64,000 bases of DNA. Origin: Ruminiclostridium sp. (GTDB lineage Bacteria; Bacillota; Clostridia; Oscillospirales; Ruminococcaceae). Position 1 is the first letter of the stretch. Each line of letters opens with the position of its first letter. The notes under the pieces were generated by a model, which was given only the letters and a program-made list of their open reading frames with translations, did not search any database and was not told where the DNA came from. The stretch covers positions 1 through 64,000 of the forward strand of contig JAIKZF010000097.1 in NCBI GenBank assembly GCA_024682455.1, read 5' to 3'. Of the stretch, positions 1 to 64,000 are shown piece by piece. The position numbers and the translations under genes are program-made.

Positions 1-329
1 CCGTACTTTTTCAGGAACTCGTCTATCGTATGCTCGCACCTGAAATTGGACGGCTCTTCACAGTATTCACGGACTATATAACCGCTGACCACGCTGCCGC
101 GGGACTCATAGTCCTCGTCGTTCGTGCCGTAGTTCCCTATCAGCGGGAATGTCTGCGTAACGATCTGTCCGCAGTAGCTCGGGTCGGTCAGCGTTTCCTG
201 GTAGCCGACCATTGCTGTGGTGAATACTATCTCGCCTGTTACCGTACCCTCCGCGCCGAAGGACCTGCCCTCAAACACGGTGCCGTCGGCGAGAATGAGG
301 TATGCTTTTTTATAGTCTGTGAACTGCAT
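1..329 (-). CDS. carA: Carbamoyl-phosphate synthase small subunit, N-terminal part (runs off the left edge)
   Basis: Reverse translation from ATG at 329 gives [68 protein letters not shown], typical CarA N-terminus; SD-like GGAGGA upstream. Confidence 0.93.
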
Positions 330-380
330 TTTCGTCCTCCTTGCAGCTTTTGTTCAACACATTTTCATATCCGGTCTGCT

Positions 381-1343
381 TTATTCGGCTTTCTTTCTCG
401 GAACACGCGGCTTCGGGAGCTTTATCTCGCCTATGAAGCCCATTATCTCGTTTCTCATTCTTATCGCTTCTCTGTATGCCGCGCCCGCGTAGTCCGTCTC
501 GTCGCAGCCTTCCTTCTTATACGCGCACATGATGCCGCGCGAGCTGTTAACGATACCGCCGAGACCGTTCTTATCAAACGCCGCCGAGATATCCTCCGCC
601 GAGGCTCCCTGCGCGCCGTAGCCCGGGATAAGGAAGAACAGCTTCGGGAACTTCCTGCGAAGCTCCGCTATCTGCTCGGGATACGTGGCTCCGGCAACTA
701 TGCCGACTCCGCAGTAGCCATATTTTCCAGGGAGCTCCTTGCCCCATATCGTGCACATCTTCGCCATCTGCTCATATACCGGCACACCGTTTATCTTCCT
801 GTCCTGGAGCTCGCCGGACGACGGGTTCGAGGTCTTTGCCAGCACGAATATGCCCTTGTCGTAGGTCTTGCAGATCTCTGTGAGCGGCTTTATTCCGTCG
901 GAGCCGAGATAGCCGTTCACGGTGAGAGCGTCTCCGAGGAACGGTTCAAACTCTTCGCTGCCTACTTTTACCCTGCCGAGGTGTGCAGCAGCGTACGCCT
1001 CCATTGTGGAGCCTATGTCGTTGCGCTTGCCGTCGGTTATTACGAACATTCCCTTTGATCGGGCATATTCCTGCGTCTTGTACAGCGTCTTCATACCCTG
1101 ATAGCCGTACATCTCATAATAAGCAGCCTGGGGCTTTATCGCCGGAACTATGCCGCAAAGAGCGTCGATCAGCCCCTTGTTGTATTCGAGTATCGCCCTC
1201 GCGGCGCCCTTTAAGGTCTCGCCGTGCTTCTCGAAAGCCTTGCACTTTATATAATCCGGTACATAATCAAGCTTCGGGTCAAGTCCTGCCACCGTCGGGT
1301 TCTGCTTTGCCGCGATAGCCTCCATAAGTCTGTCAAGTGACAT
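381..1343 (-). CDS. pyrF: Orotidine-5'-phosphate decarboxylase (type 2)
   Basis: 320 aa ORF with NPTVAGLDPKLDYVP, TDGKRNDIGSTM, FLIPGYGAQG motifs; adjacent to carA and pyrC. Confidence 0.95.
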   Translation of the reverse strand: MSLDRLMEAIAAKQNPTVAGLDPKLDYVPDYIKCKAFEKHGETLKGAARAILEYNKGLIDALCGIVPAIKPQAAYYEMYGYQGMKTLYKTQEYARSKGMFVITDGKRNDIGSTMEAYAAAHLGRVKVGSEEFEPFLGDALTVNGYLGSDGIKPLTEICKTYDKGIFVLAKTSNPSSGELQDRKINGVPVYEQMAKMCTIWGKELPGKYGYCGVGIVAGATYPEQIAELRRKFPKLFFLIPGYGAQGASAEDISAAFDKNGLGGIVNSSRGIMCAYKKEGCDETDYAGAAYREAIRMRNEIMGFIGEIKLPKPRVPRKKAE

Positions 1344-1363
1344 ATCGTTTTCCTCCGTACGTA

Positions 1364-2638
1364 TCAGTTCTTATCCTCGTAAACTACCTTGCCGTTCACG
1401 ATCGTGTATTTTACCTTACCCTTGAACATCATACCCTTGAAGCAGGTATTCTTCGACTTCGAGTGAAGCTTCTCGGGTTCGACGAGCCATTCCTTGTTCA
1501 GGTCGACGACCGCGATATCCGCTACCGCGCCGTTCTTTATGAGACCGCCCTCAAGGCCGAGTATCAGTCTCGGGTTCTCGCACATCATGCGGACTATCTG
1601 CATAAGCTTCATCTGCTTTGTATGGTAGAATTTTGTAAGCGTTGCCGCAAGCGAGGTCTCAAGGCCTACCACGCCGTTCGGGGCCTTGTAGAAATCTGCC
1701 TTTTCCTCGGCGGTGTGGGGAGCGTGATCTGTCACAATGCAGTCGATAGTTCCGTCGCATACTGCGGCAGATATAGCCTTCATATCCTCAGCGGTACGCA
1801 GCGGAGGATTCATTCTGTAATCCGCGTCGCGCGTGAGAAGTCTGTCCTCGGTCAGCGTGAAATAATGCGGGGCTGTCTCGCTGGTCACCATAACGCCGCG
1901 TCTTGTTGCGAAGCGCAGAAGATCTACGACCTCCTTGGTCGAGACGTGAGCTATGTGTATCGGGACCTCAAGGTCATTAGCGAGCTGTATCTCACGGGCG
2001 GTCATAATGTTCTCGCTCGTTCTGCTCATACCTCTTACGCCGAGTTCAACCGAAACTACGCCGGCATTGATTATACCGCCGAGTATTATATCGGGATCCT
2101 CGCAGTGGGATATCACTTTAAGTCCTGCGTAATGTGCGTCTATCATGGCGCGTCCCATCGTATGCGCATTGGTAACGGGCTTTCCGTCGTCGGACACGGC
2201 GACGCAGCCTGCCGCCTTAAGCGCCTTGAAGTCGCAGAGCTCCTCGCCCTTGAGACCTTTGGTTATGGCTCCGACGGGATAGACCTTTATTTTTGCGTCC
2301 TTCGCCTTGTCGAGTATATATTTTATGACCTCGGGATCGTCCGCCACGGGGTCGGTGTTGGGCATGCAGGCTACCGCTGTCACGCCGCCCGCCGCCGCAG
2401 CCTCGCAGCCGGTGATTATGTCCTCCTTGTGGGTCTGACCGGGATCACGGAAATGCACGTGCATATCGCAGATACCGGGTATTACCGCAAGCCCCTCGCA
2501 GTCGATGACCTGGTCGGCATCACAGTCGATATCGGCGGCGACCTGTGATATCACATTGTCCTCGATAAGAACGTCGAGATCACCCTCAAGCTTGTTAAAG
2601 CTGCTGACTACATGACCGTTTTTCAGTAATAGCTTCAT
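1364..2638 (-). CDS. pyrC: Dihydroorotase
   Basis: MKLLLKNGHVV...GICDMHVHFRDPG...; amidohydrolase HxH motif; pyrimidine gene context; start at ATG 2638 with GGAG. Confidence 0.95.
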   Translation of the reverse strand: MKLLLKNGHVVSSFNKLEGDLDVLIEDNVISQVAADIDCDADQVIDCEGLAVIPGICDMHVHFRDPGQTHKEDIITGCEAAAAGGVTAVACMPNTDPVADDPEVIKYILDKAKDAKIKVYPVGAITKGLKGEELCDFKALKAAGCVAVSDDGKPVTNAHTMGRAMIDAHYAGLKVISHCEDPDIILGGIINAGVVSVELGVRGMSRTSENIMTAREIQLANDLEVPIHIAHVSTKEVVDLLRFATRRGVMVTSETAPHYFTLTEDRLLTRDADYRMNPPLRTAEDMKAISAAVCDGTIDCIVTDHAPHTAEEKADFYKAPNGVVGLETSLAATLTKFYHTKQMKLMQIVRMMCENPRLILGLEGGLIKNGAVADIAVVDLNKEWLVEPEKLHSKSKNTCFKGMMFKGKVKYTIVNGKVVYEDKN

Positions 2639-2681
2639 AATATACTCCAATCCGCATTTATTGATAATATGCTATCATATA

Positions 2682-2710
2682 ATTATACAATATTTAAAAT
2701 GATTTTTCAA
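2682..2710 (-). promoter_or_regulatory. SigA-type promoter upstream of pyrC
   Basis: TTGAAA - 17 bp - TATAAT on minus strand. Confidence 0.7.
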
Positions 2711-2780
2711 CACTTTATATGTTATTTGGCGTTATTTCGTTATTTTGCACAATAAACCATAAGCTCATATCCGGAGGTAT

Positions 2781-2807
2781 AAAAAAACGAGTGAAAAAAT
2801 CACTCGT
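2781..2807 (-). terminator. Rho-independent terminator after proC
   Basis: ACGAGTGATTTTTTCACTCGTTTTTTT on minus strand. Confidence 0.85.
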
Positions 2808-2812
2808 CATTT

Positions 2813-3598
2813 TTATTGTGATAACTCATAAGCACGCCTTGTGCAGGCTGCACAAGCCGCGTTCACATCATCGGTGAGCCTTCCGTCATACAGCTTTTCG
2901 AGTCCGGCGATAGTTGTGCCGCCGGGAGAGGACACCTGCTTTATAAGCTCGTCAACGGTCATTCCCGAGCTCGTCAGCATCTCCGCTGAGCCCTTGAGCG
3001 TCGCCGCGAACAGACGGAGAGCCGCACCCGCGTCAATACCGTTTGCCGCCGCGTAGTCGATAAAGCCCTTGGCGAAAAGATAAATAAAAGCGGGAGAGCT
3101 GCCGTTTATGGCGATTATCTCCTTCATTTTGTCTATCGGTATAACTTCGGCTATGCCGCAGCTTTCTATAACGGACTTCGCGAACGCGAACTCTTCATCG
3201 GAGGTGCGTTCATCCGTCGACATCGCGCTTGCGCCCATTCCGAGCATCATCGGAGTGTTGGGCATTACCAGAACGACCTTTGCGTCCGGTAACGTATGGC
3301 TTCTTATGAACTGCTCGGAAATGCCCGCGCAGATAGATATGAACACGGTTTCCGAGGTCACGGAGCCCTTTATCTCGTCAAGAACGGAGCCCAGCACCTG
3401 CGGTTTGACCGCGAGCAGCACGTATTTGCAAAGTGAAACGAGCCCGGAAGCGCTCGAACAGGGCTTTGCGGGAACAGCGGCAAGCTTTGCCTCGTCCTTG
3501 TCATAAGCATAGACCTCCGCTTCAAGAGAACCGGCGGCAATGCCTTTCATAATCGCGGAGCCCATATTGCCCGCACCAATAAAACCAAGCTTTATCAC
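2813..3598 (-). CDS. proC: Pyrroline-5-carboxylate reductase
   Basis: MIKLGFIGAGNMGSAIMKG, VLVMPNTPMMLG, SSPAFIYLF, QVSSPGGTTIAGL motifs. Confidence 0.95.
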   Translation of the reverse strand: MIKLGFIGAGNMGSAIMKGIAAGSLEAEVYAYDKDEAKLAAVPAKPCSSASGLVSLCKYVLLAVKPQVLGSVLDEIKGSVTSETVFISICAGISEQFIRSHTLPDAKVVLVMPNTPMMLGMGASAMSTDERTSDEEFAFAKSVIESCGIAEVIPIDKMKEIIAINGSSPAFIYLFAKGFIDYAAANGIDAGAALRLFAATLKGSAEMLTSSGMTVDELIKQVSSPGGTTIAGLEKLYDGRLTDDVNAACAACTRRAYELSQ

Positions 3599-4536
3599 AG
3601 TTTTTTTGTCTCCTTGTCCTTTTCAAGTTTTTCGGCATTCTCACCGGACTTGTAACGCGCGTTCCGTCCGTCCTTGACTCCCCGTACGGGTGCTCCGCCG
3701 ACAAACCGCCTGTAAGCCGCAAGTATCGGGAACAGTATCGTCAGCAGAAGCAGACAATCGACCGGCAGCTGTATGGCGTTCTTCGCGACTCTTACGGGAT
3801 AGGACGCTATCACGGAATCGGCGCTCATATATCCCGAAAATACGAAAGCTACGGGGTTCAGTATCAGATTGCATACCACGACTACTATCACCTTTGACAG
3901 TATGACCGCTACGGACGAGCGCAGATCAGCCTTGTCCTTCCTGCCGCCTATGATTATTATTCCGAAGAATGTCCCGTACAGGAAGCCCACCGCCGCCGAA
4001 ATATACCACAGCTCCGGAGCCGTGAACACCTTCGCGAGCTTTGCGTAGGGGCTGTCGGAGGCCGCCGTATCGGCAAGCGCGATACCGAGCAGAAACGTGA
4101 TAAGCCCGAATACAAGCGCTGTCAGGACACCTACAAGAGCGCTTTTCAGTATGATCTGCTTTATCCCGCCCCCGTCTTCGTCCGAGTCCGTGATTTTCTT
4201 GATCCTGAGCGGCTTGAGGTCATACAGAAAGATGCCGTAGATCATTGCCCCTATCGCCTCGATAAGCGTGAAGAACGGGCTGAAACCTCCGTCCGAGCTC
4301 AGCATGAAGCCGATAAGGTCGGTCACGATACCCGCAAGGAACGCGACCGTGGGACCGTACAGCATTCCGATAGTTGCCAGCGCGAGATAAGCGAACGTGA
4401 TCTTAAGATCGGCCGATATCTTTATGGATACCATTTTCAGGACAATATCAAGCGCTATCAGCACGCCCGTTACGGTGATGCAGCGCAGCGATTTCAGCTC
4501 CATAGCCGATTTTCCGAATTTTACAAAAAATCCCAT
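3595..4536 (-). CDS. folT: ECF transporter S component, folate family (FolT-like)
   Basis: Multi-TM protein with IALDIVLKMVSIKISADLKITFAYLALATIGMLYGP; preceded by THF-type riboswitch. Confidence 0.85.
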   Translation of the reverse strand: MGFFVKFGKSAMELKSLRCITVTGVLIALDIVLKMVSIKISADLKITFAYLALATIGMLYGPTVAFLAGIVTDLIGFMLSSDGGFSPFFTLIEAIGAMIYGIFLYDLKPLRIKKITDSDEDGGGIKQIILKSALVGVLTALVFGLITFLLGIALADTAASDSPYAKLAKVFTAPELWYISAAVGFLYGTFFGIIIIGGRKDKADLRSSVAVILSKVIVVVVCNLILNPVAFVFSGYMSADSVIASYPVRVAKNAIQLPVDCLLLLTILFPILAAYRRFVGGAPVRGVKDGRNARYKSGENAEKLEKDKETKKL

Positions 4537-4606
4537 ACCTTTTCCTCCTTACAATAAACTATACATAAAAGACGGATAAAGTATGAAACTCTCTGATCGT
4601 TCATGT

Positions 4607-4706
4607 ACAGCGAGATGCGAAGACCGCACCGCAAGCGTTCGGCGCTTTTCGTCGCTGTGCCAACTCTCCGTACACAGCGCACTTAACGCGCGGTCCTCTA
4701 CTCTGT
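4607..4706 (-). ncRNA. Tetrahydrofolate (THF-I) riboswitch
   Basis: Minus strand ACAGAGTAGAGGACCGCGCGTTAAGTGCGCTGTGTACGGAGAGTTGGCACAGCGACGAAAAGCGCC...GGTGCGGTCTTCGCATCTCGCTGT; matches recalled THF motif (GAGUAGA...GCGUUAAGUG...) with closing P1; lies in 5' leader of folT. Confidence 0.85.
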
Positions 4707-4708
4707 AA

Positions 4709-4737
4709 CGGCGAGCCTCTTTTCAGACGGCTCGCCG
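4709..4737 (-). terminator. Stem-loop downstream of pfkA (possible terminator, no strong U-tract)
   Basis: GGCGAGCC-loop-GGCTCGCC inverted repeat just after pfkA stop. Confidence 0.5.
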
Positions 4738-4744
4738 ATGATTA

Positions 4745-5707
4745 TCATATAGCTATTTCGTTAGCGATCTTATAAAGATCCTTCGGGAATTCCTTGGTCA
4801 TGCTGAGTGCTTCCTGGATATCGACATCAATTACGTCGCCGTGCTGGAGGCCGACAACTCTGTTGCCGATGCCCTTTGAGAGAAGCTCTACGGCATAGTA
4901 GCCCATTCTGCTGGCTTCAACTCTGTCACGGAGAGTCGGAGCTCCGCCTCTCTGAACATGACCGAGAATGGTCGCGCGGCAGTCGATATGTACATGTTCC
5001 TGGATTTCCTCGGCGATCTTCTGGGAATTGCCAATGCCCTCGGAAACAACGATGATGAAGTGGTTTTTGCCTGCCTTGCGGGATCTCTTGATCTTCTCCG
5101 CGACGTCGTTGAGGTCATAAGGCATTTCTGTCGTGATTATTGCGGTAGCGCCGCAGGCAATACCTGTATTCAGCGCGATATATCCGGCTCTTCTGCCCAT
5201 TACCTCTACGACGGAGCATCTGTCGTGAGAGCAGGCTGTGTCTATGAGCTTGTCTATAAGCTCCATAGCCGTATTCATTGCCGTATCATAGCCTATGGTG
5301 TACTCTGTCATTGCGATATCGTTGTCTATCGTTCCGGGAAGACCTATGCAGGGTATACCCTCCGCGGAAAGATCTGCGGCTCCTCTGAACGAACCGTCGC
5401 CGCCTATTACGACAATACCCTCGATACCGTTCTCGATGCAGGTCTGCTTTGCCTTGAGGATACCGGGCTTTTCCTTGAATTCAAGGCATCTCGCTGTATA
5501 AAGCATGGTACCGCCGCGCTGGATTATATCGGAAACGCTTGTTATCTCCAGAGGACGGATATCACCGTTGATAAGTCCGTTGTAGCCTCTGTAGATACCC
5601 ACTACCTCGATACCCTTCTGAATTGCCGATCTTACAACCGCTCTTACGGCGGCGTTCATTCCCGGCGCATCTCCGCCGCTGGTTAAAACACCGATCTTCT
5701 TGATCAT
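4745..5707 (-). CDS. pfkA: ATP-dependent 6-phosphofructokinase
   Basis: IGVLTSGGDAPGMNAAVRAVVR, GGDGSFRGA, LPGTIDNDI motifs. Confidence 0.97.
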   Translation of the reverse strand: MIKKIGVLTSGGDAPGMNAAVRAVVRSAIQKGIEVVGIYRGYNGLINGDIRPLEITSVSDIIQRGGTMLYTARCLEFKEKPGILKAKQTCIENGIEGIVVIGGDGSFRGAADLSAEGIPCIGLPGTIDNDIAMTEYTIGYDTAMNTAMELIDKLIDTACSHDRCSVVEVMGRRAGYIALNTGIACGATAIITTEMPYDLNDVAEKIKRSRKAGKNHFIIVVSEGIGNSQKIAEEIQEHVHIDCRATILGHVQRGGAPTLRDRVEASRMGYYAVELLSKGIGNRVVGLQHGDVIDVDIQEALSMTKEFPKDLYKIANEIAI

Positions 5708-5761
5708 CTTACATATCCTCCGTTTTTATCGGCAGGCATAACTTTGCCCGCATTTAATATA

Positions 5762-5790
5762 ATTTTACAATATTCAGACAAAATCGTCAA
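5762..5790 (-). promoter_or_regulatory. SigA-type promoter upstream of pfkA
   Basis: TTGACG - 17 bp - TAAAAT on minus strand. Confidence 0.65.
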
Positions 5791-5920
5791 GAGCTTTTTT
5801 CGCTAAATATAACTATTTTTTAAAATATGACTTTTTTCACAAAAATTCGACACGGCATATATCATCTTTTAATACATTTTCGGAAATGACTCTTTCCTAT
5901 GTCCACAATATATGAACGGA

Positions 5921-6835
5921 TCACTGTTTTTTCCGCAATTCCTCCGCTATTTTCGCAAGCCGTTCAAATCTGTGATTTACGCCGCTGCGGCTTATCGCGG
6001 GCTCGGACATTTTTCCCAGGTCGCGCAGTGACATATCGGGGTTCTCCAGCCTGTGCTCGGCAAGCTCGCGCAGATCGTCCGGCAGCTTGTCCCTTCCGAG
6101 CCTTTCAAAGATAAGCCCGATATCCTCAAGCTGCTTCGCGGAAGCTCTCGCCGTTCTGTCCATATTGGCTGTCTCACAGTTCACAGAGCGGTTTATACCT
6201 ATCCGCACCTCTTTGAGTATCTTTATATTCATGATCTCCATAGAGCATTTCATAGCTCCTATGTAGGTCAGGATATCGGAAATATTCTCGCTGTCCTTGC
6301 TGTACAGCAGGGTGTGCTTGCCGCGGTGTGACATATTTACCGACATTCCGTGCTCGTTTATCAGTCTCCGGAGCTCACGGCACTTTTCCTCCGTACCGGG
6401 CATGAACTCAAGATGATAGCCAGCTTTCTGTACATACACATTTCCGCACGAGATGAACGCTCCGCGCAGGAACGCGCCTGTAATGTCGTCGCTGTCCCCG
6501 GTCAGTACATTGTTTATCCGACCCTCGGAAAAACCGTACGCCTCGCCGAGCTCATTACCCTTCACGCTTATGCAGTATGTCCTTGTCGTACCGCTCCTGT
6601 GCTCTTTCAGCTCTGTCTGCTCCTTGGGGAACAGCTTCCTGACAAAGCCGGCGATCTTTTTATCGTACGTCACAAAATACGGCTCATTTCCGCGAAAGCC
6701 GTACAGCACGCCATACTTAAGCGCGGTTCTCGCCTTATCCGGCGTCTCGCATTCACATAATTCCGTCTTTACATCGTTTGAGAAGGACAATTTATCACCG
6801 TCCGTTTCATCGTGATCTGTCTCACTTCTGTGCAT
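5921..6835 (-). CDS. whiA: Sporulation/cell-division regulator WhiA (start codon uncertain)
   Basis: LSFSNDVKTELCE... LAGLIDADG-like region and C-terminal HTH LPDDLRELAEHRLENPDMSLRDLGKMSEPAISRSGVNHRFERL; next to rapZ. Confidence 0.93.
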   Translation of the reverse strand: MHRSETDHDETDGDKLSFSNDVKTELCECETPDKARTALKYGVLYGFRGNEPYFVTYDKKIAGFVRKLFPKEQTELKEHRSGTTRTYCISVKGNELGEAYGFSEGRINNVLTGDSDDITGAFLRGAFISCGNVYVQKAGYHLEFMPGTEEKCRELRRLINEHGMSVNMSHRGKHTLLYSKDSENISDILTYIGAMKCSMEIMNIKILKEVRIGINRSVNCETANMDRTARASAKQLEDIGLIFERLGRDKLPDDLRELAEHRLENPDMSLRDLGKMSEPAISRSGVNHRFERLAKIAEELRKKQ

Positions 6836-7676
6836 CCCTGTGCAAAGCGTGAACATTGTAGCCTTTTTCCCTCAGGAAATCATTGGTCATCTCCGCGAAT
6901 GTCACGCTCCTGTGTCTGCCGCCGGTACAGCCGAACGCTATTACGAGCTGGCTCTTGCCCTCGGAAATGTATTTCGGCACAAGAAAGCCTATCATATCGA
7001 ACAGCTTGTCCTTAAACTCCACAGACATCTCCGAGTTCATGACATAATCCCGCACTTCCCTGTCCTCTCCGGTCTTGTTTTTCAGCTCGGGAACATAGAA
7101 AGGGTTGGGAAGGAACCGCACGTCGAACACCAGATCAGCTTCGTCCGGTATACCGTACTTGAAGCCGAAGGAGAGACAGCATATCGACATACTGTCCGCG
7201 ATGTTGTTCATAAACATCTTCAGCATGGTCTCTTTGAATTTCGCGGTAGTCGTATAGCTTGAGTCAATGAAATAGTCGGACTTCTCGCGTATCGGCATCA
7301 GTATGTCGAACTCCTCGTCTATCGCCTTGTCGAGGTCGCCACCGCAGATATCGTACAGCGGATGCTTTCGTCTCGTTTCCTTGTAGCGGCGCTTCACAAC
7401 GTCCTTATCGGCATAAATGAAAAGTATCTTCACATTCAGCCCGTTTTCCCGCATTTCGGTGACATTCTGCCAGAACTGCAAAAAAAGCTCGCCGCCGCGT
7501 ATATCAACAACGACCGCGACCTTTTTGATCGACGAATTCTCGCCGCACAGATCAGCGAACTTCGGTATGAGCTGCGGCGGCATATTGTCTATACAGAAAT
7601 AACCGATGTCCTCCAGAACCTTTACCGCGCTGGACTTTCCCGAACCTGATATTCCGGTAACTATTACAAATTCCAT
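6822..7676 (-). CDS. rapZ: RNase adapter / nucleotide-binding protein RapZ
   Basis: MEFVIVTGISGSGKSSAVKVLEDIGYFCIDNMPPQL; C-terminal GCTGGRHRSV. Confidence 0.96.
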   Translation of the reverse strand: MEFVIVTGISGSGKSSAVKVLEDIGYFCIDNMPPQLIPKFADLCGENSSIKKVAVVVDIRGGELFLQFWQNVTEMRENGLNVKILFIYADKDVVKRRYKETRRKHPLYDICGGDLDKAIDEEFDILMPIREKSDYFIDSSYTTTAKFKETMLKMFMNNIADSMSICCLSFGFKYGIPDEADLVFDVRFLPNPFYVPELKNKTGEDREVRDYVMNSEMSVEFKDKLFDMIGFLVPKYISEGKSQLVIAFGCTGGRHRSVTFAEMTNDFLREKGYNVHALHRDAQK

Positions 7677-7683
7677 TTATCGC

Positions 7684-8601
7684 CTACTCCACTTTGATGA
7701 GCTCACATTCAAGCTTTACGCCCGTATCGGCAAATACCTTTGCCTGTATATCCCCTATTATGCCGCATACGTCACTGTATGTGGCGCCTCCGCGGTTTAT
7801 GACGAAGCCGCTGTGCTTCTCGCTGACCTGAGCCCCGCCGCGCGTGTAGCCCTTAAAACCGCTGTCCTCGATCAGCTTTGCGGCAAAATAGCCCTCCGGA
7901 CGCTTGAACGTGCTTCCGGCGCTGGGATATTCCAACGGCTGCTTTTCACGGCGCCTGCGCATCGTCTCGTTCATTTTCTCCGCGACAGCCGCCTTGTCAC
8001 CGGGCTTCAGCTCAAAGCTTACCGAAAGTATCACCTTGTCCGAACCGGTAAATACGCTGTGACGGTATGAAAGTCCCATATCCGCGGTATTTATGCTTTT
8101 CACGCTGCCGTCGGTATCGAGATATTCGCAGCAGACGACCACGTCCTTCATTTCGCCGCCGTATGCTCCGGCGTTCATATAAAGCGCGCCTCCGACGGAG
8201 CCTGGTATGCCGTAAGCGAACTCAAGGCCGGTAAGACCGGCTTCCTTAGCCGCGTTGCAGACCTTTATCAGCGGAGCCCCCGCTTCGCAGATAAGACGGG
8301 TGCCCTTACGCTTTACGGCGGAATAGTCGCTGCCTATGATTATCACGACGCCGCGCAGTCCCTTGTCGGAAATGAGGACGTTCGTGCATTTGCCGAAAAT
8401 ATAGTATTTAGTGCCTGTGCTGCGGCACGCCGCTATCAATTCCCTGATACAGTCCGCGGAACCCGGCATTACAACGACATCGCAGACGCCGCCTATGTTG
8501 AAAGACGTATAACCCGCTATCCTCTCGTTATATAAGACCTTTGCGCCGTATTTCGCGGCGATGCCGCCTATCATACCGTGTTCCAAAACGAAGCCCTCCA
8601 T
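7684..8601 (-). CDS. murB: UDP-N-acetylmuramate dehydrogenase
   Basis: TSFNIGG, GIPGSVGGALYMNAGAYGGEM, GSTFKRPEGYFAAKLIEDSGFKG. Confidence 0.96.
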   Translation of the reverse strand: MEGFVLEHGMIGGIAAKYGAKVLYNERIAGYTSFNIGGVCDVVVMPGSADCIRELIAACRSTGTKYYIFGKCTNVLISDKGLRGVVIIIGSDYSAVKRKGTRLICEAGAPLIKVCNAAKEAGLTGLEFAYGIPGSVGGALYMNAGAYGGEMKDVVVCCEYLDTDGSVKSINTADMGLSYRHSVFTGSDKVILSVSFELKPGDKAAVAEKMNETMRRRREKQPLEYPSAGSTFKRPEGYFAAKLIEDSGFKGYTRGGAQVSEKHSGFVINRGGATYSDVCGIIGDIQAKVFADTGVKLECELIKVE

Positions 8602-8614
8602 TATCTATACCCTC

Positions 8615-9568
8615 TTACTGTAAAGTATATAGATAAGCGGCTCCTATTATTCCCGCGTCATTGCCCAGCTTGCATATATCGAGCTTTGTCGAGCTGTTCG
8701 GGTCGATGCAGTAGCACTCCTCCGCAATGTACTTTATCAGCGGGTCGGTAAGGTTCTTTCCTTCCTTGCAGATACCGCCTCCGATAAGAAGCACCTCGGG
8801 CTGGAAGATGTTCACCATGTTTGTGAGTCCGCAGCCGAGATAGCGTATATATTTGTTCACGACCTCGGTGGCTGTCTTATCGCCCGCACGGAATCCGTCG
8901 AACGCGGTCTTTCCGTCAACGCCGTTCAGACTGCCCCCTGCGAGCTCCCACATTTTTGTATTCTTGTCCTCCTGCATGGCTTCCTTGGTGAAGTTTATGA
9001 GCGCGGTAGCCGAGGAATACGCCTCGAAGCAGCCCTTTCTGCCGCAGGAGCAGGGCCTTCCGTTGTACTCGATGACTGTGTGTCCTACCTCACCGCCGCA
9101 GAAATTGAAGCCCGTGTATATCTTTCCGTCAATGATTATGCCGCCTCCGACGCCTGTGCCGAGCGTAATGACGACAACATTCTTATAGCCCTTGCCCGCG
9201 CCGTTCACGACCTCGCCGAATGCGGCGGCATTCGCGTCGTTCTCGACATAGATGTGCGTTCCGAGCTTCTTGCTCAGTATCTCGCCGAGCGGGAAATTGT
9301 CGAAACCGAGGTTATTTGAATGGAGCACAACGCCCGTGTTTCTGTTGGCGGTACCGGGAGTACCTATGCCGACGCTGTTCACTTCGGAAAGCTGTATCTT
9401 CGCGGCTTCACAGGCTTGTCTCACGCCCTCGGCGATACTCTCAGCGATCTCCTCGCCGGGACGGGGCAGATTTGTCTTGATGTTCGATTTACCGATTATA
9501 TTGTAGTTTTCGTCCACTACGCCAACCTTGATATTAGTTCCTCCGAGGTCGATACCGATGTTGTACAT
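8615..9568 (-). CDS. ROK family glucokinase
   Basis: MYNIGIDLGGTNIKVG, GTGVGGGIIIDGKIY, CSCGRKGCFEAYSS. Confidence 0.93.
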   Translation of the reverse strand: MYNIGIDLGGTNIKVGVVDENYNIIGKSNIKTNLPRPGEEIAESIAEGVRQACEAAKIQLSEVNSVGIGTPGTANRNTGVVLHSNNLGFDNFPLGEILSKKLGTHIYVENDANAAAFGEVVNGAGKGYKNVVVITLGTGVGGGIIIDGKIYTGFNFCGGEVGHTVIEYNGRPCSCGRKGCFEAYSSATALINFTKEAMQEDKNTKMWELAGGSLNGVDGKTAFDGFRAGDKTATEVVNKYIRYLGCGLTNMVNIFQPEVLLIGGGICKEGKNLTDPLIKYIAEECYCIDPNSSTKLDICKLGNDAGIIGAAYLYTLQ

Positions 9569-9582
9569 AACTTTCTTTCCTT

Positions 9583-10326
9583 TCATATTCTGTCGTTTCG
9601 TTCTTTTATGTAGCCGAGGAACCTTTCCTCGGAAGAATTGACTATGAGCTCCGTCGGAAAACCCGTTTCAATGAGCAGCTTTTCCGCGAGCGGGAACTGT
9701 CCTATGTGAGTGTAGAAGTGCGCGTCGGAATTGACGATGATGCGTGTGCCGTGCTTTACGCAGCAGTCAAGGATAGCCTTGTATCTTTCAGCCGATACGC
9801 CTCCGCGCTCCAGCCTGCACTCGTTGACCTCTATCAGACGGCCGTAAGCCGCGCAGGCTTTTGTCACCTCGTCGAAGTCATAATCGTACTTCGGGGATTC
9901 CGAATGGCATATCACATCGACATACGGGTTTTTCAGCACATTCAGGAACGCTTTAGTGTGCTCCGCTTTTACGGACGGTCTGAATGTCTGCACATGGAAC
10001 GAGGCGTTCACCCATTCAAGCGTATCATACAACTGTATATCATAGTCCGGAATGTCCAGACTGCCGTCTGTGCCGAGTATATTTGCTTCTATTCCCCTGA
10101 TTATCCTGACGCCTTTCAGATAGTCCGGCAGTATGCAGAGATTGTCAAAATGCCAGATATCGGGCGCGTCCTGCATTTTTATGCCGTGGTCGGTCATTCC
10201 GAGATACTTTATCCCGTGCTCCGAAGCCCACTCCGCGTTCTCGGTGATGGTGCTGTACGCGTGAGTCGAGGCTATGGTATGCGTGTGCATATCCGCCACG
10301 AACTCGATCTTTTCTGTTTTTTCCAA
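9583..10326 (-). CDS. PHP-domain phosphatase/phosphoesterase (YcdX-like)
   Basis: VADMHTHTIASTHAYSTITENAEWASEHGIKYLGMTDHG; PHP metal-binding motifs. Confidence 0.88.
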   Translation of the reverse strand: MEKTEKIEFVADMHTHTIASTHAYSTITENAEWASEHGIKYLGMTDHGIKMQDAPDIWHFDNLCILPDYLKGVRIIRGIEANILGTDGSLDIPDYDIQLYDTLEWVNASFHVQTFRPSVKAEHTKAFLNVLKNPYVDVICHSESPKYDYDFDEVTKACAAYGRLIEVNECRLERGGVSAERYKAILDCCVKHGTRIIVNSDAHFYTHIGQFPLAEKLLIETGFPTELIVNSSEERFLGYIKERNDRI

Positions 10327-10354
10327 TTCTTTTGTTCCGTTCTGTTTTTATTGT

Positions 10355-11311
10355 TTACACATCGTATTTTGTAACGGTGTCGGCTCCCTCCATGCTGAGA
10401 CCCAGATTGTCGAGGAGATCCTGCGCCGCGTTGTAGCCCATTTTCTTCTGTCTGTTGTTCATCGCCGCTACCTCAAGGATAACGGCAAGGTTTCTGCCGG
10501 GCTTTACGGGGATAGTCAGATACGGCACCTTGACGCCGAGTATCGACATATAGTGATTGTCCATACCCATGCGGTCGTATATCTTTTCGGGATTCCACGG
10601 CTCTATCTCGACTACCATGTCTATTTTCTCCGCGACCTTTACGGCACCCATACCGAAGAGCTGGCGGACATTGATGATACCTATGCCGCGGAGCTCAAGG
10701 AAGTGCCTTATGTTGTCGGGCGAGCTGCCGACAAGCGTTATGTTCGAGGTCTTGCGTATCTCCACTGCGTCGTCCGCGACAAGTCTGTGACCACGCTTTA
10801 CAAGCTCTATCGCGGTCTCGCTCTTGCCGACACCGCTGTCGCCGAGTATCAGAACGCCCTCGCCGTATATCTCGATAAGTACGCCGTGTCTGGTGATACG
10901 GGGCGCGAGGTTCAGGTTCAGGAAGGCTATCAGCTTTGCCATGAACGCCGAAGTGCTGTCATGACTGCGCAGAACGGAGACCTCGTACTTCTCGCCGAGC
11001 GGGACGATCTCCGGGAACGGGTCGAGCCCGCGCGCTATGACGACTGCCGGGGGCTTTTTCGAGAACAGCGTCTCGAACGAGGTGCGGCGCTCCTCCTCCG
11101 TCCTCTGATCCATGAACGCGTACTCGGACTTTCCGAGTATCTGGATACGCGTGCTGTCAAAATATTCGTAGAACCCGCCGAGCTGGAGACCGGGACGGTT
11201 CACGTCGCTGCTGCAGACGGTTATCTCCTCGGGCTTTTTGGGGCAATAGATCATTTCAAGCTCGTTTTCCCGGATTATACGGTCGAGCGTTACCGAAAAC
11301 TCCTGCGGCAT
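10355..11311 (-). CDS. hprK: HPr kinase/phosphorylase
   Basis: Walker A GEGVLILGDSGVGKSETAIELVKRGHRLVADDAVEI; ELRGIGIINVRQLFG. Confidence 0.96.
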   Translation of the reverse strand: MPQEFSVTLDRIIRENELEMIYCPKKPEEITVCSSDVNRPGLQLGGFYEYFDSTRIQILGKSEYAFMDQRTEEERRTSFETLFSKKPPAVVIARGLDPFPEIVPLGEKYEVSVLRSHDSTSAFMAKLIAFLNLNLAPRITRHGVLIEIYGEGVLILGDSGVGKSETAIELVKRGHRLVADDAVEIRKTSNITLVGSSPDNIRHFLELRGIGIINVRQLFGMGAVKVAEKIDMVVEIEPWNPEKIYDRMGMDNHYMSILGVKVPYLTIPVKPGRNLAVILEVAAMNNRQKKMGYNAAQDLLDNLGLSMEGADTVTKYDV

Positions 11312-11360
11312 AATACAGTTCCTTTCATACGTTTATCGGTATGCATACACATACAAATAT

Positions 11361-11389
11361 ATTATACTATATTTCAAGAAATTTTTCAA
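11361..11389 (-). promoter_or_regulatory. SigA-type promoter upstream of hprK
   Basis: TTGAAA - 17 bp - TATAAT on minus strand. Confidence 0.65.
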
Positions 11390-11465
11390 TTGTTTTTTAA
11401 AAAAAATTTTAATTTATAGCTTGCATTTCTCTCGTTTTACGGAAGCTGTTTAATTGATCCGGGTA

Positions 11466-11502
11466 ATAAAAACCCCCGGCAGCTGCAAAACCGCCGGGGG
11501 CA
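11466..11502 (-). terminator. Rho-independent terminator after GH2 gene
   Basis: CCCCCGGCGG...GCCGGGGGTTTTTATT on minus strand. Confidence 0.85.
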
Positions 11503-11506
11503 TAGT

Positions 11507-14500
11507 TTATTTACCGAATCTGAACCAGTCGAAGTCGAACCTGCTGCCGGGCATGAACACGAACGATATGTCGTTCTTCCCGACTATCGGTTCGAGCGGG
11601 AAGCCCTGCTCGTCAAAGTCGTAGGTCTGCGGGAAATCAAGCAGCTGAGTGCTCTGCTCGCCGTTCTCGCCTTTGCAGCGCAGCTGTATCGAGTTCAGCG
11701 CGTTGGTCGTCCTGCCGCTTATCGTGATAGTGCGCGCTCCCTCGCCGAAATCAAGGTCCTTGAATGTGATGATGACGTTGTTGCCGATCTCCTCAACACG
11801 CGGCCCGGATATCCTGTAATCGTCGCCGTATATCTCGTCGTTGTCGGAGGCTCTTATTATCTCGAACGCGCGGTCAGCCTTAACGCACTTAAAGCCGCCG
11901 AATATCACGTCCTGCGTAAATACGAACGCTATCGACTGAACGCCCCTTAACCTCTCGGGAAGCTCGAATTCCTGCGGAGCGAAACCGTCCCAGATGCCGT
12001 TCCTCTCAAATCTCACGGTCGTTATCTGTCTGCCGCCGTCGTCGGGGTCGCCGAGCCATATATCTATCGGAGCTCCCTCGCCCTGCCCTACTCCGCAGCT
12101 GAGGAAAAGCTTCTCCGTACCCGCATTGCCGAAGTCGATGTTGTTAAAGCCGAGCACAAGCCTTTCGCTGCCCGTATGCACCGAGCCTCTTTCCGCGAGA
12201 TTGTAGGGCTTGCTGCTGAACCCCGCAAGAGCCGCGGAAACGAACGAATACGGGTCGAGCAGGAAGCTGCCGAAGCCTGTATTCTTCATATTCACTTCCG
12301 AGATTATCTGCGGGATATCGGTGCCGTTCTTACTGCTTGCTCTGATGATATATTCACCGTCGCCCTTCGCAGTGATCTTCGCGCCGTACTCTGTCCTCTC
12401 GATCTCCGAGAGAGCTATCGGCGTGCCGTTAGGCAGAAGGCAGGTAAATTCGATATCCTTGTAATCCGAATTTTCGGGGAACAGCCTTGCGGTGATACCC
12501 GCTGTGGGAGTGTCGGGATCCAGTTCTGTGCCGGTCGAGTAAAGCTCGATCTTTCTCAGCGGTATCTCCTTCTTGTATTCTTCGGTCTTCTTCGGGTAGT
12601 ATTCCCGAACGACCGATATTCCCTCGGGCTTCTCACATTCAAGCGAGGTGAAGGTAAGCACCTTACCCCAAAGCCCCTCGCTTTTCAGCGTTACGGTTAT
12701 CTCGCCGGGTTCAAGGGTCGCCTGTATTATCGCAAGGAGCTTGCCGCTGAACAGACGGCGGCTGTCGCCCTTGTAGCTGTCGTAATCCGTGCTGTCGCCG
12801 TTGTCGAGACCGACAAGACGCGCCGCGCCCTCGACTTCTACCTTTATCCTGTTGCGCGCGTTTGCTACGGTTATGCCGTTCTTGTCAACGACGTTTATCT
12901 CAATGAAGATGAGGTCTCTGCCGTCGGCGTTCATCAGATACTTGTCGGGAACAGCGTCGATGCTTTCAGCGTCCTCGAATGAGCATATCGTGTCACGCGC
13001 AGCCTCTTTGCCGTCTTCGTCATAGGCTATCGCGGTTATCGAGCCCTTTCTGAAACGGATATTCCACTCACAATAAAATCTGTCGCCGCGCTTGAAGTCA
13101 ACGTGCTGTCTGCCGAGGCTCCTGCCGTTGTGAGTGAGCTCGACATCGCTCAAATTGGAGTATGTCCTTACCGCGATATCCTCGCCGATATTGAAATCCC
13201 AGTACGGCATTATGTGAACGAACGGGTCGGCCTTCTTCCCTGCCCAGACAGCTTTATAAAGGTAATATGATTCCTTCGGGAAGCCCGCCGTATCGACTAT
13301 GCCGAAATAAGAGTTCTTCGTGCTGTACGGGGTAGGCTCTCCTATATAGTCAAAGCCGGTCCAGACGAACTGACCGCCGCAGTATTCCCTGTCGCGGTCG
13401 TCGATGAGCGCCTTTTCGGACGCCTTTCCCCAGCCGACGACGCTGTTGCCGTAATCGGAGCACTGCATATCGCTGTGCGTGAGTATCGACTTATCCGCGG
13501 GAAAATGGAATATCCCGCGGGAACGTACTGTTGACGCGGTCTCGCTGCCGTAGATGAACCAGTCGGGATACGCCTCGTGATGTCCGTCGTAGATGTCCTC
13601 GGAATAATTGTAGCCCGCCAGCTTAAGGAAGTCAGCCACCTTCTGTGCGTTCTGCCAGCGCATATAGTTAGAGCCTATCGTGCAGGCGGCGTTCCCGTAC
13701 TTGTCGTACAGGTCGACCTCGTGCCGCAGCATCTTTGCGACTTCGAGACCGCGCTCGCTCGTGTGGGTATCGAGTATCTCGTTGCCTATACTCCACATTA
13801 TCACACAGGGCGCGTTCCTGTCGCGGGTTATCCAGCTCTTTACGTCCTCCTTGTAATGGTCGTCAAAGAACCGCGCATAGTCGAACTCCGTCTTGGGGAT
13901 CTCCCACATATCATAGCACTCGCTGTCCACCATTATGCCCATTTCGGTGCAGAGGTCTATCACCTCGCGCGCGGGCATATTGTGCGAAGTTCTGAGCGCG
14001 TTCACGCCGTAGCTTTTCAGGATCTTAAGCTGTCTTCTCACGGCGTGGATATTTACAGCGGAGCCCAGAGCTCCGAGATCGTGGTGCATACATACTCCGT
14101 GCAGCTTCGTAGGGATACCGTTAAGGATAAAGCCGTTATCGGGATCGAACTCGGTCGTGCGGAAGCCGAATACATTCACCGCCGTATCGACAGTTTTGCC
14201 GTTTTCTATAAGCTCGGTCACCAGTCTGTATGAAACGGGCTTATCGGGGTCCCACAAGCAGGGATTCACAGCGTAGAACGCGGAGCGCGAGAAGCCTCCG
14301 GTCTGTCTGCCTGTCACCTCGGCGCATTTTCTGCCCCTTATGTCAAGGACGCGGTGCTTTACCGCGCAGTCCGGGCCCGTGCTTTCGGTCTCGATTATCA
14401 CTATCCACTTGTCGGTATCGCCGTACTTACGCGCCGATACATATACTCCGTTCTCGGCGATGTGAGTCCTTTTCGTTTTGCGGAGATAAACGCTCCTGTA

Positions 14501-14902
14501 TATACCAGCGCCTGAATACCAGCGGGAATTCGGCGACTGGTAGCGCACCCTTACATAAATGTCGTTATCGCCCTCGCGGAGATTATCGGTGATATCGAGC
14601 GAAAAGCAGGAATATCCGTATTTCCTGCCTCCGGTCTCTTTTCCGTTCACATAGACCGTGCTGTCCATATAAACTCCGTCGAACCTGAGGATATATACGT
14701 CGTCCCCGTCAAGAGAGTCTATCCTGAAATTCTTTCTGTACCAGCCGTCGTTCGATCTGTACAGATCGCTCGTGTCGCCTATCAGCCAGTCATGCGGTAT
14801 CTCGACATCGTACCATTCCGGCTCCGCGAGCGCGTCGGGCAGTACAGAGCCGACCTCTTTGAGCATAAAGCTCCAGTTGTCATTGAAAAGTTTTTCCGAC
14901 AT
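11507..14902 (-). CDS. Glycoside hydrolase family 2 protein (beta-galactosidase-like)
   Basis: FNDNWSF...DVEIPHDWLIGD; GVCMHHDLGALG; NALRTSHNMPA; CVIMWSIGNE; FVWTGFDYIGEPTPY; no signal peptide visible. Confidence 0.92.
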   Translation of the reverse strand: MSEKLFNDNWSFMLKEVGSVLPDALAEPEWYDVEIPHDWLIGDTSDLYRSNDGWYRKNFRIDSLDGDDVYILRFDGVYMDSTVYVNGKETGGRKYGYSCFSLDITDNLREGDNDIYVRVRYQSPNSRWYSGAGIYRSVYLRKTKRTHIAENGVYVSARKYGDTDKWIVIIETESTGPDCAVKHRVLDIRGRKCAEVTGRQTGGFSRSAFYAVNPCLWDPDKPVSYRLVTELIENGKTVDTAVNVFGFRTTEFDPDNGFILNGIPTKLHGVCMHHDLGALGSAVNIHAVRRQLKILKSYGVNALRTSHNMPAREVIDLCTEMGIMVDSECYDMWEIPKTEFDYARFFDDHYKEDVKSWITRDRNAPCVIMWSIGNEILDTHTSERGLEVAKMLRHEVDLYDKYGNAACTIGSNYMRWQNAQKVADFLKLAGYNYSEDIYDGHHEAYPDWFIYGSETASTVRSRGIFHFPADKSILTHSDMQCSDYGNSVVGWGKASEKALIDDRDREYCGGQFVWTGFDYIGEPTPYSTKNSYFGIVDTAGFPKESYYLYKAVWAGKKADPFVHIMPYWDFNIGEDIAVRTYSNLSDVELTHNGRSLGRQHVDFKRGDRFYCEWNIRFRKGSITAIAYDEDGKEAARDTICSFEDAESIDAVPDKYLMNADGRDLIFIEINVVDKNGITVANARNRIKVEVEGAARLVGLDNGDSTDYDSYKGDSRRLFSGKLLAIIQATLEPGEITVTLKSEGLWGKVLTFTSLECEKPEGISVVREYYPKKTEEYKKEIPLRKIELYSTGTELDPDTPTAGITARLFPENSDYKDIEFTCLLPNGTPIALSEIERTEYGAKITAKGDGEYIIRASSKNGTDIPQIISEVNMKNTGFGSFLLDPYSFVSAALAGFSSKPYNLAERGSVHTGSERLVLGFNNIDFGNAGTEKLFLSCGVGQGEGAPIDIWLGDPDDGGRQITTVRFERNGIWDGFAPQEFELPERLRGVQSIAFVFTQDVIFGGFKCVKADRAFEIIRASDNDEIYGDDYRISGPRVEEIGNNVIITFKDLDFGEGARTITISGRTTNALNSIQLRCKGENGEQSTQLLDFPQTYDFDEQGFPLEPIVGKNDISFVFMPGSRFDFDWFRFGK

Positions 14903-14929
14903 AAGAAATCCCTTTCCCGTTTTTTGGAT

Positions 14930-17311
14930 TTATTTAATTATATATGTTTTTCCCGGTTCGGTACCGAAAATAAGCAGACCGTCGCCGCGGCGGAATTCTG
15001 TCCTGTTCCCTGCTTCATCGGTCACGCCGGTCAGGTCTGTTTTTACCGTAGCCCATTCCCCTGCCAGGGATTTTATCCGTATCTCGGTGACCTTATGCTC
15101 CGTCCACCTTGCGGAGACCTCGAAGCCCCCGCGTGCGCAGAGCCCCTCGAAGCTGCCGGAAGCCCAGCTTTCGGGTACCGCAGGAAGCACGTTTATCGTA
15201 TACTCGCCCTCCGTGTTGTACCACTCATGGCTTTGGAGCAGCATTTCCGCTATCCCGGCGCTGCCGCCGAAGTTCCCGTCTATCTGGAACGGCGGGTGGA
15301 AATCCCACAGATTCGGATATGTGCAGTCGGTAAGAAGTCCGCGCAGCAGCTTGTATGCGCGTTCTCCGTCGCCTGCCCGCGCCCAGAGATTTACCTTGTA
15401 CGCTCTCGCCCAGCCCGTCGATTCGTCGCCGCGGTCGTTCATCGTGGCTATCGCCGCACGCATAAGCTCCGGAGTGCCGCTGTTTATGCGGCTGCCCGGG
15501 TACAGGCTCATAAGGTGGGATAAGTGGCGGTGGTTCTTCTGTATCTTCGAGCGGTCGAAGTCCGGTTCGTCTTCCTCGAACCATTCCTTGAGCAGACCCG
15601 TTCTGCTGACCGAGAACGGTTTCAGGTGCTTCATCTGCTCTTCCGCCTTTTCGCGCAGCCCGTCGTCCTCTTCGTCACAGAAATTGTGCGACAGACGCAG
15701 GAAACTCTCGTAAAATTCAAGTATCAGCGACTGCTCGTAGGTGTTCCCTATCGTCACGGGTCCGTGCTCAGGCGAATAGGTCGGCGAGGAAACAAGTCTC
15801 TGCTGCTTCCCGTCCCATATCAGCCACTTTGTATAGAAGCGCGCCGCTTCACGCATTATCGGATATATCCGCTTCATCATATAGTCGACGTCCTGCGTGA
15901 AATCAAAGTGGTCGGCGATATTCAGCATAAGCCACGCGACTGCGGCAGTCGACCAGCCCCAGTAGAAATCCCAGCCCGGGGACGTCCAGCCGAACGGGTT
16001 CGACTGTGTGTGCGCTATCCAGCCGTTTTCCGGGTGCCCGGAGTCGGAAGCTATATTGTAATACTCCCTCGCCGTCACACGTCCCGGAGCGCGGAGACTG
16101 TCGAGGTAATCGACCAGCGGCTTCGCGGTCTCGGCAAGGTTCGTGCTGTACGCTCCCCAGTAATTCATCTGGAGATTTACGTTGATGTGATAGTCACAGC
16201 ACCACGGAGGAGTGTTGCTCTCGTTCCATACGCCCTGTAAATTCGCGGGGAGCGAGCCCTCACGCGACGAGGATATCAGCAGATAGCGCCCGTACTGAAA
16301 GTACAGCGGTTCAAGCTGTGACGCGGCTTTCGGGTCGCCGTCCTTATAGCGCCGCAAAAGCGTTTCTATATCATCGACTGCGTCCTTCCCGCCGTTGAGC
16401 TCGAATTTTACTCTGTCGTACAGCGCGCCGTAGTCTTTCAAATGCTCCTCGTAAAGCTCATAATACCCTTTACCGCAGGCATTTCCGAGTATTTCGTCAA
16501 CGGTGACGCGCGGGTCGGCGCCTGTTCGGTAGTCCGGATATCTGTCGCTGTAATCTGTCGCGGCTGCAATAAATATATCGACATTATCGGAATCTCTCAC
16601 GGTAATGCTGCCGTCCGAGCATATCGCGGTACCGCCCGAGTTCCTTACGCAGAACGCCGCGTGATAACGGAGCCCGTTGTCCGCGAGCGCGCCGTAATAA
16701 TCGAGCCGTCTTTCTTTGTCATTCGTCTCGACTTTTCCGCCGTCCTGTATCCTGTCGAGAGACAGCCGGAAACTGATCCTGTTTTCTATCTCGTCGGAGT
16801 GACAGCCGAGATTTATGCATATCACGCGCGCGGGATACGAAGCGAACGCACGCCGCTCGAACCTTATGCCGTCATAAGTGAAGCTATTGGTATAGTCGCC
16901 CATACAGAAGCTCAGCCCGCGGGCATAGTCGGTAACCTTGCTTTTGTCGATGTCCGGGAACTCGAATACGGCATTGCAGAGGCACTGATACGCCCCGAAT
17001 CCGTCATCGGTCTCACAGGTAAGGTCGGGGAGCAGCGCGAGAGCTTCATCGTACTTTCCCGCGGAGAGCAGCTCCTGCACCTTTTTTACGGACTTGTACG
17101 CGCCCTTGCGGTTGCCGCCGTTATAGCCCGGACGGTCCGGCGAAGGTCCGCCTGTCCAGAGCGTCTTTTCATTGAGCACAACGACTTCGCGTTCTACGCC
17201 GCCGAAAAAAGTCGCTCCCATATATCCGTTTCCTATGGGGAGGCAGGTGCTTTCCCACTTTCCGGGATCGCCCTCGGTCCTGAACCATACCCCGTCGTAT
17301 GTAATATCCAT
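14930..17311 (-). CDS. Glycoside hydrolase family 95 protein (alpha-L-fucosidase-like)
   Basis: WESTCLPIGNGYMGATFFGGVEREVVVLNEKTLWTGGPSPDRPGYNGGN; NLQGVWNESNTPPWCCDYHINVNLQMNYW; FQIDGNFGGSAGIAEMLLQSH; no signal peptide visible. Confidence 0.92.
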   Translation of the reverse strand: MDITYDGVWFRTEGDPGKWESTCLPIGNGYMGATFFGGVEREVVVLNEKTLWTGGPSPDRPGYNGGNRKGAYKSVKKVQELLSAGKYDEALALLPDLTCETDDGFGAYQCLCNAVFEFPDIDKSKVTDYARGLSFCMGDYTNSFTYDGIRFERRAFASYPARVICINLGCHSDEIENRISFRLSLDRIQDGGKVETNDKERRLDYYGALADNGLRYHAAFCVRNSGGTAICSDGSITVRDSDNVDIFIAAATDYSDRYPDYRTGADPRVTVDEILGNACGKGYYELYEEHLKDYGALYDRVKFELNGGKDAVDDIETLLRRYKDGDPKAASQLEPLYFQYGRYLLISSSREGSLPANLQGVWNESNTPPWCCDYHINVNLQMNYWGAYSTNLAETAKPLVDYLDSLRAPGRVTAREYYNIASDSGHPENGWIAHTQSNPFGWTSPGWDFYWGWSTAAVAWLMLNIADHFDFTQDVDYMMKRIYPIMREAARFYTKWLIWDGKQQRLVSSPTYSPEHGPVTIGNTYEQSLILEFYESFLRLSHNFCDEEDDGLREKAEEQMKHLKPFSVSRTGLLKEWFEEDEPDFDRSKIQKNHRHLSHLMSLYPGSRINSGTPELMRAAIATMNDRGDESTGWARAYKVNLWARAGDGERAYKLLRGLLTDCTYPNLWDFHPPFQIDGNFGGSAGIAEMLLQSHEWYNTEGEYTINVLPAVPESWASGSFEGLCARGGFEVSARWTEHKVTEIRIKSLAGEWATVKTDLTGVTDEAGNRTEFRRGDGLLIFGTEPGKTYIIK

Positions 17312-17382
17312 AAATCTCTCCGTAATAAAGGGAGCTCCGATCAGCCGGCGAAGGTCACACGGTCATCGTTCCCTGAAGTATG

Positions 17383-18384
17383 TCAGTCGCCGGTGGTCTC
17401 ACGCAGTATCAGACTGTGCGGGAGCATATACAGCGATCTGTCGGGGTCATCTGTCTTCATATTGTCTATCAGCTTCTCGATGACCAGCTTTCCCTGCATG
17501 AAGCATGGCTGTCTGACTGTCGAGAGGTGAGGTATGAATATGTGAGAATACTGTATATCGTCAAAGCCGAAGAACAGCAGCTCCTTCCCTATCTCAATAC
17601 CTTCGGAAAGAGCATGGTTCATTGCTCCGATAGCAAGCATATCGGAGATCGCGAATATGGCGTCTGGCTTGTTTTCGAGGCTCATAAGCTCCTTGCAGCC
17701 GCGGGTGCCGGAATCGGCTCCGTAGGTCCCGTAATAGACAAGCGCGGGATCGTACGGTATCCCGTTCTCCTCAAGCGCCTGCCGATAGCCGTTCTCGCGG
17801 TCTACGGAGGACTGGGCGCGCTGGGTCGTTGTTATCAGACCTATGCGCCTGCGGCCTTTGTTGATGAGGTAGCTGACAGCGTCCTTGCCCGCCTGAACGT
17901 TGTTGATCGTGACAGTAAGAGCCTTGCAGCCTTCGAGGCGTTCGAGGCACATGGCGAGATTATGGTTAGCGGCAAGCTCGGATATGGTCTTGGCATCGAG
18001 CTTGGGTCCGAGCAGTACGGCACCGTCGACGGAATGCGAGAACAGCATACCGAGCAGGTGCATCTCATGCTTCGGGTCGTCTCTCGTTGTAGCTATGAGG
18101 ACATCGTAACCCTTTGCCATAGCGGTCTCTTCCATTCCGCGTATGACCTCGGAATAGAAGCTCTGCTCCGTTGACGCGATTATGGCGAGGATACGCCGGG
18201 TCTCGCTCTTGCGGAGATCGCGTCCGAGGAAATTGGGGCTGTAGCCGAGCTCCTTTATCGCCTGATTTACTGCTTCAACCGCGTCCTCCGAAACATTTGA
18301 CTTATGATTGAGTACGCGTGACACCGTGGCTATCGAAACATTTGCTTTTCGCGCCACATCTTTGATCGTAACACTCACTGTCAA
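17383..18384 (-). CDS. LacI family transcriptional regulator
   Basis: VTIKDVARKANVSIATVSRVLNHKSNVSEDA HTH and periplasmic-binding-like domain. Confidence 0.95.
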   Translation of the reverse strand: MTVSVTIKDVARKANVSIATVSRVLNHKSNVSEDAVEAVNQAIKELGYSPNFLGRDLRKSETRRILAIIASTEQSFYSEVIRGMEETAMAKGYDVLIATTRDDPKHEMHLLGMLFSHSVDGAVLLGPKLDAKTISELAANHNLAMCLERLEGCKALTVTINNVQAGKDAVSYLINKGRRRIGLITTTQRAQSSVDRENGYRQALEENGIPYDPALVYYGTYGADSGTRGCKELMSLENKPDAIFAISDMLAIGAMNHALSEGIEIGKELLFFGFDDIQYSHIFIPHLSTVRQPCFMQGKLVIEKLIDNMKTDDPDRSLYMLPHSLILRETTGD

Positions 18385-18683
18385 TATACCTTTCCGTACT
18401 GTATTTCCGCTGTCTTAAGTTCCTGAAAACAATTTCAGGGCATTATAATTCTTTTCAAATTATACCATATTACACTATATCTTATCAATATACACATTTA
18501 ACAAAATTCTTTGGTACTTTTTTTGATATCATCCGGGCTTTTGGGGAACTTAAACGGTCTTCGGGTCTTTGTGCAGGATATACTATAATCAAACGAAATG
18601 TTTGTGCATAATGTTAATTTACAAAAATGTCGATTTTACTTAAAATAAAATTATATTAACTTTTTGATATAAGGAGCAGCCTA

Positions 18684-19697
18684 ATGAGCAAAAAACCCGT
18701 TACCATGAGCGACATAGCCAAGGAAATAGGCGTAAGCACCGTTACGGTCTCAAAAGCGCTCGGCGATAAGGACGGCGTCGGCAGTGAGCTCCGGGGGCGT
18801 ATAAAGGAAAAGGCGCAGGAAATGGGATATCAGCTTTCGGGAGCCGCCAAGCTGCCGAAGGAAAACCTCACATACAGCATAAGCATAGTGGTCGCCAAGC
18901 ATTTCATACAGGACGCCAGCGCCTATTACTGGGTCGTATACAGATATATAGTCGAGCTTCTTCAAAGCCGCAGTTATTACGGGATACTCGATGTTATCTC
19001 CGACAGCGACGAGGAGACCTGCGAGATGCCGAAATCCGCTGCCGACAGAAAAGCCGACGGCATCATCGTTTTGGGGCAGTTCTCCAACACCTACGTCAAC
19101 GCCCTGCTCTCCCTCGACGTGCCGACCGTGTTCCTCGACTTCTACAGTTCAAGGAACGATGTCGAGACCGTACTTACAGACAATTTCTTCGGCTCATACA
19201 CGATCACAAATTACCTTATCGGCATGGGGCACCGCAGGATAGGCTTCATCGGCTCGGTCAACTCGACGTCGAGCATACAGGACAGATTTCTCGGTTACTA
19301 CAAGGCTCACCTTGAAAACCGCCTGCGAATGAATCAGGCATGGATAATAGAGGACAGAAAGCAGGACGGCATAGGCTTCAGCGAATACAGCCTTCCGTCC
19401 GAGCTCCCGACCGCGTTCGTGTGCAACAGCGACGAGACAGCCTATAACCTTGTCAATCAGCTCAAGGCAAGAGGCCTCAGGGTCCCCGAGGATATCTCGG
19501 TCGTAGGTTATGACAATCACATCTACTCGACCATATCCAATCCGCGCATAACCACGATAGACGTGAACAGCTATGAGATGTCCGGACGCGCGGTGGATAT
19601 CATAATCCAGAAGATACACGACAACGGATACAAATGCGGACGAATCCTCATTACCGGAAAGCTCGTTGAAAGGGACAGCGTGAAAAGACTAAAATGA
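18684..19697 (+). CDS. LacI family transcriptional regulator
   Basis: VTMSDIAKEIGVSTVTVSKALGDKDGVGSELRGRIKEKAQEMGY HTH; SVVGYDNHIYSTISNPRITTIDVN. Confidence 0.95.
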   Translation: MSKKPVTMSDIAKEIGVSTVTVSKALGDKDGVGSELRGRIKEKAQEMGYQLSGAAKLPKENLTYSISIVVAKHFIQDASAYYWVVYRYIVELLQSRSYYGILDVISDSDEETCEMPKSAADRKADGIIVLGQFSNTYVNALLSLDVPTVFLDFYSSRNDVETVLTDNFFGSYTITNYLIGMGHRRIGFIGSVNSTSSIQDRFLGYYKAHLENRLRMNQAWIIEDRKQDGIGFSEYSLPSELPTAFVCNSDETAYNLVNQLKARGLRVPEDISVVGYDNHIYSTISNPRITTIDVNSYEMSGRAVDIIIQKIHDNGYKCGRILITGKLVERDSVKRLK

Positions 19698-20467
19698 TAA
19701 AGATCACAGACACACATTCGCATTATGACGACGAGGCTTTCGACAGCGACAGATATGAGCTGCTGGAGAAGCTGCTTTCCGAGTCATGCGAGAAGATAGT
19801 TACGCTCGGCTGCGATACGGAGAAAAGCAGAATGTCGCTGGAGCTCGCGGAGAGATTCGACAACGTATACGCCGCCGTCGGTATACACCCCGAGAACTGC
19901 GGCGATACGGAGTATGAAGCCCTTGCGGAGATAAAAAGGCTCGCCGCGCACCCCAAGGCCGCCGCGATAGGCGAGATCGGTCTCGATTATCACTGGGAGC
20001 CGTTCGACAAAGATAAGCAGATACGCTTCTTCCGGGGGCAGCTTGAGCTGGCAAAGGAGCTCGGTATGCCGGTATGCGTACATTCCCGCGACTCTACAAA
20101 GGACGTGCTCGATATACTGCGGGAATACAAGCCAAACGGCGTTATGCACTGCTTCTCCGGCAGCATCGACACGGCAAGGGAGATCCTGTCATTCGGCATG
20201 ATGATAAGCTTCACGGGGCTGCTGACCTTTAAGAACGCAAAGAAGGCTGTCGAAGCTTGCCGATATATTCCCGTCGACAGGATTATGCTGGAGACCGACT
20301 GCCCGTATATGTCGCCTGTCCCGCACCGCGGAGAACGCAACGACAGCGGAAATCTGATATATACGGCGGAAAAGCTCGCCGAAATAAAGGGGCTTTCCGT
20401 GGAGGAAACGATAAGGATATGCAACGAGAACGCCGAGAGATTCTTCGGCTTCGGAAGGAAAGGATAA
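19694..20467 (+). CDS. TatD family DNase/hydrolase
   Basis: ITDTHSHYDDEAFDSDR, GEIGLDYHWE, METDCPYMSPVPHRGERNDSG. Confidence 0.95.
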   Translation: MIKITDTHSHYDDEAFDSDRYELLEKLLSESCEKIVTLGCDTEKSRMSLELAERFDNVYAAVGIHPENCGDTEYEALAEIKRLAAHPKAAAIGEIGLDYHWEPFDKDKQIRFFRGQLELAKELGMPVCVHSRDSTKDVLDILREYKPNGVMHCFSGSIDTAREILSFGMMISFTGLLTFKNAKKAVEACRYIPVDRIMLETDCPYMSPVPHRGERNDSGNLIYTAEKLAEIKGLSVEETIRICNENAERFFGFGRKG

Positions 20468-20471
20468 CAAA

Positions 20472-21386
20472 ATGGAGAGCGACGGTCAAAAACGAAAAAT
20501 AAAGCCTGCCGAAATACTTCTTTTTCCGCTGATACTGCTGAACAAGGGGCTGACCTTCATTCTGAGAAAGGCTATCGGAGGGAACTACGGCGATGATGTG
20601 ACCGAGGACGACATAATGTCAATGGTGGACGCCGGAAACGAAAGCGGCACTATCGAGGACGATCAGGCTGAGCTGATAAGCAATGTTTTCGAGTACAACG
20701 ATCTGCGGTGTGACGACGTCATGACGCACCGCGTGAACATTACCGCGATAGATGTCAATTCCACGCTTGACGATATCATATACCTCGCGCTTGACAAGGG
20801 CTTTTCGCGGATACCGGTGTATGAGAAGAGCATTGACAGGATAACCGGAGTTATTATCGTAAAGGATCTGCTGTGCCTTATCGGTGACGACGACCTTGCC
20901 TCATTCAACATAATGGACTTCATACGTGAGACCGTATATGTTCCGGAGAACTGTACCTGCAGCGACGCGTTCAAGATAATGACCGGAGCAAAGGCGGGCA
21001 TGGCTGTCGTAGTTGACGAATACGGCGGTACGGCGGGTATCGTGACTCTTGAAGATATCATTGAATCGGTAATGGGAAATATCCAGGACGAGTACGACTC
21101 GGAGAGCGCCGAGATAAAAAAGCTCGGCACGGACAAATATGAGATAAGCGGAGAAGCCGACCCGGACGAGGTCATGGAGCTTTTCGGCCATACGCTCCCG
21201 GAGGATCACGACTACGACACCATATCGGGCTTTGTGATAGACCTGCTTGAATACGTACCCGAGGATCTCCCCGAGGACTCGGACAAGAAGCCGCACGTTG
21301 ATTACAAGGATATACGGTTCGTTGTTCTCTCGGTGAACGACAAATGCATCGAACGGCTTATAGCGTTCAGGATACCTAAGGAATAG
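20472..21386 (+). CDS. CBS-domain CorC/HlyC-type protein without an obvious DUF21 membrane domain
   Basis: DDVMTHRVNITAIDVNSTLDDI, GFSRIPVYEKSIDRITGVIIVKDLL, VVDEYGGTAGIVTLEDIIE. Confidence 0.88.
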   Translation: MESDGQKRKIKPAEILLFPLILLNKGLTFILRKAIGGNYGDDVTEDDIMSMVDAGNESGTIEDDQAELISNVFEYNDLRCDDVMTHRVNITAIDVNSTLDDIIYLALDKGFSRIPVYEKSIDRITGVIIVKDLLCLIGDDDLASFNIMDFIRETVYVPENCTCSDAFKIMTGAKAGMAVVVDEYGGTAGIVTLEDIIESVMGNIQDEYDSESAEIKKLGTDKYEISGEADPDEVMELFGHTLPEDHDYDTISGFVIDLLEYVPEDLPEDSDKKPHVDYKDIRFVVLSVNDKCIERLIAFRIPKE

Positions 21387-21388
21387 AA

Positions 21389-21424
21389 TCAGGCTCCCGA
21401 TGAGCTTATCACCGGGAGCCGTTC
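21389..21424. terminator. Bidirectional stem-loop terminator between convergent genes
   Basis: GGCTCCCGatgagcttatcacCGGGAGCCGTTCTTATTT between convergent CorC-like gene and mreB. Confidence 0.75.
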
Positions 21425-22444
21425 TTATTTGTATTTGTAGAGCGATATCTTCTCGAAGCCGTCAAGCAGCTCATCGGACATACCGAACGCCGCCGATACT
21501 CCGCGAGCGACACATTCGAGCGGGTTATCGGCGACATAGCATTTAACGCGCGTCTCCTGCGTTATCGCCGCGGCAAGTCCTCCGAGCATTGCTCCGCCGC
21601 CTGTCAGCACTATGCCGTTCTCGTGGATATCACCGATAAGCTCGGGAGGCGTTACCTCAAGCACGGCCTTTATGCCGTCGATGATCTCCATTACCAGCTC
21701 CGCCACCGCCTCCGCCACATCGAGGTCGGATATATCCATAGTCACCGGCAGACCCTTTATCAGGTGTCTGCCCTTAATCTGCATCTTGTTCTCACCTGTC
21801 GGGTCGTAGACATTCGCTATTGTTTTCTTTATATTCTCGGCTGTTTTTTCGCCTATCAGCAGCTTGTATTTCTGCGTCACATACCTGATTATAGCGTCAT
21901 CGAACTTGTTGCCGGCGACCTTTATGGATTCGGACTTCACGATACCATTGAATGATACTACTGCCACATCTGCGGTACCGCCCCCTATATCCACGACCAT
22001 ATAGCCGTTGGGCTTTGAGATGTCTATACCAGCACCGAGCAGCGCTGCGATCGGCTCCTCGATTATATAGACCTTGCGCGCGCCCGCGGACAGAGCCGCC
22101 TCGACCACCGCTCTTGTCTCGACATCGGTGACCGACGAGGGTACGCAGATTATTATGCGGGGCTTCAGCAGCATACTTCCGCTGACCTTGCGGATAAACT
22201 CCGATATCATAGCCTCCGCCATGATGTTATCCGAGATAACCCCGTCCGCGAGAGGCTTCACGGCGACAATATACTCGGGAGTCCTGCCCAGCATTCTGTA
22301 CGCCTCCGCGCCTACCGCGAGCACCTGCTTTTTCTTCTTGTCATACGCGACGACGCTCGGTTCGTTTATCACTATGCCCTTGCCGCCGATAGTTATTATC
22401 GTGTTTGCGGTTCCGAGGTCTATGCCTATATCTATCGCGCTCAT
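21425..22444 (-). CDS. mreB: MreB/Mbl-family rod-shape determining protein
   Basis: IGIDLGTANTIITIGGKGIVINEPSVVAYDKKKKQVLAVGAEAYRMLGRTP; VVDIGGGTADVAVVS; GIVLTGGGAMLGGL. Confidence 0.93.
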   Translation of the reverse strand: MSAIDIGIDLGTANTIITIGGKGIVINEPSVVAYDKKKKQVLAVGAEAYRMLGRTPEYIVAVKPLADGVISDNIMAEAMISEFIRKVSGSMLLKPRIIICVPSSVTDVETRAVVEAALSAGARKVYIIEEPIAALLGAGIDISKPNGYMVVDIGGGTADVAVVSFNGIVKSESIKVAGNKFDDAIIRYVTQKYKLLIGEKTAENIKKTIANVYDPTGENKMQIKGRHLIKGLPVTMDISDLDVAEAVAELVMEIIDGIKAVLEVTPPELIGDIHENGIVLTGGGAMLGGLAAAITQETRVKCYVADNPLECVARGVSAAFGMSDELLDGFEKISLYKYK

Positions 22445-23793
22445 TCTTCTTCTGCATCTCCGTTCTTTGCGTTTATTTGTGCCGCTCTTTCCATAAGAGC
22501 GCTTTTTTCGTTCTCACATTTTTCATCTATAACCAGCTCCAGAAGAGTATTCAGGACATTTCCTATTTCCGCGCCTTCAAAGCCGAGTCCTTTGATATCA
22601 TTGCCGTTCACCGCAAGGTCCTTAAGCGAAAAGCACTCACGCTCGGCTATGATCTCATGTGCGGTCTTCTCCGCTGCGTGATAGGTCTCTATCCGTCCTC
22701 GGCAGTCGGGAGCCTTTCCCATATCGTCGGCGATATGGACCTTTATCATATCGAGGAACATATCGTTCCCGTAACGGTTAAGATAACGCTTTATCAGGTT
22801 TTTCCTGTTCTCTATCGGGATATCGTGGGTCTCTATAAGCCTCAGCACCTTGTCCGACATCTCATTGCTGTATTTCAGCCTCTTCATGAAGCGCTCCGCG
22901 ACTTCCATGCTGCCCTTCGCGTGACCCTTGAAGTGACCGACGCCGTCCGCGCCGACAGTGAAATACGCGGGCTTGCCTATATCGTGCAGCAGCATCGTAA
23001 GGCGCAGGCCCGGCTCGGGCTCTATCGCGCCGACCGTCGCAATGATATGTCCGAGCACATCACGGTCATGGTACTTCGTGCGCTGTTCAAAGCCCCGGCA
23101 CTCCTCGAACTCCGGCAGGAATACCGATATGACGTCGCTGAACTCCCGCAGAACGTCAACACAGTCGCCGCAAAGCATTCTGTTGAGCTCCGCCGCGATA
23201 CGCTCGCCCGCAATGTTTTCGAGAAGCTGTCTGTTCCTGTGTATCGAATCGGCAGTCCCCCGCTCTATCTTAAGCGAGTAGCACGAAGCGAACCTCAACG
23301 CCCGGAGTATGCGCAGACCGTCCTCCGCGAAGCGCTCGTCGGGGTCGCCTATCGCGCGCACGATGCCTTTTTGAAGGTCTTTTCTGCCGCCGAAAATATC
23401 AACTATCCCGACCGCGGGATTGTACGCCATGGCGTTTATCGTAAAGTCCCGCCGCCGCAGATCCTCCGCGAGCTTCGTGGTGAATGTGACGTTTTCCGGA
23501 CGGCGGTTGTCCGTGTACCTGCCGTCTACGCGGTAGGTCGTCACCTCAATGGGCATACCGTCCGATATCACGGTCAGGGTGCCGTACTTTATCCCGGTCT
23601 CTATGACCCGTAAGCCCTCGAACGCCCGCTTCATTTCGTCGGGAGCCGCGCTTGTCGTTATGTCGTAGTCCTTCGGCTCGATACCGAGCATGAAGTTGCG
23701 TATGCAGCCCCCGACTGCGTACGCCTCATAGCCATTCCCCGTCAGCTGGTCGATCACGGCTGTAACATTAGCCGGGAGCGTAAAATTACTCAT
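22441..23793 (-). CDS. cca: CCA tRNA nucleotidyltransferase with HD domain
   Basis: AYAVGGCIRNFMLGIEPKDYDITTSA; RRDFTINAMAYNP; LLHDIGKPAYFT. Confidence 0.93.
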   Translation of the reverse strand: MSNFTLPANVTAVIDQLTGNGYEAYAVGGCIRNFMLGIEPKDYDITTSAAPDEMKRAFEGLRVIETGIKYGTLTVISDGMPIEVTTYRVDGRYTDNRRPENVTFTTKLAEDLRRRDFTINAMAYNPAVGIVDIFGGRKDLQKGIVRAIGDPDERFAEDGLRILRALRFASCYSLKIERGTADSIHRNRQLLENIAGERIAAELNRMLCGDCVDVLREFSDVISVFLPEFEECRGFEQRTKYHDRDVLGHIIATVGAIEPEPGLRLTMLLHDIGKPAYFTVGADGVGHFKGHAKGSMEVAERFMKRLKYSNEMSDKVLRLIETHDIPIENRKNLIKRYLNRYGNDMFLDMIKVHIADDMGKAPDCRGRIETYHAAEKTAHEIIAERECFSLKDLAVNGNDIKGLGFEGAEIGNVLNTLLELVIDEKCENEKSALMERAAQINAKNGDAEEE

Positions 23794-25057
23794 CTGTCAT
23801 CTCTTTGATAATCTCGTTTGCCTTTTCGTAGATAAGCTCCGGCTTCTCGCCGACAAAGAACTCTCCGCACTCATAGAGGAGTCTTCCGTTGACCATGGTG
23901 CGCTTTACGTTCTGTTTGGAGCCGGCATAAACTATGTTCTTCGCGATGTTGTTGAGCGGCTGCATATTCGGCTGATCAAGATCTATTTCTATGATATCAG
24001 CCTTCTTGCCGACCGCGAGCACGTCACAGTCATAAAGCCGCATGGCGTGTGCGCCGGTCACGCACGCCATTTTCAGCACCTCCGCCGCGTCGCACGTCTC
24101 GGCGTTGTTTTCCCTGACCTTCTGGAGAGCGGTGACAAGGAACATCTCGCGGAACATATCGAGGCAGTTGTTGCTCGCAGGGCCGTCGGTGCCTATCGCT
24201 ACCGGGATATTCTCCTTCAGGAAGCGGCATATCGGTGCCACGCCGCTCGCGAGCTTCAGGTTGGACGCGGGGTTCGTCACCGCGAACAGCTTCTTCTCCC
24301 TGAATATCTCAAAGTCGCGGTCGCTCATCCATACACAGTGATACCCGCCGCCGCCGTAATTATACATACCTATGCTGTCGAGCAGCTCGGTTGGGGTCTT
24401 TCCGTAGCGTTCAAGGCAGCCGTCGACCTCGTTCTTCGTCTCGGAGCTGTGTACGAATACGGGAAGCTTTCTCCTGTTCGCAAGATCGGAAAGCTGCTGC
24501 ATCAGCTCAATGCTCGTTGTGTACTCCGCATGGAAGCCGAGGTGATAGGATATAAGCGGGTCAACGGAGCTGAACTTGTCGTAGTCGAGCTCCATCTGCT
24601 CCACGGTACCGCCGAAGTTGTTCATGGAATCGCAGAGAACGGTGCGAAAACCGCTGTCTATGCTTGCGTCCGCGATAGCCTCGGTCTTCATGTACATATC
24701 GAAGTTTGCCGTTATACCGCTCGTCAGGTATTCAAGTATACCAAGGCGCGAGAGCCAGTAAACACGGTCGGGCGTGAGCTTTGCCTCCATGGGGAATACG
24801 CGGTTGTAAAGCCATTCCTGCAGCGGCAGATCGTCCGCGTATGAACGCAGGAACGTCATCGCCGTATGTGTGTGGGCGTTCTTGAAGCCGGGCATAAGTA
24901 CGTTGCCCCTGCAGTCTATCTCATTATCAAAGCCTGCCTCGCCATTATCGTCACCGATGTACGATATCTTGTCGCCGTCAACGTGAAGCTCACCTTCGGT
25001 GATGTTGATGCCTTCGGCCATTGTGAGGATCCGCGCGTTGTAAAATCTTGTCTTCAT
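23786..25057 (-). CDS. mtaD: Amidohydrolase, 5-methylthioadenosine/S-adenosylhomocysteine deaminase type
   Basis: VLMPGFKNAHTHTAMTFLRSYADDLPLQEWLYNRVFPMEAKL; GTDGPASNNCLDMFREM. Confidence 0.88.
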   Translation of the reverse strand: MKTRFYNARILTMAEGINITEGELHVDGDKISYIGDDNGEAGFDNEIDCRGNVLMPGFKNAHTHTAMTFLRSYADDLPLQEWLYNRVFPMEAKLTPDRVYWLSRLGILEYLTSGITANFDMYMKTEAIADASIDSGFRTVLCDSMNNFGGTVEQMELDYDKFSSVDPLISYHLGFHAEYTTSIELMQQLSDLANRRKLPVFVHSSETKNEVDGCLERYGKTPTELLDSIGMYNYGGGGYHCVWMSDRDFEIFREKKLFAVTNPASNLKLASGVAPICRFLKENIPVAIGTDGPASNNCLDMFREMFLVTALQKVRENNAETCDAAEVLKMACVTGAHAMRLYDCDVLAVGKKADIIEIDLDQPNMQPLNNIAKNIVYAGSKQNVKRTMVNGRLLYECGEFFVGEKPELIYEKANEIIKEMTDE

Positions 25058-25062
25058 TTTCC

Positions 25063-25566
25063 TTATCCTTTCGTTATTTCAAGCTCCTTACAGCACCATT
25101 CCTCGCTGCGGAAGCCGAATTTTTCCGATACTCCCGTATCCCTGAACCCTACCGACAGATAGCAGCCGAGAGCGGGCTCGTTTTCGGCAAATACCCCGAT
25201 CGTGACCTTCTTCGCCTTCATTATACCGAACGCGTAACTCAGCGCAAGGCTCACCATTTCCTTACCGAGCCCTCTGCCGCGCTTCGCGTCGTCTATTATC
25301 ACATAGCCCAGCCTTACCGTGTCGATATTGCCGGGCACCGGGAAGCGTATATTTATATGTCCAGCTATGCCTGTCTCGTCATACGCAGTGAAGTGATACA
25401 CGTCCTCCGCTCCCGGAGAGCTTTCATACTGCGTGTTCAGGTCGTCCGCGGTTATCGGGTAGCTCTCAAACCTGTCGGCGCACCAGAATCTGAACGAACG
25501 CTCGTCCTTTATCCAGCCGACTATCGTCCCGGCGTCGCTTTTTCTGTACGGTCTCAGTCTCAGCAT
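25063..25566 (-). CDS. GNAT family N-acetyltransferase
   Basis: [57 protein letters not shown]. Confidence 0.88.
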
Positions 25567-26621
25567 TTCTTCTCCTTTCCGAATAACGCCGGTATGCTCT
25601 CCGAATACGGATATCTGCATATCCCCTTTTCCGTTACTATCGCGGTTATGAGCTCCGCGTCGGTTACGTCGAACGCGGGGTTGTAGCATTTCACCGAGGC
25701 AGGTGCCATTGGCTCCGTGTAGAATTTCGACTTTATCTCTTCGGGGTCGCGTTCCTCGATCTTTATATCCGCTCCCGTCTTACATTCCATATCTATCGTG
25801 GACGACGGACAGAACACATAGAACGGAACTCCGTAATGCTTCGCGAGCACCGCGACTCCGCTCGTTCCGATCTTGTTCGCTGTATCGCCGTTTGCAGCAA
25901 CTCTGTCACATCCGACAAAGCAGGCGTTGATCCTGCCCTGCTTCATCACTATGCTTGCCATATTGTCGCAGATGAGCGTTACGTCTATGCCTGCCTTGTC
26001 AAGCTCATAGGCGGTCAGGCGCGCGCCCTGCAGGAGCGGTCTTGTCTCGTCGGTGTAAGCGTGGAATTTGTAGCCCTTTTCGGCACCCAGTATAAGCGTC
26101 CCGAGGCCTGTCCCGTACAGCGAGGTAGCCAGCGGACCCGCGTTGCAGTGCGTAAGAACGCCGTCGCCGTCCTTAACGAGCGTCAGACCGTATTCCGATA
26201 TGGCTCTGCACATTGCGATGTCCTCGTCCTGTATCGCTGTACATTCCTTACGCATAGCCGCGAGCATTCCCGCTGTATCTGTCCCGGGATACTCCATAGC
26301 AGCGCTCTCGACGCGCCGCAGGGCGTGGAAAAGGTTCACCGCCGTGGGACGCGAGGAATTGATATACGCCGCTATATGGTGCATCTCAGTGAGGAATTTC
26401 TCCCTGTCCGCGTCTCCGAGGCCATTCATCGTCACATATAGTCCCATTCCTGCGCAGATGCCTATCGCGGGAGCTCCGCGGACTTTGAGCGCCTTTATCG
26501 CTTCATAGAAATCCTCAGGCGTAACAAGTGAAAGATATTCAAGCCTGTTCGGAAGCTGAGTCTGGTCAATTATGACAACGCTTTTTCCGTCCTCGGACAG
26601 CACTACATTTTCGGGTCTCAT
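25560..26621 (-). CDS. mtnA: S-methyl-5-thioribose-1-phosphate isomerase
   Basis: [87 protein letters not shown]. Confidence 0.95.
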
Positions 26622-26636
26622 AGCTTTCCTTTCAGA

Positions 26637-27467
26637 TCAAAGTATTTCGTGTATATTCTTTATCGAAGCTCTTATCAGCTTTTTGAACAGCGGAGCCGCC
26701 TTGTCGGAAGCCTCGATGACCTCCTGATGAGTCAGCGGGTTGTCCGTAAGCCCGCAGCCGAGGTTGCAGACGCAGGAAATACCTACCACTCTCATTCCGG
26801 CATGATTGGCGGCTATCGTTTCGCAGGCTGTGCTCATGCCTATCGCGTCGGCTCCGAGCAGACGGCACATACGCACCTCGGCGGGGGTCTCGAAATTCGG
26901 TCCGGTGAGCTGGATATATACGCCCTGCTTAAGGTCGATGTCCAGCGCCTTTGCCGCCTTTATCACCTGCTCACGGAGCTGCTTGTCATATATTTCGTGC
27001 ATATCGGGGAAACGTGTGCCCAGCTCCTCGAAATTCGCGCCTATCAGCGGACTCGGAACAAAGTTCGCTATCTGATCGGTTATCAGCATGAAGTCGCCCG
27101 CGGTGAAGTCCGTGTTGCAGGAGCCGCTGGCGTTTGTAACGAACAGCACCTTCGCGCCCATGAGCTTCATCAGGCGTGTCGGAAGCACGACGTCCTGCAT
27201 AGGGTAGCCCTCGTAGTAGTGGACTCTTCCCTGCATTATCACAACAGGAACTCCCTCCATATATCCGAACACGAACCTGCCCTTGTGACCGAATACCGTC
27301 GACTGCGGGAAGCCCTCTATATCCCTGTAATCGAGCACGGCCTTCACGTCTATCTCGTCGGCAAGGGCTCCGAGCCCCGAGCCGAGTATGAGCGCGACCT
27401 CCGGCTTGAAATCTATCTTTTCCTTAAAGCATTCATAGCATTTCCCGAGCTTTTCCTGTGGTGTCAT
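26637..27467 (-). CDS. Purine-nucleoside phosphorylase (possible methylthioinosine phosphorylase)
   Basis: ALILGSGLGALADEI; RVHYYEGYPMQDVVLPTRLMKLMGAKVLFVTNASGSCN; VYIQLTGPNFETPAEVRMCRLLGADAIGMSTACETIAANHAGM. Confidence 0.93.
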   Translation of the reverse strand: MTPQEKLGKCYECFKEKIDFKPEVALILGSGLGALADEIDVKAVLDYRDIEGFPQSTVFGHKGRFVFGYMEGVPVVIMQGRVHYYEGYPMQDVVLPTRLMKLMGAKVLFVTNASGSCNTDFTAGDFMLITDQIANFVPSPLIGANFEELGTRFPDMHEIYDKQLREQVIKAAKALDIDLKQGVYIQLTGPNFETPAEVRMCRLLGADAIGMSTACETIAANHAGMRVVGISCVCNLGCGLTDNPLTHQEVIEASDKAAPLFKKLIRASIKNIHEIL

Positions 27468-27616
27468 AGCGTTTGTTCCTTTCCTGATATATCAACTTTC
27501 TGTATCCGCCGAAGCTGATACAGAAATTATTATACCATATTTTTCCTTTTTTTTCAATATCTTTGTGAACAATAGTCCCGATTTTTGCAAAAACGGGACT
27601 ATAATTAAAAAAAGTC

Positions 27617-27645
27617 TTGAAATCGGAGAGTTTTTGTTATATAAT
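27617..27645 (+). promoter_or_regulatory. SigA-type promoter upstream of DUF1846 gene
   Basis: TTGAAA - 17 bp - TATAAT. Confidence 0.8.
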
Positions 27646-27682
27646 AGATGTGTTATTGATTTTCTGCGGAAAGGATACTGAA

Positions 27683-29167
27683 ATGGAAGCTGACAAAAGA
27701 ATCGGATTTGACAATGACCTTTATCTCAAGACCCAGTCGGAGCATATCCGCGAGAGGATATCACACTTTGACGACAAGCTCTACCTTGAATTCGGCGGAA
27801 AGCTTTTCGACGACTATCACGCGTCGAGGGTACTGCCGGGCTTCATGCCGGACAGCAAACTGAAAATGCTGCTCCAGCTGAAGGACGACGCGGAGATCGT
27901 TATAGTCATAAACTCCGGCGATATCGAGAAGAACAAGATACGCGGAGACCTCGGCATTACCTATGATGTCGATGTGATAAGACTGATAAGCGTTTTCCGC
28001 AAGATCGGACTGTATGTGAGCAGCGTGGTGCTGACGCAGTACGAAAACCAGACATCGGCGGACGCTTTCGCCGAGCGTCTCAAAGCTCTCGGCGTGAAGG
28101 TGTACCACCACTACCGCATAAGCGGCTATCCGTCCAATCTGTCGCTGATAATGAGCGACGAGGGCTACGGAAAGAACGACTACATCGAAACGACCCGCCA
28201 CCTCGTCGTTATAACCGCTCCGGGCCCCGGAAGCGGCAAAATGGCTACCTGCCTCTCCCAGCTCTACCACGAGCATAAGCGCGGGCTGAACGCGGGCTAC
28301 GCGAAGTTCGAGACCTTCCCGATATGGAACCTGCCCCTTAAGCACCCGGTGAACATCGCGTATGAGGCTGCGACCTCCGACCTGAACGACGTCAATATGA
28401 TCGACCCGTTCCACGTTGAGGCTTACGGCCAGACGACCGTTAACTATAACCGCGACGTTGAGATATTCCCCGTGCTAAATGCCATGTTCGAGAGCATTTT
28501 CGGGAAATCGCCCTACAAGTCCCCGACGGACATGGGCGTAAATATGGCGGGCAACTGCATTATAAACGACGATATCGTGAGAGAAGCCGCCAAGGAAGAG
28601 ATCATAAGGCGCTACTACGTCGGACTCTGCGACCACCGCAAGGGGCTTATCTCCGACGATGAGGTATATAAGCTGGAGCTGCTGATGCAGCAGGCGGGCG
28701 TTACCAAGGAAGACCGCCGCGTTGTCGCTCCAGCCCTCGCGAAGGAGCAGGCGACCGGAAATCCCGCGGCGGCTATGGAGCTGCCCGACGGTACGATAAT
28801 CACCGGAAAGACCTCCAATCTGCTCGGAGCCTCCTCTGCCCTGCTGCTCAACGCCCTGAAATACTTCGGCGGGATAGACGACGAAAAGCTCCTCATGTCG
28901 CCGGTGGTCATCGAGCCTATTCAGGATCTTAAAGTCAATCATCTCGGCAACATCAACCCGAGACTGCATACCGACGAGACTCTTCTAGCGCTTTCGATAT
29001 GCGCCACCACAAGCGAGGACGCGAAGAAGGCTATCGAGCAGCTTTCCAAGCTCCGCGGCTGCGACGTACATTCTACGGTCATACTTTCGGCGGTAGACGA
29101 ACGCACATTCAAGCGCCTGGGTGTGAACCTAACCTGTGAGCCGAAATACGGCACACCCGAATCATAA
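27683..29167 (+). CDS. DUF1846 family protein
   Basis: About 495 aa; RIGFDNDLYLKTQSEHIRERISHFDDKLYLEFGGKLFDDYHASRVLPGFMPDSKLKML is the characteristic DUF1846 N-terminus. Confidence 0.93.
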   Translation: MEADKRIGFDNDLYLKTQSEHIRERISHFDDKLYLEFGGKLFDDYHASRVLPGFMPDSKLKMLLQLKDDAEIVIVINSGDIEKNKIRGDLGITYDVDVIRLISVFRKIGLYVSSVVLTQYENQTSADAFAERLKALGVKVYHHYRISGYPSNLSLIMSDEGYGKNDYIETTRHLVVITAPGPGSGKMATCLSQLYHEHKRGLNAGYAKFETFPIWNLPLKHPVNIAYEAATSDLNDVNMIDPFHVEAYGQTTVNYNRDVEIFPVLNAMFESIFGKSPYKSPTDMGVNMAGNCIINDDIVREAAKEEIIRRYYVGLCDHRKGLISDDEVYKLELLMQQAGVTKEDRRVVAPALAKEQATGNPAAAMELPDGTIITGKTSNLLGASSALLLNALKYFGGIDDEKLLMSPVVIEPIQDLKVNHLGNINPRLHTDETLLALSICATTSEDAKKAIEQLSKLRGCDVHSTVILSAVDERTFKRLGVNLTCEPKYGTPES

Positions 29168-29170
29168 GCC

Positions 29171-29959
29171 ATGCGCGTAGTTTCCATATGCAGCTCCAGC
29201 AAGGCTAACTGCACCTACATAGAGAGCGGAGGCAAAGGCTTCATAGTCGATATCGGCTGCACATACAAAGCCTTATGCAGCGGGCTGGCACTCGCCGGAC
29301 GAAGCGTTGACGACATAAACGCGGTGTTCATCACTCACGAGCATTCCGACCACATCGACGGGCTGAACGTGCTCACAAAGCACCTGAATGTTCCCGTCTA
29401 CGCCTCCGAGGGAACGATGAACGCGATAATTAGCAAGGGAAAGGCAGCTCCCGGCGCCGATCTCCGACTCGCGGACGAAGCCGTGAACGCTCCCGTGAAC
29501 GTGAAGGCTCACGCCTTCCGCACACCCCATGACAGCGCAGAAAGCACCGACTACACGTTCTCCGACGGCGAAAGCAGGATAGCGATATGCACCGACCTCG
29601 GGAAAGTAACCGACGAGGTGCGCGAAAACCTGCTCGGCTGCCGGTTCGTGCTGCTCGAATCGAACTATGACCCGCAGATGCTCACGCGAAACCTTAATTA
29701 CAGCTACCCGCTGAAGGAACGCATACGCTCGGACAGAGGACACCTTTCTAACGGCGACTGCGCGGCTTTCGCGAGAGAGCTTGTGAGCTCGGGAACGGTA
29801 TCGCTTATGCTGGGACATCTGAGCCAGAACAACAATACCCCGGAGCTCGCGCTGTCCGTTACGGAACGCGCGCTGTCCGCCGCGGGAGCCGTTCGCGGCA
29901 GGGACTATATCCTCGGCGCTGCGGCAGTAGTCGGAAACGGGAAAGCAATAGCGATATGA
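29171..29959 (+). CDS. MBL-fold metallo-hydrolase (WalJ/YycJ-like)
   Basis: SICSSSKANCTYIESGGKGFIVDIGCTYK; FITHEHSDHIDGL; LESNYDPQML; GHLSNGDCAAFA. Confidence 0.88.
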   Translation: MRVVSICSSSKANCTYIESGGKGFIVDIGCTYKALCSGLALAGRSVDDINAVFITHEHSDHIDGLNVLTKHLNVPVYASEGTMNAIISKGKAAPGADLRLADEAVNAPVNVKAHAFRTPHDSAESTDYTFSDGESRIAICTDLGKVTDEVRENLLGCRFVLLESNYDPQMLTRNLNYSYPLKERIRSDRGHLSNGDCAAFARELVSSGTVSLMLGHLSQNNNTPELALSVTERALSAAGAVRGRDYILGAAAVVGNGKAIAI

Positions 29960-30885
29960 ACGGATTTGCGTATTCTGACGACAACAAGCGCTACCATACG
30001 CTATATTACCACAATAAGCATACATACGGCCGACGGGTCGTGAAGGCGGTCATCGACGCGGGCTTTACCTGCCCCAACATCGACGGCTCCCGCGGCACGG
30101 GCGGCTGTATTTTCTGTGACGGCGGGAGCGGCTATTTTACCGCAGAGCCCGCTGTTCCCGTCGCGGAGCAGATAAAAAGGGAAAAAGAGCGCATTTACGC
30201 CAAATACCCCGACGCGCTCATAAACGCCTATTTTCAGGCGCACACGAACACCTACGCGGATACAGACACTCTCGGCAGACTGTACCGCGAAGCCATAAAC
30301 GCCGGAGTTCACGGAATATCCGTAGCTACCCGCGCGGACTGTATCGACGACGAAAAAGCCGCGCTTCTTGCGGGACTCGGAGTGCCTGTGACCGTTGAGC
30401 TCGGATTGCAGACGATACACGACGAGACTGCGCAGAAAATGAACCGCTGTCACACCTGTGCGGAGTTTCTCGCGGGCTTTGAGCTGCTGAAACGGCACGG
30501 GCTCCGGGTGTGCGTGCATATCATTGACGGGCTGCCCGGTGAGACGCAGGATATGATGCTCGATACCGCACGCGAGGTCGGCAGACTGCGGCCCGACGGT
30601 ATAAAGATACACCTGCTGCACGTCATACGCGGAACCCAGCTCTGCGAGATGTACGAGCGCGGACTGTATGAGCCTATGAGCAGGGACGATTATATCGGGA
30701 TCGTCGCCGGGCAGCTGCGGCTGATACCTCCGGAGACCGTGATCGAGCGCATTACGGGCGACGGCGACAGGCGCACGCTTGCCGCGCCGCTCTGGAGCAT
30801 CGACAAGATATCGGTGCTCGGCGGGATAGATAAATACATGAACGAGCATAATTTTTATCAGGGCGACAGATACGAAAAAAAGTGA
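29956..30885 (+). CDS. TIGR01212 family radical SAM protein (YhcC-like)
   Basis: RRVVKAVIDAGFTCPNIDGSRGTGGCIFCDGGSGYF (radical SAM Cys cluster); ELGLQTIHDETAQKMNRCH. Confidence 0.92.
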   Translation: MNGFAYSDDNKRYHTLYYHNKHTYGRRVVKAVIDAGFTCPNIDGSRGTGGCIFCDGGSGYFTAEPAVPVAEQIKREKERIYAKYPDALINAYFQAHTNTYADTDTLGRLYREAINAGVHGISVATRADCIDDEKAALLAGLGVPVTVELGLQTIHDETAQKMNRCHTCAEFLAGFELLKRHGLRVCVHIIDGLPGETQDMMLDTAREVGRLRPDGIKIHLLHVIRGTQLCEMYERGLYEPMSRDDYIGIVAGQLRLIPPETVIERITGDGDRRTLAAPLWSIDKISVLGGIDKYMNEHNFYQGDRYEKK

Positions 30886-30915
30886 CCTTCCGCAAACCCG
30901 CGGAAGGTCGTTTTC
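30882..30915 (+). terminator. Rho-independent terminator after radical SAM gene
   Basis: GACCTTCCGCaaacccGCGGAAGGTCGTTTTC. Confidence 0.85.
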
Positions 30916-30939
30916 ATATATGGAGGATAAGAATTGTTA

Positions 30940-33129
30940 TCAATCGTCCACGTTGTCCTCATCGACATCATCTACGGCTTCTTCATCGTCGTCGCAATCG
31001 TCTGTCACTTCATCAAGCTCTTCTTCCAGAGGCATAAACTCCGCCGTTTTGCTGGACGCGAGCAGCTTTTTCAGCTTCTCCGTAAAGCCGTCGGACATCT
31101 TGAAAGGTACCGCACGAAAATGTCTGAAATACAGGATATCATCTTTGCCGACTTTTATCTCCGACATAAAGCTGTGAACGAAAATGTTGATATCGTCGAT
31201 GTTCTGTACACCGCTTCCGGCCTTCTCCACAAGATATCTCGCTGTCGTGAATTCGGACTTTATCAGATCATATATCGCTTTCAGTTCCTCAGCGTCTTTT
31301 ATTTCAAACCAGCCCTTCTGACCGTCCTTCTCGCCCCTGAAGCTTACGAGCTCGGGAACGCTGAAATACTTCGCGGCTTCGTATTCGGCAAGTGTATCAA
31401 ATATCGGTATCGTCACATTGTTCGCAGCGCCTATCGCGTTAAGGGCGTTTATGATATCCCCGCGGGTGATGCCGAACCGATACATGGCGGATTTTCCGGT
31501 CTGCACGAAGCACATTCCGTCTAAACTCATGGTAATGTCAACTCTTGCGGAAGCCTTTGTGTAGAACGATATCAGTATCTCGCCGTTCACGTCGTATACC
31601 GCGTTTTCATTGAGATTATCGTATACATTGTCGGAGGCGTGAGAAGCGAACAGGCTTTCGATATAGTCATAGCCTATCTTCGCGCTGCTCATCTGCGTGT
31701 CGTAGATGTAATTCACGCCAGCCCATGCCTGCGCGATATTGCCCGCGTTTATGCCGAGAGCCGCGGAGATGTCGCCGACCGTCTTTACCGTGTCGGGGAT
31801 ATAGAGCGAGGCGAGCTTGTCGAACAGCACCGCGCATTTCTGCGCGTCGTACTTAAAGTATGTGTTCGACGGCGTATACATTATTGTTTTTCCGGTCTCG
31901 GGGTCTTTCTCGAAACGGTCTATCTTCAATGTCACGAAGCCGTTCGCGTATACGTTCAACTGGCAGAGACCTTCATCGACGACATCATAATCGTCCTCGC
32001 TGTCCTCGTCTATCCATTCGTCAGCGGCATTGTCGATATCGTAAAAAAACGGATAACGCAGCCATGCCGAATTATTGTAGAAGCTCCTCGTCATATCATG
32101 GGGCTTTATTTGCTTATTGCCCAGATAAAGGACTATCATTGCGCCCTCGGGCTGAAAATCCTCGCTGACTGCGGAAGCGTCGCCGAGACCGTGCACGAAT
32201 TCCTGAATGAAGCTGTAATCGGTAAGGAAGAAGTTCAGCGTTTCAGACGAAACGTTCTGAACTCCGTTCGGACAGTATGACGCGGAATAGGCATACAGCT
32301 CCTCATACGAACCGATATCATAATTGTTTTCGGCGAACTTTTCCACAACATCTCCCAGTCTGTCGCCGTCGTTCACCGGTATCTTTACTTCCTCATCGAC
32401 CTGATAGTCGCCGCTGCCCGGATCTGTTATTACAGCGTCGTCACTATCGGCTTCATCGACCGAAATGTCATCATCTTCAGACTCGGCGATCGACGGTTCA
32501 AGAGAGGTAACGATATCGTCATCAGAATCATCGTCCGTTTCGTTATCAACGGCTTCCTCCATGTCATTCCCGTCCTGGCTTATCGGCGCAGGATCGCCGT
32601 TTCCCGTGTTGCTGTCGGTCACATCTGACGGCACTTCTTCCGTCGGGATAGCCTGTCCGGCATCGCTTACGGAGTTTTCGGTACCGGAGGACGGCAGGAT
32701 CTCTTCACTCCCGTTGTCCGCGTCGGGCGTCGCTTCCGACGAGCCGGACGTTGTGCCGGAGACCTGATCCTTCGCAGTTTCGCTGCTTGCGGGAGCTGTC
32801 GTACCGGGTGTCGTTACAGTCACGTCCGGCTCAGGGAGCTCGGTCGTTCCCACGGTCGCGGAGGTGTCAGCAGGAGGCCGGGTATCTACCCTGTTGTTCA
32901 TCAGCGCGGGTATCAGTATCGCGCTGCCTATGGCTATGACCGCACAGGCCGCGGCTGCGAGATAGCCGGGTCTCAGCCACAGCGGACGACGGCTTTTGCG
33001 GATAAGCCCGTTCATTCTGTCCTCAAATTCCGGTGAGAACTTATAGCCCGTGTCATAAGCGTCGCGGAGCTCTTCCGAGTAAAGCGGAGTCAGAGCTTCC
33101 GACAAAGCCTTTTTAAGTATATTTTCCAT
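30940..33129 (-). CDS. Large anti-sigma-factor-like membrane protein with Ser/Thr/Asp/Glu-rich linker and acidic C-terminal tail
   Basis: N-terminal cytosolic helix region MENILKKALSEALTPLYSEELRDAYDTGYKFSPEFEDRMNGLIRK then one TM (YLAAAACAVIAIGSAILIPALM), adjacent to ECF sigma gene; extracellular part not recognised. Confidence 0.65.
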   Translation of the reverse strand: MENILKKALSEALTPLYSEELRDAYDTGYKFSPEFEDRMNGLIRKSRRPLWLRPGYLAAAACAVIAIGSAILIPALMNNRVDTRPPADTSATVGTTELPEPDVTVTTPGTTAPASSETAKDQVSGTTSGSSEATPDADNGSEEILPSSGTENSVSDAGQAIPTEEVPSDVTDSNTGNGDPAPISQDGNDMEEAVDNETDDDSDDDIVTSLEPSIAESEDDDISVDEADSDDAVITDPGSGDYQVDEEVKIPVNDGDRLGDVVEKFAENNYDIGSYEELYAYSASYCPNGVQNVSSETLNFFLTDYSFIQEFVHGLGDASAVSEDFQPEGAMIVLYLGNKQIKPHDMTRSFYNNSAWLRYPFFYDIDNAADEWIDEDSEDDYDVVDEGLCQLNVYANGFVTLKIDRFEKDPETGKTIMYTPSNTYFKYDAQKCAVLFDKLASLYIPDTVKTVGDISAALGINAGNIAQAWAGVNYIYDTQMSSAKIGYDYIESLFASHASDNVYDNLNENAVYDVNGEILISFYTKASARVDITMSLDGMCFVQTGKSAMYRFGITRGDIINALNAIGAANNVTIPIFDTLAEYEAAKYFSVPELVSFRGEKDGQKGWFEIKDAEELKAIYDLIKSEFTTARYLVEKAGSGVQNIDDINIFVHSFMSEIKVGKDDILYFRHFRAVPFKMSDGFTEKLKKLLASSKTAEFMPLEEELDEVTDDCDDDEEAVDDVDEDNVDD

Positions 33130-33149
33130 ATTAAGCCTCTTTTCTGAAA

Positions 33150-33704
33150 TCAAACCGTGATACCCTGCTCGTCGAGTATCTCACGGAGTCTCGCGCGGGC
33201 ACGTTCGAGCCGTTTTCTGATACCCGCGTCGGTCTCGCCTGTTATTTCGGCGATCTCTTTCGTCGGCAGTCCGGTCACACAGCGCATATAAAGCACCTGC
33301 GCGTACTGCTCCGGCAGAGAACGTATAGCGTCGACGATACGGCTGTACCCTATGTCCGACAGCGCTTCATCGGACACATCGGTGCTTTCGTCCTCGACCT
33401 CAAAACCGTCGTCATCGAGCGGTATCTCATTCCTGCTGTCTTTCTTGCGCAGAAGGTCGTATGAACAGTTCTTCGTGACCACGCAGTAAAACGCCGCCCG
33501 CTCCTGCGGAGTACGCTCCCGAAGCTTGCCGAAATTACGTGCTATGGCGAAGAATGCGCTGCTCACGGCTTCCTCCGCGTCGTGGTAATTGCCGGTGATC
33601 TTGTACGCTATCGAGAGCATTTTTCCTTTATATCTGTTGTATGCTTCCTCGAACTGCGCCTTATCCCCGGGCTCGTCCAGCATTGCCATATAAACCGATA
33701 ACAT
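33150..33704 (-). CDS. ECF-type RNA polymerase sigma factor
   Basis: Region 2 AYKITGNYHDAEEAVSSAFFAIARNF; region 4 LPEQYAQVLYMRCVTGLPTKEIAEITGETDAGIRKRLERARARL. Confidence 0.92.
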   Translation of the reverse strand: MLSVYMAMLDEPGDKAQFEEAYNRYKGKMLSIAYKITGNYHDAEEAVSSAFFAIARNFGKLRERTPQERAAFYCVVTKNCSYDLLRKKDSRNEIPLDDDGFEVEDESTDVSDEALSDIGYSRIVDAIRSLPEQYAQVLYMRCVTGLPTKEIAEITGETDAGIRKRLERARARLREILDEQGITV

Positions 33705-33867
33705 AATTATGCCGCACCTCACTCAGTTGATATTCTATCTCCGGGGCTCACATCTGCCCCTCTGTAATATATAACGATCACCAAAGCCGATTTGTGACGT
33801 GTTTTCGCTAAAAATATCTCAATTTGTTATTCTGCACAAGGCCGCTCTCATATATTTGTCGCAAATT

Positions 33868-33906
33868 ACAAAAAAGGCATACGATCTGCAAGACTGTATG
33901 CCTTTA
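33868..33906 (-). terminator. Rho-independent terminator after rsgA
   Basis: AAAGGCATACAGTC-TTGCA-GATCGTATGCCTTTTTTG on minus strand. Confidence 0.8.
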
Positions 33907-33911
33907 TAATA

Positions 33912-34787
33912 TCAATATTTCTTTTCGAGCTCCGCGGTCTCGGCGTATATCCGGGCGTAGCTTTCGTATCTTGACCGCGCTATCAGTCCGGCGTTCACGG
34001 CCTCGGTGACCGCACAGCCGCTCTCCTTCAGGTGAGCGCAGTCCGCGAATCTGCATTTCCCGATGTACGGAACGAACTCCGGGAAGCACCCCGCCAGCTC
34101 AGCCTTCGGTATTCTCCCGTAACGCTCGATATCCACCGTCGAAAAGCCCGGAGTATCGGCTATATATCCTCCACCGCCCAACGGGTACATACGTACCTCA
34201 CGTGTGGTATGCCTGCCGCGCCCAAGCTTCTTGCTGATCTCTCCGGTCTCGGTATTCAGCTCCGGGAATATGCGGTTCATCAGGCTCGACTTACCGACTC
34301 CCGAGTTCCCTATCATCGCTGAGGTCTTACCCTCGGCGCAGGCGCGTATATCATCGGCTCCGCGCTCCGGATCCGTGAAGAAGCAACGGTATCCCGCCTT
34401 CTCGTATATCTCCGCGAGCCCTTTGACCTCGCGCATATCCGTCTTGGTGAATATGAGCGCAGTCTCTATCTCCTTGCTTTCAAATATGGATATCAGCTTG
34501 TCGATAATATAGGCGTTCGGCGAAGGCTCGCACGACGATACCACCAGCAGCACCATATCAAGGTTCGCCAGAGGGGGTCTGATCAGCAGGTTCTTCCTTT
34601 CGGCTATGCTCTCTATCTGCGGCTCGGCGTTATCCTCCGCCGACACCGTCACATTGTCGCCCGCCGCCGGAGATACAGACCTGTTCCTGAATATCCCCCT
34701 TGCCCGGCAGGCAAGCACGCCCTCGGACGTCTCGGTATAGTATATCCCCCCGACAGCCCGGATTATCTTTCCGTCAAGTGTTTTCAT
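33912..34787 (-). CDS. rsgA: Ribosome small-subunit-dependent GTPase A
   Basis: Circularly permuted GTPase: IFTKTDM, IGNSGVGKSSLMNRIFPE, DTPGFSTVD; zinc motif CRFADCAHLKESGCAV. Confidence 0.95.
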   Translation of the reverse strand: MKTLDGKIIRAVGGIYYTETSEGVLACRARGIFRNRSVSPAAGDNVTVSAEDNAEPQIESIAERKNLLIRPPLANLDMVLLVVSSCEPSPNAYIIDKLISIFESKEIETALIFTKTDMREVKGLAEIYEKAGYRCFFTDPERGADDIRACAEGKTSAMIGNSGVGKSSLMNRIFPELNTETGEISKKLGRGRHTTREVRMYPLGGGGYIADTPGFSTVDIERYGRIPKAELAGCFPEFVPYIGKCRFADCAHLKESGCAVTEAVNAGLIARSRYESYARIYAETAELEKKY

Positions 34788-37060
34788 CAGCCCTCGGCAA
34801 TTATCTGCTCGTCATGGAACCCGGGCAGCGGATAGGTCTCGGCGGGCTGTTCGCCGCCCTCGCCGTTTTCTCCGTTCCCGCTGTTCTCACCTTCACCGCC
34901 GTTTTCCTCGTTTTCGCCGTTACCGCTCTCGCCGCCGCTCTCGCCGCCGTTCTCGCCGCCTTCCTCATCAGAGGTGCCGGCAGGTGACGCGCTGAGAAGC
35001 TGCTTGAACACCTTGGGATTGAAGGTATCGCCGTAGTCCTTTGTGGGAGGATCTGTGGTGAAATCGACCGTGCAGTTGAACAGCAGGCCCTCCGCGCCCG
35101 TATCTGTCGAGCGCACTCTTATCGCGTATTCGTGGACTCCGCTGTTGCTGAATGTCCACGTGAAATTATCGAGCAGACTGAGGTTCTTGGTCTCGGTCTT
35201 GTCTGTCTGGAGAGTTCCGTCGATATAGTATTTGAAGTCGAACTCACCGGACGCGCTGCCGTTAAAGGAGAGCTTGATCGTGGCTTCACGCTCCTGAGCT
35301 CCGCCCGCGCTGACGACGATCTCAACGAGGGTATTCTTCTGAACTATCGTGGTAGGCTCGATATTCTGACGTATAACGTGACCCTCCTCGACCTCGTCGC
35401 TGGGTTCCTCGATGACCGTCAGCAGTATGTCATATTCCTTGGCGCGGAGCTGGGCGCTCGCGAGGGAAAGATTAATCAGCTGCGGCACGGCTGTGCTCTC
35501 GTCGCTGGGACCCGTGCTTACCAGACAGGTTATCGTGGAGCCGACCTGAACGAATTCACGCGCCGCGGGCGTTGTCCTTATAACGCAGTCCTTCGGTACT
35601 GTCTCATCCTCCGTCCATGTGAGGGAATATTTGAGCTCCTGCTTGCCGAGCATGGTTATAACGTCGTTTATCTGCTTGTTCGTGAAGTCCTCGACCTCAA
35701 CGAGCTTCGGACCGTTGCTGACAGTTACCTCGATATTCTGGTTCTTTCTTATGGATCTGCCGGGCATGACGCTCTGATTCATAACGACGTTCTTCGGATA
35801 ATCGGAATCGTATTTCAGTACGGGAGTAAAGTTGAAATCGCTGTACTCCTCAAGCACCTCGTCCCATGTCATATTCAGCAGGCTGGGCATTTTCGTCTCC
35901 TCGCCGGCCGCGACCTCGTTCTTATCTACCGTCGTGGTCACAACGTTATAAATGAGCCACGCTGTCATTATCACGAACGCCGTAGCAAGAGCAAAGAGTA
36001 TCGGAAGCACGGGAGAACGTCTCCGGCGCTCATAATAGAACTCGTCGTCGAAGTAATCCTCGTCGTCCTCTTCCTCGTCGAAGCTGTCATCATCGGCGTC
36101 GTCACCGGAAATATCCGCCGTATGCTTCCTGGTTCTGTGAGAGCTCTGGGCTTCGGCGCTCTCGGGAGTCACCTTGTCGAAATACTTTGTCGAGCCGTCC
36201 GTCGAGAAATATTTGTATTCAAACACTATACTTGGGTTCTTCTTGAACTCCTCGATGTCCTTTATCATCTCGCCCGCGGTCTGATAACGCTTTGAAGGCT
36301 CCTTCTGCATTGCCTTCATCGTTATCTCCTCAAGCCCCTCGGGTATCGAGCTGTTTATCTCGGTCATGGGCTTGGGCTGGGTCTGCATGTGTTTCAGGGC
36401 TATCGAAACGGGGTTGTCGCCGTCAAAGGGCTTCACGCCCGTGAGCATTTCGTAGAGCATTACGCCGACGGAATAGATATCGCTCTTTTCGTCGGTCATT
36501 TCTCCCCTCGCCTGCTCGGGGCTGATGTAATGCACGGAGCCTATCGCCTTTTCGGAGATGGTCTTGTCGGTCTCGCGGTTGAAATGCGCTATGCCGAAGT
36601 CCATGACCTTGATCGTGCCGTCCGCCATGAGCATTACGTTCTGCGACTTGATGTCGCGGTGCACTATGCCCCTGTCGTGAGCGTGCTGGAGCGCGCGGAG
36701 TATCTGCGTGGTGAAATGCACGGCGTCGCGCCATTTGAGGACTCCCTGCCGCTCGATGTACTCCGTGAGGGTTATGCCGTCTATATATTCCATTACGATG
36801 TACTGGATCTTCTCGGTAAATCCGACATCATAGATCTTTACTATGTTCTTGTGCGAAAGAAGGGCTATCGCCTTCGACTCGTTGCGGAAGCGGCGCTGGA
36901 AATCCTCGCTCTTGGCGAATTCGTTCTTCAGTATCTTCACAGCTACCGTACGGTTCTCGATGATATCCGTGGCTTTATAGATATCCGCCATTCCGCCGAC
37001 GCCGATGAGCTCAGTGAGCTCGTAACGGTTGTCGAGCTTCTTTCCTATGTTTTTGTCCAT
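34787..37060 (-). CDS. prkC: PASTA-domain Ser/Thr protein kinase (PrkC/Stk1/IreK type)
   Basis: Kinase motifs GGMADIYKA, HRDIKSQNVMLMADGTIKVMDFG; TM segment; three PASTA-like repeats; Glu/Asn/Gly-rich C-terminal tail. Confidence 0.95.
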   Translation of the reverse strand: MDKNIGKKLDNRYELTELIGVGGMADIYKATDIIENRTVAVKILKNEFAKSEDFQRRFRNESKAIALLSHKNIVKIYDVGFTEKIQYIVMEYIDGITLTEYIERQGVLKWRDAVHFTTQILRALQHAHDRGIVHRDIKSQNVMLMADGTIKVMDFGIAHFNRETDKTISEKAIGSVHYISPEQARGEMTDEKSDIYSVGVMLYEMLTGVKPFDGDNPVSIALKHMQTQPKPMTEINSSIPEGLEEITMKAMQKEPSKRYQTAGEMIKDIEEFKKNPSIVFEYKYFSTDGSTKYFDKVTPESAEAQSSHRTRKHTADISGDDADDDSFDEEEDDEDYFDDEFYYERRRRSPVLPILFALATAFVIMTAWLIYNVVTTTVDKNEVAAGEETKMPSLLNMTWDEVLEEYSDFNFTPVLKYDSDYPKNVVMNQSVMPGRSIRKNQNIEVTVSNGPKLVEVEDFTNKQINDVITMLGKQELKYSLTWTEDETVPKDCVIRTTPAAREFVQVGSTITCLVSTGPSDESTAVPQLINLSLASAQLRAKEYDILLTVIEEPSDEVEEGHVIRQNIEPTTIVQKNTLVEIVVSAGGAQEREATIKLSFNGSASGEFDFKYYIDGTLQTDKTETKNLSLLDNFTWTFSNSGVHEYAIRVRSTDTGAEGLLFNCTVDFTTDPPTKDYGDTFNPKVFKQLLSASPAGTSDEEGGENGGESGGESGNGENEENGGEGENSGNGENGEGGEQPAETYPLPGFHDEQIIAEG
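34845..34975 (-). repeat. Low-complexity Gly/Glu/Asn/Ser tail coding region of PrkC
   Basis: Protein EEGGENGGESGGESGNGENEENGGEGENSGNGENGEGGEQ; 12-bp periodic tcgccgccgctc/ttc. Confidence 0.8.
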
Positions 37061-37125
37061 TAGGTTCATTTCCTTTCAAAGGACTATCATATATTTATCT
37101 TCCGGTGTGAGTTTTTGCCTATGTT

Positions 37126-37854
37126 CTACACTTCCACTACCGCGACGGATACGTTGTCCCGCCCGCCGTTGCCGAGGGCGTAATCTATGAGGAGGTCGCA
37201 GGCGCGGTTTATGGGGTTGTTCACGATAATCTCCGCTATTTCCGCGTCGTCGCCGTAGGAATGGAGCCCGTCCGACGAGAAGAGAAGAATGTTCCCCTCC
37301 TCAAGATCTATCTCAAAATAATCGGGAGTTATGTTCCTCTCGGCGCCTACCGCTCTGGTTATGCGGTTCCTGTCGGGGTGGGTCTTACCCTCCTCCTCGG
37401 TTATCTCGCCGCGCTCTATAAGAGTTCTGATATAAGTATGATCCTTGGTGATCTGCTGTATGCTGTCGTCGAATATGTGATACGCGCGGCTGTCACCTAC
37501 ATTGATTATATAGGCTCTTCCGGCGTAGATTATACCCGCGACGCAGGTTGTGCCCATACCATACTTATCCGCCTCACGCGAGGCACGGTCGTACACGAGG
37601 CTGTTCGCCGCCGTGACTGAGGTTATGAGCAGGTTTCTTATGAAATTACGGTTAATATTGCCGCGAAATCCTTTTCTTATCCTGTCGGACATGAACTCTA
37701 CGGTCATCTCGCTGGCAACGCTGCCGGCGTTCTCGCCGCCCATACCGTCACACAGTATGACCGCTACCGCGTCCTCCTCAAGCATATCCGTCCAGACTCT
37801 GTCCTGGTTCTCGCTCCTTTTCAGGCCTATATCGGTCTTGGAAAAGCACTTCAT
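37126..37854 (-). CDS. stp: PP2C-family protein phosphatase (Stp/PrpC)
   Basis: TDIGLKRSENQDRVW; VILCDGMGGENAGSVAS; GRDNVSVAVVEV; upstream of prkC. Confidence 0.95.
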   Translation of the reverse strand: MKCFSKTDIGLKRSENQDRVWTDMLEEDAVAVILCDGMGGENAGSVASEMTVEFMSDRIRKGFRGNINRNFIRNLLITSVTAANSLVYDRASREADKYGMGTTCVAGIIYAGRAYIINVGDSRAYHIFDDSIQQITKDHTYIRTLIERGEITEEEGKTHPDRNRITRAVGAERNITPDYFEIDLEEGNILLFSSDGLHSYGDDAEIAEIIVNNPINRACDLLIDYALGNGGRDNVSVAVVEV

Positions 37855-37915
37855 TGATATCCCCTCTTCTCTGCGGGTATTTTTCGCTTCTTGTCAAAAA
37901 AGCTTTATCTTATCT

Positions 37916-37944
37916 ATTATACACTTTTTTTTCAAATAAATCAA
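37916..37944 (-). promoter_or_regulatory. SigA-type promoter upstream of stp-prkC-rsgA
   Basis: TTGATT - 17 bp - TATAAT on minus strand. Confidence 0.65.
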
Positions 37945-37954
37945 CTGTAAAATG

Positions 37955-37982
37955 GTTACAATTTTCTTACAATTCGGTTACA
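37955..37982 (-). promoter_or_regulatory. Three phased direct repeats, WalR-box-like (TGTAAC-N5-TGTAAG-N5-TGTAAC)
   Basis: Minus strand TTGTAACCGAATTGTAAGAAAATTGTAACC, period exactly 11 bp, 10 bp upstream of the -35. Confidence 0.55.
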
Positions 37983-38016
37983 ATATTTAATATTTTTATC
38001 AATTCTGACGAAATTT

Positions 38017-39048
38017 TCAGTTTTCGGCAAGATTTTCACGCCTCAGCTGTCCGCAGGCTGCGTTTATGTCCGCGCCGAGTGTCCTTCGCACCGTCGCGTT
38101 TATGCCCCCGTCGGTGAGAAGCTTCTGAAATTCCCGCACCCTGCCGCTCCGACTGTACTCGCGCTCGCGTATCTCGTTCACGGGGATAAGGTTGACGTGG
38201 CACGGAGAAACGGGCTTCAGCAGACGTATCAGCTCCTTCGCGGTCTGCGCGTCGTCGTTCACGCCCGATATCAGCGCGAACTCGAAGCTTATGCGGCGCC
38301 CCGTTCTGTCAAAATAGTATCTGCACGCGTCGATGAGCTCCGCGGTGCCGTAGCGCTTATTGACCGGCATTATGGCGCTGCGCTTCTCGTCCGTGGGCGC
38401 GTGGAGCGATACCGAGAGCGTAAGCCCCAGCCCGAGTTCCGCAAGCTCCCGTATGCGCGGGACTATGCCGCAGGTCGAGAGCGAGACGTGCCTAAGACTC
38501 ATGTTCCTGCCCTTTTCCGAGGACAGGAGCGTAAGAAAACGCATAACATTGTCATAATTGTCAAGGGGCTCGCCTATGCCCATAAGGACGAGGCTTTCCA
38601 CCTTCCTGCCGCTGTCGCGCTCGCTCTCGTATATCTGGAGCAGCATTTCCGAGGGCAGCAGGTCGCGGACATAGCCCGCCTTTGTCGAGGCGCAGAAGCT
38701 GCACCCCATTTTACAGCCCACCTGCGTAGAGATGCACAGGCTGTTGCCGTGCCTGTAGCTCATCATTACCGTTTCGCAGCGCTCGCCGTCCGGGAACTCG
38801 AACAGGTACTTTATCGTACCGTCGAGCTTTGATTCGAGCTTACGCTTCACCGACGCGCGGCGTATCTCGTATTCCTCACCGAGCCGCGATATCAGCGTTT
38901 TCGGGAGATTCGAGCACTCCGCGAAGGACAGGGCGCGCTTGACGTGCAGCCAGTCATAGAGCTGCCCGGCGCGGAATTTCTTCTCCCCCAGCGCCGCGAG
39001 GTCGGATTCGAGCTCTGGGAGGGTCATAGATAGTATGTCTTTTTTCAT
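38017..39048 (-). CDS. rlmN: 23S rRNA (adenine2503-C2)-methyltransferase
   Basis: SLCISTQVGCKMGCSFCASTKAG radical SAM motif; VLMGIGEPLDNYDNV; LRHVSLSTCG. Confidence 0.97.
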   Translation of the reverse strand: MKKDILSMTLPELESDLAALGEKKFRAGQLYDWLHVKRALSFAECSNLPKTLISRLGEEYEIRRASVKRKLESKLDGTIKYLFEFPDGERCETVMMSYRHGNSLCISTQVGCKMGCSFCASTKAGYVRDLLPSEMLLQIYESERDSGRKVESLVLMGIGEPLDNYDNVMRFLTLLSSEKGRNMSLRHVSLSTCGIVPRIRELAELGLGLTLSVSLHAPTDEKRSAIMPVNKRYGTAELIDACRYYFDRTGRRISFEFALISGVNDDAQTAKELIRLLKPVSPCHVNLIPVNEIREREYSRSGRVREFQKLLTDGGINATVRRTLGADINAACGQLRRENLAEN

Positions 39049-39086
39049 TTTTCGTTTATACCGCCCGCTTTACAATGAGCGTCTTT

Positions 39087-39482
39087 CTACTGTATCCACC
39101 ACTCAGGCGTGATCTCTCCGAGGGTGACCGTTCTGCCGGTCTTGCAGTCGGTCATTATCTCCACCGACTTGTAGTCTCCCGCCATAAGCTGCACCATGAG
39201 CTCGCGGCAGGCTCCGCAGGGCGCCCCCGAGCTGCCGTCCGGCATTATCGCAAGCACGCGCTTTATACGGTACTCGCCGTTCGTTATCATATTGAATATC
39301 GCGCTGCGCTCGGCACAGATGCCAAGCGTCGAGCAGGTGTCTACGCATACGCCGGTATATATCTTTCCGCTCTCCGACAGCACAGCCGCCGCTACCTCGC
39401 CTGCGGTGACATATTCCGATATCTTTACTTCATGCTGTACCGCCTTTGCGGCATCGTACATCTTCTGCCATGTTTCGTCCAT
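39087..39482 (-). CDS. Cytidine deaminase / blasticidin-S-deaminase-like
   Basis: YTGVCVDTCSTLGICAERSAIF; SSGAPCGACRELM zinc motifs. Confidence 0.88.
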   Translation of the reverse strand: MDETWQKMYDAAKAVQHEVKISEYVTAGEVAAAVLSESGKIYTGVCVDTCSTLGICAERSAIFNMITNGEYRIKRVLAIMPDGSSGAPCGACRELMVQLMAGDYKSVEIMTDCKTGRTVTLGEITPEWWIQ

Positions 39483-39549
39483 TTTTATTCCTTATATCCC
39501 GGTTCAGGACCTTTATACCGCCGTTCTCACGTTTATGTATGCTTTCCAA

Positions 39550-40806
39550 CTACCGTTTCCTTTCAAAAAGAGCCGTGAAGAAGCCGTCGCCCCGGTTCTC
39601 GCCGGTCAGGTTCGTTCTCTTCTCTTTCAGCACGAAATCCGCGTTTTCCGAAGCGAACGCGTCGGCTATATCGTCGTTTTCGGCGCGGTCAAGCGTGCAG
39701 GTCGAATATACCAGAGTTCCGCCCGGTCTGACGTAATTCTTCGCGTTATCGAGTATCTTCCTCTGTATCTCCGGGAGCCCGGCAAGCTCGTCCTTGCGCT
39801 TATAGCGGATCTCGGGCTTGCGGCGGATCACGCCCAGCCCGGAGCACGGTACGTCGCAGAGAACTCTGTCAGCCTGCGGGAGCTTTCCGGCGAATACGGA
39901 CGCGTCACCGGTCTCCGCTGTTATTATGTCCAGCCCGAGCCTCTGCGCTCCCTGTTTTATCAGAGATACGCGGCTTTCGTACAGATCGAATGACAGCACT
40001 CTGCCCTTGTTGCCCATAAGCTCCGCGATCGTGAAAGTCTTGCCTCCGGGAGCCGCGCACAGGTCGATAACCGTCTCTCCGGGCTGCGGAGCAAGCAGCT
40101 CGCAGCAGCGCTGTGAGGATATATCCTGAACATGGAACAGACCGTTCTTATAGGCGCGCAGACCTTCTATCGCGCACTGCCCCGTTATCTCAACGCAGGT
40201 CTCCGAGACTGCCTCCGACTTCACCCCGTCCTCCGCGAGCTCGTATATCAGATCGTCCGCGTCGCATACGGAGGTATTTACCCTCGCGTAGAGCGGAGGT
40301 CTCCCGAATGACGCGGCAAGCATCTGTTCGGTACGCTCAAATCCGTACTCTCCGACCCACATCTTTACTATCCAGCGCGCGCAGGAATACTTCACCGACA
40401 TACGAAGCAGCTTATCCTCTATGCCGTCGGTCTTTAACTGTCCGCCGTCACGGATAAACGCGCGGAGCACGGCGTTTATATAGCCCTTTGAGCGCTCGGG
40501 AGCGAGCTTTACGGTCTCGTTGACCGCGGCGCTTTCGGGGATATCCATATACATGAGCTGATACAGCCCCATGCGCAGAAGCAGGAGAGTATCGCCCTCG
40601 ATATCGTCAAATTCTATCCTTGAATATGCTCTTATCACATGGTCGAGCGTCATGCGGCGTTCGGCGACTCCGTAAAACAAAGCCGTCACAAAAGCTTTAT
40701 CGGCGCTCTGCGACCTGTTCAGCGCGGAATCAAGCGCTATGTTGGAATACGCGCCGTCCTCCGCGGTCTTTTTCAGAAGCCCGAAAACCTGTTCTCTGCC
40801 TGTCAT
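39550..40806 (-). CDS. rsmB: 16S rRNA (cytosine967-C5)-methyltransferase
   Basis: NusB-like N-term; VIDLCAAPGGKTFTIAELMGNKG; CDVPCSGLGVIRRKPEIRYKR; STCTLDRAEN. Confidence 0.95.
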   Translation of the reverse strand: MTGREQVFGLLKKTAEDGAYSNIALDSALNRSQSADKAFVTALFYGVAERRMTLDHVIRAYSRIEFDDIEGDTLLLLRMGLYQLMYMDIPESAAVNETVKLAPERSKGYINAVLRAFIRDGGQLKTDGIEDKLLRMSVKYSCARWIVKMWVGEYGFERTEQMLAASFGRPPLYARVNTSVCDADDLIYELAEDGVKSEAVSETCVEITGQCAIEGLRAYKNGLFHVQDISSQRCCELLAPQPGETVIDLCAAPGGKTFTIAELMGNKGRVLSFDLYESRVSLIKQGAQRLGLDIITAETGDASVFAGKLPQADRVLCDVPCSGLGVIRRKPEIRYKRKDELAGLPEIQRKILDNAKNYVRPGGTLVYSTCTLDRAENDDIADAFASENADFVLKEKRTNLTGENRGDGFFTALFERKR

Positions 40807-40807
40807 A

Positions 40808-41539
40808 TCAGCGTTTCCTTGAGAAGCGGAGCAGCAGCCTGATAAGCTGTATGAGCGACAGCAGGAAGCTCGCCACATAGGTCATTGCGGCGGCGCTGAG
40901 CACCTGCTTTGCTCCGTCGAGCTCGGTACCGACGAGTATCTCATTGGCATAGAGCGTATTCATGGCGCGTTTGCTCGCGTTGAACTCCACCGGGAGCGTA
41001 ACGAGCTGAAAAACCACGACGAACATATAGAAAATTATGCCCACCTCGATGACCGGCATAAATTGAAGGAAAAGACCGACGGCAAGCACCCAGAACCACG
41101 CCCCGGAGCAGAACTGCACCGCCGGAGCGAGGGTATTGCGTACTTTTATCGGTCCGTAATTTCTCGCGTACTGGATAGCATGGCCGCATTCGTGCGCCGC
41201 CACGCCTATCGCGCTTATCGAATTTATGTTGTATGTCGAGTCGGACAGATACACGGTCTTGGTGCGGTCGTTATAATGATCGGTGAGAGCTCCCTCGTTA
41301 TGGACCACCTGGACATTATAGAGACCGTTCATATCGAGTATCATTCTTGCGACCTCATTGCCGCGCAGACGGCTCTGCGGAGTTACCAGATTGTACTTGC
41401 CGAACGTGCTTTTTACTTTGAACTGACAGAACAAAGCAAACAGTATCATACCGATCAGCACGAAGCTGTAATACTTGCCCGCGAAAACATCAAAGATCAG
41501 ATCAAATATGGCTCTTGACCGGCTTGCAAGCAATACCAT
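40808..41539 (-). CDS. Zinc metallopeptidase (YugP-like)
   Basis: IGVAAHECGHAIQYARNYGPIKVRNTLAPAVQF; multi-TM. Confidence 0.93.
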   Translation of the reverse strand: MVLLASRSRAIFDLIFDVFAGKYYSFVLIGMILFALFCQFKVKSTFGKYNLVTPQSRLRGNEVARMILDMNGLYNVQVVHNEGALTDHYNDRTKTVYLSDSTYNINSISAIGVAAHECGHAIQYARNYGPIKVRNTLAPAVQFCSGAWFWVLAVGLFLQFMPVIEVGIIFYMFVVVFQLVTLPVEFNASKRAMNTLYANEILVGTELDGAKQVLSAAAMTYVASFLLSLIQLIRLLLRFSRKR

Positions 41540-41557
41540 GTGAATGCCCCCCTTGTT

Positions 41558-42499
41558 TTACTCTCCGAATACGGTACCTGCGGGAACTTTTTTTCCGCGG
41601 AGGTATTCGTCCGCGGTCATACGCCTGCTTCCCTCGGGCTGAACGTCCGTCAGGCGCAGTACCAAGCCTCCGCACGAAATGCCCAGTCTGTCGTCCGCCG
41701 CCGTTCCCGCGGGAAGATCGGTACTGATGCCCGTCTTTTCAGCAAAATATACCTTAAGTCGCTTTCCCTCGAGCATAGTGAACGCGCAGGGGCTCGCGGA
41801 CAGCCCGCGTATCATATCATACACCTTTTCCGCCGGCTGAGTGAAATCTATCCTGCACATCTCCTTCGTCAGCATGGAGGCGTAGCAGGTATCCTCGTCG
41901 GTCTGCGGTATGCGCGGAGCCGTGCCGTCCGCGACCCTCGCAAGAGTTTCGACTATCAGCTCAGCGCCCATTTCCGACAGGCGGTCGTGGAGCACGGACG
42001 CGGTCATTCTTTCGTCTATCGCTATCCTGTCAACAAGTATCATATCGCCGGTATCGAGACCCTCTGCCATATACATGGTCGTAACGCCGGTCTCCTTCTC
42101 GCCGTTTATGATGCAGTGCTGTATCGGAGCGGCTCCCCTGTAACGCGGCAGGAGCGACGCATGTACGTTTATGCAGCCGTACTTCGGGATATCGAGGACT
42201 TCCTTCGGAAGTATCTGTCCGTAAGCGACCACAACTATACAGTCGGGCGCGATACTCTTAAGTTCATCTATAGCCTGCGCGGCGTCAGCGCTTTTATTCC
42301 TGCGCAGAGAGACCGGCTGGAAAACCGGTATGCCGAGGGCTTCTGCGCACTCCTTGACAGGCGTGGGCATCATCTTATGTCCGCGGTTCTTCGGCTTGTC
42401 TGGCTGTGTGAACACGGCGGCTGTCTCATGCCCTGCTTTATTCAGCGCCGTAAGGCACGGCACAGCGAAATCGGGCGTTCCCATAAATACGAGCTTCAT
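41558..42499 (-). CDS. fmt: Methionyl-tRNA formyltransferase
   Basis: MKLVFMGTPDFAVPCLTAL; GCINVHASLLPRYRGAAPIQHCIINGEKETGVTTMYM. Confidence 0.97.
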   Translation of the reverse strand: MKLVFMGTPDFAVPCLTALNKAGHETAAVFTQPDKPKNRGHKMMPTPVKECAEALGIPVFQPVSLRRNKSADAAQAIDELKSIAPDCIVVVAYGQILPKEVLDIPKYGCINVHASLLPRYRGAAPIQHCIINGEKETGVTTMYMAEGLDTGDMILVDRIAIDERMTASVLHDRLSEMGAELIVETLARVADGTAPRIPQTDEDTCYASMLTKEMCRIDFTQPAEKVYDMIRGLSASPCAFTMLEGKRLKVYFAEKTGISTDLPAGTAADDRLGISCGGLVLRLTDVQPEGSRRMTADEYLRGKKVPAGTVFGE

Positions 42500-42510
42500 A
42501 CCGTATCTCC

Positions 42511-43002
42511 TTATTTCTTATCGTTATGTTCCTTCTTTTCCTCAAGCTCCTCGGGGTCGACCATCTCGTCCGCGAGGTCGGTGAACAGTATGCCGTTGAG
42601 GTGGTCTATCTCATGGCACAGCGCGCGCGCAAGCAGCTCGGTGCCCTCGATCTTAAATTCCTTTCCGTAGCGGTTCTGCGCGGTGACCTTCACCTTCGCG
42701 GGTCTCTCGACATAGCCCCACTGATTGGGCGAGGAAAGGCAGCCCTCGACCTCGTGCTGCTTGCCGCGCACAGATGTAATGACGGGGTTCACGAGCTCTA
42801 TCGGACCCTCGCCGACATCTATGACCGCGACACGGCGAAGTATACCGATCTGCGGCGCGGCAAGACCCACCCCGTCGGAATTCTTCATCGTCTCGTACAT
42901 ATCGTCGAGCATGACCCACAGCTTGTCGTTGAACTCCGTCACCTCGCGGCATTTCTTTCTCAGTCTCTCGTCTCCGAATTTTACAATGTTCCTCAGTGCC
43001 AT
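42511..43002 (-). CDS. def: Peptide deformylase
   Basis: [36 protein letters not shown]. Confidence 0.97.
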
Positions 43003-43044
43003 TTTTTGTTTCCTTTCTTTATGTGAATGCAATTATAAACTTCA

Positions 43045-43740
43045 TCAGTACGGCTTTTTTCCGTCGAGCCAGCCCTTTTCCTTCCAGTAATCGGAATCCG
43101 TCCTGTTCCAGCCGTTCTTCTGCGTCATTCCGAACAAGCCGAATAAAAACCGTATTTTAAAGCCGGTCTTTTTTGCTTTCAGACTTCTTATGACTTTACG
43201 CGCTACACTCTTTACCTGCTTTTTTATCTTGTCCTTGTCCTTGTAATCTATGTAATTGCCGCCCATTTTCATGGTCGTGACACCATAGCTGTGAACCCCC
43301 GATATCCCCCAGTAATTCATATTGCTTTTCAGCAGCTTCACAGTTGCTTTCACGCCCGAGCCTCCGGCGGAGGTTATTATAAGCCCCGTCTTGCCGAACA
43401 TACTCTCTCTCGGACGATGCACCAGCCATATATACGCAAGATGATCCAGCAGAGCCTTCATCCCGCCTGTGCATGAACCGACAAATACCGGCGTTGCGAG
43501 AATAATGAGATCCGCCTTTTCCATACGCTCTAAAATCGGCGCGATCTTATGATAATGCGGGCACTTATCCTCGCCGTGCAGTATACAGTTCGCACAGCCG
43601 CAGCAGAATTCATCAAAATCCTTCGGCAGTACAATTTCGTCTGTCTCCGCGCCCTCCGCACGGAACTCATCGAGAAACAGATCTGTCACCGCGCGGGTAT
43701 TCCCGTTGTGCGCGGTACCGATCACAGTTAATATCCTCAT
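43045..43740 (-). CDS. Flavodoxin-like NAD(P)H-dependent oxidoreductase with Cys cluster (iron-sulfur-flavoprotein-like)
   Basis: TVIGTAHNGNTRAVTDLFLDEF flavin-binding start; CCGCANCILHGEDKC (C-x2-C-x2-C-x7-C); TPVFVGSCTGGMKALLDH. Confidence 0.85.
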   Translation of the reverse strand: MRILTVIGTAHNGNTRAVTDLFLDEFRAEGAETDEIVLPKDFDEFCCGCANCILHGEDKCPHYHKIAPILERMEKADLIILATPVFVGSCTGGMKALLDHLAYIWLVHRPRESMFGKTGLIITSAGGSGVKATVKLLKSNMNYWGISGVHSYGVTTMKMGGNYIDYKDKDKIKKQVKSVARKVIRSLKAKKTGFKIRFLFGLFGMTQKNGWNRTDSDYWKEKGWLDGKKPY

Positions 43741-46172
43741 ATTATCTCTCCGTTGAAATCGGGATAGAAGCTGACTTTTTTAAATTCGGGCAGCTTGTAT
43801 GCCGACATTATGACAAGCCTCAGCATATCGCGGAAGGCCTTTGTATTCCTGCATTTCACGATCAGCTTCGCGCGGAAGCTTCCGTTCAGGCGCCCGCTCG
43901 ATGTGGGTCCGAGTATTATTACTGGCATTTCCCTGCCGAACTTCTTTGTCTGCTCTTCAAGCAATTCGCGGAACTTTTTTGACGCGATATCCACGGCTTT
44001 TTCCTCTGGAGAAGAAAAGGCTGTCATACAGATATCGCAGTACGGCGGGAATATCAGAGCCTCGCGCACCTGGGACTCCTGCGCGTAAAAGCCCTTGTAG
44101 TCCTGCTTCGCGGCAAGCTCCAGCACATAATGGTCGGGCGAGAAGGTCTGGAGATATGCCCTGCCCTTCTTTGAGCCTCGCCCCGAACGTCCGACTACCT
44201 GCGTTATCAGCGAGAACGTCCTCTCGAAGCCTAGATAATCGCCCGCGTAAAGCGACTTGTCGATCAGCAGCACTCCCACAAGCGTTACATTCTCGAAATT
44301 CAGCCCTTTTGCTATCATCTGCGTACCGACCATTATGTCATACTCATTGTTCGCGAATTCTGCAAAACGCTTTTCGTATGAATACTTCGACATCGTGGTG
44401 TCCGCGTCCATGCGCAGGACACGTGCGGACGGAAAGAGCTGCTTTATCTCTTCCTCGATGCGCTGCGTGCCTGTGCCGCTCGAATATATGAACTTGCTGC
44501 CGCACTTTTCGCACGCCTCGGGCATAGACCTCCGGAAGCCGCAGTAGTGGCAGATAAGGCTGTTATTCACCTTGTGATACGTCAGCGGTATGCCGCAGTT
44601 CGGACATTCCGCAACAGTGCCGCAGTTCACGCAGTTCACATAAGTGTGGAAGCCCCGGCGGTTGAGCAGGAGCATTGACTGCTCGCCACGTTCAAGATTG
44701 AGCGAGAGCTGCTCTATGAGCTCGCCGCTGAAATTGGAGCGGTTGCCCTTCTCGGCTTCGACGCGCATATCTATCATCTTTACATCGGGCAGCACGGCGT
44801 CGCTGTACCGCTCGTTCATCTCGAAAAGCGAATACCGCCCGTTCAAAGCGTTGTAATAGCTGTCAAAAGACGGAGTCGCGGAAGCCAGCAGCAGCAGGGC
44901 GTTATGCCTGAAACAGCGCTGCTTGGCAATATCGCGGGCGTGATAGCGCGGCGAGCTCTCGGATTTATAGGTATGCTCTCCCTCTTCGTCTATCACTACG
45001 ATGCCGATGTTCTCCAGCGGCGCGAATATTGCGCTGCGGGTGCCTATCACGATACGCGCTTCTCCCGAGCGAATGCGCTTGTATTCGTCCGCGCGCATAC
45101 CGAGAGACAGGCTGCTGTGGATTATCGCGACATTTCCTCCGAAAAGCCCGCGGAACTTGTTCACGGTCTGCGGCGTGAGTGAGATCTCGGGAATAAGCAG
45201 TATCGCGGTCTTTCCCATATTCACGCAGTATTCTATAAGCTTTATGAATACCGAGGTCTTGCCGCTGCCCGTGATACCGTGCAGAAGCGCGCATTTCGGC
45301 TCGTCGGTGTTCATCAGCTCCAGAAGTCTGTCATAGGTCTTCTGCTGGAGCGGCGAGAACCTGATATCCGAAAGCTTTTCGGTCGCCTCGGCTCCGGCGC
45401 AGTCGCTGCGGTAGATCTCCGTATCGGAGATCACGAGCGCGTTCTTGTCGGCAAGACGCTTTATCACGGACTCGGCGGCTCCGCTCAGATAGCTGAGTTC
45501 TTTCAGCGACGCCGCGCCGACCTCGGCGAGAGTGTCCAGCACGAGCTTCTGCTTCGGCGACAGCTTTATATCCTCGGGGAGCTCATCGACGGGAGTCACG
45601 GTCTTTTCCACCGCGTCGCCGACCTTTCTCCTCACGCTTTCATGCAGCATCAATATGCCCTTTTCCGTGAGGGTCTTTTTCGCCGCGGCATTCCCAGGAA
45701 GCTTCAGGAGCTCCTCGGCGGCAGCGTCTCCGGAGCAGCCGGAAAGCGCCTCAACAAGACTTTTCTCGTCGTCGGACAGCTCTCCGTCCGCCGCGGCGAG
45801 CCGCGCCCTGCTCACATTGAACGAGTGCTTTTCGCTTATATAGAGCGCCAGTCCCGGCGGGAGCATGGTCCTCACGGCATCATAGTATGTACAGAACGTG
45901 CGCTCCCGCATGAACTCCGCGAGAGAGAGCATTTCGGGGCTTATTACGATACCGTCGTCAGCTGCCGCGTATATGCTCTTTATCCTGCCGGAGGGCTTTT
46001 CGTCCGACACGGAAAAAACCACGCCCACACGGTGCTTATCCGTTCTCCCGAAAGGCACAATAACACGCATACCCGCGGTTATTGTCAAACCTGCGGGTAT
46101 CTCGTATGTAAACAGCGCGTCAAACGCCGTTGTCGTCTTTTCGACCGCTACCGCGGCATACCGTGCGCTCAT
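43737..46172 (-). CDS. priA: Primosomal protein N' (replication restart helicase PriA)
   Basis: LLHGITGSGKTSVFIKLIEYC; zinc Cys motifs CVNCGTVAECPNCGIPLTYHKVNNSLICHYCG; GTQMIAKGLNFENVTLVGVLLID. Confidence 0.97.
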   Translation of the reverse strand: MSARYAAVAVEKTTTAFDALFTYEIPAGLTITAGMRVIVPFGRTDKHRVGVVFSVSDEKPSGRIKSIYAAADDGIVISPEMLSLAEFMRERTFCTYYDAVRTMLPPGLALYISEKHSFNVSRARLAAADGELSDDEKSLVEALSGCSGDAAAEELLKLPGNAAAKKTLTEKGILMLHESVRRKVGDAVEKTVTPVDELPEDIKLSPKQKLVLDTLAEVGAASLKELSYLSGAAESVIKRLADKNALVISDTEIYRSDCAGAEATEKLSDIRFSPLQQKTYDRLLELMNTDEPKCALLHGITGSGKTSVFIKLIEYCVNMGKTAILLIPEISLTPQTVNKFRGLFGGNVAIIHSSLSLGMRADEYKRIRSGEARIVIGTRSAIFAPLENIGIVVIDEEGEHTYKSESSPRYHARDIAKQRCFRHNALLLLASATPSFDSYYNALNGRYSLFEMNERYSDAVLPDVKMIDMRVEAEKGNRSNFSGELIEQLSLNLERGEQSMLLLNRRGFHTYVNCVNCGTVAECPNCGIPLTYHKVNNSLICHYCGFRRSMPEACEKCGSKFIYSSGTGTQRIEEEIKQLFPSARVLRMDADTTMSKYSYEKRFAEFANNEYDIMVGTQMIAKGLNFENVTLVGVLLIDKSLYAGDYLGFERTFSLITQVVGRSGRGSKKGRAYLQTFSPDHYVLELAAKQDYKGFYAQESQVREALIFPPYCDICMTAFSSPEEKAVDIASKKFRELLEEQTKKFGREMPVIILGPTSSGRLNGSFRAKLIVKCRNTKAFRDMLRLVIMSAYKLPEFKKVSFYPDFNGEII

Positions 46173-46774
46173 TCCGCAAGCAGTTCCCCGATAACGCCCT
46201 CACGGTTTGAGCGGCGGCATTTCTCCGCGCGCACAACGGCAAGGAAGTCGTCCACCGCGTCCTCAAGAGCCGCGTTGGTTATGAGATAATCGTAATTTCC
46301 GGCGAATTCGAGCTCTTTTCTCGCGGTCTCAAGGCGCTGCTTTATCACATCGTCGGTCTCGGTTCCGCGCTTGTGCAGACGTCTTTCGAGCTCCGCGAAG
46401 GACGGAGGCAGTATGAACACCAGCGTACAGTCAGGGAATATCCTGCGGACATTCGCCGCGCCCTCGATCTCTATTTTCAGCACCACATCCTTGCCAGCGT
46501 CGAGCATATCGGTGACCGCTTTTTTCGGGGTCCCGTAGTAATTGCCCACATACTCGGTATACTCCAGCAGCTCGCCGTCAGCGATCATCTGCTCGAACTG
46601 CTCACGGGTCCTGAAATGGTAGCTCACCCCGTCGGTCTCTCCCGGACGCATCGCGCGGGAGGTCGCCGAGACCGAGTAATAAAGATTGCCGTTTGCCTTC
46701 AAAGCCTGTTCAAGTATCGTATCCTTGCCGCACCCGGCGGGAGCCGATACCACGATAAGTATTCCCTTTGACAT
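46169..46774 (-). CDS. gmk: Guanylate kinase
   Basis: GILIVVSAPAGCGKDTILEQAL; SATSRAMRPGETDGVSYHF. Confidence 0.96.
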   Translation of the reverse strand: MSKGILIVVSAPAGCGKDTILEQALKANGNLYYSVSATSRAMRPGETDGVSYHFRTREQFEQMIADGELLEYTEYVGNYYGTPKKAVTDMLDAGKDVVLKIEIEGAANVRRIFPDCTLVFILPPSFAELERRLHKRGTETDDVIKQRLETARKELEFAGNYDYLITNAALEDAVDDFLAVVRAEKCRRSNREGVIGELLAE

Positions 46775-46818
46775 GATCATCACCTGTATTTCTTTCCTGT
46801 TTTCCTGCGGTATGAACG

Positions 46819-47040
46819 TTATTCTCCGATAGCGGAGGGATCCTTCGCGGACATGACGATATGACCGCTGTCCATAACTATGACGGTCTTGGTCTTTTTG
46901 CCGCAGGTGGCGTCTATCGCCGTGAGTTTGTCCTTAGCGGCGGAGACTATGCGCTTCGCGGGGGCGGAATCTGCGCCTATGACCGCCACTATCCTGTCGC
47001 TGTTTATCCTGTTGCCGTAGCCTACGTCTATCAGCTTCAT
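46819..47040 (-). CDS. remA: DUF370/RemA-like regulatory protein
   Basis: 73 aa: MKLIDVGYGNRINSDRIVAVIGADSAPAKRIVSAAKDKLTAIDATCGKKTKTVIVMDSGHIVMSA; upstream of gmk. Confidence 0.92.
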   Translation of the reverse strand: MKLIDVGYGNRINSDRIVAVIGADSAPAKRIVSAAKDKLTAIDATCGKKTKTVIVMDSGHIVMSAKDPSAIGE

Positions 47041-47098
47041 AATATCACCCGTCTATATAATATCGTATCTTTTATTATAACATTTTACAAAGAAAAAA

Positions 47099-47689
47099 TC
47101 AATACATATTTTTCAATTCTCTCGCAAGTCTTCCTACCGGCAGTCCCATAACATTGTAGTAATCCCCCGTTATGCCGCTGACGAGCAGAGCTCCGGCGTC
47201 TTGTATCCCGTACGCGCCCGCCTTGTCGAACGGCTCGCCCGTGGCGGTATAATCCTCTATCTCCTTATCGGAGAGCTCAAAGAAGCGCACAGCCGTGTCC
47301 TCCGCGAAGCTTATCTTCTTTTCCGGGGAAATAACGTAGACTCCCGTATAAACATGGTGCTCTCTTCCGGAAAGCAGCCGCAGCATACGTTTCGCGTCGA
47401 CGGCGTCCTTCGGCTTGCCGAGTATCTCACCGTTCACCGAGACCACGGTATCCGCGCCTATGACCGTATCGTTCGGATACTGCGCCGCTATCTCCTCAGC
47501 CTTGTGCCGCGCAAGCTCGCGCACATATTCGTCGGGCGGCAGGCTCTTATCGGCTCGCTCCTCCCCCACCGCCGGTATTATCCGGAAATCCGCGGTCATA
47601 AGCGACAAAAGCTCCTTCCGGCGCGGCGATTTGCTTGCAAGTATAAGCATATCCCATTCCCTCCAATCATAATATATCAATTTTAGCAT
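47099..47689 (-). CDS. maf: Maf-like nucleotide pyrophosphatase
   Basis: MLILASKSPRRKELLSLM; TVIGADTVVSVNGEILGKPKD; GAYGIQDAGALLVSGITGDYYNVMGLP. Confidence 0.95.
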   Translation of the reverse strand: MLKLIYYDWREWDMLILASKSPRRKELLSLMTADFRIIPAVGEERADKSLPPDEYVRELARHKAEEIAAQYPNDTVIGADTVVSVNGEILGKPKDAVDAKRMLRLLSGREHHVYTGVYVISPEKKISFAEDTAVRFFELSDKEIEDYTATGEPFDKAGAYGIQDAGALLVSGITGDYYNVMGLPVGRLARELKNMY

Positions 47690-47716
47690 ATTTTTGAGCG
47701 TATGTCAAATTACCTC

Positions 47717-47745
47717 TTGACGGAGCAGGCGAAATATGATAAAAT
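47717..47745 (+). promoter_or_regulatory. SigA-type promoter upstream of thymidylate kinase gene
   Basis: TTGACG - 17 bp - TAAAAT. Confidence 0.65.
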
Positions 47746-47774
47746 ATATTGGAATATTATCAGCGGGAGGCATC

Positions 47775-48428
47775 ATGAAGAAGCTTATTGTGATAGAAGG
47801 GCTCGACGGAAGCGGGAAATCGACCCAGCTGGAGCTGATGAAAAGCAGATATGACGCGCATTTCATAACTTTTCCATACTATGAGACCGACAGCGGAAGA
47901 ATGATAAGCGCGTACCTGCGCGGAGACTTCAATGAGCCCGATCCGAAGGTAAGCGCGTATTCGGCAAGCATTATGTACGCCGCCGACCGTTACACAAGCT
48001 TCCGCACGCATTGGGGCCCGCTTTATGAGAGCGGTCTTCCCGTTATCTCGGCAAGATATGTCTCATCAAACGCGATCTACCAGATGACCAAGCTGGACAG
48101 GAGCGAGTGGGACAGCTATCTCGACTGGCTGTGCGACCTTGAGTACGAAAAGCTCGGTATGCCGAGACCCGACCTGACGATATTCCTCGATATGCCCGGC
48201 GATATTTCGCAGAAGCTTCTTCTTAAGCGCTACGGCGGAGACGAGTCTAAGAAGGATATCCACGAGCGTGATATCTCCTTCCAGCGCAGATGCAGAGAAG
48301 CCGCCCTGTATACGGCGGAAAGGTTCGGCTGGAAGCGTGTGCTCTGCGGAGAGAACGGCGAGCCGTTCAGAGCGGAAACTATCGGCTCCGCGATATCCGC
48401 GCTCATTGATGAAGAGCTGAAAAATTGA
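47775..48428 (+). CDS. tmk: Thymidylate kinase
   Basis: MKKLIVIEGLDGSGKSTQLELMKSRY; YAADRYTSF; LTIFLDMP. Confidence 0.93.
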   Translation: MKKLIVIEGLDGSGKSTQLELMKSRYDAHFITFPYYETDSGRMISAYLRGDFNEPDPKVSAYSASIMYAADRYTSFRTHWGPLYESGLPVISARYVSSNAIYQMTKLDRSEWDSYLDWLCDLEYEKLGMPRPDLTIFLDMPGDISQKLLLKRYGGDESKKDIHERDISFQRRCREAALYTAERFGWKRVLCGENGEPFRAETIGSAISALIDEELKN

Positions 48429-48447
48429 CCGAAAGGACTTTGATATT

Positions 48448-48990
48448 ATGATACTTGTATTTCTTGCGAACGGTTTTGAAGAGACAGAGGCTGTCGCACC
48501 CATAGACATACTCCGCAGGAACGGCAGAGATGTCGTCACGGTGGGCATCGGCGAGGAGATCATCACAAGCGCCCACGGTTTGACGGTAGTTCCCGATGTG
48601 ACGGAGGTCGACCTCGCATTGAGCGATGAGATAGAGATGATCGTGCTGCCCGGCGGTATGCCCGGTACGCTCAACCTCGAAAAGTCCCGCACCGTTCAGG
48701 ACGCCATAGACTATTGCAGCGCGAACGGCAAATATATAGCCGCTATATGCGCGGCTCCCTCGGTGATAGGAAAGAAGGGGCTGCTGAAAGGAAAGAACGC
48801 TACCTGCTTCCCCGGCTTCGAGGAATTCCTTGAAGGCGCGAACTTCACGGGAGCTCCCGTTGAGGCGGACGGCAATATCGTCACCGCGAGAGGCGCGGGC
48901 GTAGCGCTCGAATTCGGGCTTAAGCTCGTCGAGGTGCTTTCCGGAAAGCCCGCCGCCGACAAGATAAAGGAAGCAATGCGCTGTGTCTGA
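48448..48990 (+). CDS. DJ-1/PfpI family protein
   Basis: MILVFLANGFEETEAVAPIDILRRNGRDVVTVGI; IAAICAAPSVIGKKGLLKGKNATCFPGFE. Confidence 0.93.
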   Translation: MILVFLANGFEETEAVAPIDILRRNGRDVVTVGIGEEIITSAHGLTVVPDVTEVDLALSDEIEMIVLPGGMPGTLNLEKSRTVQDAIDYCSANGKYIAAICAAPSVIGKKGLLKGKNATCFPGFEEFLEGANFTGAPVEADGNIVTARGAGVALEFGLKLVEVLSGKPAADKIKEAMRCV

Positions 48991-49546
48991 GGACAAGAAG
49001 CTGCTGAGGCGCGAGCTTGTCGCGCTGCGCAGAGCTATGTCAGAAAATGTCAGGAAAGAACTTGACGAAAGAATATATAATAATCTTGCGGAAAACGGCC
49101 GGGTGCGGTCATGCGGGACTTTTCTGGTCTATGCTTCATCACCGGACGAGGTCGATACAAGGCGCTTCATAAACGCGCTGCTTGCCGGAGGAAAGACCGT
49201 TGCCGTGCCGAAATGCACGGGAAAGGATATGGCGTTTCTCACGGTGAAGTCGCTCGGCTCGCTGACAAGAAGCAGCTTCGGGGTAGACGAGCCCACGGAC
49301 GGCACCGAGATCACGGAATTCCGGGATACGGTATGCGTCGTGCCCGGACTGCGTTTCGACAGGAACGGATACAGGCTCGGCTGGGGCGGAGGCTTCTATG
49401 ACAGGTTCCTGGCACGCTACTCCGGATACTCCGTGGGTATCTGCTATGAATGCTGCTGCGGAGATGTACCCGCGGATACATACGATGTGCCTGTTGACGC
49501 TGTAATCACGGAAAACGGTATTTTTCCGGAAAAACCAATGCTGTAA
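48983..49546 (+). CDS. 5-formyltetrahydrofolate cyclo-ligase
   Basis: LLRRELVALRRAMS; VVPGLRFDRNGYRLGWGGGFYDRFLARY. Confidence 0.95.
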   Translation: MSEDKKLLRRELVALRRAMSENVRKELDERIYNNLAENGRVRSCGTFLVYASSPDEVDTRRFINALLAGGKTVAVPKCTGKDMAFLTVKSLGSLTRSSFGVDEPTDGTEITEFRDTVCVVPGLRFDRNGYRLGWGGGFYDRFLARYSGYSVGICYECCCGDVPADTYDVPVDAVITENGIFPEKPML

Positions 49547-49560
49547 AGAGGTGAACCCGG

Positions 49561-51561
49561 TTGGACGAAAACGAAGAAAAAGAATATAACGATATAGCCA
49601 GTCTCGCGGCATACCTTCACAGCGACAAGATGCAGGCCTTCAAGGCAGCCGAGGAACGCGCAGAGAAAGGACTCCCGCCGCTTGAGGACGAGCCGGAGCA
49701 GGACAGCTTTTCAAAGGACGTGCTGTTCACCTCGGACAGGCGCAGACCCGCTTCCGCGCCAAGGCGCAGGCCGTCGGCGAAACACTCCGCGGCAGCTGCA
49801 CCCGTAAGCGAACCGGTGCCGAAAACTCAGCGTATCGACGAGCCGAAAACTCAGCGCATCGACGAGCCGAAAACTCAGCGCATTGATGAGCAGAAAACTC
49901 AGCGCATTGATGAGCAGAAAGCTGTCGAAGCACCGCCGAAGCCGGATGAGCACGCAAACTCCGAACATAACAGATACACGGACAGACCGAGAAAAAAGCA
50001 CTCTGCCGCCGCTAAAACGGAAAAGCACGAATCCGCCGACGCACAGAACATTCCGGCTCTTTCCGAAAGCCTTTCCGAATCCCTGGGGCTCAGAGCAGCC
50101 GAGATAAACGAGCAGAACAGAAACGCGCTCCCGCCCGAGGATACCCCGGAGATATTCGATATCACGGAGGGCAGCGATCAGGAAAAGCAGTTCAACAACG
50201 CGGCCACAAGACTCATGAACGCGGTCAACGACCCCGTTTCCAGAAACGACGCAATGCGCGAGGATATGGAGGCGGAGGAGGAAGAGATACGCGCCGAGAA
50301 AATGGAAGCCGCTATAATGAGGCGCAGATACGAGCGCCAGAAGCAGAGCACCAGAACTCTCGCGTATATCCTTATCGCGCTGCTGCTGTGCACCGCGATA
50401 ATCGGGGCTTCCGCTTACGCCTCGGCTCATATCGTGAAGTGGGCGCTCGACTTCACGGGGATCGCGGCGCAGGATTTCAAGATAGACGTTGAGATACCCG
50501 AGGACGCCTCGGTGGAGACCGTCGCGGCTATTCTTGCGGAAAACAACATAATCTCCGACGCGAAGTTCTTCAAGCTCTACGCAGATTTCGCGGATAAGCT
50601 CAAAGCAGATGAAAAGGATCGCAATACCGATTTCATCGGAGGCAAGTATACCGTAAGCTCCACTATGTCGTACAGCACCCTGCTCTCTCTTTTCAGGACC
50701 GAAAAGACCCGCAAGGAAACCGTGTCCGTGCGTATCATCGAGGGTATGAACGCGCGTGAGATCGGCGACCTGCTGGAAAAGAACAATGTGTGCTACGCGG
50801 AGGATTTCGAGAAATACTACAAGGATATCCTCAACATCTATGATTTCGAGCGCAGAGTAAAGCAGAGCTCCTCAAAGATGTATCAGCTTGAGGGATATCT
50901 GTTCCCCGATACCTATGAGTTCTATGTCGTCAACGGCATGGCTGACGGCGGCGCTCCCGAAAGGGGCGAGACCGAGCAGGAAGCCAGGGAACGCATCAAA
51001 AAGGACTCGGAGGAGAACGCCCTCGTAGCCGCAAAGAAGATGTACTCGAACTTCAACGACAAGATGACGATGAAGATGTACAAGAAAATGGGCGAGATGA
51101 ATATGACCCTCGACGAGGTAGTGGCTCTCGCTTCTATCGTACAGAAGGAGGCAGGCTACACCGAGGATATGGAAATGGTCGCTAGCGTATTCCTGAACAG
51201 AATACGTCATTCCGCCGAATTCCCCTATCTCCAGTCCGATGTCACTATCATGTATGTTGAGGACGTGATAAAGCCGAACTTCAAGGGCAGCGAGACCGCG
51301 AAAACACGTTTATGCAACGCCTACAACACGTACGTATGTCAGGGTATACCCGCGGGACCCGTGTGCAACCCCGGGCTCGACGCCATAAACGCCGTGCTGT
51401 ACTCGGCGGAGTCACCGTACTTCTATTTCTGCGCGAATCCCGATACCGGCGAGATCTTCTACGCCGAGACCGAGGAAAAGCATAACGAGAACAAGATACT
51501 CGCCGGTCTGACCGGCACAGGACAGACAGCCGAAGAATACGGGGAGGGCGAAAATGGATAA
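49561..51561 (+). CDS. mltG: Endolytic transglycosylase MltG with long disordered, repeat-containing N-terminal cytoplasmic region
   Basis: C-terminal LEGYLFPDTYEF...LASIVQKEAGYTEDMEMVASVFLNRI...GIPAGPVCNPGLDAINAVL; single TM; TTG start with SD AGAGGTG. Confidence 0.95.
   Translation: MDENEEKEYNDIASLAAYLHSDKMQAFKAAEERAEKGLPPLEDEPEQDSFSKDVLFTSDRRRPASAPRRRPSAKHSAAAAPVSEPVPKTQRIDEPKTQRIDEPKTQRIDEQKTQRIDEQKAVEAPPKPDEHANSEHNRYTDRPRKKHSAAAKTEKHESADAQNIPALSESLSESLGLRAAEINEQNRNALPPEDTPEIFDITEGSDQEKQFNNAATRLMNAVNDPVSRNDAMREDMEAEEEEIRAEKMEAAIMRRRYERQKQSTRTLAYILIALLLCTAIIGASAYASAHIVKWALDFTGIAAQDFKIDVEIPEDASVETVAAILAENNIISDAKFFKLYADFADKLKADEKDRNTDFIGGKYTVSSTMSYSTLLSLFRTEKTRKETVSVRIIEGMNAREIGDLLEKNNVCYAEDFEKYYKDILNIYDFERRVKQSSSKMYQLEGYLFPDTYEFYVVNGMADGGAPERGETEQEARERIKKDSEENALVAAKKMYSNFNDKMTMKMYKKMGEMNMTLDEVVALASIVQKEAGYTEDMEMVASVFLNRIRHSAEFPYLQSDVTIMYVEDVIKPNFKGSETAKTRLCNAYNTYVCQGIPAGPVCNPGLDAINAVLYSAESPYFYFCANPDTGEIFYAETEEKHNENKILAGLTGTGQTAEEYGEGENG
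49819..49914 (+). repeat. Four tandem 24-bp repeats encoding KTQRIDE(P/Q)
   Basis: (c/a)cgaaaactcagcg(t/c)atcgacgag-type units read directly, four in a row. Confidence 0.95.
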
Positions 51562-52768
51562 TACACCCGAGCTCCTCTCTCCCGCAGGCGACCGCGAATG
51601 CCTCGAAGCAGCGGTGGACTTCGGCTGTGACGCCGTGTATCTCGGAGGACAGAGCTTCGGTATGAGAGCCGGCCCCAAGAATTTCGATATGGAGGGTCTT
51701 GCGGACGCGGTGTTATACGCTCACGACAGAGGCGTGAAGGTCTACCTTACCTGCAATACCGTACCGACCAACGATGAGGCGGCGGCTTTTCCCGCCTTCA
51801 TCGCCGAAGCCCGGAAGACAGGCATAGACGCGGCGATCATCGCGGATATAGGCGTTATGGCAATGACCGCGAAGTACGCGCCCGGTCTCGATATACATAT
51901 GTCCACTCAGGTCGGCATAATGAACAGCGAGACCGCAAAGGAGCTGTACCGGCTCGGAGCTAAAAGGGTCGTGCTCGCCCGCGAGGTCGGGCTTGCGGAT
52001 ATAGCCCGTATAAGAAAGGATATCCCCGCCGATATGGATATCGAGGTGTTCGTCCACGGAGCTATGTGCGTTTCCTTCTCCGGAAGATGTCTGCTGTCGA
52101 AATATCTCGCAGGCAGAGACGCGAACCGGGGAGCCTGTGCGCAGCCGTGCCGCTGGAAATACTTCCTTACCGAGGAGACACGCCCCGGAGAGATGTACGA
52201 GATCACCGAGGATAACAAAGGCACCTACATCTTCAACGCCAGAGATCTGTGCATGATAGACCATATCCCCGACCTTCTGGAGGCGGGAGTTTCCAGCCTT
52301 AAGATCGAGGGACGCGCCAAGTCAGCCTATTACTCGGCGGTAGTGACCAACGCCTATAAAAAGGCGATAGAATACGCCGTTAAAGGCGAAAAGCTGCCCG
52401 AAGCCATAAGCGGGGAGGTATACAAGGTCAGCCACAGACCCTACTGCACCGGCTTCTTCTATGAACATTCCGACGCGGAACAGTATTATCCGAGCAGCGG
52501 ATATTTCCGGGATTATGAGTTCGTCGGAACGGTAGATCGCTGGGAGAACGGCATACTGCATATCACCCAGAGGAACTACTTCACCGTGGGCAGCGAGCTT
52601 GAGGTCCTCCCTCCGAAGGGTGAGCCCGCGACCTTTACCCCGGCGGAGATGTTCAACGTAAGCGGCGAGAGCGTCACGGCAGCCAACCACGCTATGGAAA
52701 AGCTCACAATTCCCTGCCCCGCGGAATTTCCTCCGAAATCGATAATCCGTATGAAAAAGAACAAATAA
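51554..52768 (+). CDS. U32 family peptidase
   Basis: ELLSPAGDRECLEAAVDFGCDAVYLGGQSFGMRA; FVHGAMCVSFSGRCLLSKYLAGRDANRGACAQPCRWKY. Confidence 0.96.
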   Translation: MDNTPELLSPAGDRECLEAAVDFGCDAVYLGGQSFGMRAGPKNFDMEGLADAVLYAHDRGVKVYLTCNTVPTNDEAAAFPAFIAEARKTGIDAAIIADIGVMAMTAKYAPGLDIHMSTQVGIMNSETAKELYRLGAKRVVLAREVGLADIARIRKDIPADMDIEVFVHGAMCVSFSGRCLLSKYLAGRDANRGACAQPCRWKYFLTEETRPGEMYEITEDNKGTYIFNARDLCMIDHIPDLLEAGVSSLKIEGRAKSAYYSAVVTNAYKKAIEYAVKGEKLPEAISGEVYKVSHRPYCTGFFYEHSDAEQYYPSSGYFRDYEFVGTVDRWENGILHITQRNYFTVGSELEVLPPKGEPATFTPAEMFNVSGESVTAANHAMEKLTIPCPAEFPPKSIIRMKKNK

Positions 52769-52773
52769 TGAAA

Positions 52774-52806
52774 CAATGCTCCCGTTTACATACCGGGAGC
52801 ATTTTA
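52774..52806 (+). terminator. Rho-independent terminator after U32 peptidase
   Basis: AATGCTCCCGtttacataCCGGGAGCATTTT. Confidence 0.8.
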
Positions 52807-52818
52807 TAAGGAAAACGA

Positions 52819-53676
52819 ATGGAACTTACCGATATAAACACCATAAAAGACCTACTGAGCCGGAACGGCTTTTCCTTCTCGAAGGCGCTTGGGCAGAACT
52901 TTCTGACAAACCCCACGGTATGTCCGAGGATCGCCGAAATGGGCGGCTGCCGCAGGGGGACTGCCGCGATAGAGATAGGAACGGGTATAGGAGTGCTGAC
53001 AAAGGAGCTTGCTCTTCGCTGCGACAAGGTGGTCGCTGTGGAGATAGACAAGAGACTGAAACCGATACTCGACGAAACGCTGGAGGGCTTCGGCAATATC
53101 GAGATCGTGTTCGCGGACGTGCTTAAGACCGATCTGAGCGCTCTGATACGCGAAAAGCTCGGCGGATATGAGGACATATACGTCTGCGCCAATCTGCCCT
53201 ATTACATCACGTCGCCGGTCATTATGAAGCTTCTCGAAGAGCGGCTCCCGATAAAGGCGGTGACGGTAATGGTACAGAGGGAAGCAGCCGAAAGGCTGTG
53301 CGCCGAAGTCGGGACCCGCGAGTGCGGAGCCGTCACGGTGGCTGTCAGATATTACAGCGTGCCGGAGCTTTTGTTCAGAGTGAACCGCGGCAGCTTCATG
53401 CCAAGCCCCAACGTCGACAGCGCGGTGATACGGCTCGATACGGGCGGAGCCGCACGGTACAGCGTTTCCGACGAGAAGCTTTTCTTCAGGATCGTGCGCG
53501 CTTCGTTCTCGCAGCGAAGAAAGCAGATGCTGAACCCGCTGAGCGCGGCTCTCGGGATCGACAAGGCCGTACTGTCGGATATGTTCGTACAATGCGGGAT
53601 AAAGCCGACCGCGCGCCCCGAGGAACTGAAAATGGAGGAATTTGTCGCACTCTGCGAACGAATTTCCGCGAAATAG
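52819..53676 (+). CDS. rsmA: 16S rRNA dimethyladenosine transferase
   Basis: SKALGQNFLTNPTVCPRI; AIEIGTGIGVLTKEL; CANLPYYITSPVIMKLL. Confidence 0.97.
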   Translation: MELTDINTIKDLLSRNGFSFSKALGQNFLTNPTVCPRIAEMGGCRRGTAAIEIGTGIGVLTKELALRCDKVVAVEIDKRLKPILDETLEGFGNIEIVFADVLKTDLSALIREKLGGYEDIYVCANLPYYITSPVIMKLLEERLPIKAVTVMVQREAAERLCAEVGTRECGAVTVAVRYYSVPELLFRVNRGSFMPSPNVDSAVIRLDTGGAARYSVSDEKLFFRIVRASFSQRRKQMLNPLSAALGIDKAVLSDMFVQCGIKPTARPEELKMEEFVALCERISAK

Positions 53677-53755
53677 AATAATACACCCTTTTTCCGACAA
53701 CATTTTCGTGTGATCTGTGATATCATCTATCCAAAAACACGAAAGGATGTTAAAA

Positions 53756-56038
53756 ATGGAACGAAGCATCATTGCCGAGGAGTCTGCCGGAAAGAGGGAT
53801 ATTTTTTTGCTCAGGGGAGCCGCGTTCTTCGCTTCGGGACTTATACTCGCGCTGACCAGACTTTTCGGCTGTCCGGCGCCGTTCGCAGCCGCAGGGCTTT
53901 TCGCCGCGAACGGGACCGAGAGCATATTCATGTTCTCGGGAGCGGTCATCGGCTATATGATAAACGGCGGATTCGGCGTCTGTGTACCATACATAGCCTC
54001 AATGGGCATTATACTGCTGATACGGTACGCCGTGGGTTTCTTCCTGCCGAGGTCAAAGTCCGTATTCGTCCGCGCTGTCTGCTCAGTTGCCGCCGGAACA
54101 GCCGTATTTGCGGCGAACCTGTTCATAGCCGAGGACGTTTACGGGATATTCGTTTCTGCGGTATTCGGGATACTTTCGGCAGGTGCCGCATACTGCGCGG
54201 ACAAGCTGAGGACGACTGCCGTGAGCGAGATATTCTCCGCGCGCGGCGGCGGGACTGCGGCGGCTGCCGGGGTGCTTTTCGTGATGCTTACGGCGGCGCT
54301 TACGAGCTTACAGATCGGCGTGATTAATATCGGAGTCTTACTGTCGGCTGCGGCGGTGCTTTACGCTTCCGATATACGTGCCGACAGCAGCGCGGCGGTA
54401 TGCGCAGTTCTGTCCTCTGCGGGAGTTGCCGCCGGGAACGGTGAGCTTGCGGCTTCGTGCATTATGATCTCGGTCTCCGCTCCGGTAATCATACTTATCG
54501 GGAAACGCGGCAGGATCACAAGAGCCTGTGTGTTCATCGCGGTGACAGGGCTCGGGCTGATAATCACGGGACCGACGGTGATAAGCGCCTCCGCGGCGAT
54601 ATCCGCTGTGGCTGCCGCTGTGCTGTATATGGCGCTGCCGGACAAGATTTCCGAGCTCCTCAGATCGGCGGACACAGCCGGGATAACCGGAGCGCCGAGA
54701 CCATACGCAGCCTTCGGGCGCAAGCTCGAAAATATGGGCGCGGCGATAGACGAGATGAAAAAAGCGGTGATACATACCGCAAAGGCTCTCGAACAGGAGA
54801 ATATCCGCGATATCTCGTGGGTATACAGCAAGACCGCCGACAAGGTCTGCAAGAGCTGTCCGGCGAATATGACCTGCTGGGGACAGATGTACGGCGACAC
54901 CGCGGACATTATGAACAAGGCGGTCGACAAGCTGCGGAAGGGCTGCTTTCTGACCGGGGATATGCTGGGAGGCCACATCGCCTCGAACTGTCCGGACAAG
55001 GCAAGGCTCGCGGAGACCCTGAACAGACAGTATGCCGCCTACTGCTCGGCGGAAAGCTCCTCCCGCAAGGTCGAGGAGATGAGGAGCGTACTTACCAATC
55101 AGCTCGGAGCTACCGAAAGCATGCTGAAAAAGCTGGGCGAGGAGCTGGAGCAGAACAACACCTACGACGAGACCTCCGCCGCCGCAGCGGAGAAGCTGTT
55201 CTCCGAGCTCGGGCTGGTCAAGCCGTCCGTGATAGCCATGCGGCTAAACGGCAAGCTTTGTATAGACGCGTACGGCACGGGAAATCTGTCCTACCCTCCC
55301 GAGGAGATAGCGGACAGGCTGTCCGTTGAGCTCCGCTGTGAGCTCGACCTGCCGATGATAAGCTTCACGGACGGGAAATTCCACATCACGGTATCGGAAC
55401 GGGCAAGATATGACACGGAGATCCGCGTTTTCAGGAAGAACAAGTCCGGGAGCCGCCACAGCGGTGACTGCTCGGAGTGCTTCAACGACGGTCAGGGAAA
55501 CGTATATATGATCCTTTCCGACGGTATGGGAAGCGGCAGCAGAGCAAGGATAGACAGCGCGTTCTCATGCAGTATGCTGGAGCGGCTGCTGAAGGCGGGC
55601 ATCGACCTGGAATCCTCGCTTGAGATGCTCAATACCTCGCTTCTTGTGAAGTCGTCGGACGAGAGCTTCGCGACTCTGGATATATGCAGGATCGACCTTA
55701 ATTCCGGTGACGTGCTGCTCTGCAAGGCGGGCGGAGCCTCGACATACGTGCGCTGCGGGGATTCCTTCCGCGAGATAAAGGAAGAGGGAATGCCGCTCGG
55801 GGTAGGCTTCGAGGCAAACTACCGCGGGAAGCTTTTCAGACTGTCGGAGGGGGACGCTATAATAATGACCAGCGACGGCGCGGATCCCGACAAGGCATGG
55901 CTGGAGCAGCTGATGATACGGGACAGGCGGCTCGATCTCTCCTCCGTTATAGATACTCTCGGCGAGGCTCTGAGGCTTTCCGGCGGCAAGGATAACGAGG
56001 ACGATGTGACGGTGATAGGCGTTAAACTGATAAAATAA
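53756..56038 (+). CDS. spoIIE: Stage II sporulation protein E (PP2C-type phosphatase)
   Basis: Multi-TM N-terminus; C-terminal ILSDGMGSGSRARIDS, LCKAGGASTYVR, IMTSDGADPD, DDVTVIGVKL. Confidence 0.94.
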   Translation: MERSIIAEESAGKRDIFLLRGAAFFASGLILALTRLFGCPAPFAAAGLFAANGTESIFMFSGAVIGYMINGGFGVCVPYIASMGIILLIRYAVGFFLPRSKSVFVRAVCSVAAGTAVFAANLFIAEDVYGIFVSAVFGILSAGAAYCADKLRTTAVSEIFSARGGGTAAAAGVLFVMLTAALTSLQIGVINIGVLLSAAAVLYASDIRADSSAAVCAVLSSAGVAAGNGELAASCIMISVSAPVIILIGKRGRITRACVFIAVTGLGLIITGPTVISASAAISAVAAAVLYMALPDKISELLRSADTAGITGAPRPYAAFGRKLENMGAAIDEMKKAVIHTAKALEQENIRDISWVYSKTADKVCKSCPANMTCWGQMYGDTADIMNKAVDKLRKGCFLTGDMLGGHIASNCPDKARLAETLNRQYAAYCSAESSSRKVEEMRSVLTNQLGATESMLKKLGEELEQNNTYDETSAAAAEKLFSELGLVKPSVIAMRLNGKLCIDAYGTGNLSYPPEEIADRLSVELRCELDLPMISFTDGKFHITVSERARYDTEIRVFRKNKSGSRHSGDCSECFNDGQGNVYMILSDGMGSGSRARIDSAFSCSMLERLLKAGIDLESSLEMLNTSLLVKSSDESFATLDICRIDLNSGDVLLCKAGGASTYVRCGDSFREIKEEGMPLGVGFEANYRGKLFRLSEGDAIIMTSDGADPDKAWLEQLMIRDRRLDLSSVIDTLGEALRLSGGKDNEDDVTVIGVKLIK

Positions 56039-56086
56039 GGATTTACCGACTTTTTTATCCCATTCCGGAAAAATTTTGAATATCTA

Positions 56087-56115
56087 TTGCATTATACGGC
56101 ATTTTATGGTATAAT
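56087..56115 (+). promoter_or_regulatory. SigA-type promoter upstream of the SSFYGFAE-repeat gene pair
   Basis: TTGCAT - 17 bp - TATAAT. Confidence 0.7.
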
Positions 56116-56222
56116 GTATAAATGATAATATGCCATATAGCGTTTAAACAGTGGAAAACGATATTTTCCGCGCTTGAATCAGGCATATTTCGGTATTTGA
56201 TATGAAACGGGGTGAGTATCGG

Positions 56223-57101
56223 GTGAAAAACTGCGGTTGGTATCTGTGGCTTAACGGCCGAAAGATATACAATATACGTGATCTCCGCGAAAACTTCGAT
56301 ACCGCCGTGCTTTCGGGGTATTTTCTCGGCGGCAGCCTGATGAAATGGCTGTCGGACCTCGGCGAAAACTCGATAATCAAGCGGCTCGGCTCCGTTGATA
56401 TGAACAGCGACATAGGGTCTCAGCTCGAATTCGCGTTCGGCGTCTCCCCTGACATAAAGTCCGCACACAGCGGCGAAATAAAGCCTCAGAACCCACCTAC
56501 CGAGCTTCCGGTCAAAGCCTCCGAGCTCGGTATAGGCGACACCGCCGTGTTCTGCTTCGGCAGGGCAAGCTCCTTCTCCGCATACAGCGAGGCAGCTTCG
56601 AGCTTCGGCGCAGCAGGCTCGTTCTACGGATTCGCGGAGAGCTCATTCTATGGCTTCGCGGAAAGCTCATTCTACGGATTTGCCGAAAGCTCGTTCTATT
56701 CCATAGCCGGGACGGAGTCGAGCTTCGGGCTCGCGAGCTCATACGCGGCTTTCGTTTCCGTACAGGCAGTCAATATGATACAATCCTCCGGCAGCAGCTT
56801 TCGCAGACTGTTCGCATCCTCGGAGATATTCGGAACGGCAGGGTCGTTCAGAGGCTTTTTGTCCGGCTCATATAAAGGCTTTTACGCAGGCTCCTACCTT
56901 CTGTCGCTGTTTGGTGGCTCGTTCTTGATTTCTTCCGGCATGTACGGATCGTTCCTGCGGCTTTCCGGAGCTCTCGGAGAAGGCAGCTTCGTATATATCA
57001 ATAACGGCATAACCGTCACCGCGGAGGAATTCCGCAGAACACTTATTAACCTTTCGTCCTGCCCGCTCAACGCTTACGGGTACGGCATAAACCTTGTATG
57101 A
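56223..57101 (+). CDS. Uncharacterised Ser/Phe/Tyr/Gly-rich repeat protein with N-terminal WL-type globular module
   Basis: ORF 56202..57101; GTG at 56223 preceded by GGGGTGAG is the better start. N-term VKNCGWYLWLNGRKIYNIRDLRENFDTAVLSGYFLGGSLMKWLSDLGE; C-term GSFYGFAESSFYGFAESSFYGFAESSFYSIAG...GSFRGFLSGSYKGFYAGSYLLSLFGGSF. Confidence 0.85.
   Translation: MKNCGWYLWLNGRKIYNIRDLRENFDTAVLSGYFLGGSLMKWLSDLGENSIIKRLGSVDMNSDIGSQLEFAFGVSPDIKSAHSGEIKPQNPPTELPVKASELGIGDTAVFCFGRASSFSAYSEAASSFGAAGSFYGFAESSFYGFAESSFYGFAESSFYSIAGTESSFGLASSYAAFVSVQAVNMIQSSGSSFRRLFASSEIFGTAGSFRGFLSGSYKGFYAGSYLLSLFGGSFLISSGMYGSFLRLSGALGEGSFVYINNGITVTAEEFRRTLINLSSCPLNAYGYGINLV
56616..56711 (+). repeat. Four tandem 24-bp units encoding (S/G)SFYGFAE-type octapeptides
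   Basis: ggctcgttctacggattcgcggag / agctcattctatggcttcgcggaa / agctcattctacggatttgccgaa / agctcgttctattccatagccggg. Confidence 0.93.
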
Positions 57102-57102
57102 T

Positions 57103-57942
57103 ATGAACGGGATACACGTAAACTCAACAGCACCGTTTTTTGTACGGCATCCGGGCGCGGAATATACGGCAGAGGACTTCAGTCTTTACTGTACGGTCAT
57201 ATCCGCGCTTCAATGGCGCAAAAAAAACGGTGCTGTCTTCATGGTGACAGACCGCGCCGCGGCTGAATATTACCGTAAAAACGGCATCGACAAGGCATGG
57301 GACAGCGTTCTGGAGCTTATCCCGGAGGATATCGAGGGTATTGATCCGGAGATGTTCTGGGCAGCGGGCAAGCTTATCGCACTGCGCGATATCCCGCAGA
57401 ACGCCGCGCTCATCGACGAAGATCTTATCGTATGGAACAAAACGGAGCTTTCCGGCAAGGCTGTGACCGTTGCGCACCGCGAATATCTGTCCCCCGATAT
57501 CTACCCCGATCCGAGACTGTTCGGAGTCAGGGGCTTTCCGCTGCTGGACAGGCTGGATTTCGGTGTGCTGCCTTGCAATACCGCGTTCCTCCATATACCA
57601 GACGATTCCTTTCGTATGTTCTATGCCGGTCAGTCGATAGCGTTCATGAAAGCCGCGTCAGAGAACAAATGCGGCGACAGGCTTTGCAGAATGGTATTCG
57701 CGGAACAGCGGCTGCTGGCTATGCTGTGCGAGCTTACAGGTACGGATATAGTGCCGCTCATGGATATGGACAGGCTGTTCATAGCGCAGGAAAATTATAC
57801 TCACCTTTGGGGCGCGAAGCAGGCTATGCGGGACAATGAGGGGCTGCGCGCGGGTTTTGTCAATCGCTGCCGGGAGCGCATAAGGAACGACTTCCCCGAT
57901 CACGCGGATCTCATCGGCGCGATAGACGAGTGTACAAAATAA
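57103..57942 (+). CDS. Glycosyltransferase-like protein, DUF6734-like
   Basis: SLYCTVISALQWRKKNGAVFMVTDRAAAEYYRKNGI...FWAAGKLIALRDIPQNAALIDEDLIVW...FAEQRLLAMLCELTGTDIVPLMD...NYTHLWGAKQ; resembles DUF6734 from memory, not searched. Confidence 0.55.
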   Translation: MNGIHVNSTAPFFVRHPGAEYTAEDFSLYCTVISALQWRKKNGAVFMVTDRAAAEYYRKNGIDKAWDSVLELIPEDIEGIDPEMFWAAGKLIALRDIPQNAALIDEDLIVWNKTELSGKAVTVAHREYLSPDIYPDPRLFGVRGFPLLDRLDFGVLPCNTAFLHIPDDSFRMFYAGQSIAFMKAASENKCGDRLCRMVFAEQRLLAMLCELTGTDIVPLMDMDRLFIAQENYTHLWGAKQAMRDNEGLRAGFVNRCRERIRNDFPDHADLIGAIDECTK

Positions 57943-57974
57943 GGCTCCGCAGGCAATATGCCCACGGAGCCTTC
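57942..57974. terminator. Terminator-like stem-loop between the convergent 57.1-kb gene and ireB
   Basis: AAGGCTCCGcaggcaatatgcccaCGGAGCCTT. Confidence 0.75.
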
Positions 57975-57987
57975 GTCCTTATTCCGT

Positions 57988-58233
57988 TCATTCACCGAGA
58001 TAGCTCTTCACCAGCGCCTGAAGCAGCTCATCACGGTCGATGCGTCTGATAAGGCTTCTGGCGTTGTTGTAGGTCGTTATGTAGGTGGGGTCTTCCGACA
58101 GGATATACCCGACAAGCTGATTTATGGGATTATATCCCTTTTCGTTGAGAGCCTGATAGACAGTTGTGAGTATCTCCTTCATTTCATGATCACGTTCGTC
58201 CTTAACGGAGAATGTCATTGTTTTATCCTGCAT
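57988..58233 (-). CDS. ireB: IreB family regulatory phosphoprotein (DUF965)
   Basis: 81 aa: [74 protein letters not shown]. Confidence 0.95.
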
Positions 58234-58397
58234 ATCCTATACCTTCCTTTATTATTGATATAAAGCTCTGATTTCAAATCATTATCTCTCTATTCTATTA
58301 TACACATTTTCGTAAAAATTACAATACTTTTTCTGAAAAAAATCAAATTTCTTTGAATAGATAAAAAAATATTGTGCATTTTTATCAATTATTACTA

Positions 58398-58426
58398 TTG
58401 AAAGTAAGATACTGTTTTGCTATAAT
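58398..58426 (+). promoter_or_regulatory. SigA-type promoter upstream of DivIVA-like gene
   Basis: TTGAAA - 17 bp - TATAAT. Confidence 0.75.
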
Positions 58427-58519
58427 ATAAATATTAGGGAACTGTGTCCCGTATTTTGTGTTGTTCAAATATCAGCGGCACAACCGGGATAACGGTACGA
58501 ACTATGGAGGTAGCTTTTT

Positions 58520-60892
58520 ATGGCAGACGCTAAACAGGATAAGAACAAGCAGAAGGATATCACTAGCGAAGGCACCGGGTTTAAGACCGTCATGGGCGGC
58601 TTCGATAAAAACGAGGTCAACCTATATATCAATAAACTGAAGAGACAGATGAAGGAACAGCAGGAGGAGCTCGAAAGAAGGATCGCTAACCTGCAGACAA
58701 ACCTTGAGGACGCTCATAAGGAAAGCGCTGAGGCAAAGACCGCCGCCAAGAACGCGGCTACCGCAGCAGCCGTTCCCCCGCCCAAGGATAATTCCGCGGA
58801 AACAAATAAGATAATTGACCAGCTCAAAGCGGAAAACGAAAAGAATAATTCGAAGATCATGGAGCTCCGAAAGAGCGTACTCGACGAGCGCAGAAATGTC
58901 GCGAAATTCGACAAGGAATGCGCTATGGCGAAGATGTCCGAGAAGAAGGTCCGTGAGGAATTCGAAAAGCTTAAGGCTAAATACCTCGACCTGAAAAAGA
59001 AGGGCGGCGGAGGCGGAGGCGCCGTAAATGCCGTTACGACCACCAACGCGGAAGAGGTCCTCGGCGAGGCGGAAGCCTACGCAAAGGAGATCATCGCTGC
59101 CGCCAAGAGCTACGCCGATGAGACCGTAAAGGCTGCCAACAAGTACAAGACCGATGTCGAAAGCGAGCTCAAGACCCGCGCAGACACTCTGAACGGTATC
59201 AAGAAGAAGCTCGACGATCAGATCAAAAAGACAAATGAGGAGCAGGCAAAGTCCGCAGCAAGATCAAAGGAGATCACAAGCAAGATCGGCGCGGTCACCG
59301 CTTTGTTCGATAATTTCGCAAACCAGTTCAACTCCGTGAACTCGCAGATAAACGATGTTACAGGCAAGATAGACACTATCTGCAAGCAGTTCAACGAGTC
59401 CTCCGGACAGATAACCTCCGCGGCAAAGCAGATCACCGAGACTACCAATCAGATAAGCTCGGTATCCAAGCAGATTAACGAGACCACAAGCCAGATAGAC
59501 ACAGTCTCCAAGCAGATTAATGAGACCACAAGCCAGATAGACACAGTCTCCAAGCAGATAAACGAGACTACAAGCCAGATAGACAGCTTCACAAAGACGA
59601 TCAACGAGACCACCGACAAGATCAATCAGGCTTCCAGGGCGATGAACGCTACCACCACCAAGATAAGCGAAACATCGAAGAAGATGAACGAGACGTCGGG
59701 TATGATCTCCGAAGCGTCGAAGAAGATGAACGAGACTACCGGTCAGATAAACGAAGCCTCCAAGAAGATGGCGGAGACCACCAGCCAGATCAATACGGCT
59801 TCCGCGCAGATGAGCGGCTTCAACGATTCTCTGAAGAGCGCGAAGAGCGGCTTCGAGAACGTTACAAAGCTTGTGGACGGTACAAAGCTTGGAGTCATCG
59901 GCGCGAAGTCCGAGGTCGACAGCGCTCACAAGGCCGCAAGCGCGCAGCTTGAAGCCGCTGACCTCTCTCCTATCGCGAAGATCGGCGAAGAGATCGCCGC
60001 TGCTGTCGGTGAGATCAAGGCTAAGCTTGTTCTGCCGACGTTTGATGAAAGCAAGTTCAGCGAAGCAAGATTCAACGAGATCAAGAAGAAATTCAAGGTC
60101 GAGACCACCTATGAGAATACCGGTGATGCCGGTGATGCCGGTGCAGCCGAAGACGATGAGTTCGAGGACAGCGATATTATCTCCTCGATGCAGATCGACA
60201 GCCCCGACACCGATACCGGCGATATGAGCTCCGATCTCTCCAGCGCTCCCGTATTTGAAGAAACAAAGCCCGCAGCGAATAAGTCCGCTTCCTCCGACGT
60301 TTCCCCTGCAAAGAAGGATAAGGGCGACAGACCCGGTCTTGACGCAGACTTTGAGGACTTCTTCGCAAAGCCTCCCAAGGACGATGACCTTTCCGGCGAA
60401 ATGCCTCTCATCAATATGGAGGGCGTCGGCGCTATCGACGACTTCTCACTCGACAGCTCTCCGGATCCCGTAGGTTCCGATTTCGAGATCACACCCAACG
60501 ATCTTACAAAGAAAGCTGATAAGGGCAGCGACCTCGGCGAGGATATCTTCGATATAGCTATCAATCCGAGCAGCACGGACGATGACACTCTCGCCAATAT
60601 GATGGCTGACGCCGCCGCCGCGGAAAAGGCCGCGAATAAGGACTTCACTCCCTCGGACTTCAACTTTGACGAGGACAATACCAAGCCCAGCAGCACGTCC
60701 GATGATTTCGGCGATTTTGCCGATCTCTTCGCTCAGGGCTCGACTCAGACCGATATCTCCTCCGCAAAGAAGCACGAAAAGCCCGATTTCAGAAAGCCCC
60801 CGAGCGATGACCCGTGGAGCTTCGGAGGCGATGACGGCTCCGATGATTCGGATCTTTCGTCCAACACCGATATTTCGGATCTTCTTATATGA
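58520..60892 (+). CDS. DivIVA-like coiled-coil protein with 14-residue repeats and acidic disordered C-terminus
   Basis: N-term TGFKTVMGGFDKNEVNLYINKLKRQMKEQQEELERRI resembles DivIVA N-domain; central QINETTSQIDTVSK repeats; C-term Asp/Ser/Phe-rich. Confidence 0.75.
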   Translation: MADAKQDKNKQKDITSEGTGFKTVMGGFDKNEVNLYINKLKRQMKEQQEELERRIANLQTNLEDAHKESAEAKTAAKNAATAAAVPPPKDNSAETNKIIDQLKAENEKNNSKIMELRKSVLDERRNVAKFDKECAMAKMSEKKVREEFEKLKAKYLDLKKKGGGGGGAVNAVTTTNAEEVLGEAEAYAKEIIAAAKSYADETVKAANKYKTDVESELKTRADTLNGIKKKLDDQIKKTNEEQAKSAARSKEITSKIGAVTALFDNFANQFNSVNSQINDVTGKIDTICKQFNESSGQITSAAKQITETTNQISSVSKQINETTSQIDTVSKQINETTSQIDTVSKQINETTSQIDSFTKTINETTDKINQASRAMNATTTKISETSKKMNETSGMISEASKKMNETTGQINEASKKMAETTSQINTASAQMSGFNDSLKSAKSGFENVTKLVDGTKLGVIGAKSEVDSAHKAASAQLEAADLSPIAKIGEEIAAAVGEIKAKLVLPTFDESKFSEARFNEIKKKFKVETTYENTGDAGDAGAAEDDEFEDSDIISSMQIDSPDTDTGDMSSDLSSAPVFEETKPAANKSASSDVSPAKKDKGDRPGLDADFEDFFAKPPKDDDLSGEMPLINMEGVGAIDDFSLDSSPDPVGSDFEITPNDLTKKADKGSDLGEDIFDIAINPSSTDDDTLANMMADAAAAEKAANKDFTPSDFNFDEDNTKPSSTSDDFGDFADLFAQGSTQTDISSAKKHEKPDFRKPPSDDPWSFGGDDGSDDSDLSSNTDISDLLI
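59471..59596 (+). repeat. Three near-identical 42-bp tandem repeats (14 aa each)
   Basis: cagattaacgagaccacaagccagatagacacagtctccaag repeated with few differences. Confidence 0.95.
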
Positions 60893-61437
60893 AACAGATC
60901 AACGTACAGCAATTAAGAACCTTATCTCCGACGCTGAACGCCGGAGATAAGGTTCTGCTTTCGGGAACGGTATATACCTCCCGTGACGCGGCTCACAAAA
61001 GGATAACAGAGCTCCTTGAAGCCGGAGAGCCTGTCCCCTACCCTATCGACGGAGCTGTGATATACTACGCGGGTCCTACCGGGACCAAAGAAGGTATGGT
61101 CATAGGCTCGTGCGGCCCCACCACATCGGGACGTATGGATAAGTATTCCCCCGCTTTCCTCGATCTGGGTCTGGCGGCTATGATAGGAAAGGGCGAAAGA
61201 GATCAGTCTGTCATTGACGCGATAGAGCGCAACAAGGCTGTTTATTTCTGCGCCATAGGCGGCGCCGGAGCCCTCGCCTGCAAATGTATAAAGAGCTGCG
61301 AGGTCATTGCCTTCGAGGATCTGGGCTGCGAAAGCGTTAAAAAGCTCCTTATCGAGGACTTCCCCCTTACCGTCGCTATTGATTGTCACGGCGGCAATAT
61401 TTTCTCCGAGGGCAGAAAAAAATACTGCCGACTTTAA
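60889..61437 (+). CDS. Fumarate hydratase class I / L-tartrate dehydratase beta-type subunit
   Basis: LSPTLNAGDKVLLSGTVYTSRDAAHKRITELLEAGEPVPYPIDGAVIYYAGPTGTKEGMVIGSCGPTTSGRMDKYSP. Confidence 0.95.
   Translation: MKQINVQQLRTLSPTLNAGDKVLLSGTVYTSRDAAHKRITELLEAGEPVPYPIDGAVIYYAGPTGTKEGMVIGSCGPTTSGRMDKYSPAFLDLGLAAMIGKGERDQSVIDAIERNKAVYFCAIGGAGALACKCIKSCEVIAFEDLGCESVKKLLIEDFPLTVAIDCHGGNIFSEGRKKYCRL
60916..60956 (+). repeat. Perfect 15-bp inverted repeat inside fumarase beta-subunit start region
   Basis: AGAACCTTATCTCCG - 11 nt - CGGAGATAAGGTTCT. Confidence 0.95.
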
Positions 61438-61455
61438 AAAATTGCAGGAATTTTG

Positions 61456-61484
61456 TTGACAATGTGAATATTTAGTGATATAAT
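61456..61484 (+). promoter_or_regulatory. SigA-type promoter upstream of sigma-factor gene
   Basis: TTGACA - 17 bp - TATAAT. Confidence 0.85.
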
Positions 61485-61513
61485 CAGTTTATTGAGTATG
61501 GAGGGTCAGCGCT

Positions 61514-62062
61514 ATGAAGGTAACCGATGAAGAGCTTGTCGGTATCATCAGGACTCAGCCCGACCCCTTGCAAAGCGGCGAGACCGCCCTGCTCATCTCG
61601 CGCTACTCCCCCGTTATCCGGCTGAAAGCCGCTAAGCTGCGCAATAAGGATATCGAGTCCGAGGATCTCTGCCAGGAGGGTTATCTTGCTCTCTTCGACG
61701 CTATCAGAGCTTATGACAGCACAAAGGGCACCTTCTCCGCGTTTGCGGGCAGATGTATCTCCAACCGCATGATAAATTCAGCGGCAAAAGCCCGCGGCAG
61801 ACTCGAAAAAGCCGATAACTTCGATTTCACTCTTGTTCCGGACAGCGCCGCTCCGACAGACGACTACCTTATCTCCAAGGAGGACGATACCGCAGTCACG
61901 GAAAAGATGCTGACGCTTCTTTCAAAAAAGGAATATAATGTCTTCAGGCTGCATCTTGACGGATACTCATACAGGCAGATAGCCGAAAAGCTGGGTATCC
62001 CGCCGAAATCAGCCGATAACGCGCTCTCACGTGCCAAGAAAAAGCTCAAGGAGCTTTTATGA
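61514..62062 (+). CDS. Sigma-70 family RNA polymerase sigma factor (SigH-like)
   Basis: LLISRYSPVIRLKAAKLRNKDIESEDLCQEGYLALFDAIRAYDSTKGTFSAFAGRCISNRM; region 4 YSYRQIAEKLGIPPKSADNALSRAKKKLKELL. Confidence 0.9.
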   Translation: MKVTDEELVGIIRTQPDPLQSGETALLISRYSPVIRLKAAKLRNKDIESEDLCQEGYLALFDAIRAYDSTKGTFSAFAGRCISNRMINSAAKARGRLEKADNFDFTLVPDSAAPTDDYLISKEDDTAVTEKMLTLLSKKEYNVFRLHLDGYSYRQIAEKLGIPPKSADNALSRAKKKLKELL

Positions 62063-62133
62063 CCGGTGCGACAAGGCTTCGCGGTGCAAATCCGCAAACG
62101 GTCAATATTTTATTTTATGGCGAGGTATATCGT

Positions 62134-62406
62134 ATGTACACAGACAAGACGCTTGTATGCAAGGACTGCGGAAATGAGTTCGTATTCACCGCCGGTGAAC
62201 AGGAATTCTATGCTGAAAAGGGCTTTACCAATGAGCCGCAGCGCTGCAAGCAGTGCAGAGATGCGAAGAAGAACGCATCGAGAAACAGAGAAATGTTCAC
62301 AGCCATTTGCGCAAGCTGCGGAAAGGAAGCTATCATTCCTTTCAAGCCGCGTGATGACAGGCCTGTTTACTGCAGCGAGTGTTTCGCGAAGCAGAAGGGT
62401 GAATGA
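62134..62406 (+). CDS. Zinc-ribbon domain protein (two CxxC pairs per module)
   Basis: LVCKDCGNEFVFTAGEQEFYAEKGFTNEPQRCKQCRDAKK...AICASCGKEAIIPFKPRDDRPVYCSECF. Confidence 0.92.
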   Translation: MYTDKTLVCKDCGNEFVFTAGEQEFYAEKGFTNEPQRCKQCRDAKKNASRNREMFTAICASCGKEAIIPFKPRDDRPVYCSECFAKQKGE

Positions 62407-62501
62407 TTTCCCGGAACATCATTGACGTATGCGATATATGCTCCGCATCAGGCTCAGTTATTTCGTATTGATCCAATGACATTTGTTTCAGGCACAAAGT
62501 C

Positions 62502-62572
62502 TCCCGACTATCGGAAGTTTTCTTTCCGGAAAACGTCCTTATGACCTCCGTGTCATAGTCGGGAATTTTTTT
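62502..62572 (+). terminator. Branched terminator-like structure (10-bp closing stem, two inner hairpins, U-tract)
   Basis: TCCCGACTAT ... ATAGTCGGGA followed by ATTTTTTT; inner CGGAA/TTCCG and ATGAC/GTCAT. Confidence 0.65.
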
Positions 62573-62785
62573 GCGCAAAAAAAGCAGCCTATAACCGTAC
62601 TTCGGCTACGGGGTAAAGTTTTTACGGACAGAAGAAAACCGGCGGTTATAATAATTCAGGTCTTCCATACTCTTTGAACGATAACAAATAAATTATAACA
62701 AAAAAGAATAACAAAGAACTTTGACCTTGGACCTCTCACAGTCTGTAAATAAAGAAAACCGGTACTTCTGTCCGACGGAACATAT

Positions 62786-63298
62786 TCAGATCTCGATCTC
62801 AAACTCGACGGTATTGTTTACCGTATCGAGCGCTGTCTGCCCCTTCGCGAGAAGGTCGGATATCTCGTTATAATCCTTCTCCGCCTCAGCGATATCATAA
62901 TTCGCGTAGGTATAGTCGATTATGTTAATATTGGTGGCTCTTATGCTGCGCTCGGCTCTTGTCTTGGGGAGCACGGATCTCATCTCATCGAGCTTGTCGC
63001 GCTGCCTGCAAAGCTGCGGCAGATAAACGAGCATCTGGTCTATCGTCATATCGAAGCCCGGAACGGTCTGACGAACGTTGAAAAGGTTTATTTCGTGCTT
63101 GAGCTTTCTTATCTTCGTCTCGATATTTTCGATAGCCTTCTGGGTAGCAGCGTAGTCATAAGCCGGTCTTACCGACTCGATATCCTCGCCTACCGCGGCG
63201 TTGAAGCTGCTGCTCCTGCTTTCCGCGGAAGCTATGGAATTGCGCTCGTCAACGAGCTTTCTCAGCAGCTTTGCTGCCTGTGCGGATGTAACTTTCAT
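62786..63298 (-). CDS. Conserved hypothetical coiled-coil protein
   Basis: 170 aa complete ORF; KVTSAQAAKLLRKLVDERNSIASAE...IRKLKHEINLFNVRQTVPGFDMTIDQMLVYLPQL; family not named with confidence. Confidence 0.75.
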   Translation of the reverse strand: MKVTSAQAAKLLRKLVDERNSIASAESRSSSFNAAVGEDIESVRPAYDYAATQKAIENIETKIRKLKHEINLFNVRQTVPGFDMTIDQMLVYLPQLCRQRDKLDEMRSVLPKTRAERSIRATNINIIDYTYANYDIAEAEKDYNEISDLLAKGQTALDTVNNTVEFEIEI

Positions 63299-63321
63299 AA
63301 TGTTTTCCTCCTTTTTCAGAC

Positions 63322-63357
63322 AAAAAATACCGCATAGATACGACCTCTATACGGTAT
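63322..63357 (-). terminator. Rho-independent terminator of the tRNA cluster
   Basis: ATACCGTATAGA-GGTCGTA-TCTATGCGGTATTTTTTG on minus strand. Confidence 0.8.
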
Positions 63358-63364
63358 TGCAGTA

Positions 63365-63440
63365 TGGAGCGGATTACGAGGCTCGAACTCGCTACCTCCA
63401 CCTTGGCAAGGTGGCGCTCTACCAGATGAGCTAAATCCGC
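63365..63440 (-). tRNA. tRNA-Gly (anticodon GCC), CCA encoded
   Basis: GCGGATTTAGCTCATCTGGTAGAGCGCCACCTTGCCAAGGTGGAGGTAGCGAGTTCGAGCCTCGTAATCCGCTCCA. Confidence 0.96.
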
Positions 63441-63464
63441 ATCTCCGATCATATAGACCGAAGT

Positions 63465-63540
63465 TGGTGCTTCCGGTCGGAATCGAACCAACGACACGGG
63501 GATTTTCAGTCCCCTGCTCTACCAACTGAGCTACAGAAGC
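63465..63540 (-). tRNA. tRNA-Phe (anticodon GAA), CCA encoded
   Basis: GCTTCTGTAGCTCAGTTGGTAGAGCAGGGGACTGAAAATCCCCGTGTCGTTGGTTCGATTCCGACCGGAAGCACCA. Confidence 0.97.
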
Positions 63541-63593
63541 ATATCCCGGAACAGTCAAGCGTACTGTCCGGAAAACCGATCAGCGCAATGCGC

Positions 63594-63670
63594 TGGCGAC
63601 CCGAATGGGGCTCGAACCCATGACCTCTAGCGTGACAGGCTAGCGTTCTAACCAGCTGAACTACCGGGCC
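63594..63670 (-). tRNA. tRNA-Asp (anticodon GTC), CCA encoded
   Basis: GGCCCGGTAGTTCAGCTGGTTAGAACGCTAGCCTGTCACGCTAGAGGTCATGGGTTCGAGCCCCATTCGGGTCGCCA. Confidence 0.97.
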
Positions 63671-63718
63671 GTATATCGCTTACGCGCAAAAGCGCTGTAT
63701 CCGCCGAATGATCGCGGA

Positions 63719-63794
63719 TGGTGGGAGTTACAGGGCTCGAACCTGTGACCCTCTGCTTGTAGGGCAGACGCTCTCCCAGCTGAGCTAAACTCCC
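63719..63794 (-). tRNA. tRNA-Val (anticodon TAC), CCA encoded
   Basis: GGGAGTTTAGCTCAGCTGGGAGAGCGTCTGCCCTACAAGCAGAGGGTCACAGGTTCGAGCCCTGTAACTCCCACCA. Confidence 0.97.
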
Positions 63795-63814
63795 GTCCTG
63801 TAAGCGACTAGTTT

Positions 63815-63843
63815 ATTATACACTACTTGTCCCGATTTGTCAA
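63815..63843 (-). promoter_or_regulatory. SigA-type promoter of the tRNA cluster
   Basis: TTGACA - 17 bp - TATAAT on minus strand, just upstream of tRNA-Val. Confidence 0.88.
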
Positions 63844-63898
63844 GTGTTTTTTCAAATATTTTCAAAAAAATTTATAATGCCCTGTTTTTGCGGCATAA

Positions 63899-64000
63899 TC
63901 AGATACTGTCCATGCTTCTGAATACCATATCGGTGATATCACTGCATATCTTATAGATACCGTTTTCGTCGCGCTTATGGCTCGCGCCCGTAGTAAAGAC
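63899..64000 (-). CDS. C-terminal fragment of an unidentified protein (runs off the right edge)
   Basis: Open minus frame VFTTGASHKRDENGIYKICSDITDMVFRSMDSI followed by TGA. Confidence 0.5.
   Translation of the reverse strand, partial: VFTTGASHKRDENGIYKICSDITDMVFRSMDSI

Follow-up and report, generated by a model that had tools for sequence, protein, structure and literature searches.

What might a pair of small genes lodged between spoIIE and ireB in a gut Clostridia genome do, one encoding a Ser- and aromatic-rich repeat protein and the other an enzyme-like partner? In the window (the whole 64,000-nucleotide stretch of Ruminiclostridium DNA that was analysed), the two plus-strand open reading frames form one transcription unit, a single small operon (Table 1). 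A check of the sequence found both frames where an earlier sequence-only reading had placed them, and the two other elements described there are real: the upstream promoter and the 1-bp gap between the genes (TGATATG, with the repeat-gene stop TGA at 57099-57101 and the partner ATG at 57103). The promoter, with its extended -10 element, is kept across four aligned relatives and was overlooked by a consensus scanner because its -35 element has only three of six matches. All four aligned relatives keep the GTG at 56223, whereas the ATG at 56202 is not conserved, so the repeat protein most likely starts at the GTG and comprises 292 amino acids (299 if the ATG were used). At the end of the partner gene, the T-run of a 15-pair hairpin faces the minus-strand ireB gene, so that termination of the gene pair itself at this site is only plausible. 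Purifying selection acts on both genes, with dN/dS values, computed against two close relatives, of 0.04-0.06 for the partner; for the repeat protein the value is about 0.15, with 0.04-0.10 in the two ends and about 0.16-0.21 in the repeats. Elsewhere in the window, the plus-strand gene at 53717-56038 (224 bits against an NCBIfam cut-off of 491) reads as a divergent SpoIIE, and the plus-strand gene at 58520-60889 encodes a 790-amino acid protein in which units of the INETTSQIDTVSKQ type recur and which weakly matches DUF948 and many coiled-coil families; it is probably a coiled-coil protein.

Table 1. Features of the two-gene locus, with window coordinates.
Feature	Position	Strand	Evidence
Promoter TTGCAT-17-TATAAT with TGn extended -10	56087-56115	+	Sequence; conserved in L066, L068, L069 and L072
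Ribosome-binding site CGGGGTGAG	56208-56216	+	Conserved in 3 of 4 aligned relatives, degenerate in L069
Repeat (putative substrate) gene, GTG start; alternative ATG at 56202	56223-57101	+	Relatives; purifying selection
N-terminal module, beta hairpin and helices, predicted folded	56223-56447	+	AF2 pLDDT mostly 95-97, residues 11-80
Ser/aromatic/Gly/Ala-rich (S/G)S(F/Y) repeat region, predicted disordered	56514-56987	+	Shuffles; AF2 pLDDT mostly <50
24-bp tandem array coding SSFYGFAE, 3.4 copies	56617-56698	+	TRF
C-terminal hairpin-helix (ITVTAEEFRRTLINLSSCPLN)	56994-57074	+	AF2, moderate confidence; conserved in alignment
C-terminal tail GYGINLV, proposed GT docking signal	57078-57098	+	112/112 distinct relatives match pattern
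Partner gene, predicted GT-A-fold glycosyltransferase, DUF6734-like, 279 aa	57103-57942	+	Conservation, AF2, Foldseek
D105-x-D107, predicted metal-binding DxD	57415-57423	+	Both Asp invariant, 111/111 relatives
H234-L-W-G-A-K239, resembles GT8 H..G..K motif	57802-57819	+	H, W, G and K invariant, 111/111 relatives
Hairpin, terminator-like site shared with ireB (minus strand)	57941-57973	.	Sequence

From its N-terminus, the repeat protein comprises a module predicted to be folded, a run of (G/S)S(F/Y) repeats predicted to be disordered, and a C-terminal tail, GYGINLV. The module conserves the motif LWLNGxKI..F..GYFLGGSLxxWL and gave no match in the PDB, either by fold or by sequence with a module profile, so that no known fold could be assigned to it. 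A similar module (E 1e-8) occurs, free of repeats and tail, on an unrelated 305-amino acid protein of genome G398 (L225, 1483-2400, plus strand), and the window-type module therefore probably belongs to a wider family of N-terminal domains. The repeats exceed chance: residues 105-270 hold 15 (S/G)S(F/Y) motifs, compared with 2.8 +/- 1.5 (maximum 10) in 2000 composition-preserving shuffles of the same residues. Residues 115-270 are 72% S/F/Y/G/A; the region had been described as almost free of charge, and its charge is indeed low, although 13 of the 156 residues are charged. Pfam and NCBIfam scans assigned the window protein to no family, leaving its repeat region unexplained by any known one. 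No signal peptide or anchor was evident when the sequences were read by eye, and we infer that the protein is cytosolic.

The one sequence feature common to all candidate targets is one that the sequence-only reading had missed, the tail GYG(I/L)x(L/I)(I/V). All 112 distinct relatives, which were partly selected by a GYG pattern and are biased to that extent, match the computed consensus G(Y/F)G(I/L/V)x(L/N/I/R/M)(I/V), with both Gly residues invariant, Tyr in 111 and a final Ile or Val. The tail is terminal at every carrier locus with sequence, apart from those of families f14 and f157, where the motif is present away from the very end. The tail Tyr was considered as an obligatory acceptor and ruled out, as relative L201 carries GFGLELI.

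Counterparts of the pair occur in six or more bacterial families, sampled mostly as metagenome-assembled genomes. Of 35 relatives searched within the genus, 33 have the partner, and the other two, G001 and G003, yielded neither gene. An adjacent tail-bearing frame was found at 35/35 distinct loci examined in relatives, those missed by BLAST with the window repeat protein as query included. A scan of 85,462 species genomes returned 290 partner relatives; 80 loci were kept, and all 79 with upstream DNA, which overlap in part with those 35 loci, encode a Ser-rich GYG-tail protein upstream of the glycosyltransferase (GT) gene. The two genes are adjacent in the scan loci except in one clade, where they lie 0.7-2.1 kb apart. 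One or two membrane-protein genes separate them at L092, L111, L120, L131, L138 and L145; both of those at L092 are DUF6709, and those scanned at L120 and L131 matched no family. At L085, the tail gene is separated from the GT gene by a BioY biotin-transporter gene (5419-5982, plus strand). The tail protein is paired with the GT in 19/19 cases in family f13 and 4/4 in f75, and both genes occur in all seven f35 genomes, adjacent in three and on different contigs in four, where the unlinked tail proteins were located with a DNA pattern matching the tail. The f14 tail protein is encoded immediately downstream of the GT gene and carries its motif internally; in f157, which belongs to another class, it is encoded upstream, and the motif stops three residues short of the C-terminus. 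Conversely, no Ser-rich protein ending in the tail was found in 41 partner-less genomes, three of which gave pattern hits to other sequences.

Computed across these genomes, repeat protein and partner are essentially inseparable: the search for homologues without a partner found none, and the idea of a self-contained, conserved gene pair is borne out. In a tree of 111 partners, where the label f1 names the genome-scan set and not a checked family, f13, f35 and f75 each occupy one branch, in keeping with mainly vertical descent. No relatives were detected in the viral contigs, phages or plasmids searched, and a mobile-element or phage origin was rejected. The surroundings of the pair vary: spoIIE adjoins it only in close relatives, and other lineages have a CCA-adding enzyme, TtcA, M50 peptidase/ScpA, MltG/O-methyltransferase or other neighbours. 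Because of these differences, the spore-associated role suggested for the window locus is not supported.

The partner was modelled by AF2 with a pLDDT of 94.4 and a pTM of 0.91, and is predicted with high confidence to fold as a GT-A glycosyltransferase. Foldseek returned 80 PDB matches to this Rossmann-like GT-A fold at E<=0.001, among them glycogenin, LgtC, YeGT, UGGT, XXYLT1 and LARGE1 (probability 1.00, E from 4e-5), with query TM-scores of about 0.35-0.52 among the 50 matches listed. The matched GT-A enzymes belong to GT8 and related families; the best are GT8 enzymes, led by glycogenin (E 4e-5, probability 1.00, TM 0.45-0.50). The Pfam scan gave no match to the GT8 model PF01501, and hhalign of the partner profile against six GT8 domains laid DxD on DxD at a non-significant E of 0.17. 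The TM-scores being moderate and the GT8 profile comparison non-significant, donor and acceptor are therefore not readable from the fold.

Twenty-eight partner residues stay constant between lineages, DxD and H..G.K among them, and D105, D107, N159, E201, Q202, H234, G237 and K239 are invariant in 111/111 relatives; in our reading of their order along the chain, they would correspond to the GT8 DxD, Asn, (D/E)Q and H..G..K motifs. In human glycogenin-1, Asp102His is reported to abolish autoglucosylation (PMC5203857). The window partner scores 12.3 bits against DUF6734 (PF20508), far below the gathering cut-off of 27, but relatives in other families reach 29.5-56.9 bits, 12 of the 13 matching genomes of the class sample exceed the cut-off and all 30 aligned relatives scanned touch the model (best E 4e-11). 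On these grounds we count it, through such intermediates, as a diverged relative of DUF6734 that falls short of the formal threshold. The sequence-only reading, which had called the partner DUF6734-like and GT-A-like, is thus upheld on both counts. The Pfam entry itself is labelled 'unknown function' and names no substrate.

What varies and what persists among the tail proteins bears on their function. The N-terminal modules fall into at least four types: the LWLNG..GYFLGGSL..WL type, an f13 type (EHYREIDGVVFDLDSYARH), an f35 type and an f75 type. The repeats are of the GSF/GSY type in some relatives, TSY in others and, at the extreme, (SG)n almost lacking aromatics; Ser and the tail are kept throughout. 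In f35, L178 of genome G343 encodes a minimal tail protein of about 60 residues (SGSFGSGVYEYEYEYEF...GYGINLI) and adjoins a GTPase gene, presumably hydF.

We consider it fairly probable that the pair is a dedicated intracellular protein-glycosylation unit, in which a tail-docked, metal-dependent GT-A enzyme uses Ser acceptors in the repeats. The partner would recognise the tail of the neighbouring protein and attach sugar, in the cytosol, to Ser in the disordered Ser-(Phe/Tyr/Gly) repeats preceding it, and the lineage-specific N-terminal module would set the cellular location or the interaction partners of the glycosylated segment. The tail is favoured as the docking site because Ser and the tail are what remains across lineages. 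Of the original proposal that the partner glycosylates Ser or Tyr, glycosylation stands as the most likely function, with Ser the more likely acceptor because some lineages carry (SG)n repeats almost devoid of aromatics. Extensive multi-site glycosylation would not be universal, because the Ser stretch before the tail in f157 (G969) is only HSGSGFG. A further caution is that the acceptors of many GT-A enzymes are glycans or lipids instead of proteins. A broader version, which we put forward tentatively and to which we give somewhat less than an even chance, is an undescribed class of cytoplasmic O-glycosylation in Bacillota, where a glycogenin-fold transferase would read the C-terminal tag and glycosylate any Ser-rich linker before it, with unrelated N-terminal modules placed under the same tag in each lineage.

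Other readings of the same features must be weighed. The repeat protein might be mainly structural, self-assembling into a condensate, amyloid or beta-solenoid whose solubility the GT tunes. Such a role, which we regard as unlikely, would suit the five-residue spacing of xS(F/Y/W) that dominates the scan set (361 of 988 gaps), the EYEYE/EWEWE block of many relatives (57/78 in the scan set and 4/7 in f35, rare elsewhere) and the five-residue GSFxx repeats by which some relatives resemble Pentapeptide_2 (PF01469; matched by 8 of 32 relatives at E<1, best 3.8e-9) or beta-roll repeats, with some scoring on a beta-roll antifreeze family. The window protein, however, has irregular spacing, no Pentapeptide_2 match and no solenoid in its AF2 model (pLDDT <50). 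Aromatic amyloid or condensate formation, which had been raised as an alternative to glycosylation, is not supported as a shared function, because aromatics are sparse in the repeats of f75 and the termite lineages and have been lost in whole lineages.

The closeness of the partner's fold to glycogenin brings up the possibility, to our mind quite unlikely, that the GT starts a glucan on the repeat protein for glycogen synthase to extend, the pair nucleating a storage polysaccharide. A gene for glycogen-synthase-type GlgA (PF08323) is indeed present in all carriers tested, but the partner-less family members tested have it just as regularly (36 of 36 genomes, both kinds counted), so co-occurrence does not discriminate and was rejected as a link to glycogen; no glycogen gene lies beside the pair in the neighbourhoods examined, and glycogen in bacteria is normally started without a protein primer. 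We deem it very improbable that the Ser-repeat protein is a RiPP-like precursor with the tail as a follower-type signal and a glycosylated repeat part that is cut out and exported. RiPP follower-peptide systems such as bottromycin combine a recognition motif outside the modified core, a hypervariable core and a dedicated tailoring enzyme, all of which the pair shares, and the f35 target of about 60 residues is compatible with such a precursor. Most targets nevertheless begin with a folded module, and no cleavage motif was seen in them, the pair has no natural-product context, and no linked protease, transporter, immunity gene or other maturation or export gene was recognised in the listed loci.

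If the glycosylation reading is correct, DUF6734-like enzymes would gain a function and their targets would be recognisable by a seven-residue tag, gut Clostridia would maintain an intracellular glycoprotein conserved across families, and a tag able to steer glycosylation to Ser-Gly linkers of any kind would be useful as a tool. Thanks to the pairing, the glycosylation question can be tested directly with two small genes. Read as a dedicated protein-glycosylation pair with a tag-like tail, it matches no described system that we found, and a search of mainly open-access, published articles yielded none on DUF6734 or the GYG tail.

The closest functional parallels are two. Streptococcal serine-rich-repeat adhesins and their GtfA/GtfB enzymes likewise combine a dedicated cytoplasmic GT with a Ser-rich repeat substrate encoded together (PMC7661464), and the window pair encodes a Ser-rich repeat protein with a GT that would act on it. 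The adhesins, by contrast, carry a signal peptide and LPXTG anchor and are accompanied by accessory Sec genes, features that are not evident in the pair; no accessory Sec genes were recognised beside it, and it is flanked by spoIIE and ireB in the window and by different housekeeping genes at other loci. The GT fold class of GtfA/GtfB also differs from that of the partner, and the C-terminal tail motif sets the pair apart. Glycogenin and other GT8 enzymes share with the partner the fold and the DxD and H..G.K motifs in matching order along the chain, although GT8 profiles do not detect it, and glycogenin adds glucose to a Tyr of its own chain, whereas here enzyme and proposed acceptor are separate chains. 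By analogy, the pair would work most like the GtfA/GtfB serine-rich-repeat systems, some of whose defining features it does not show, and like glycogenin.
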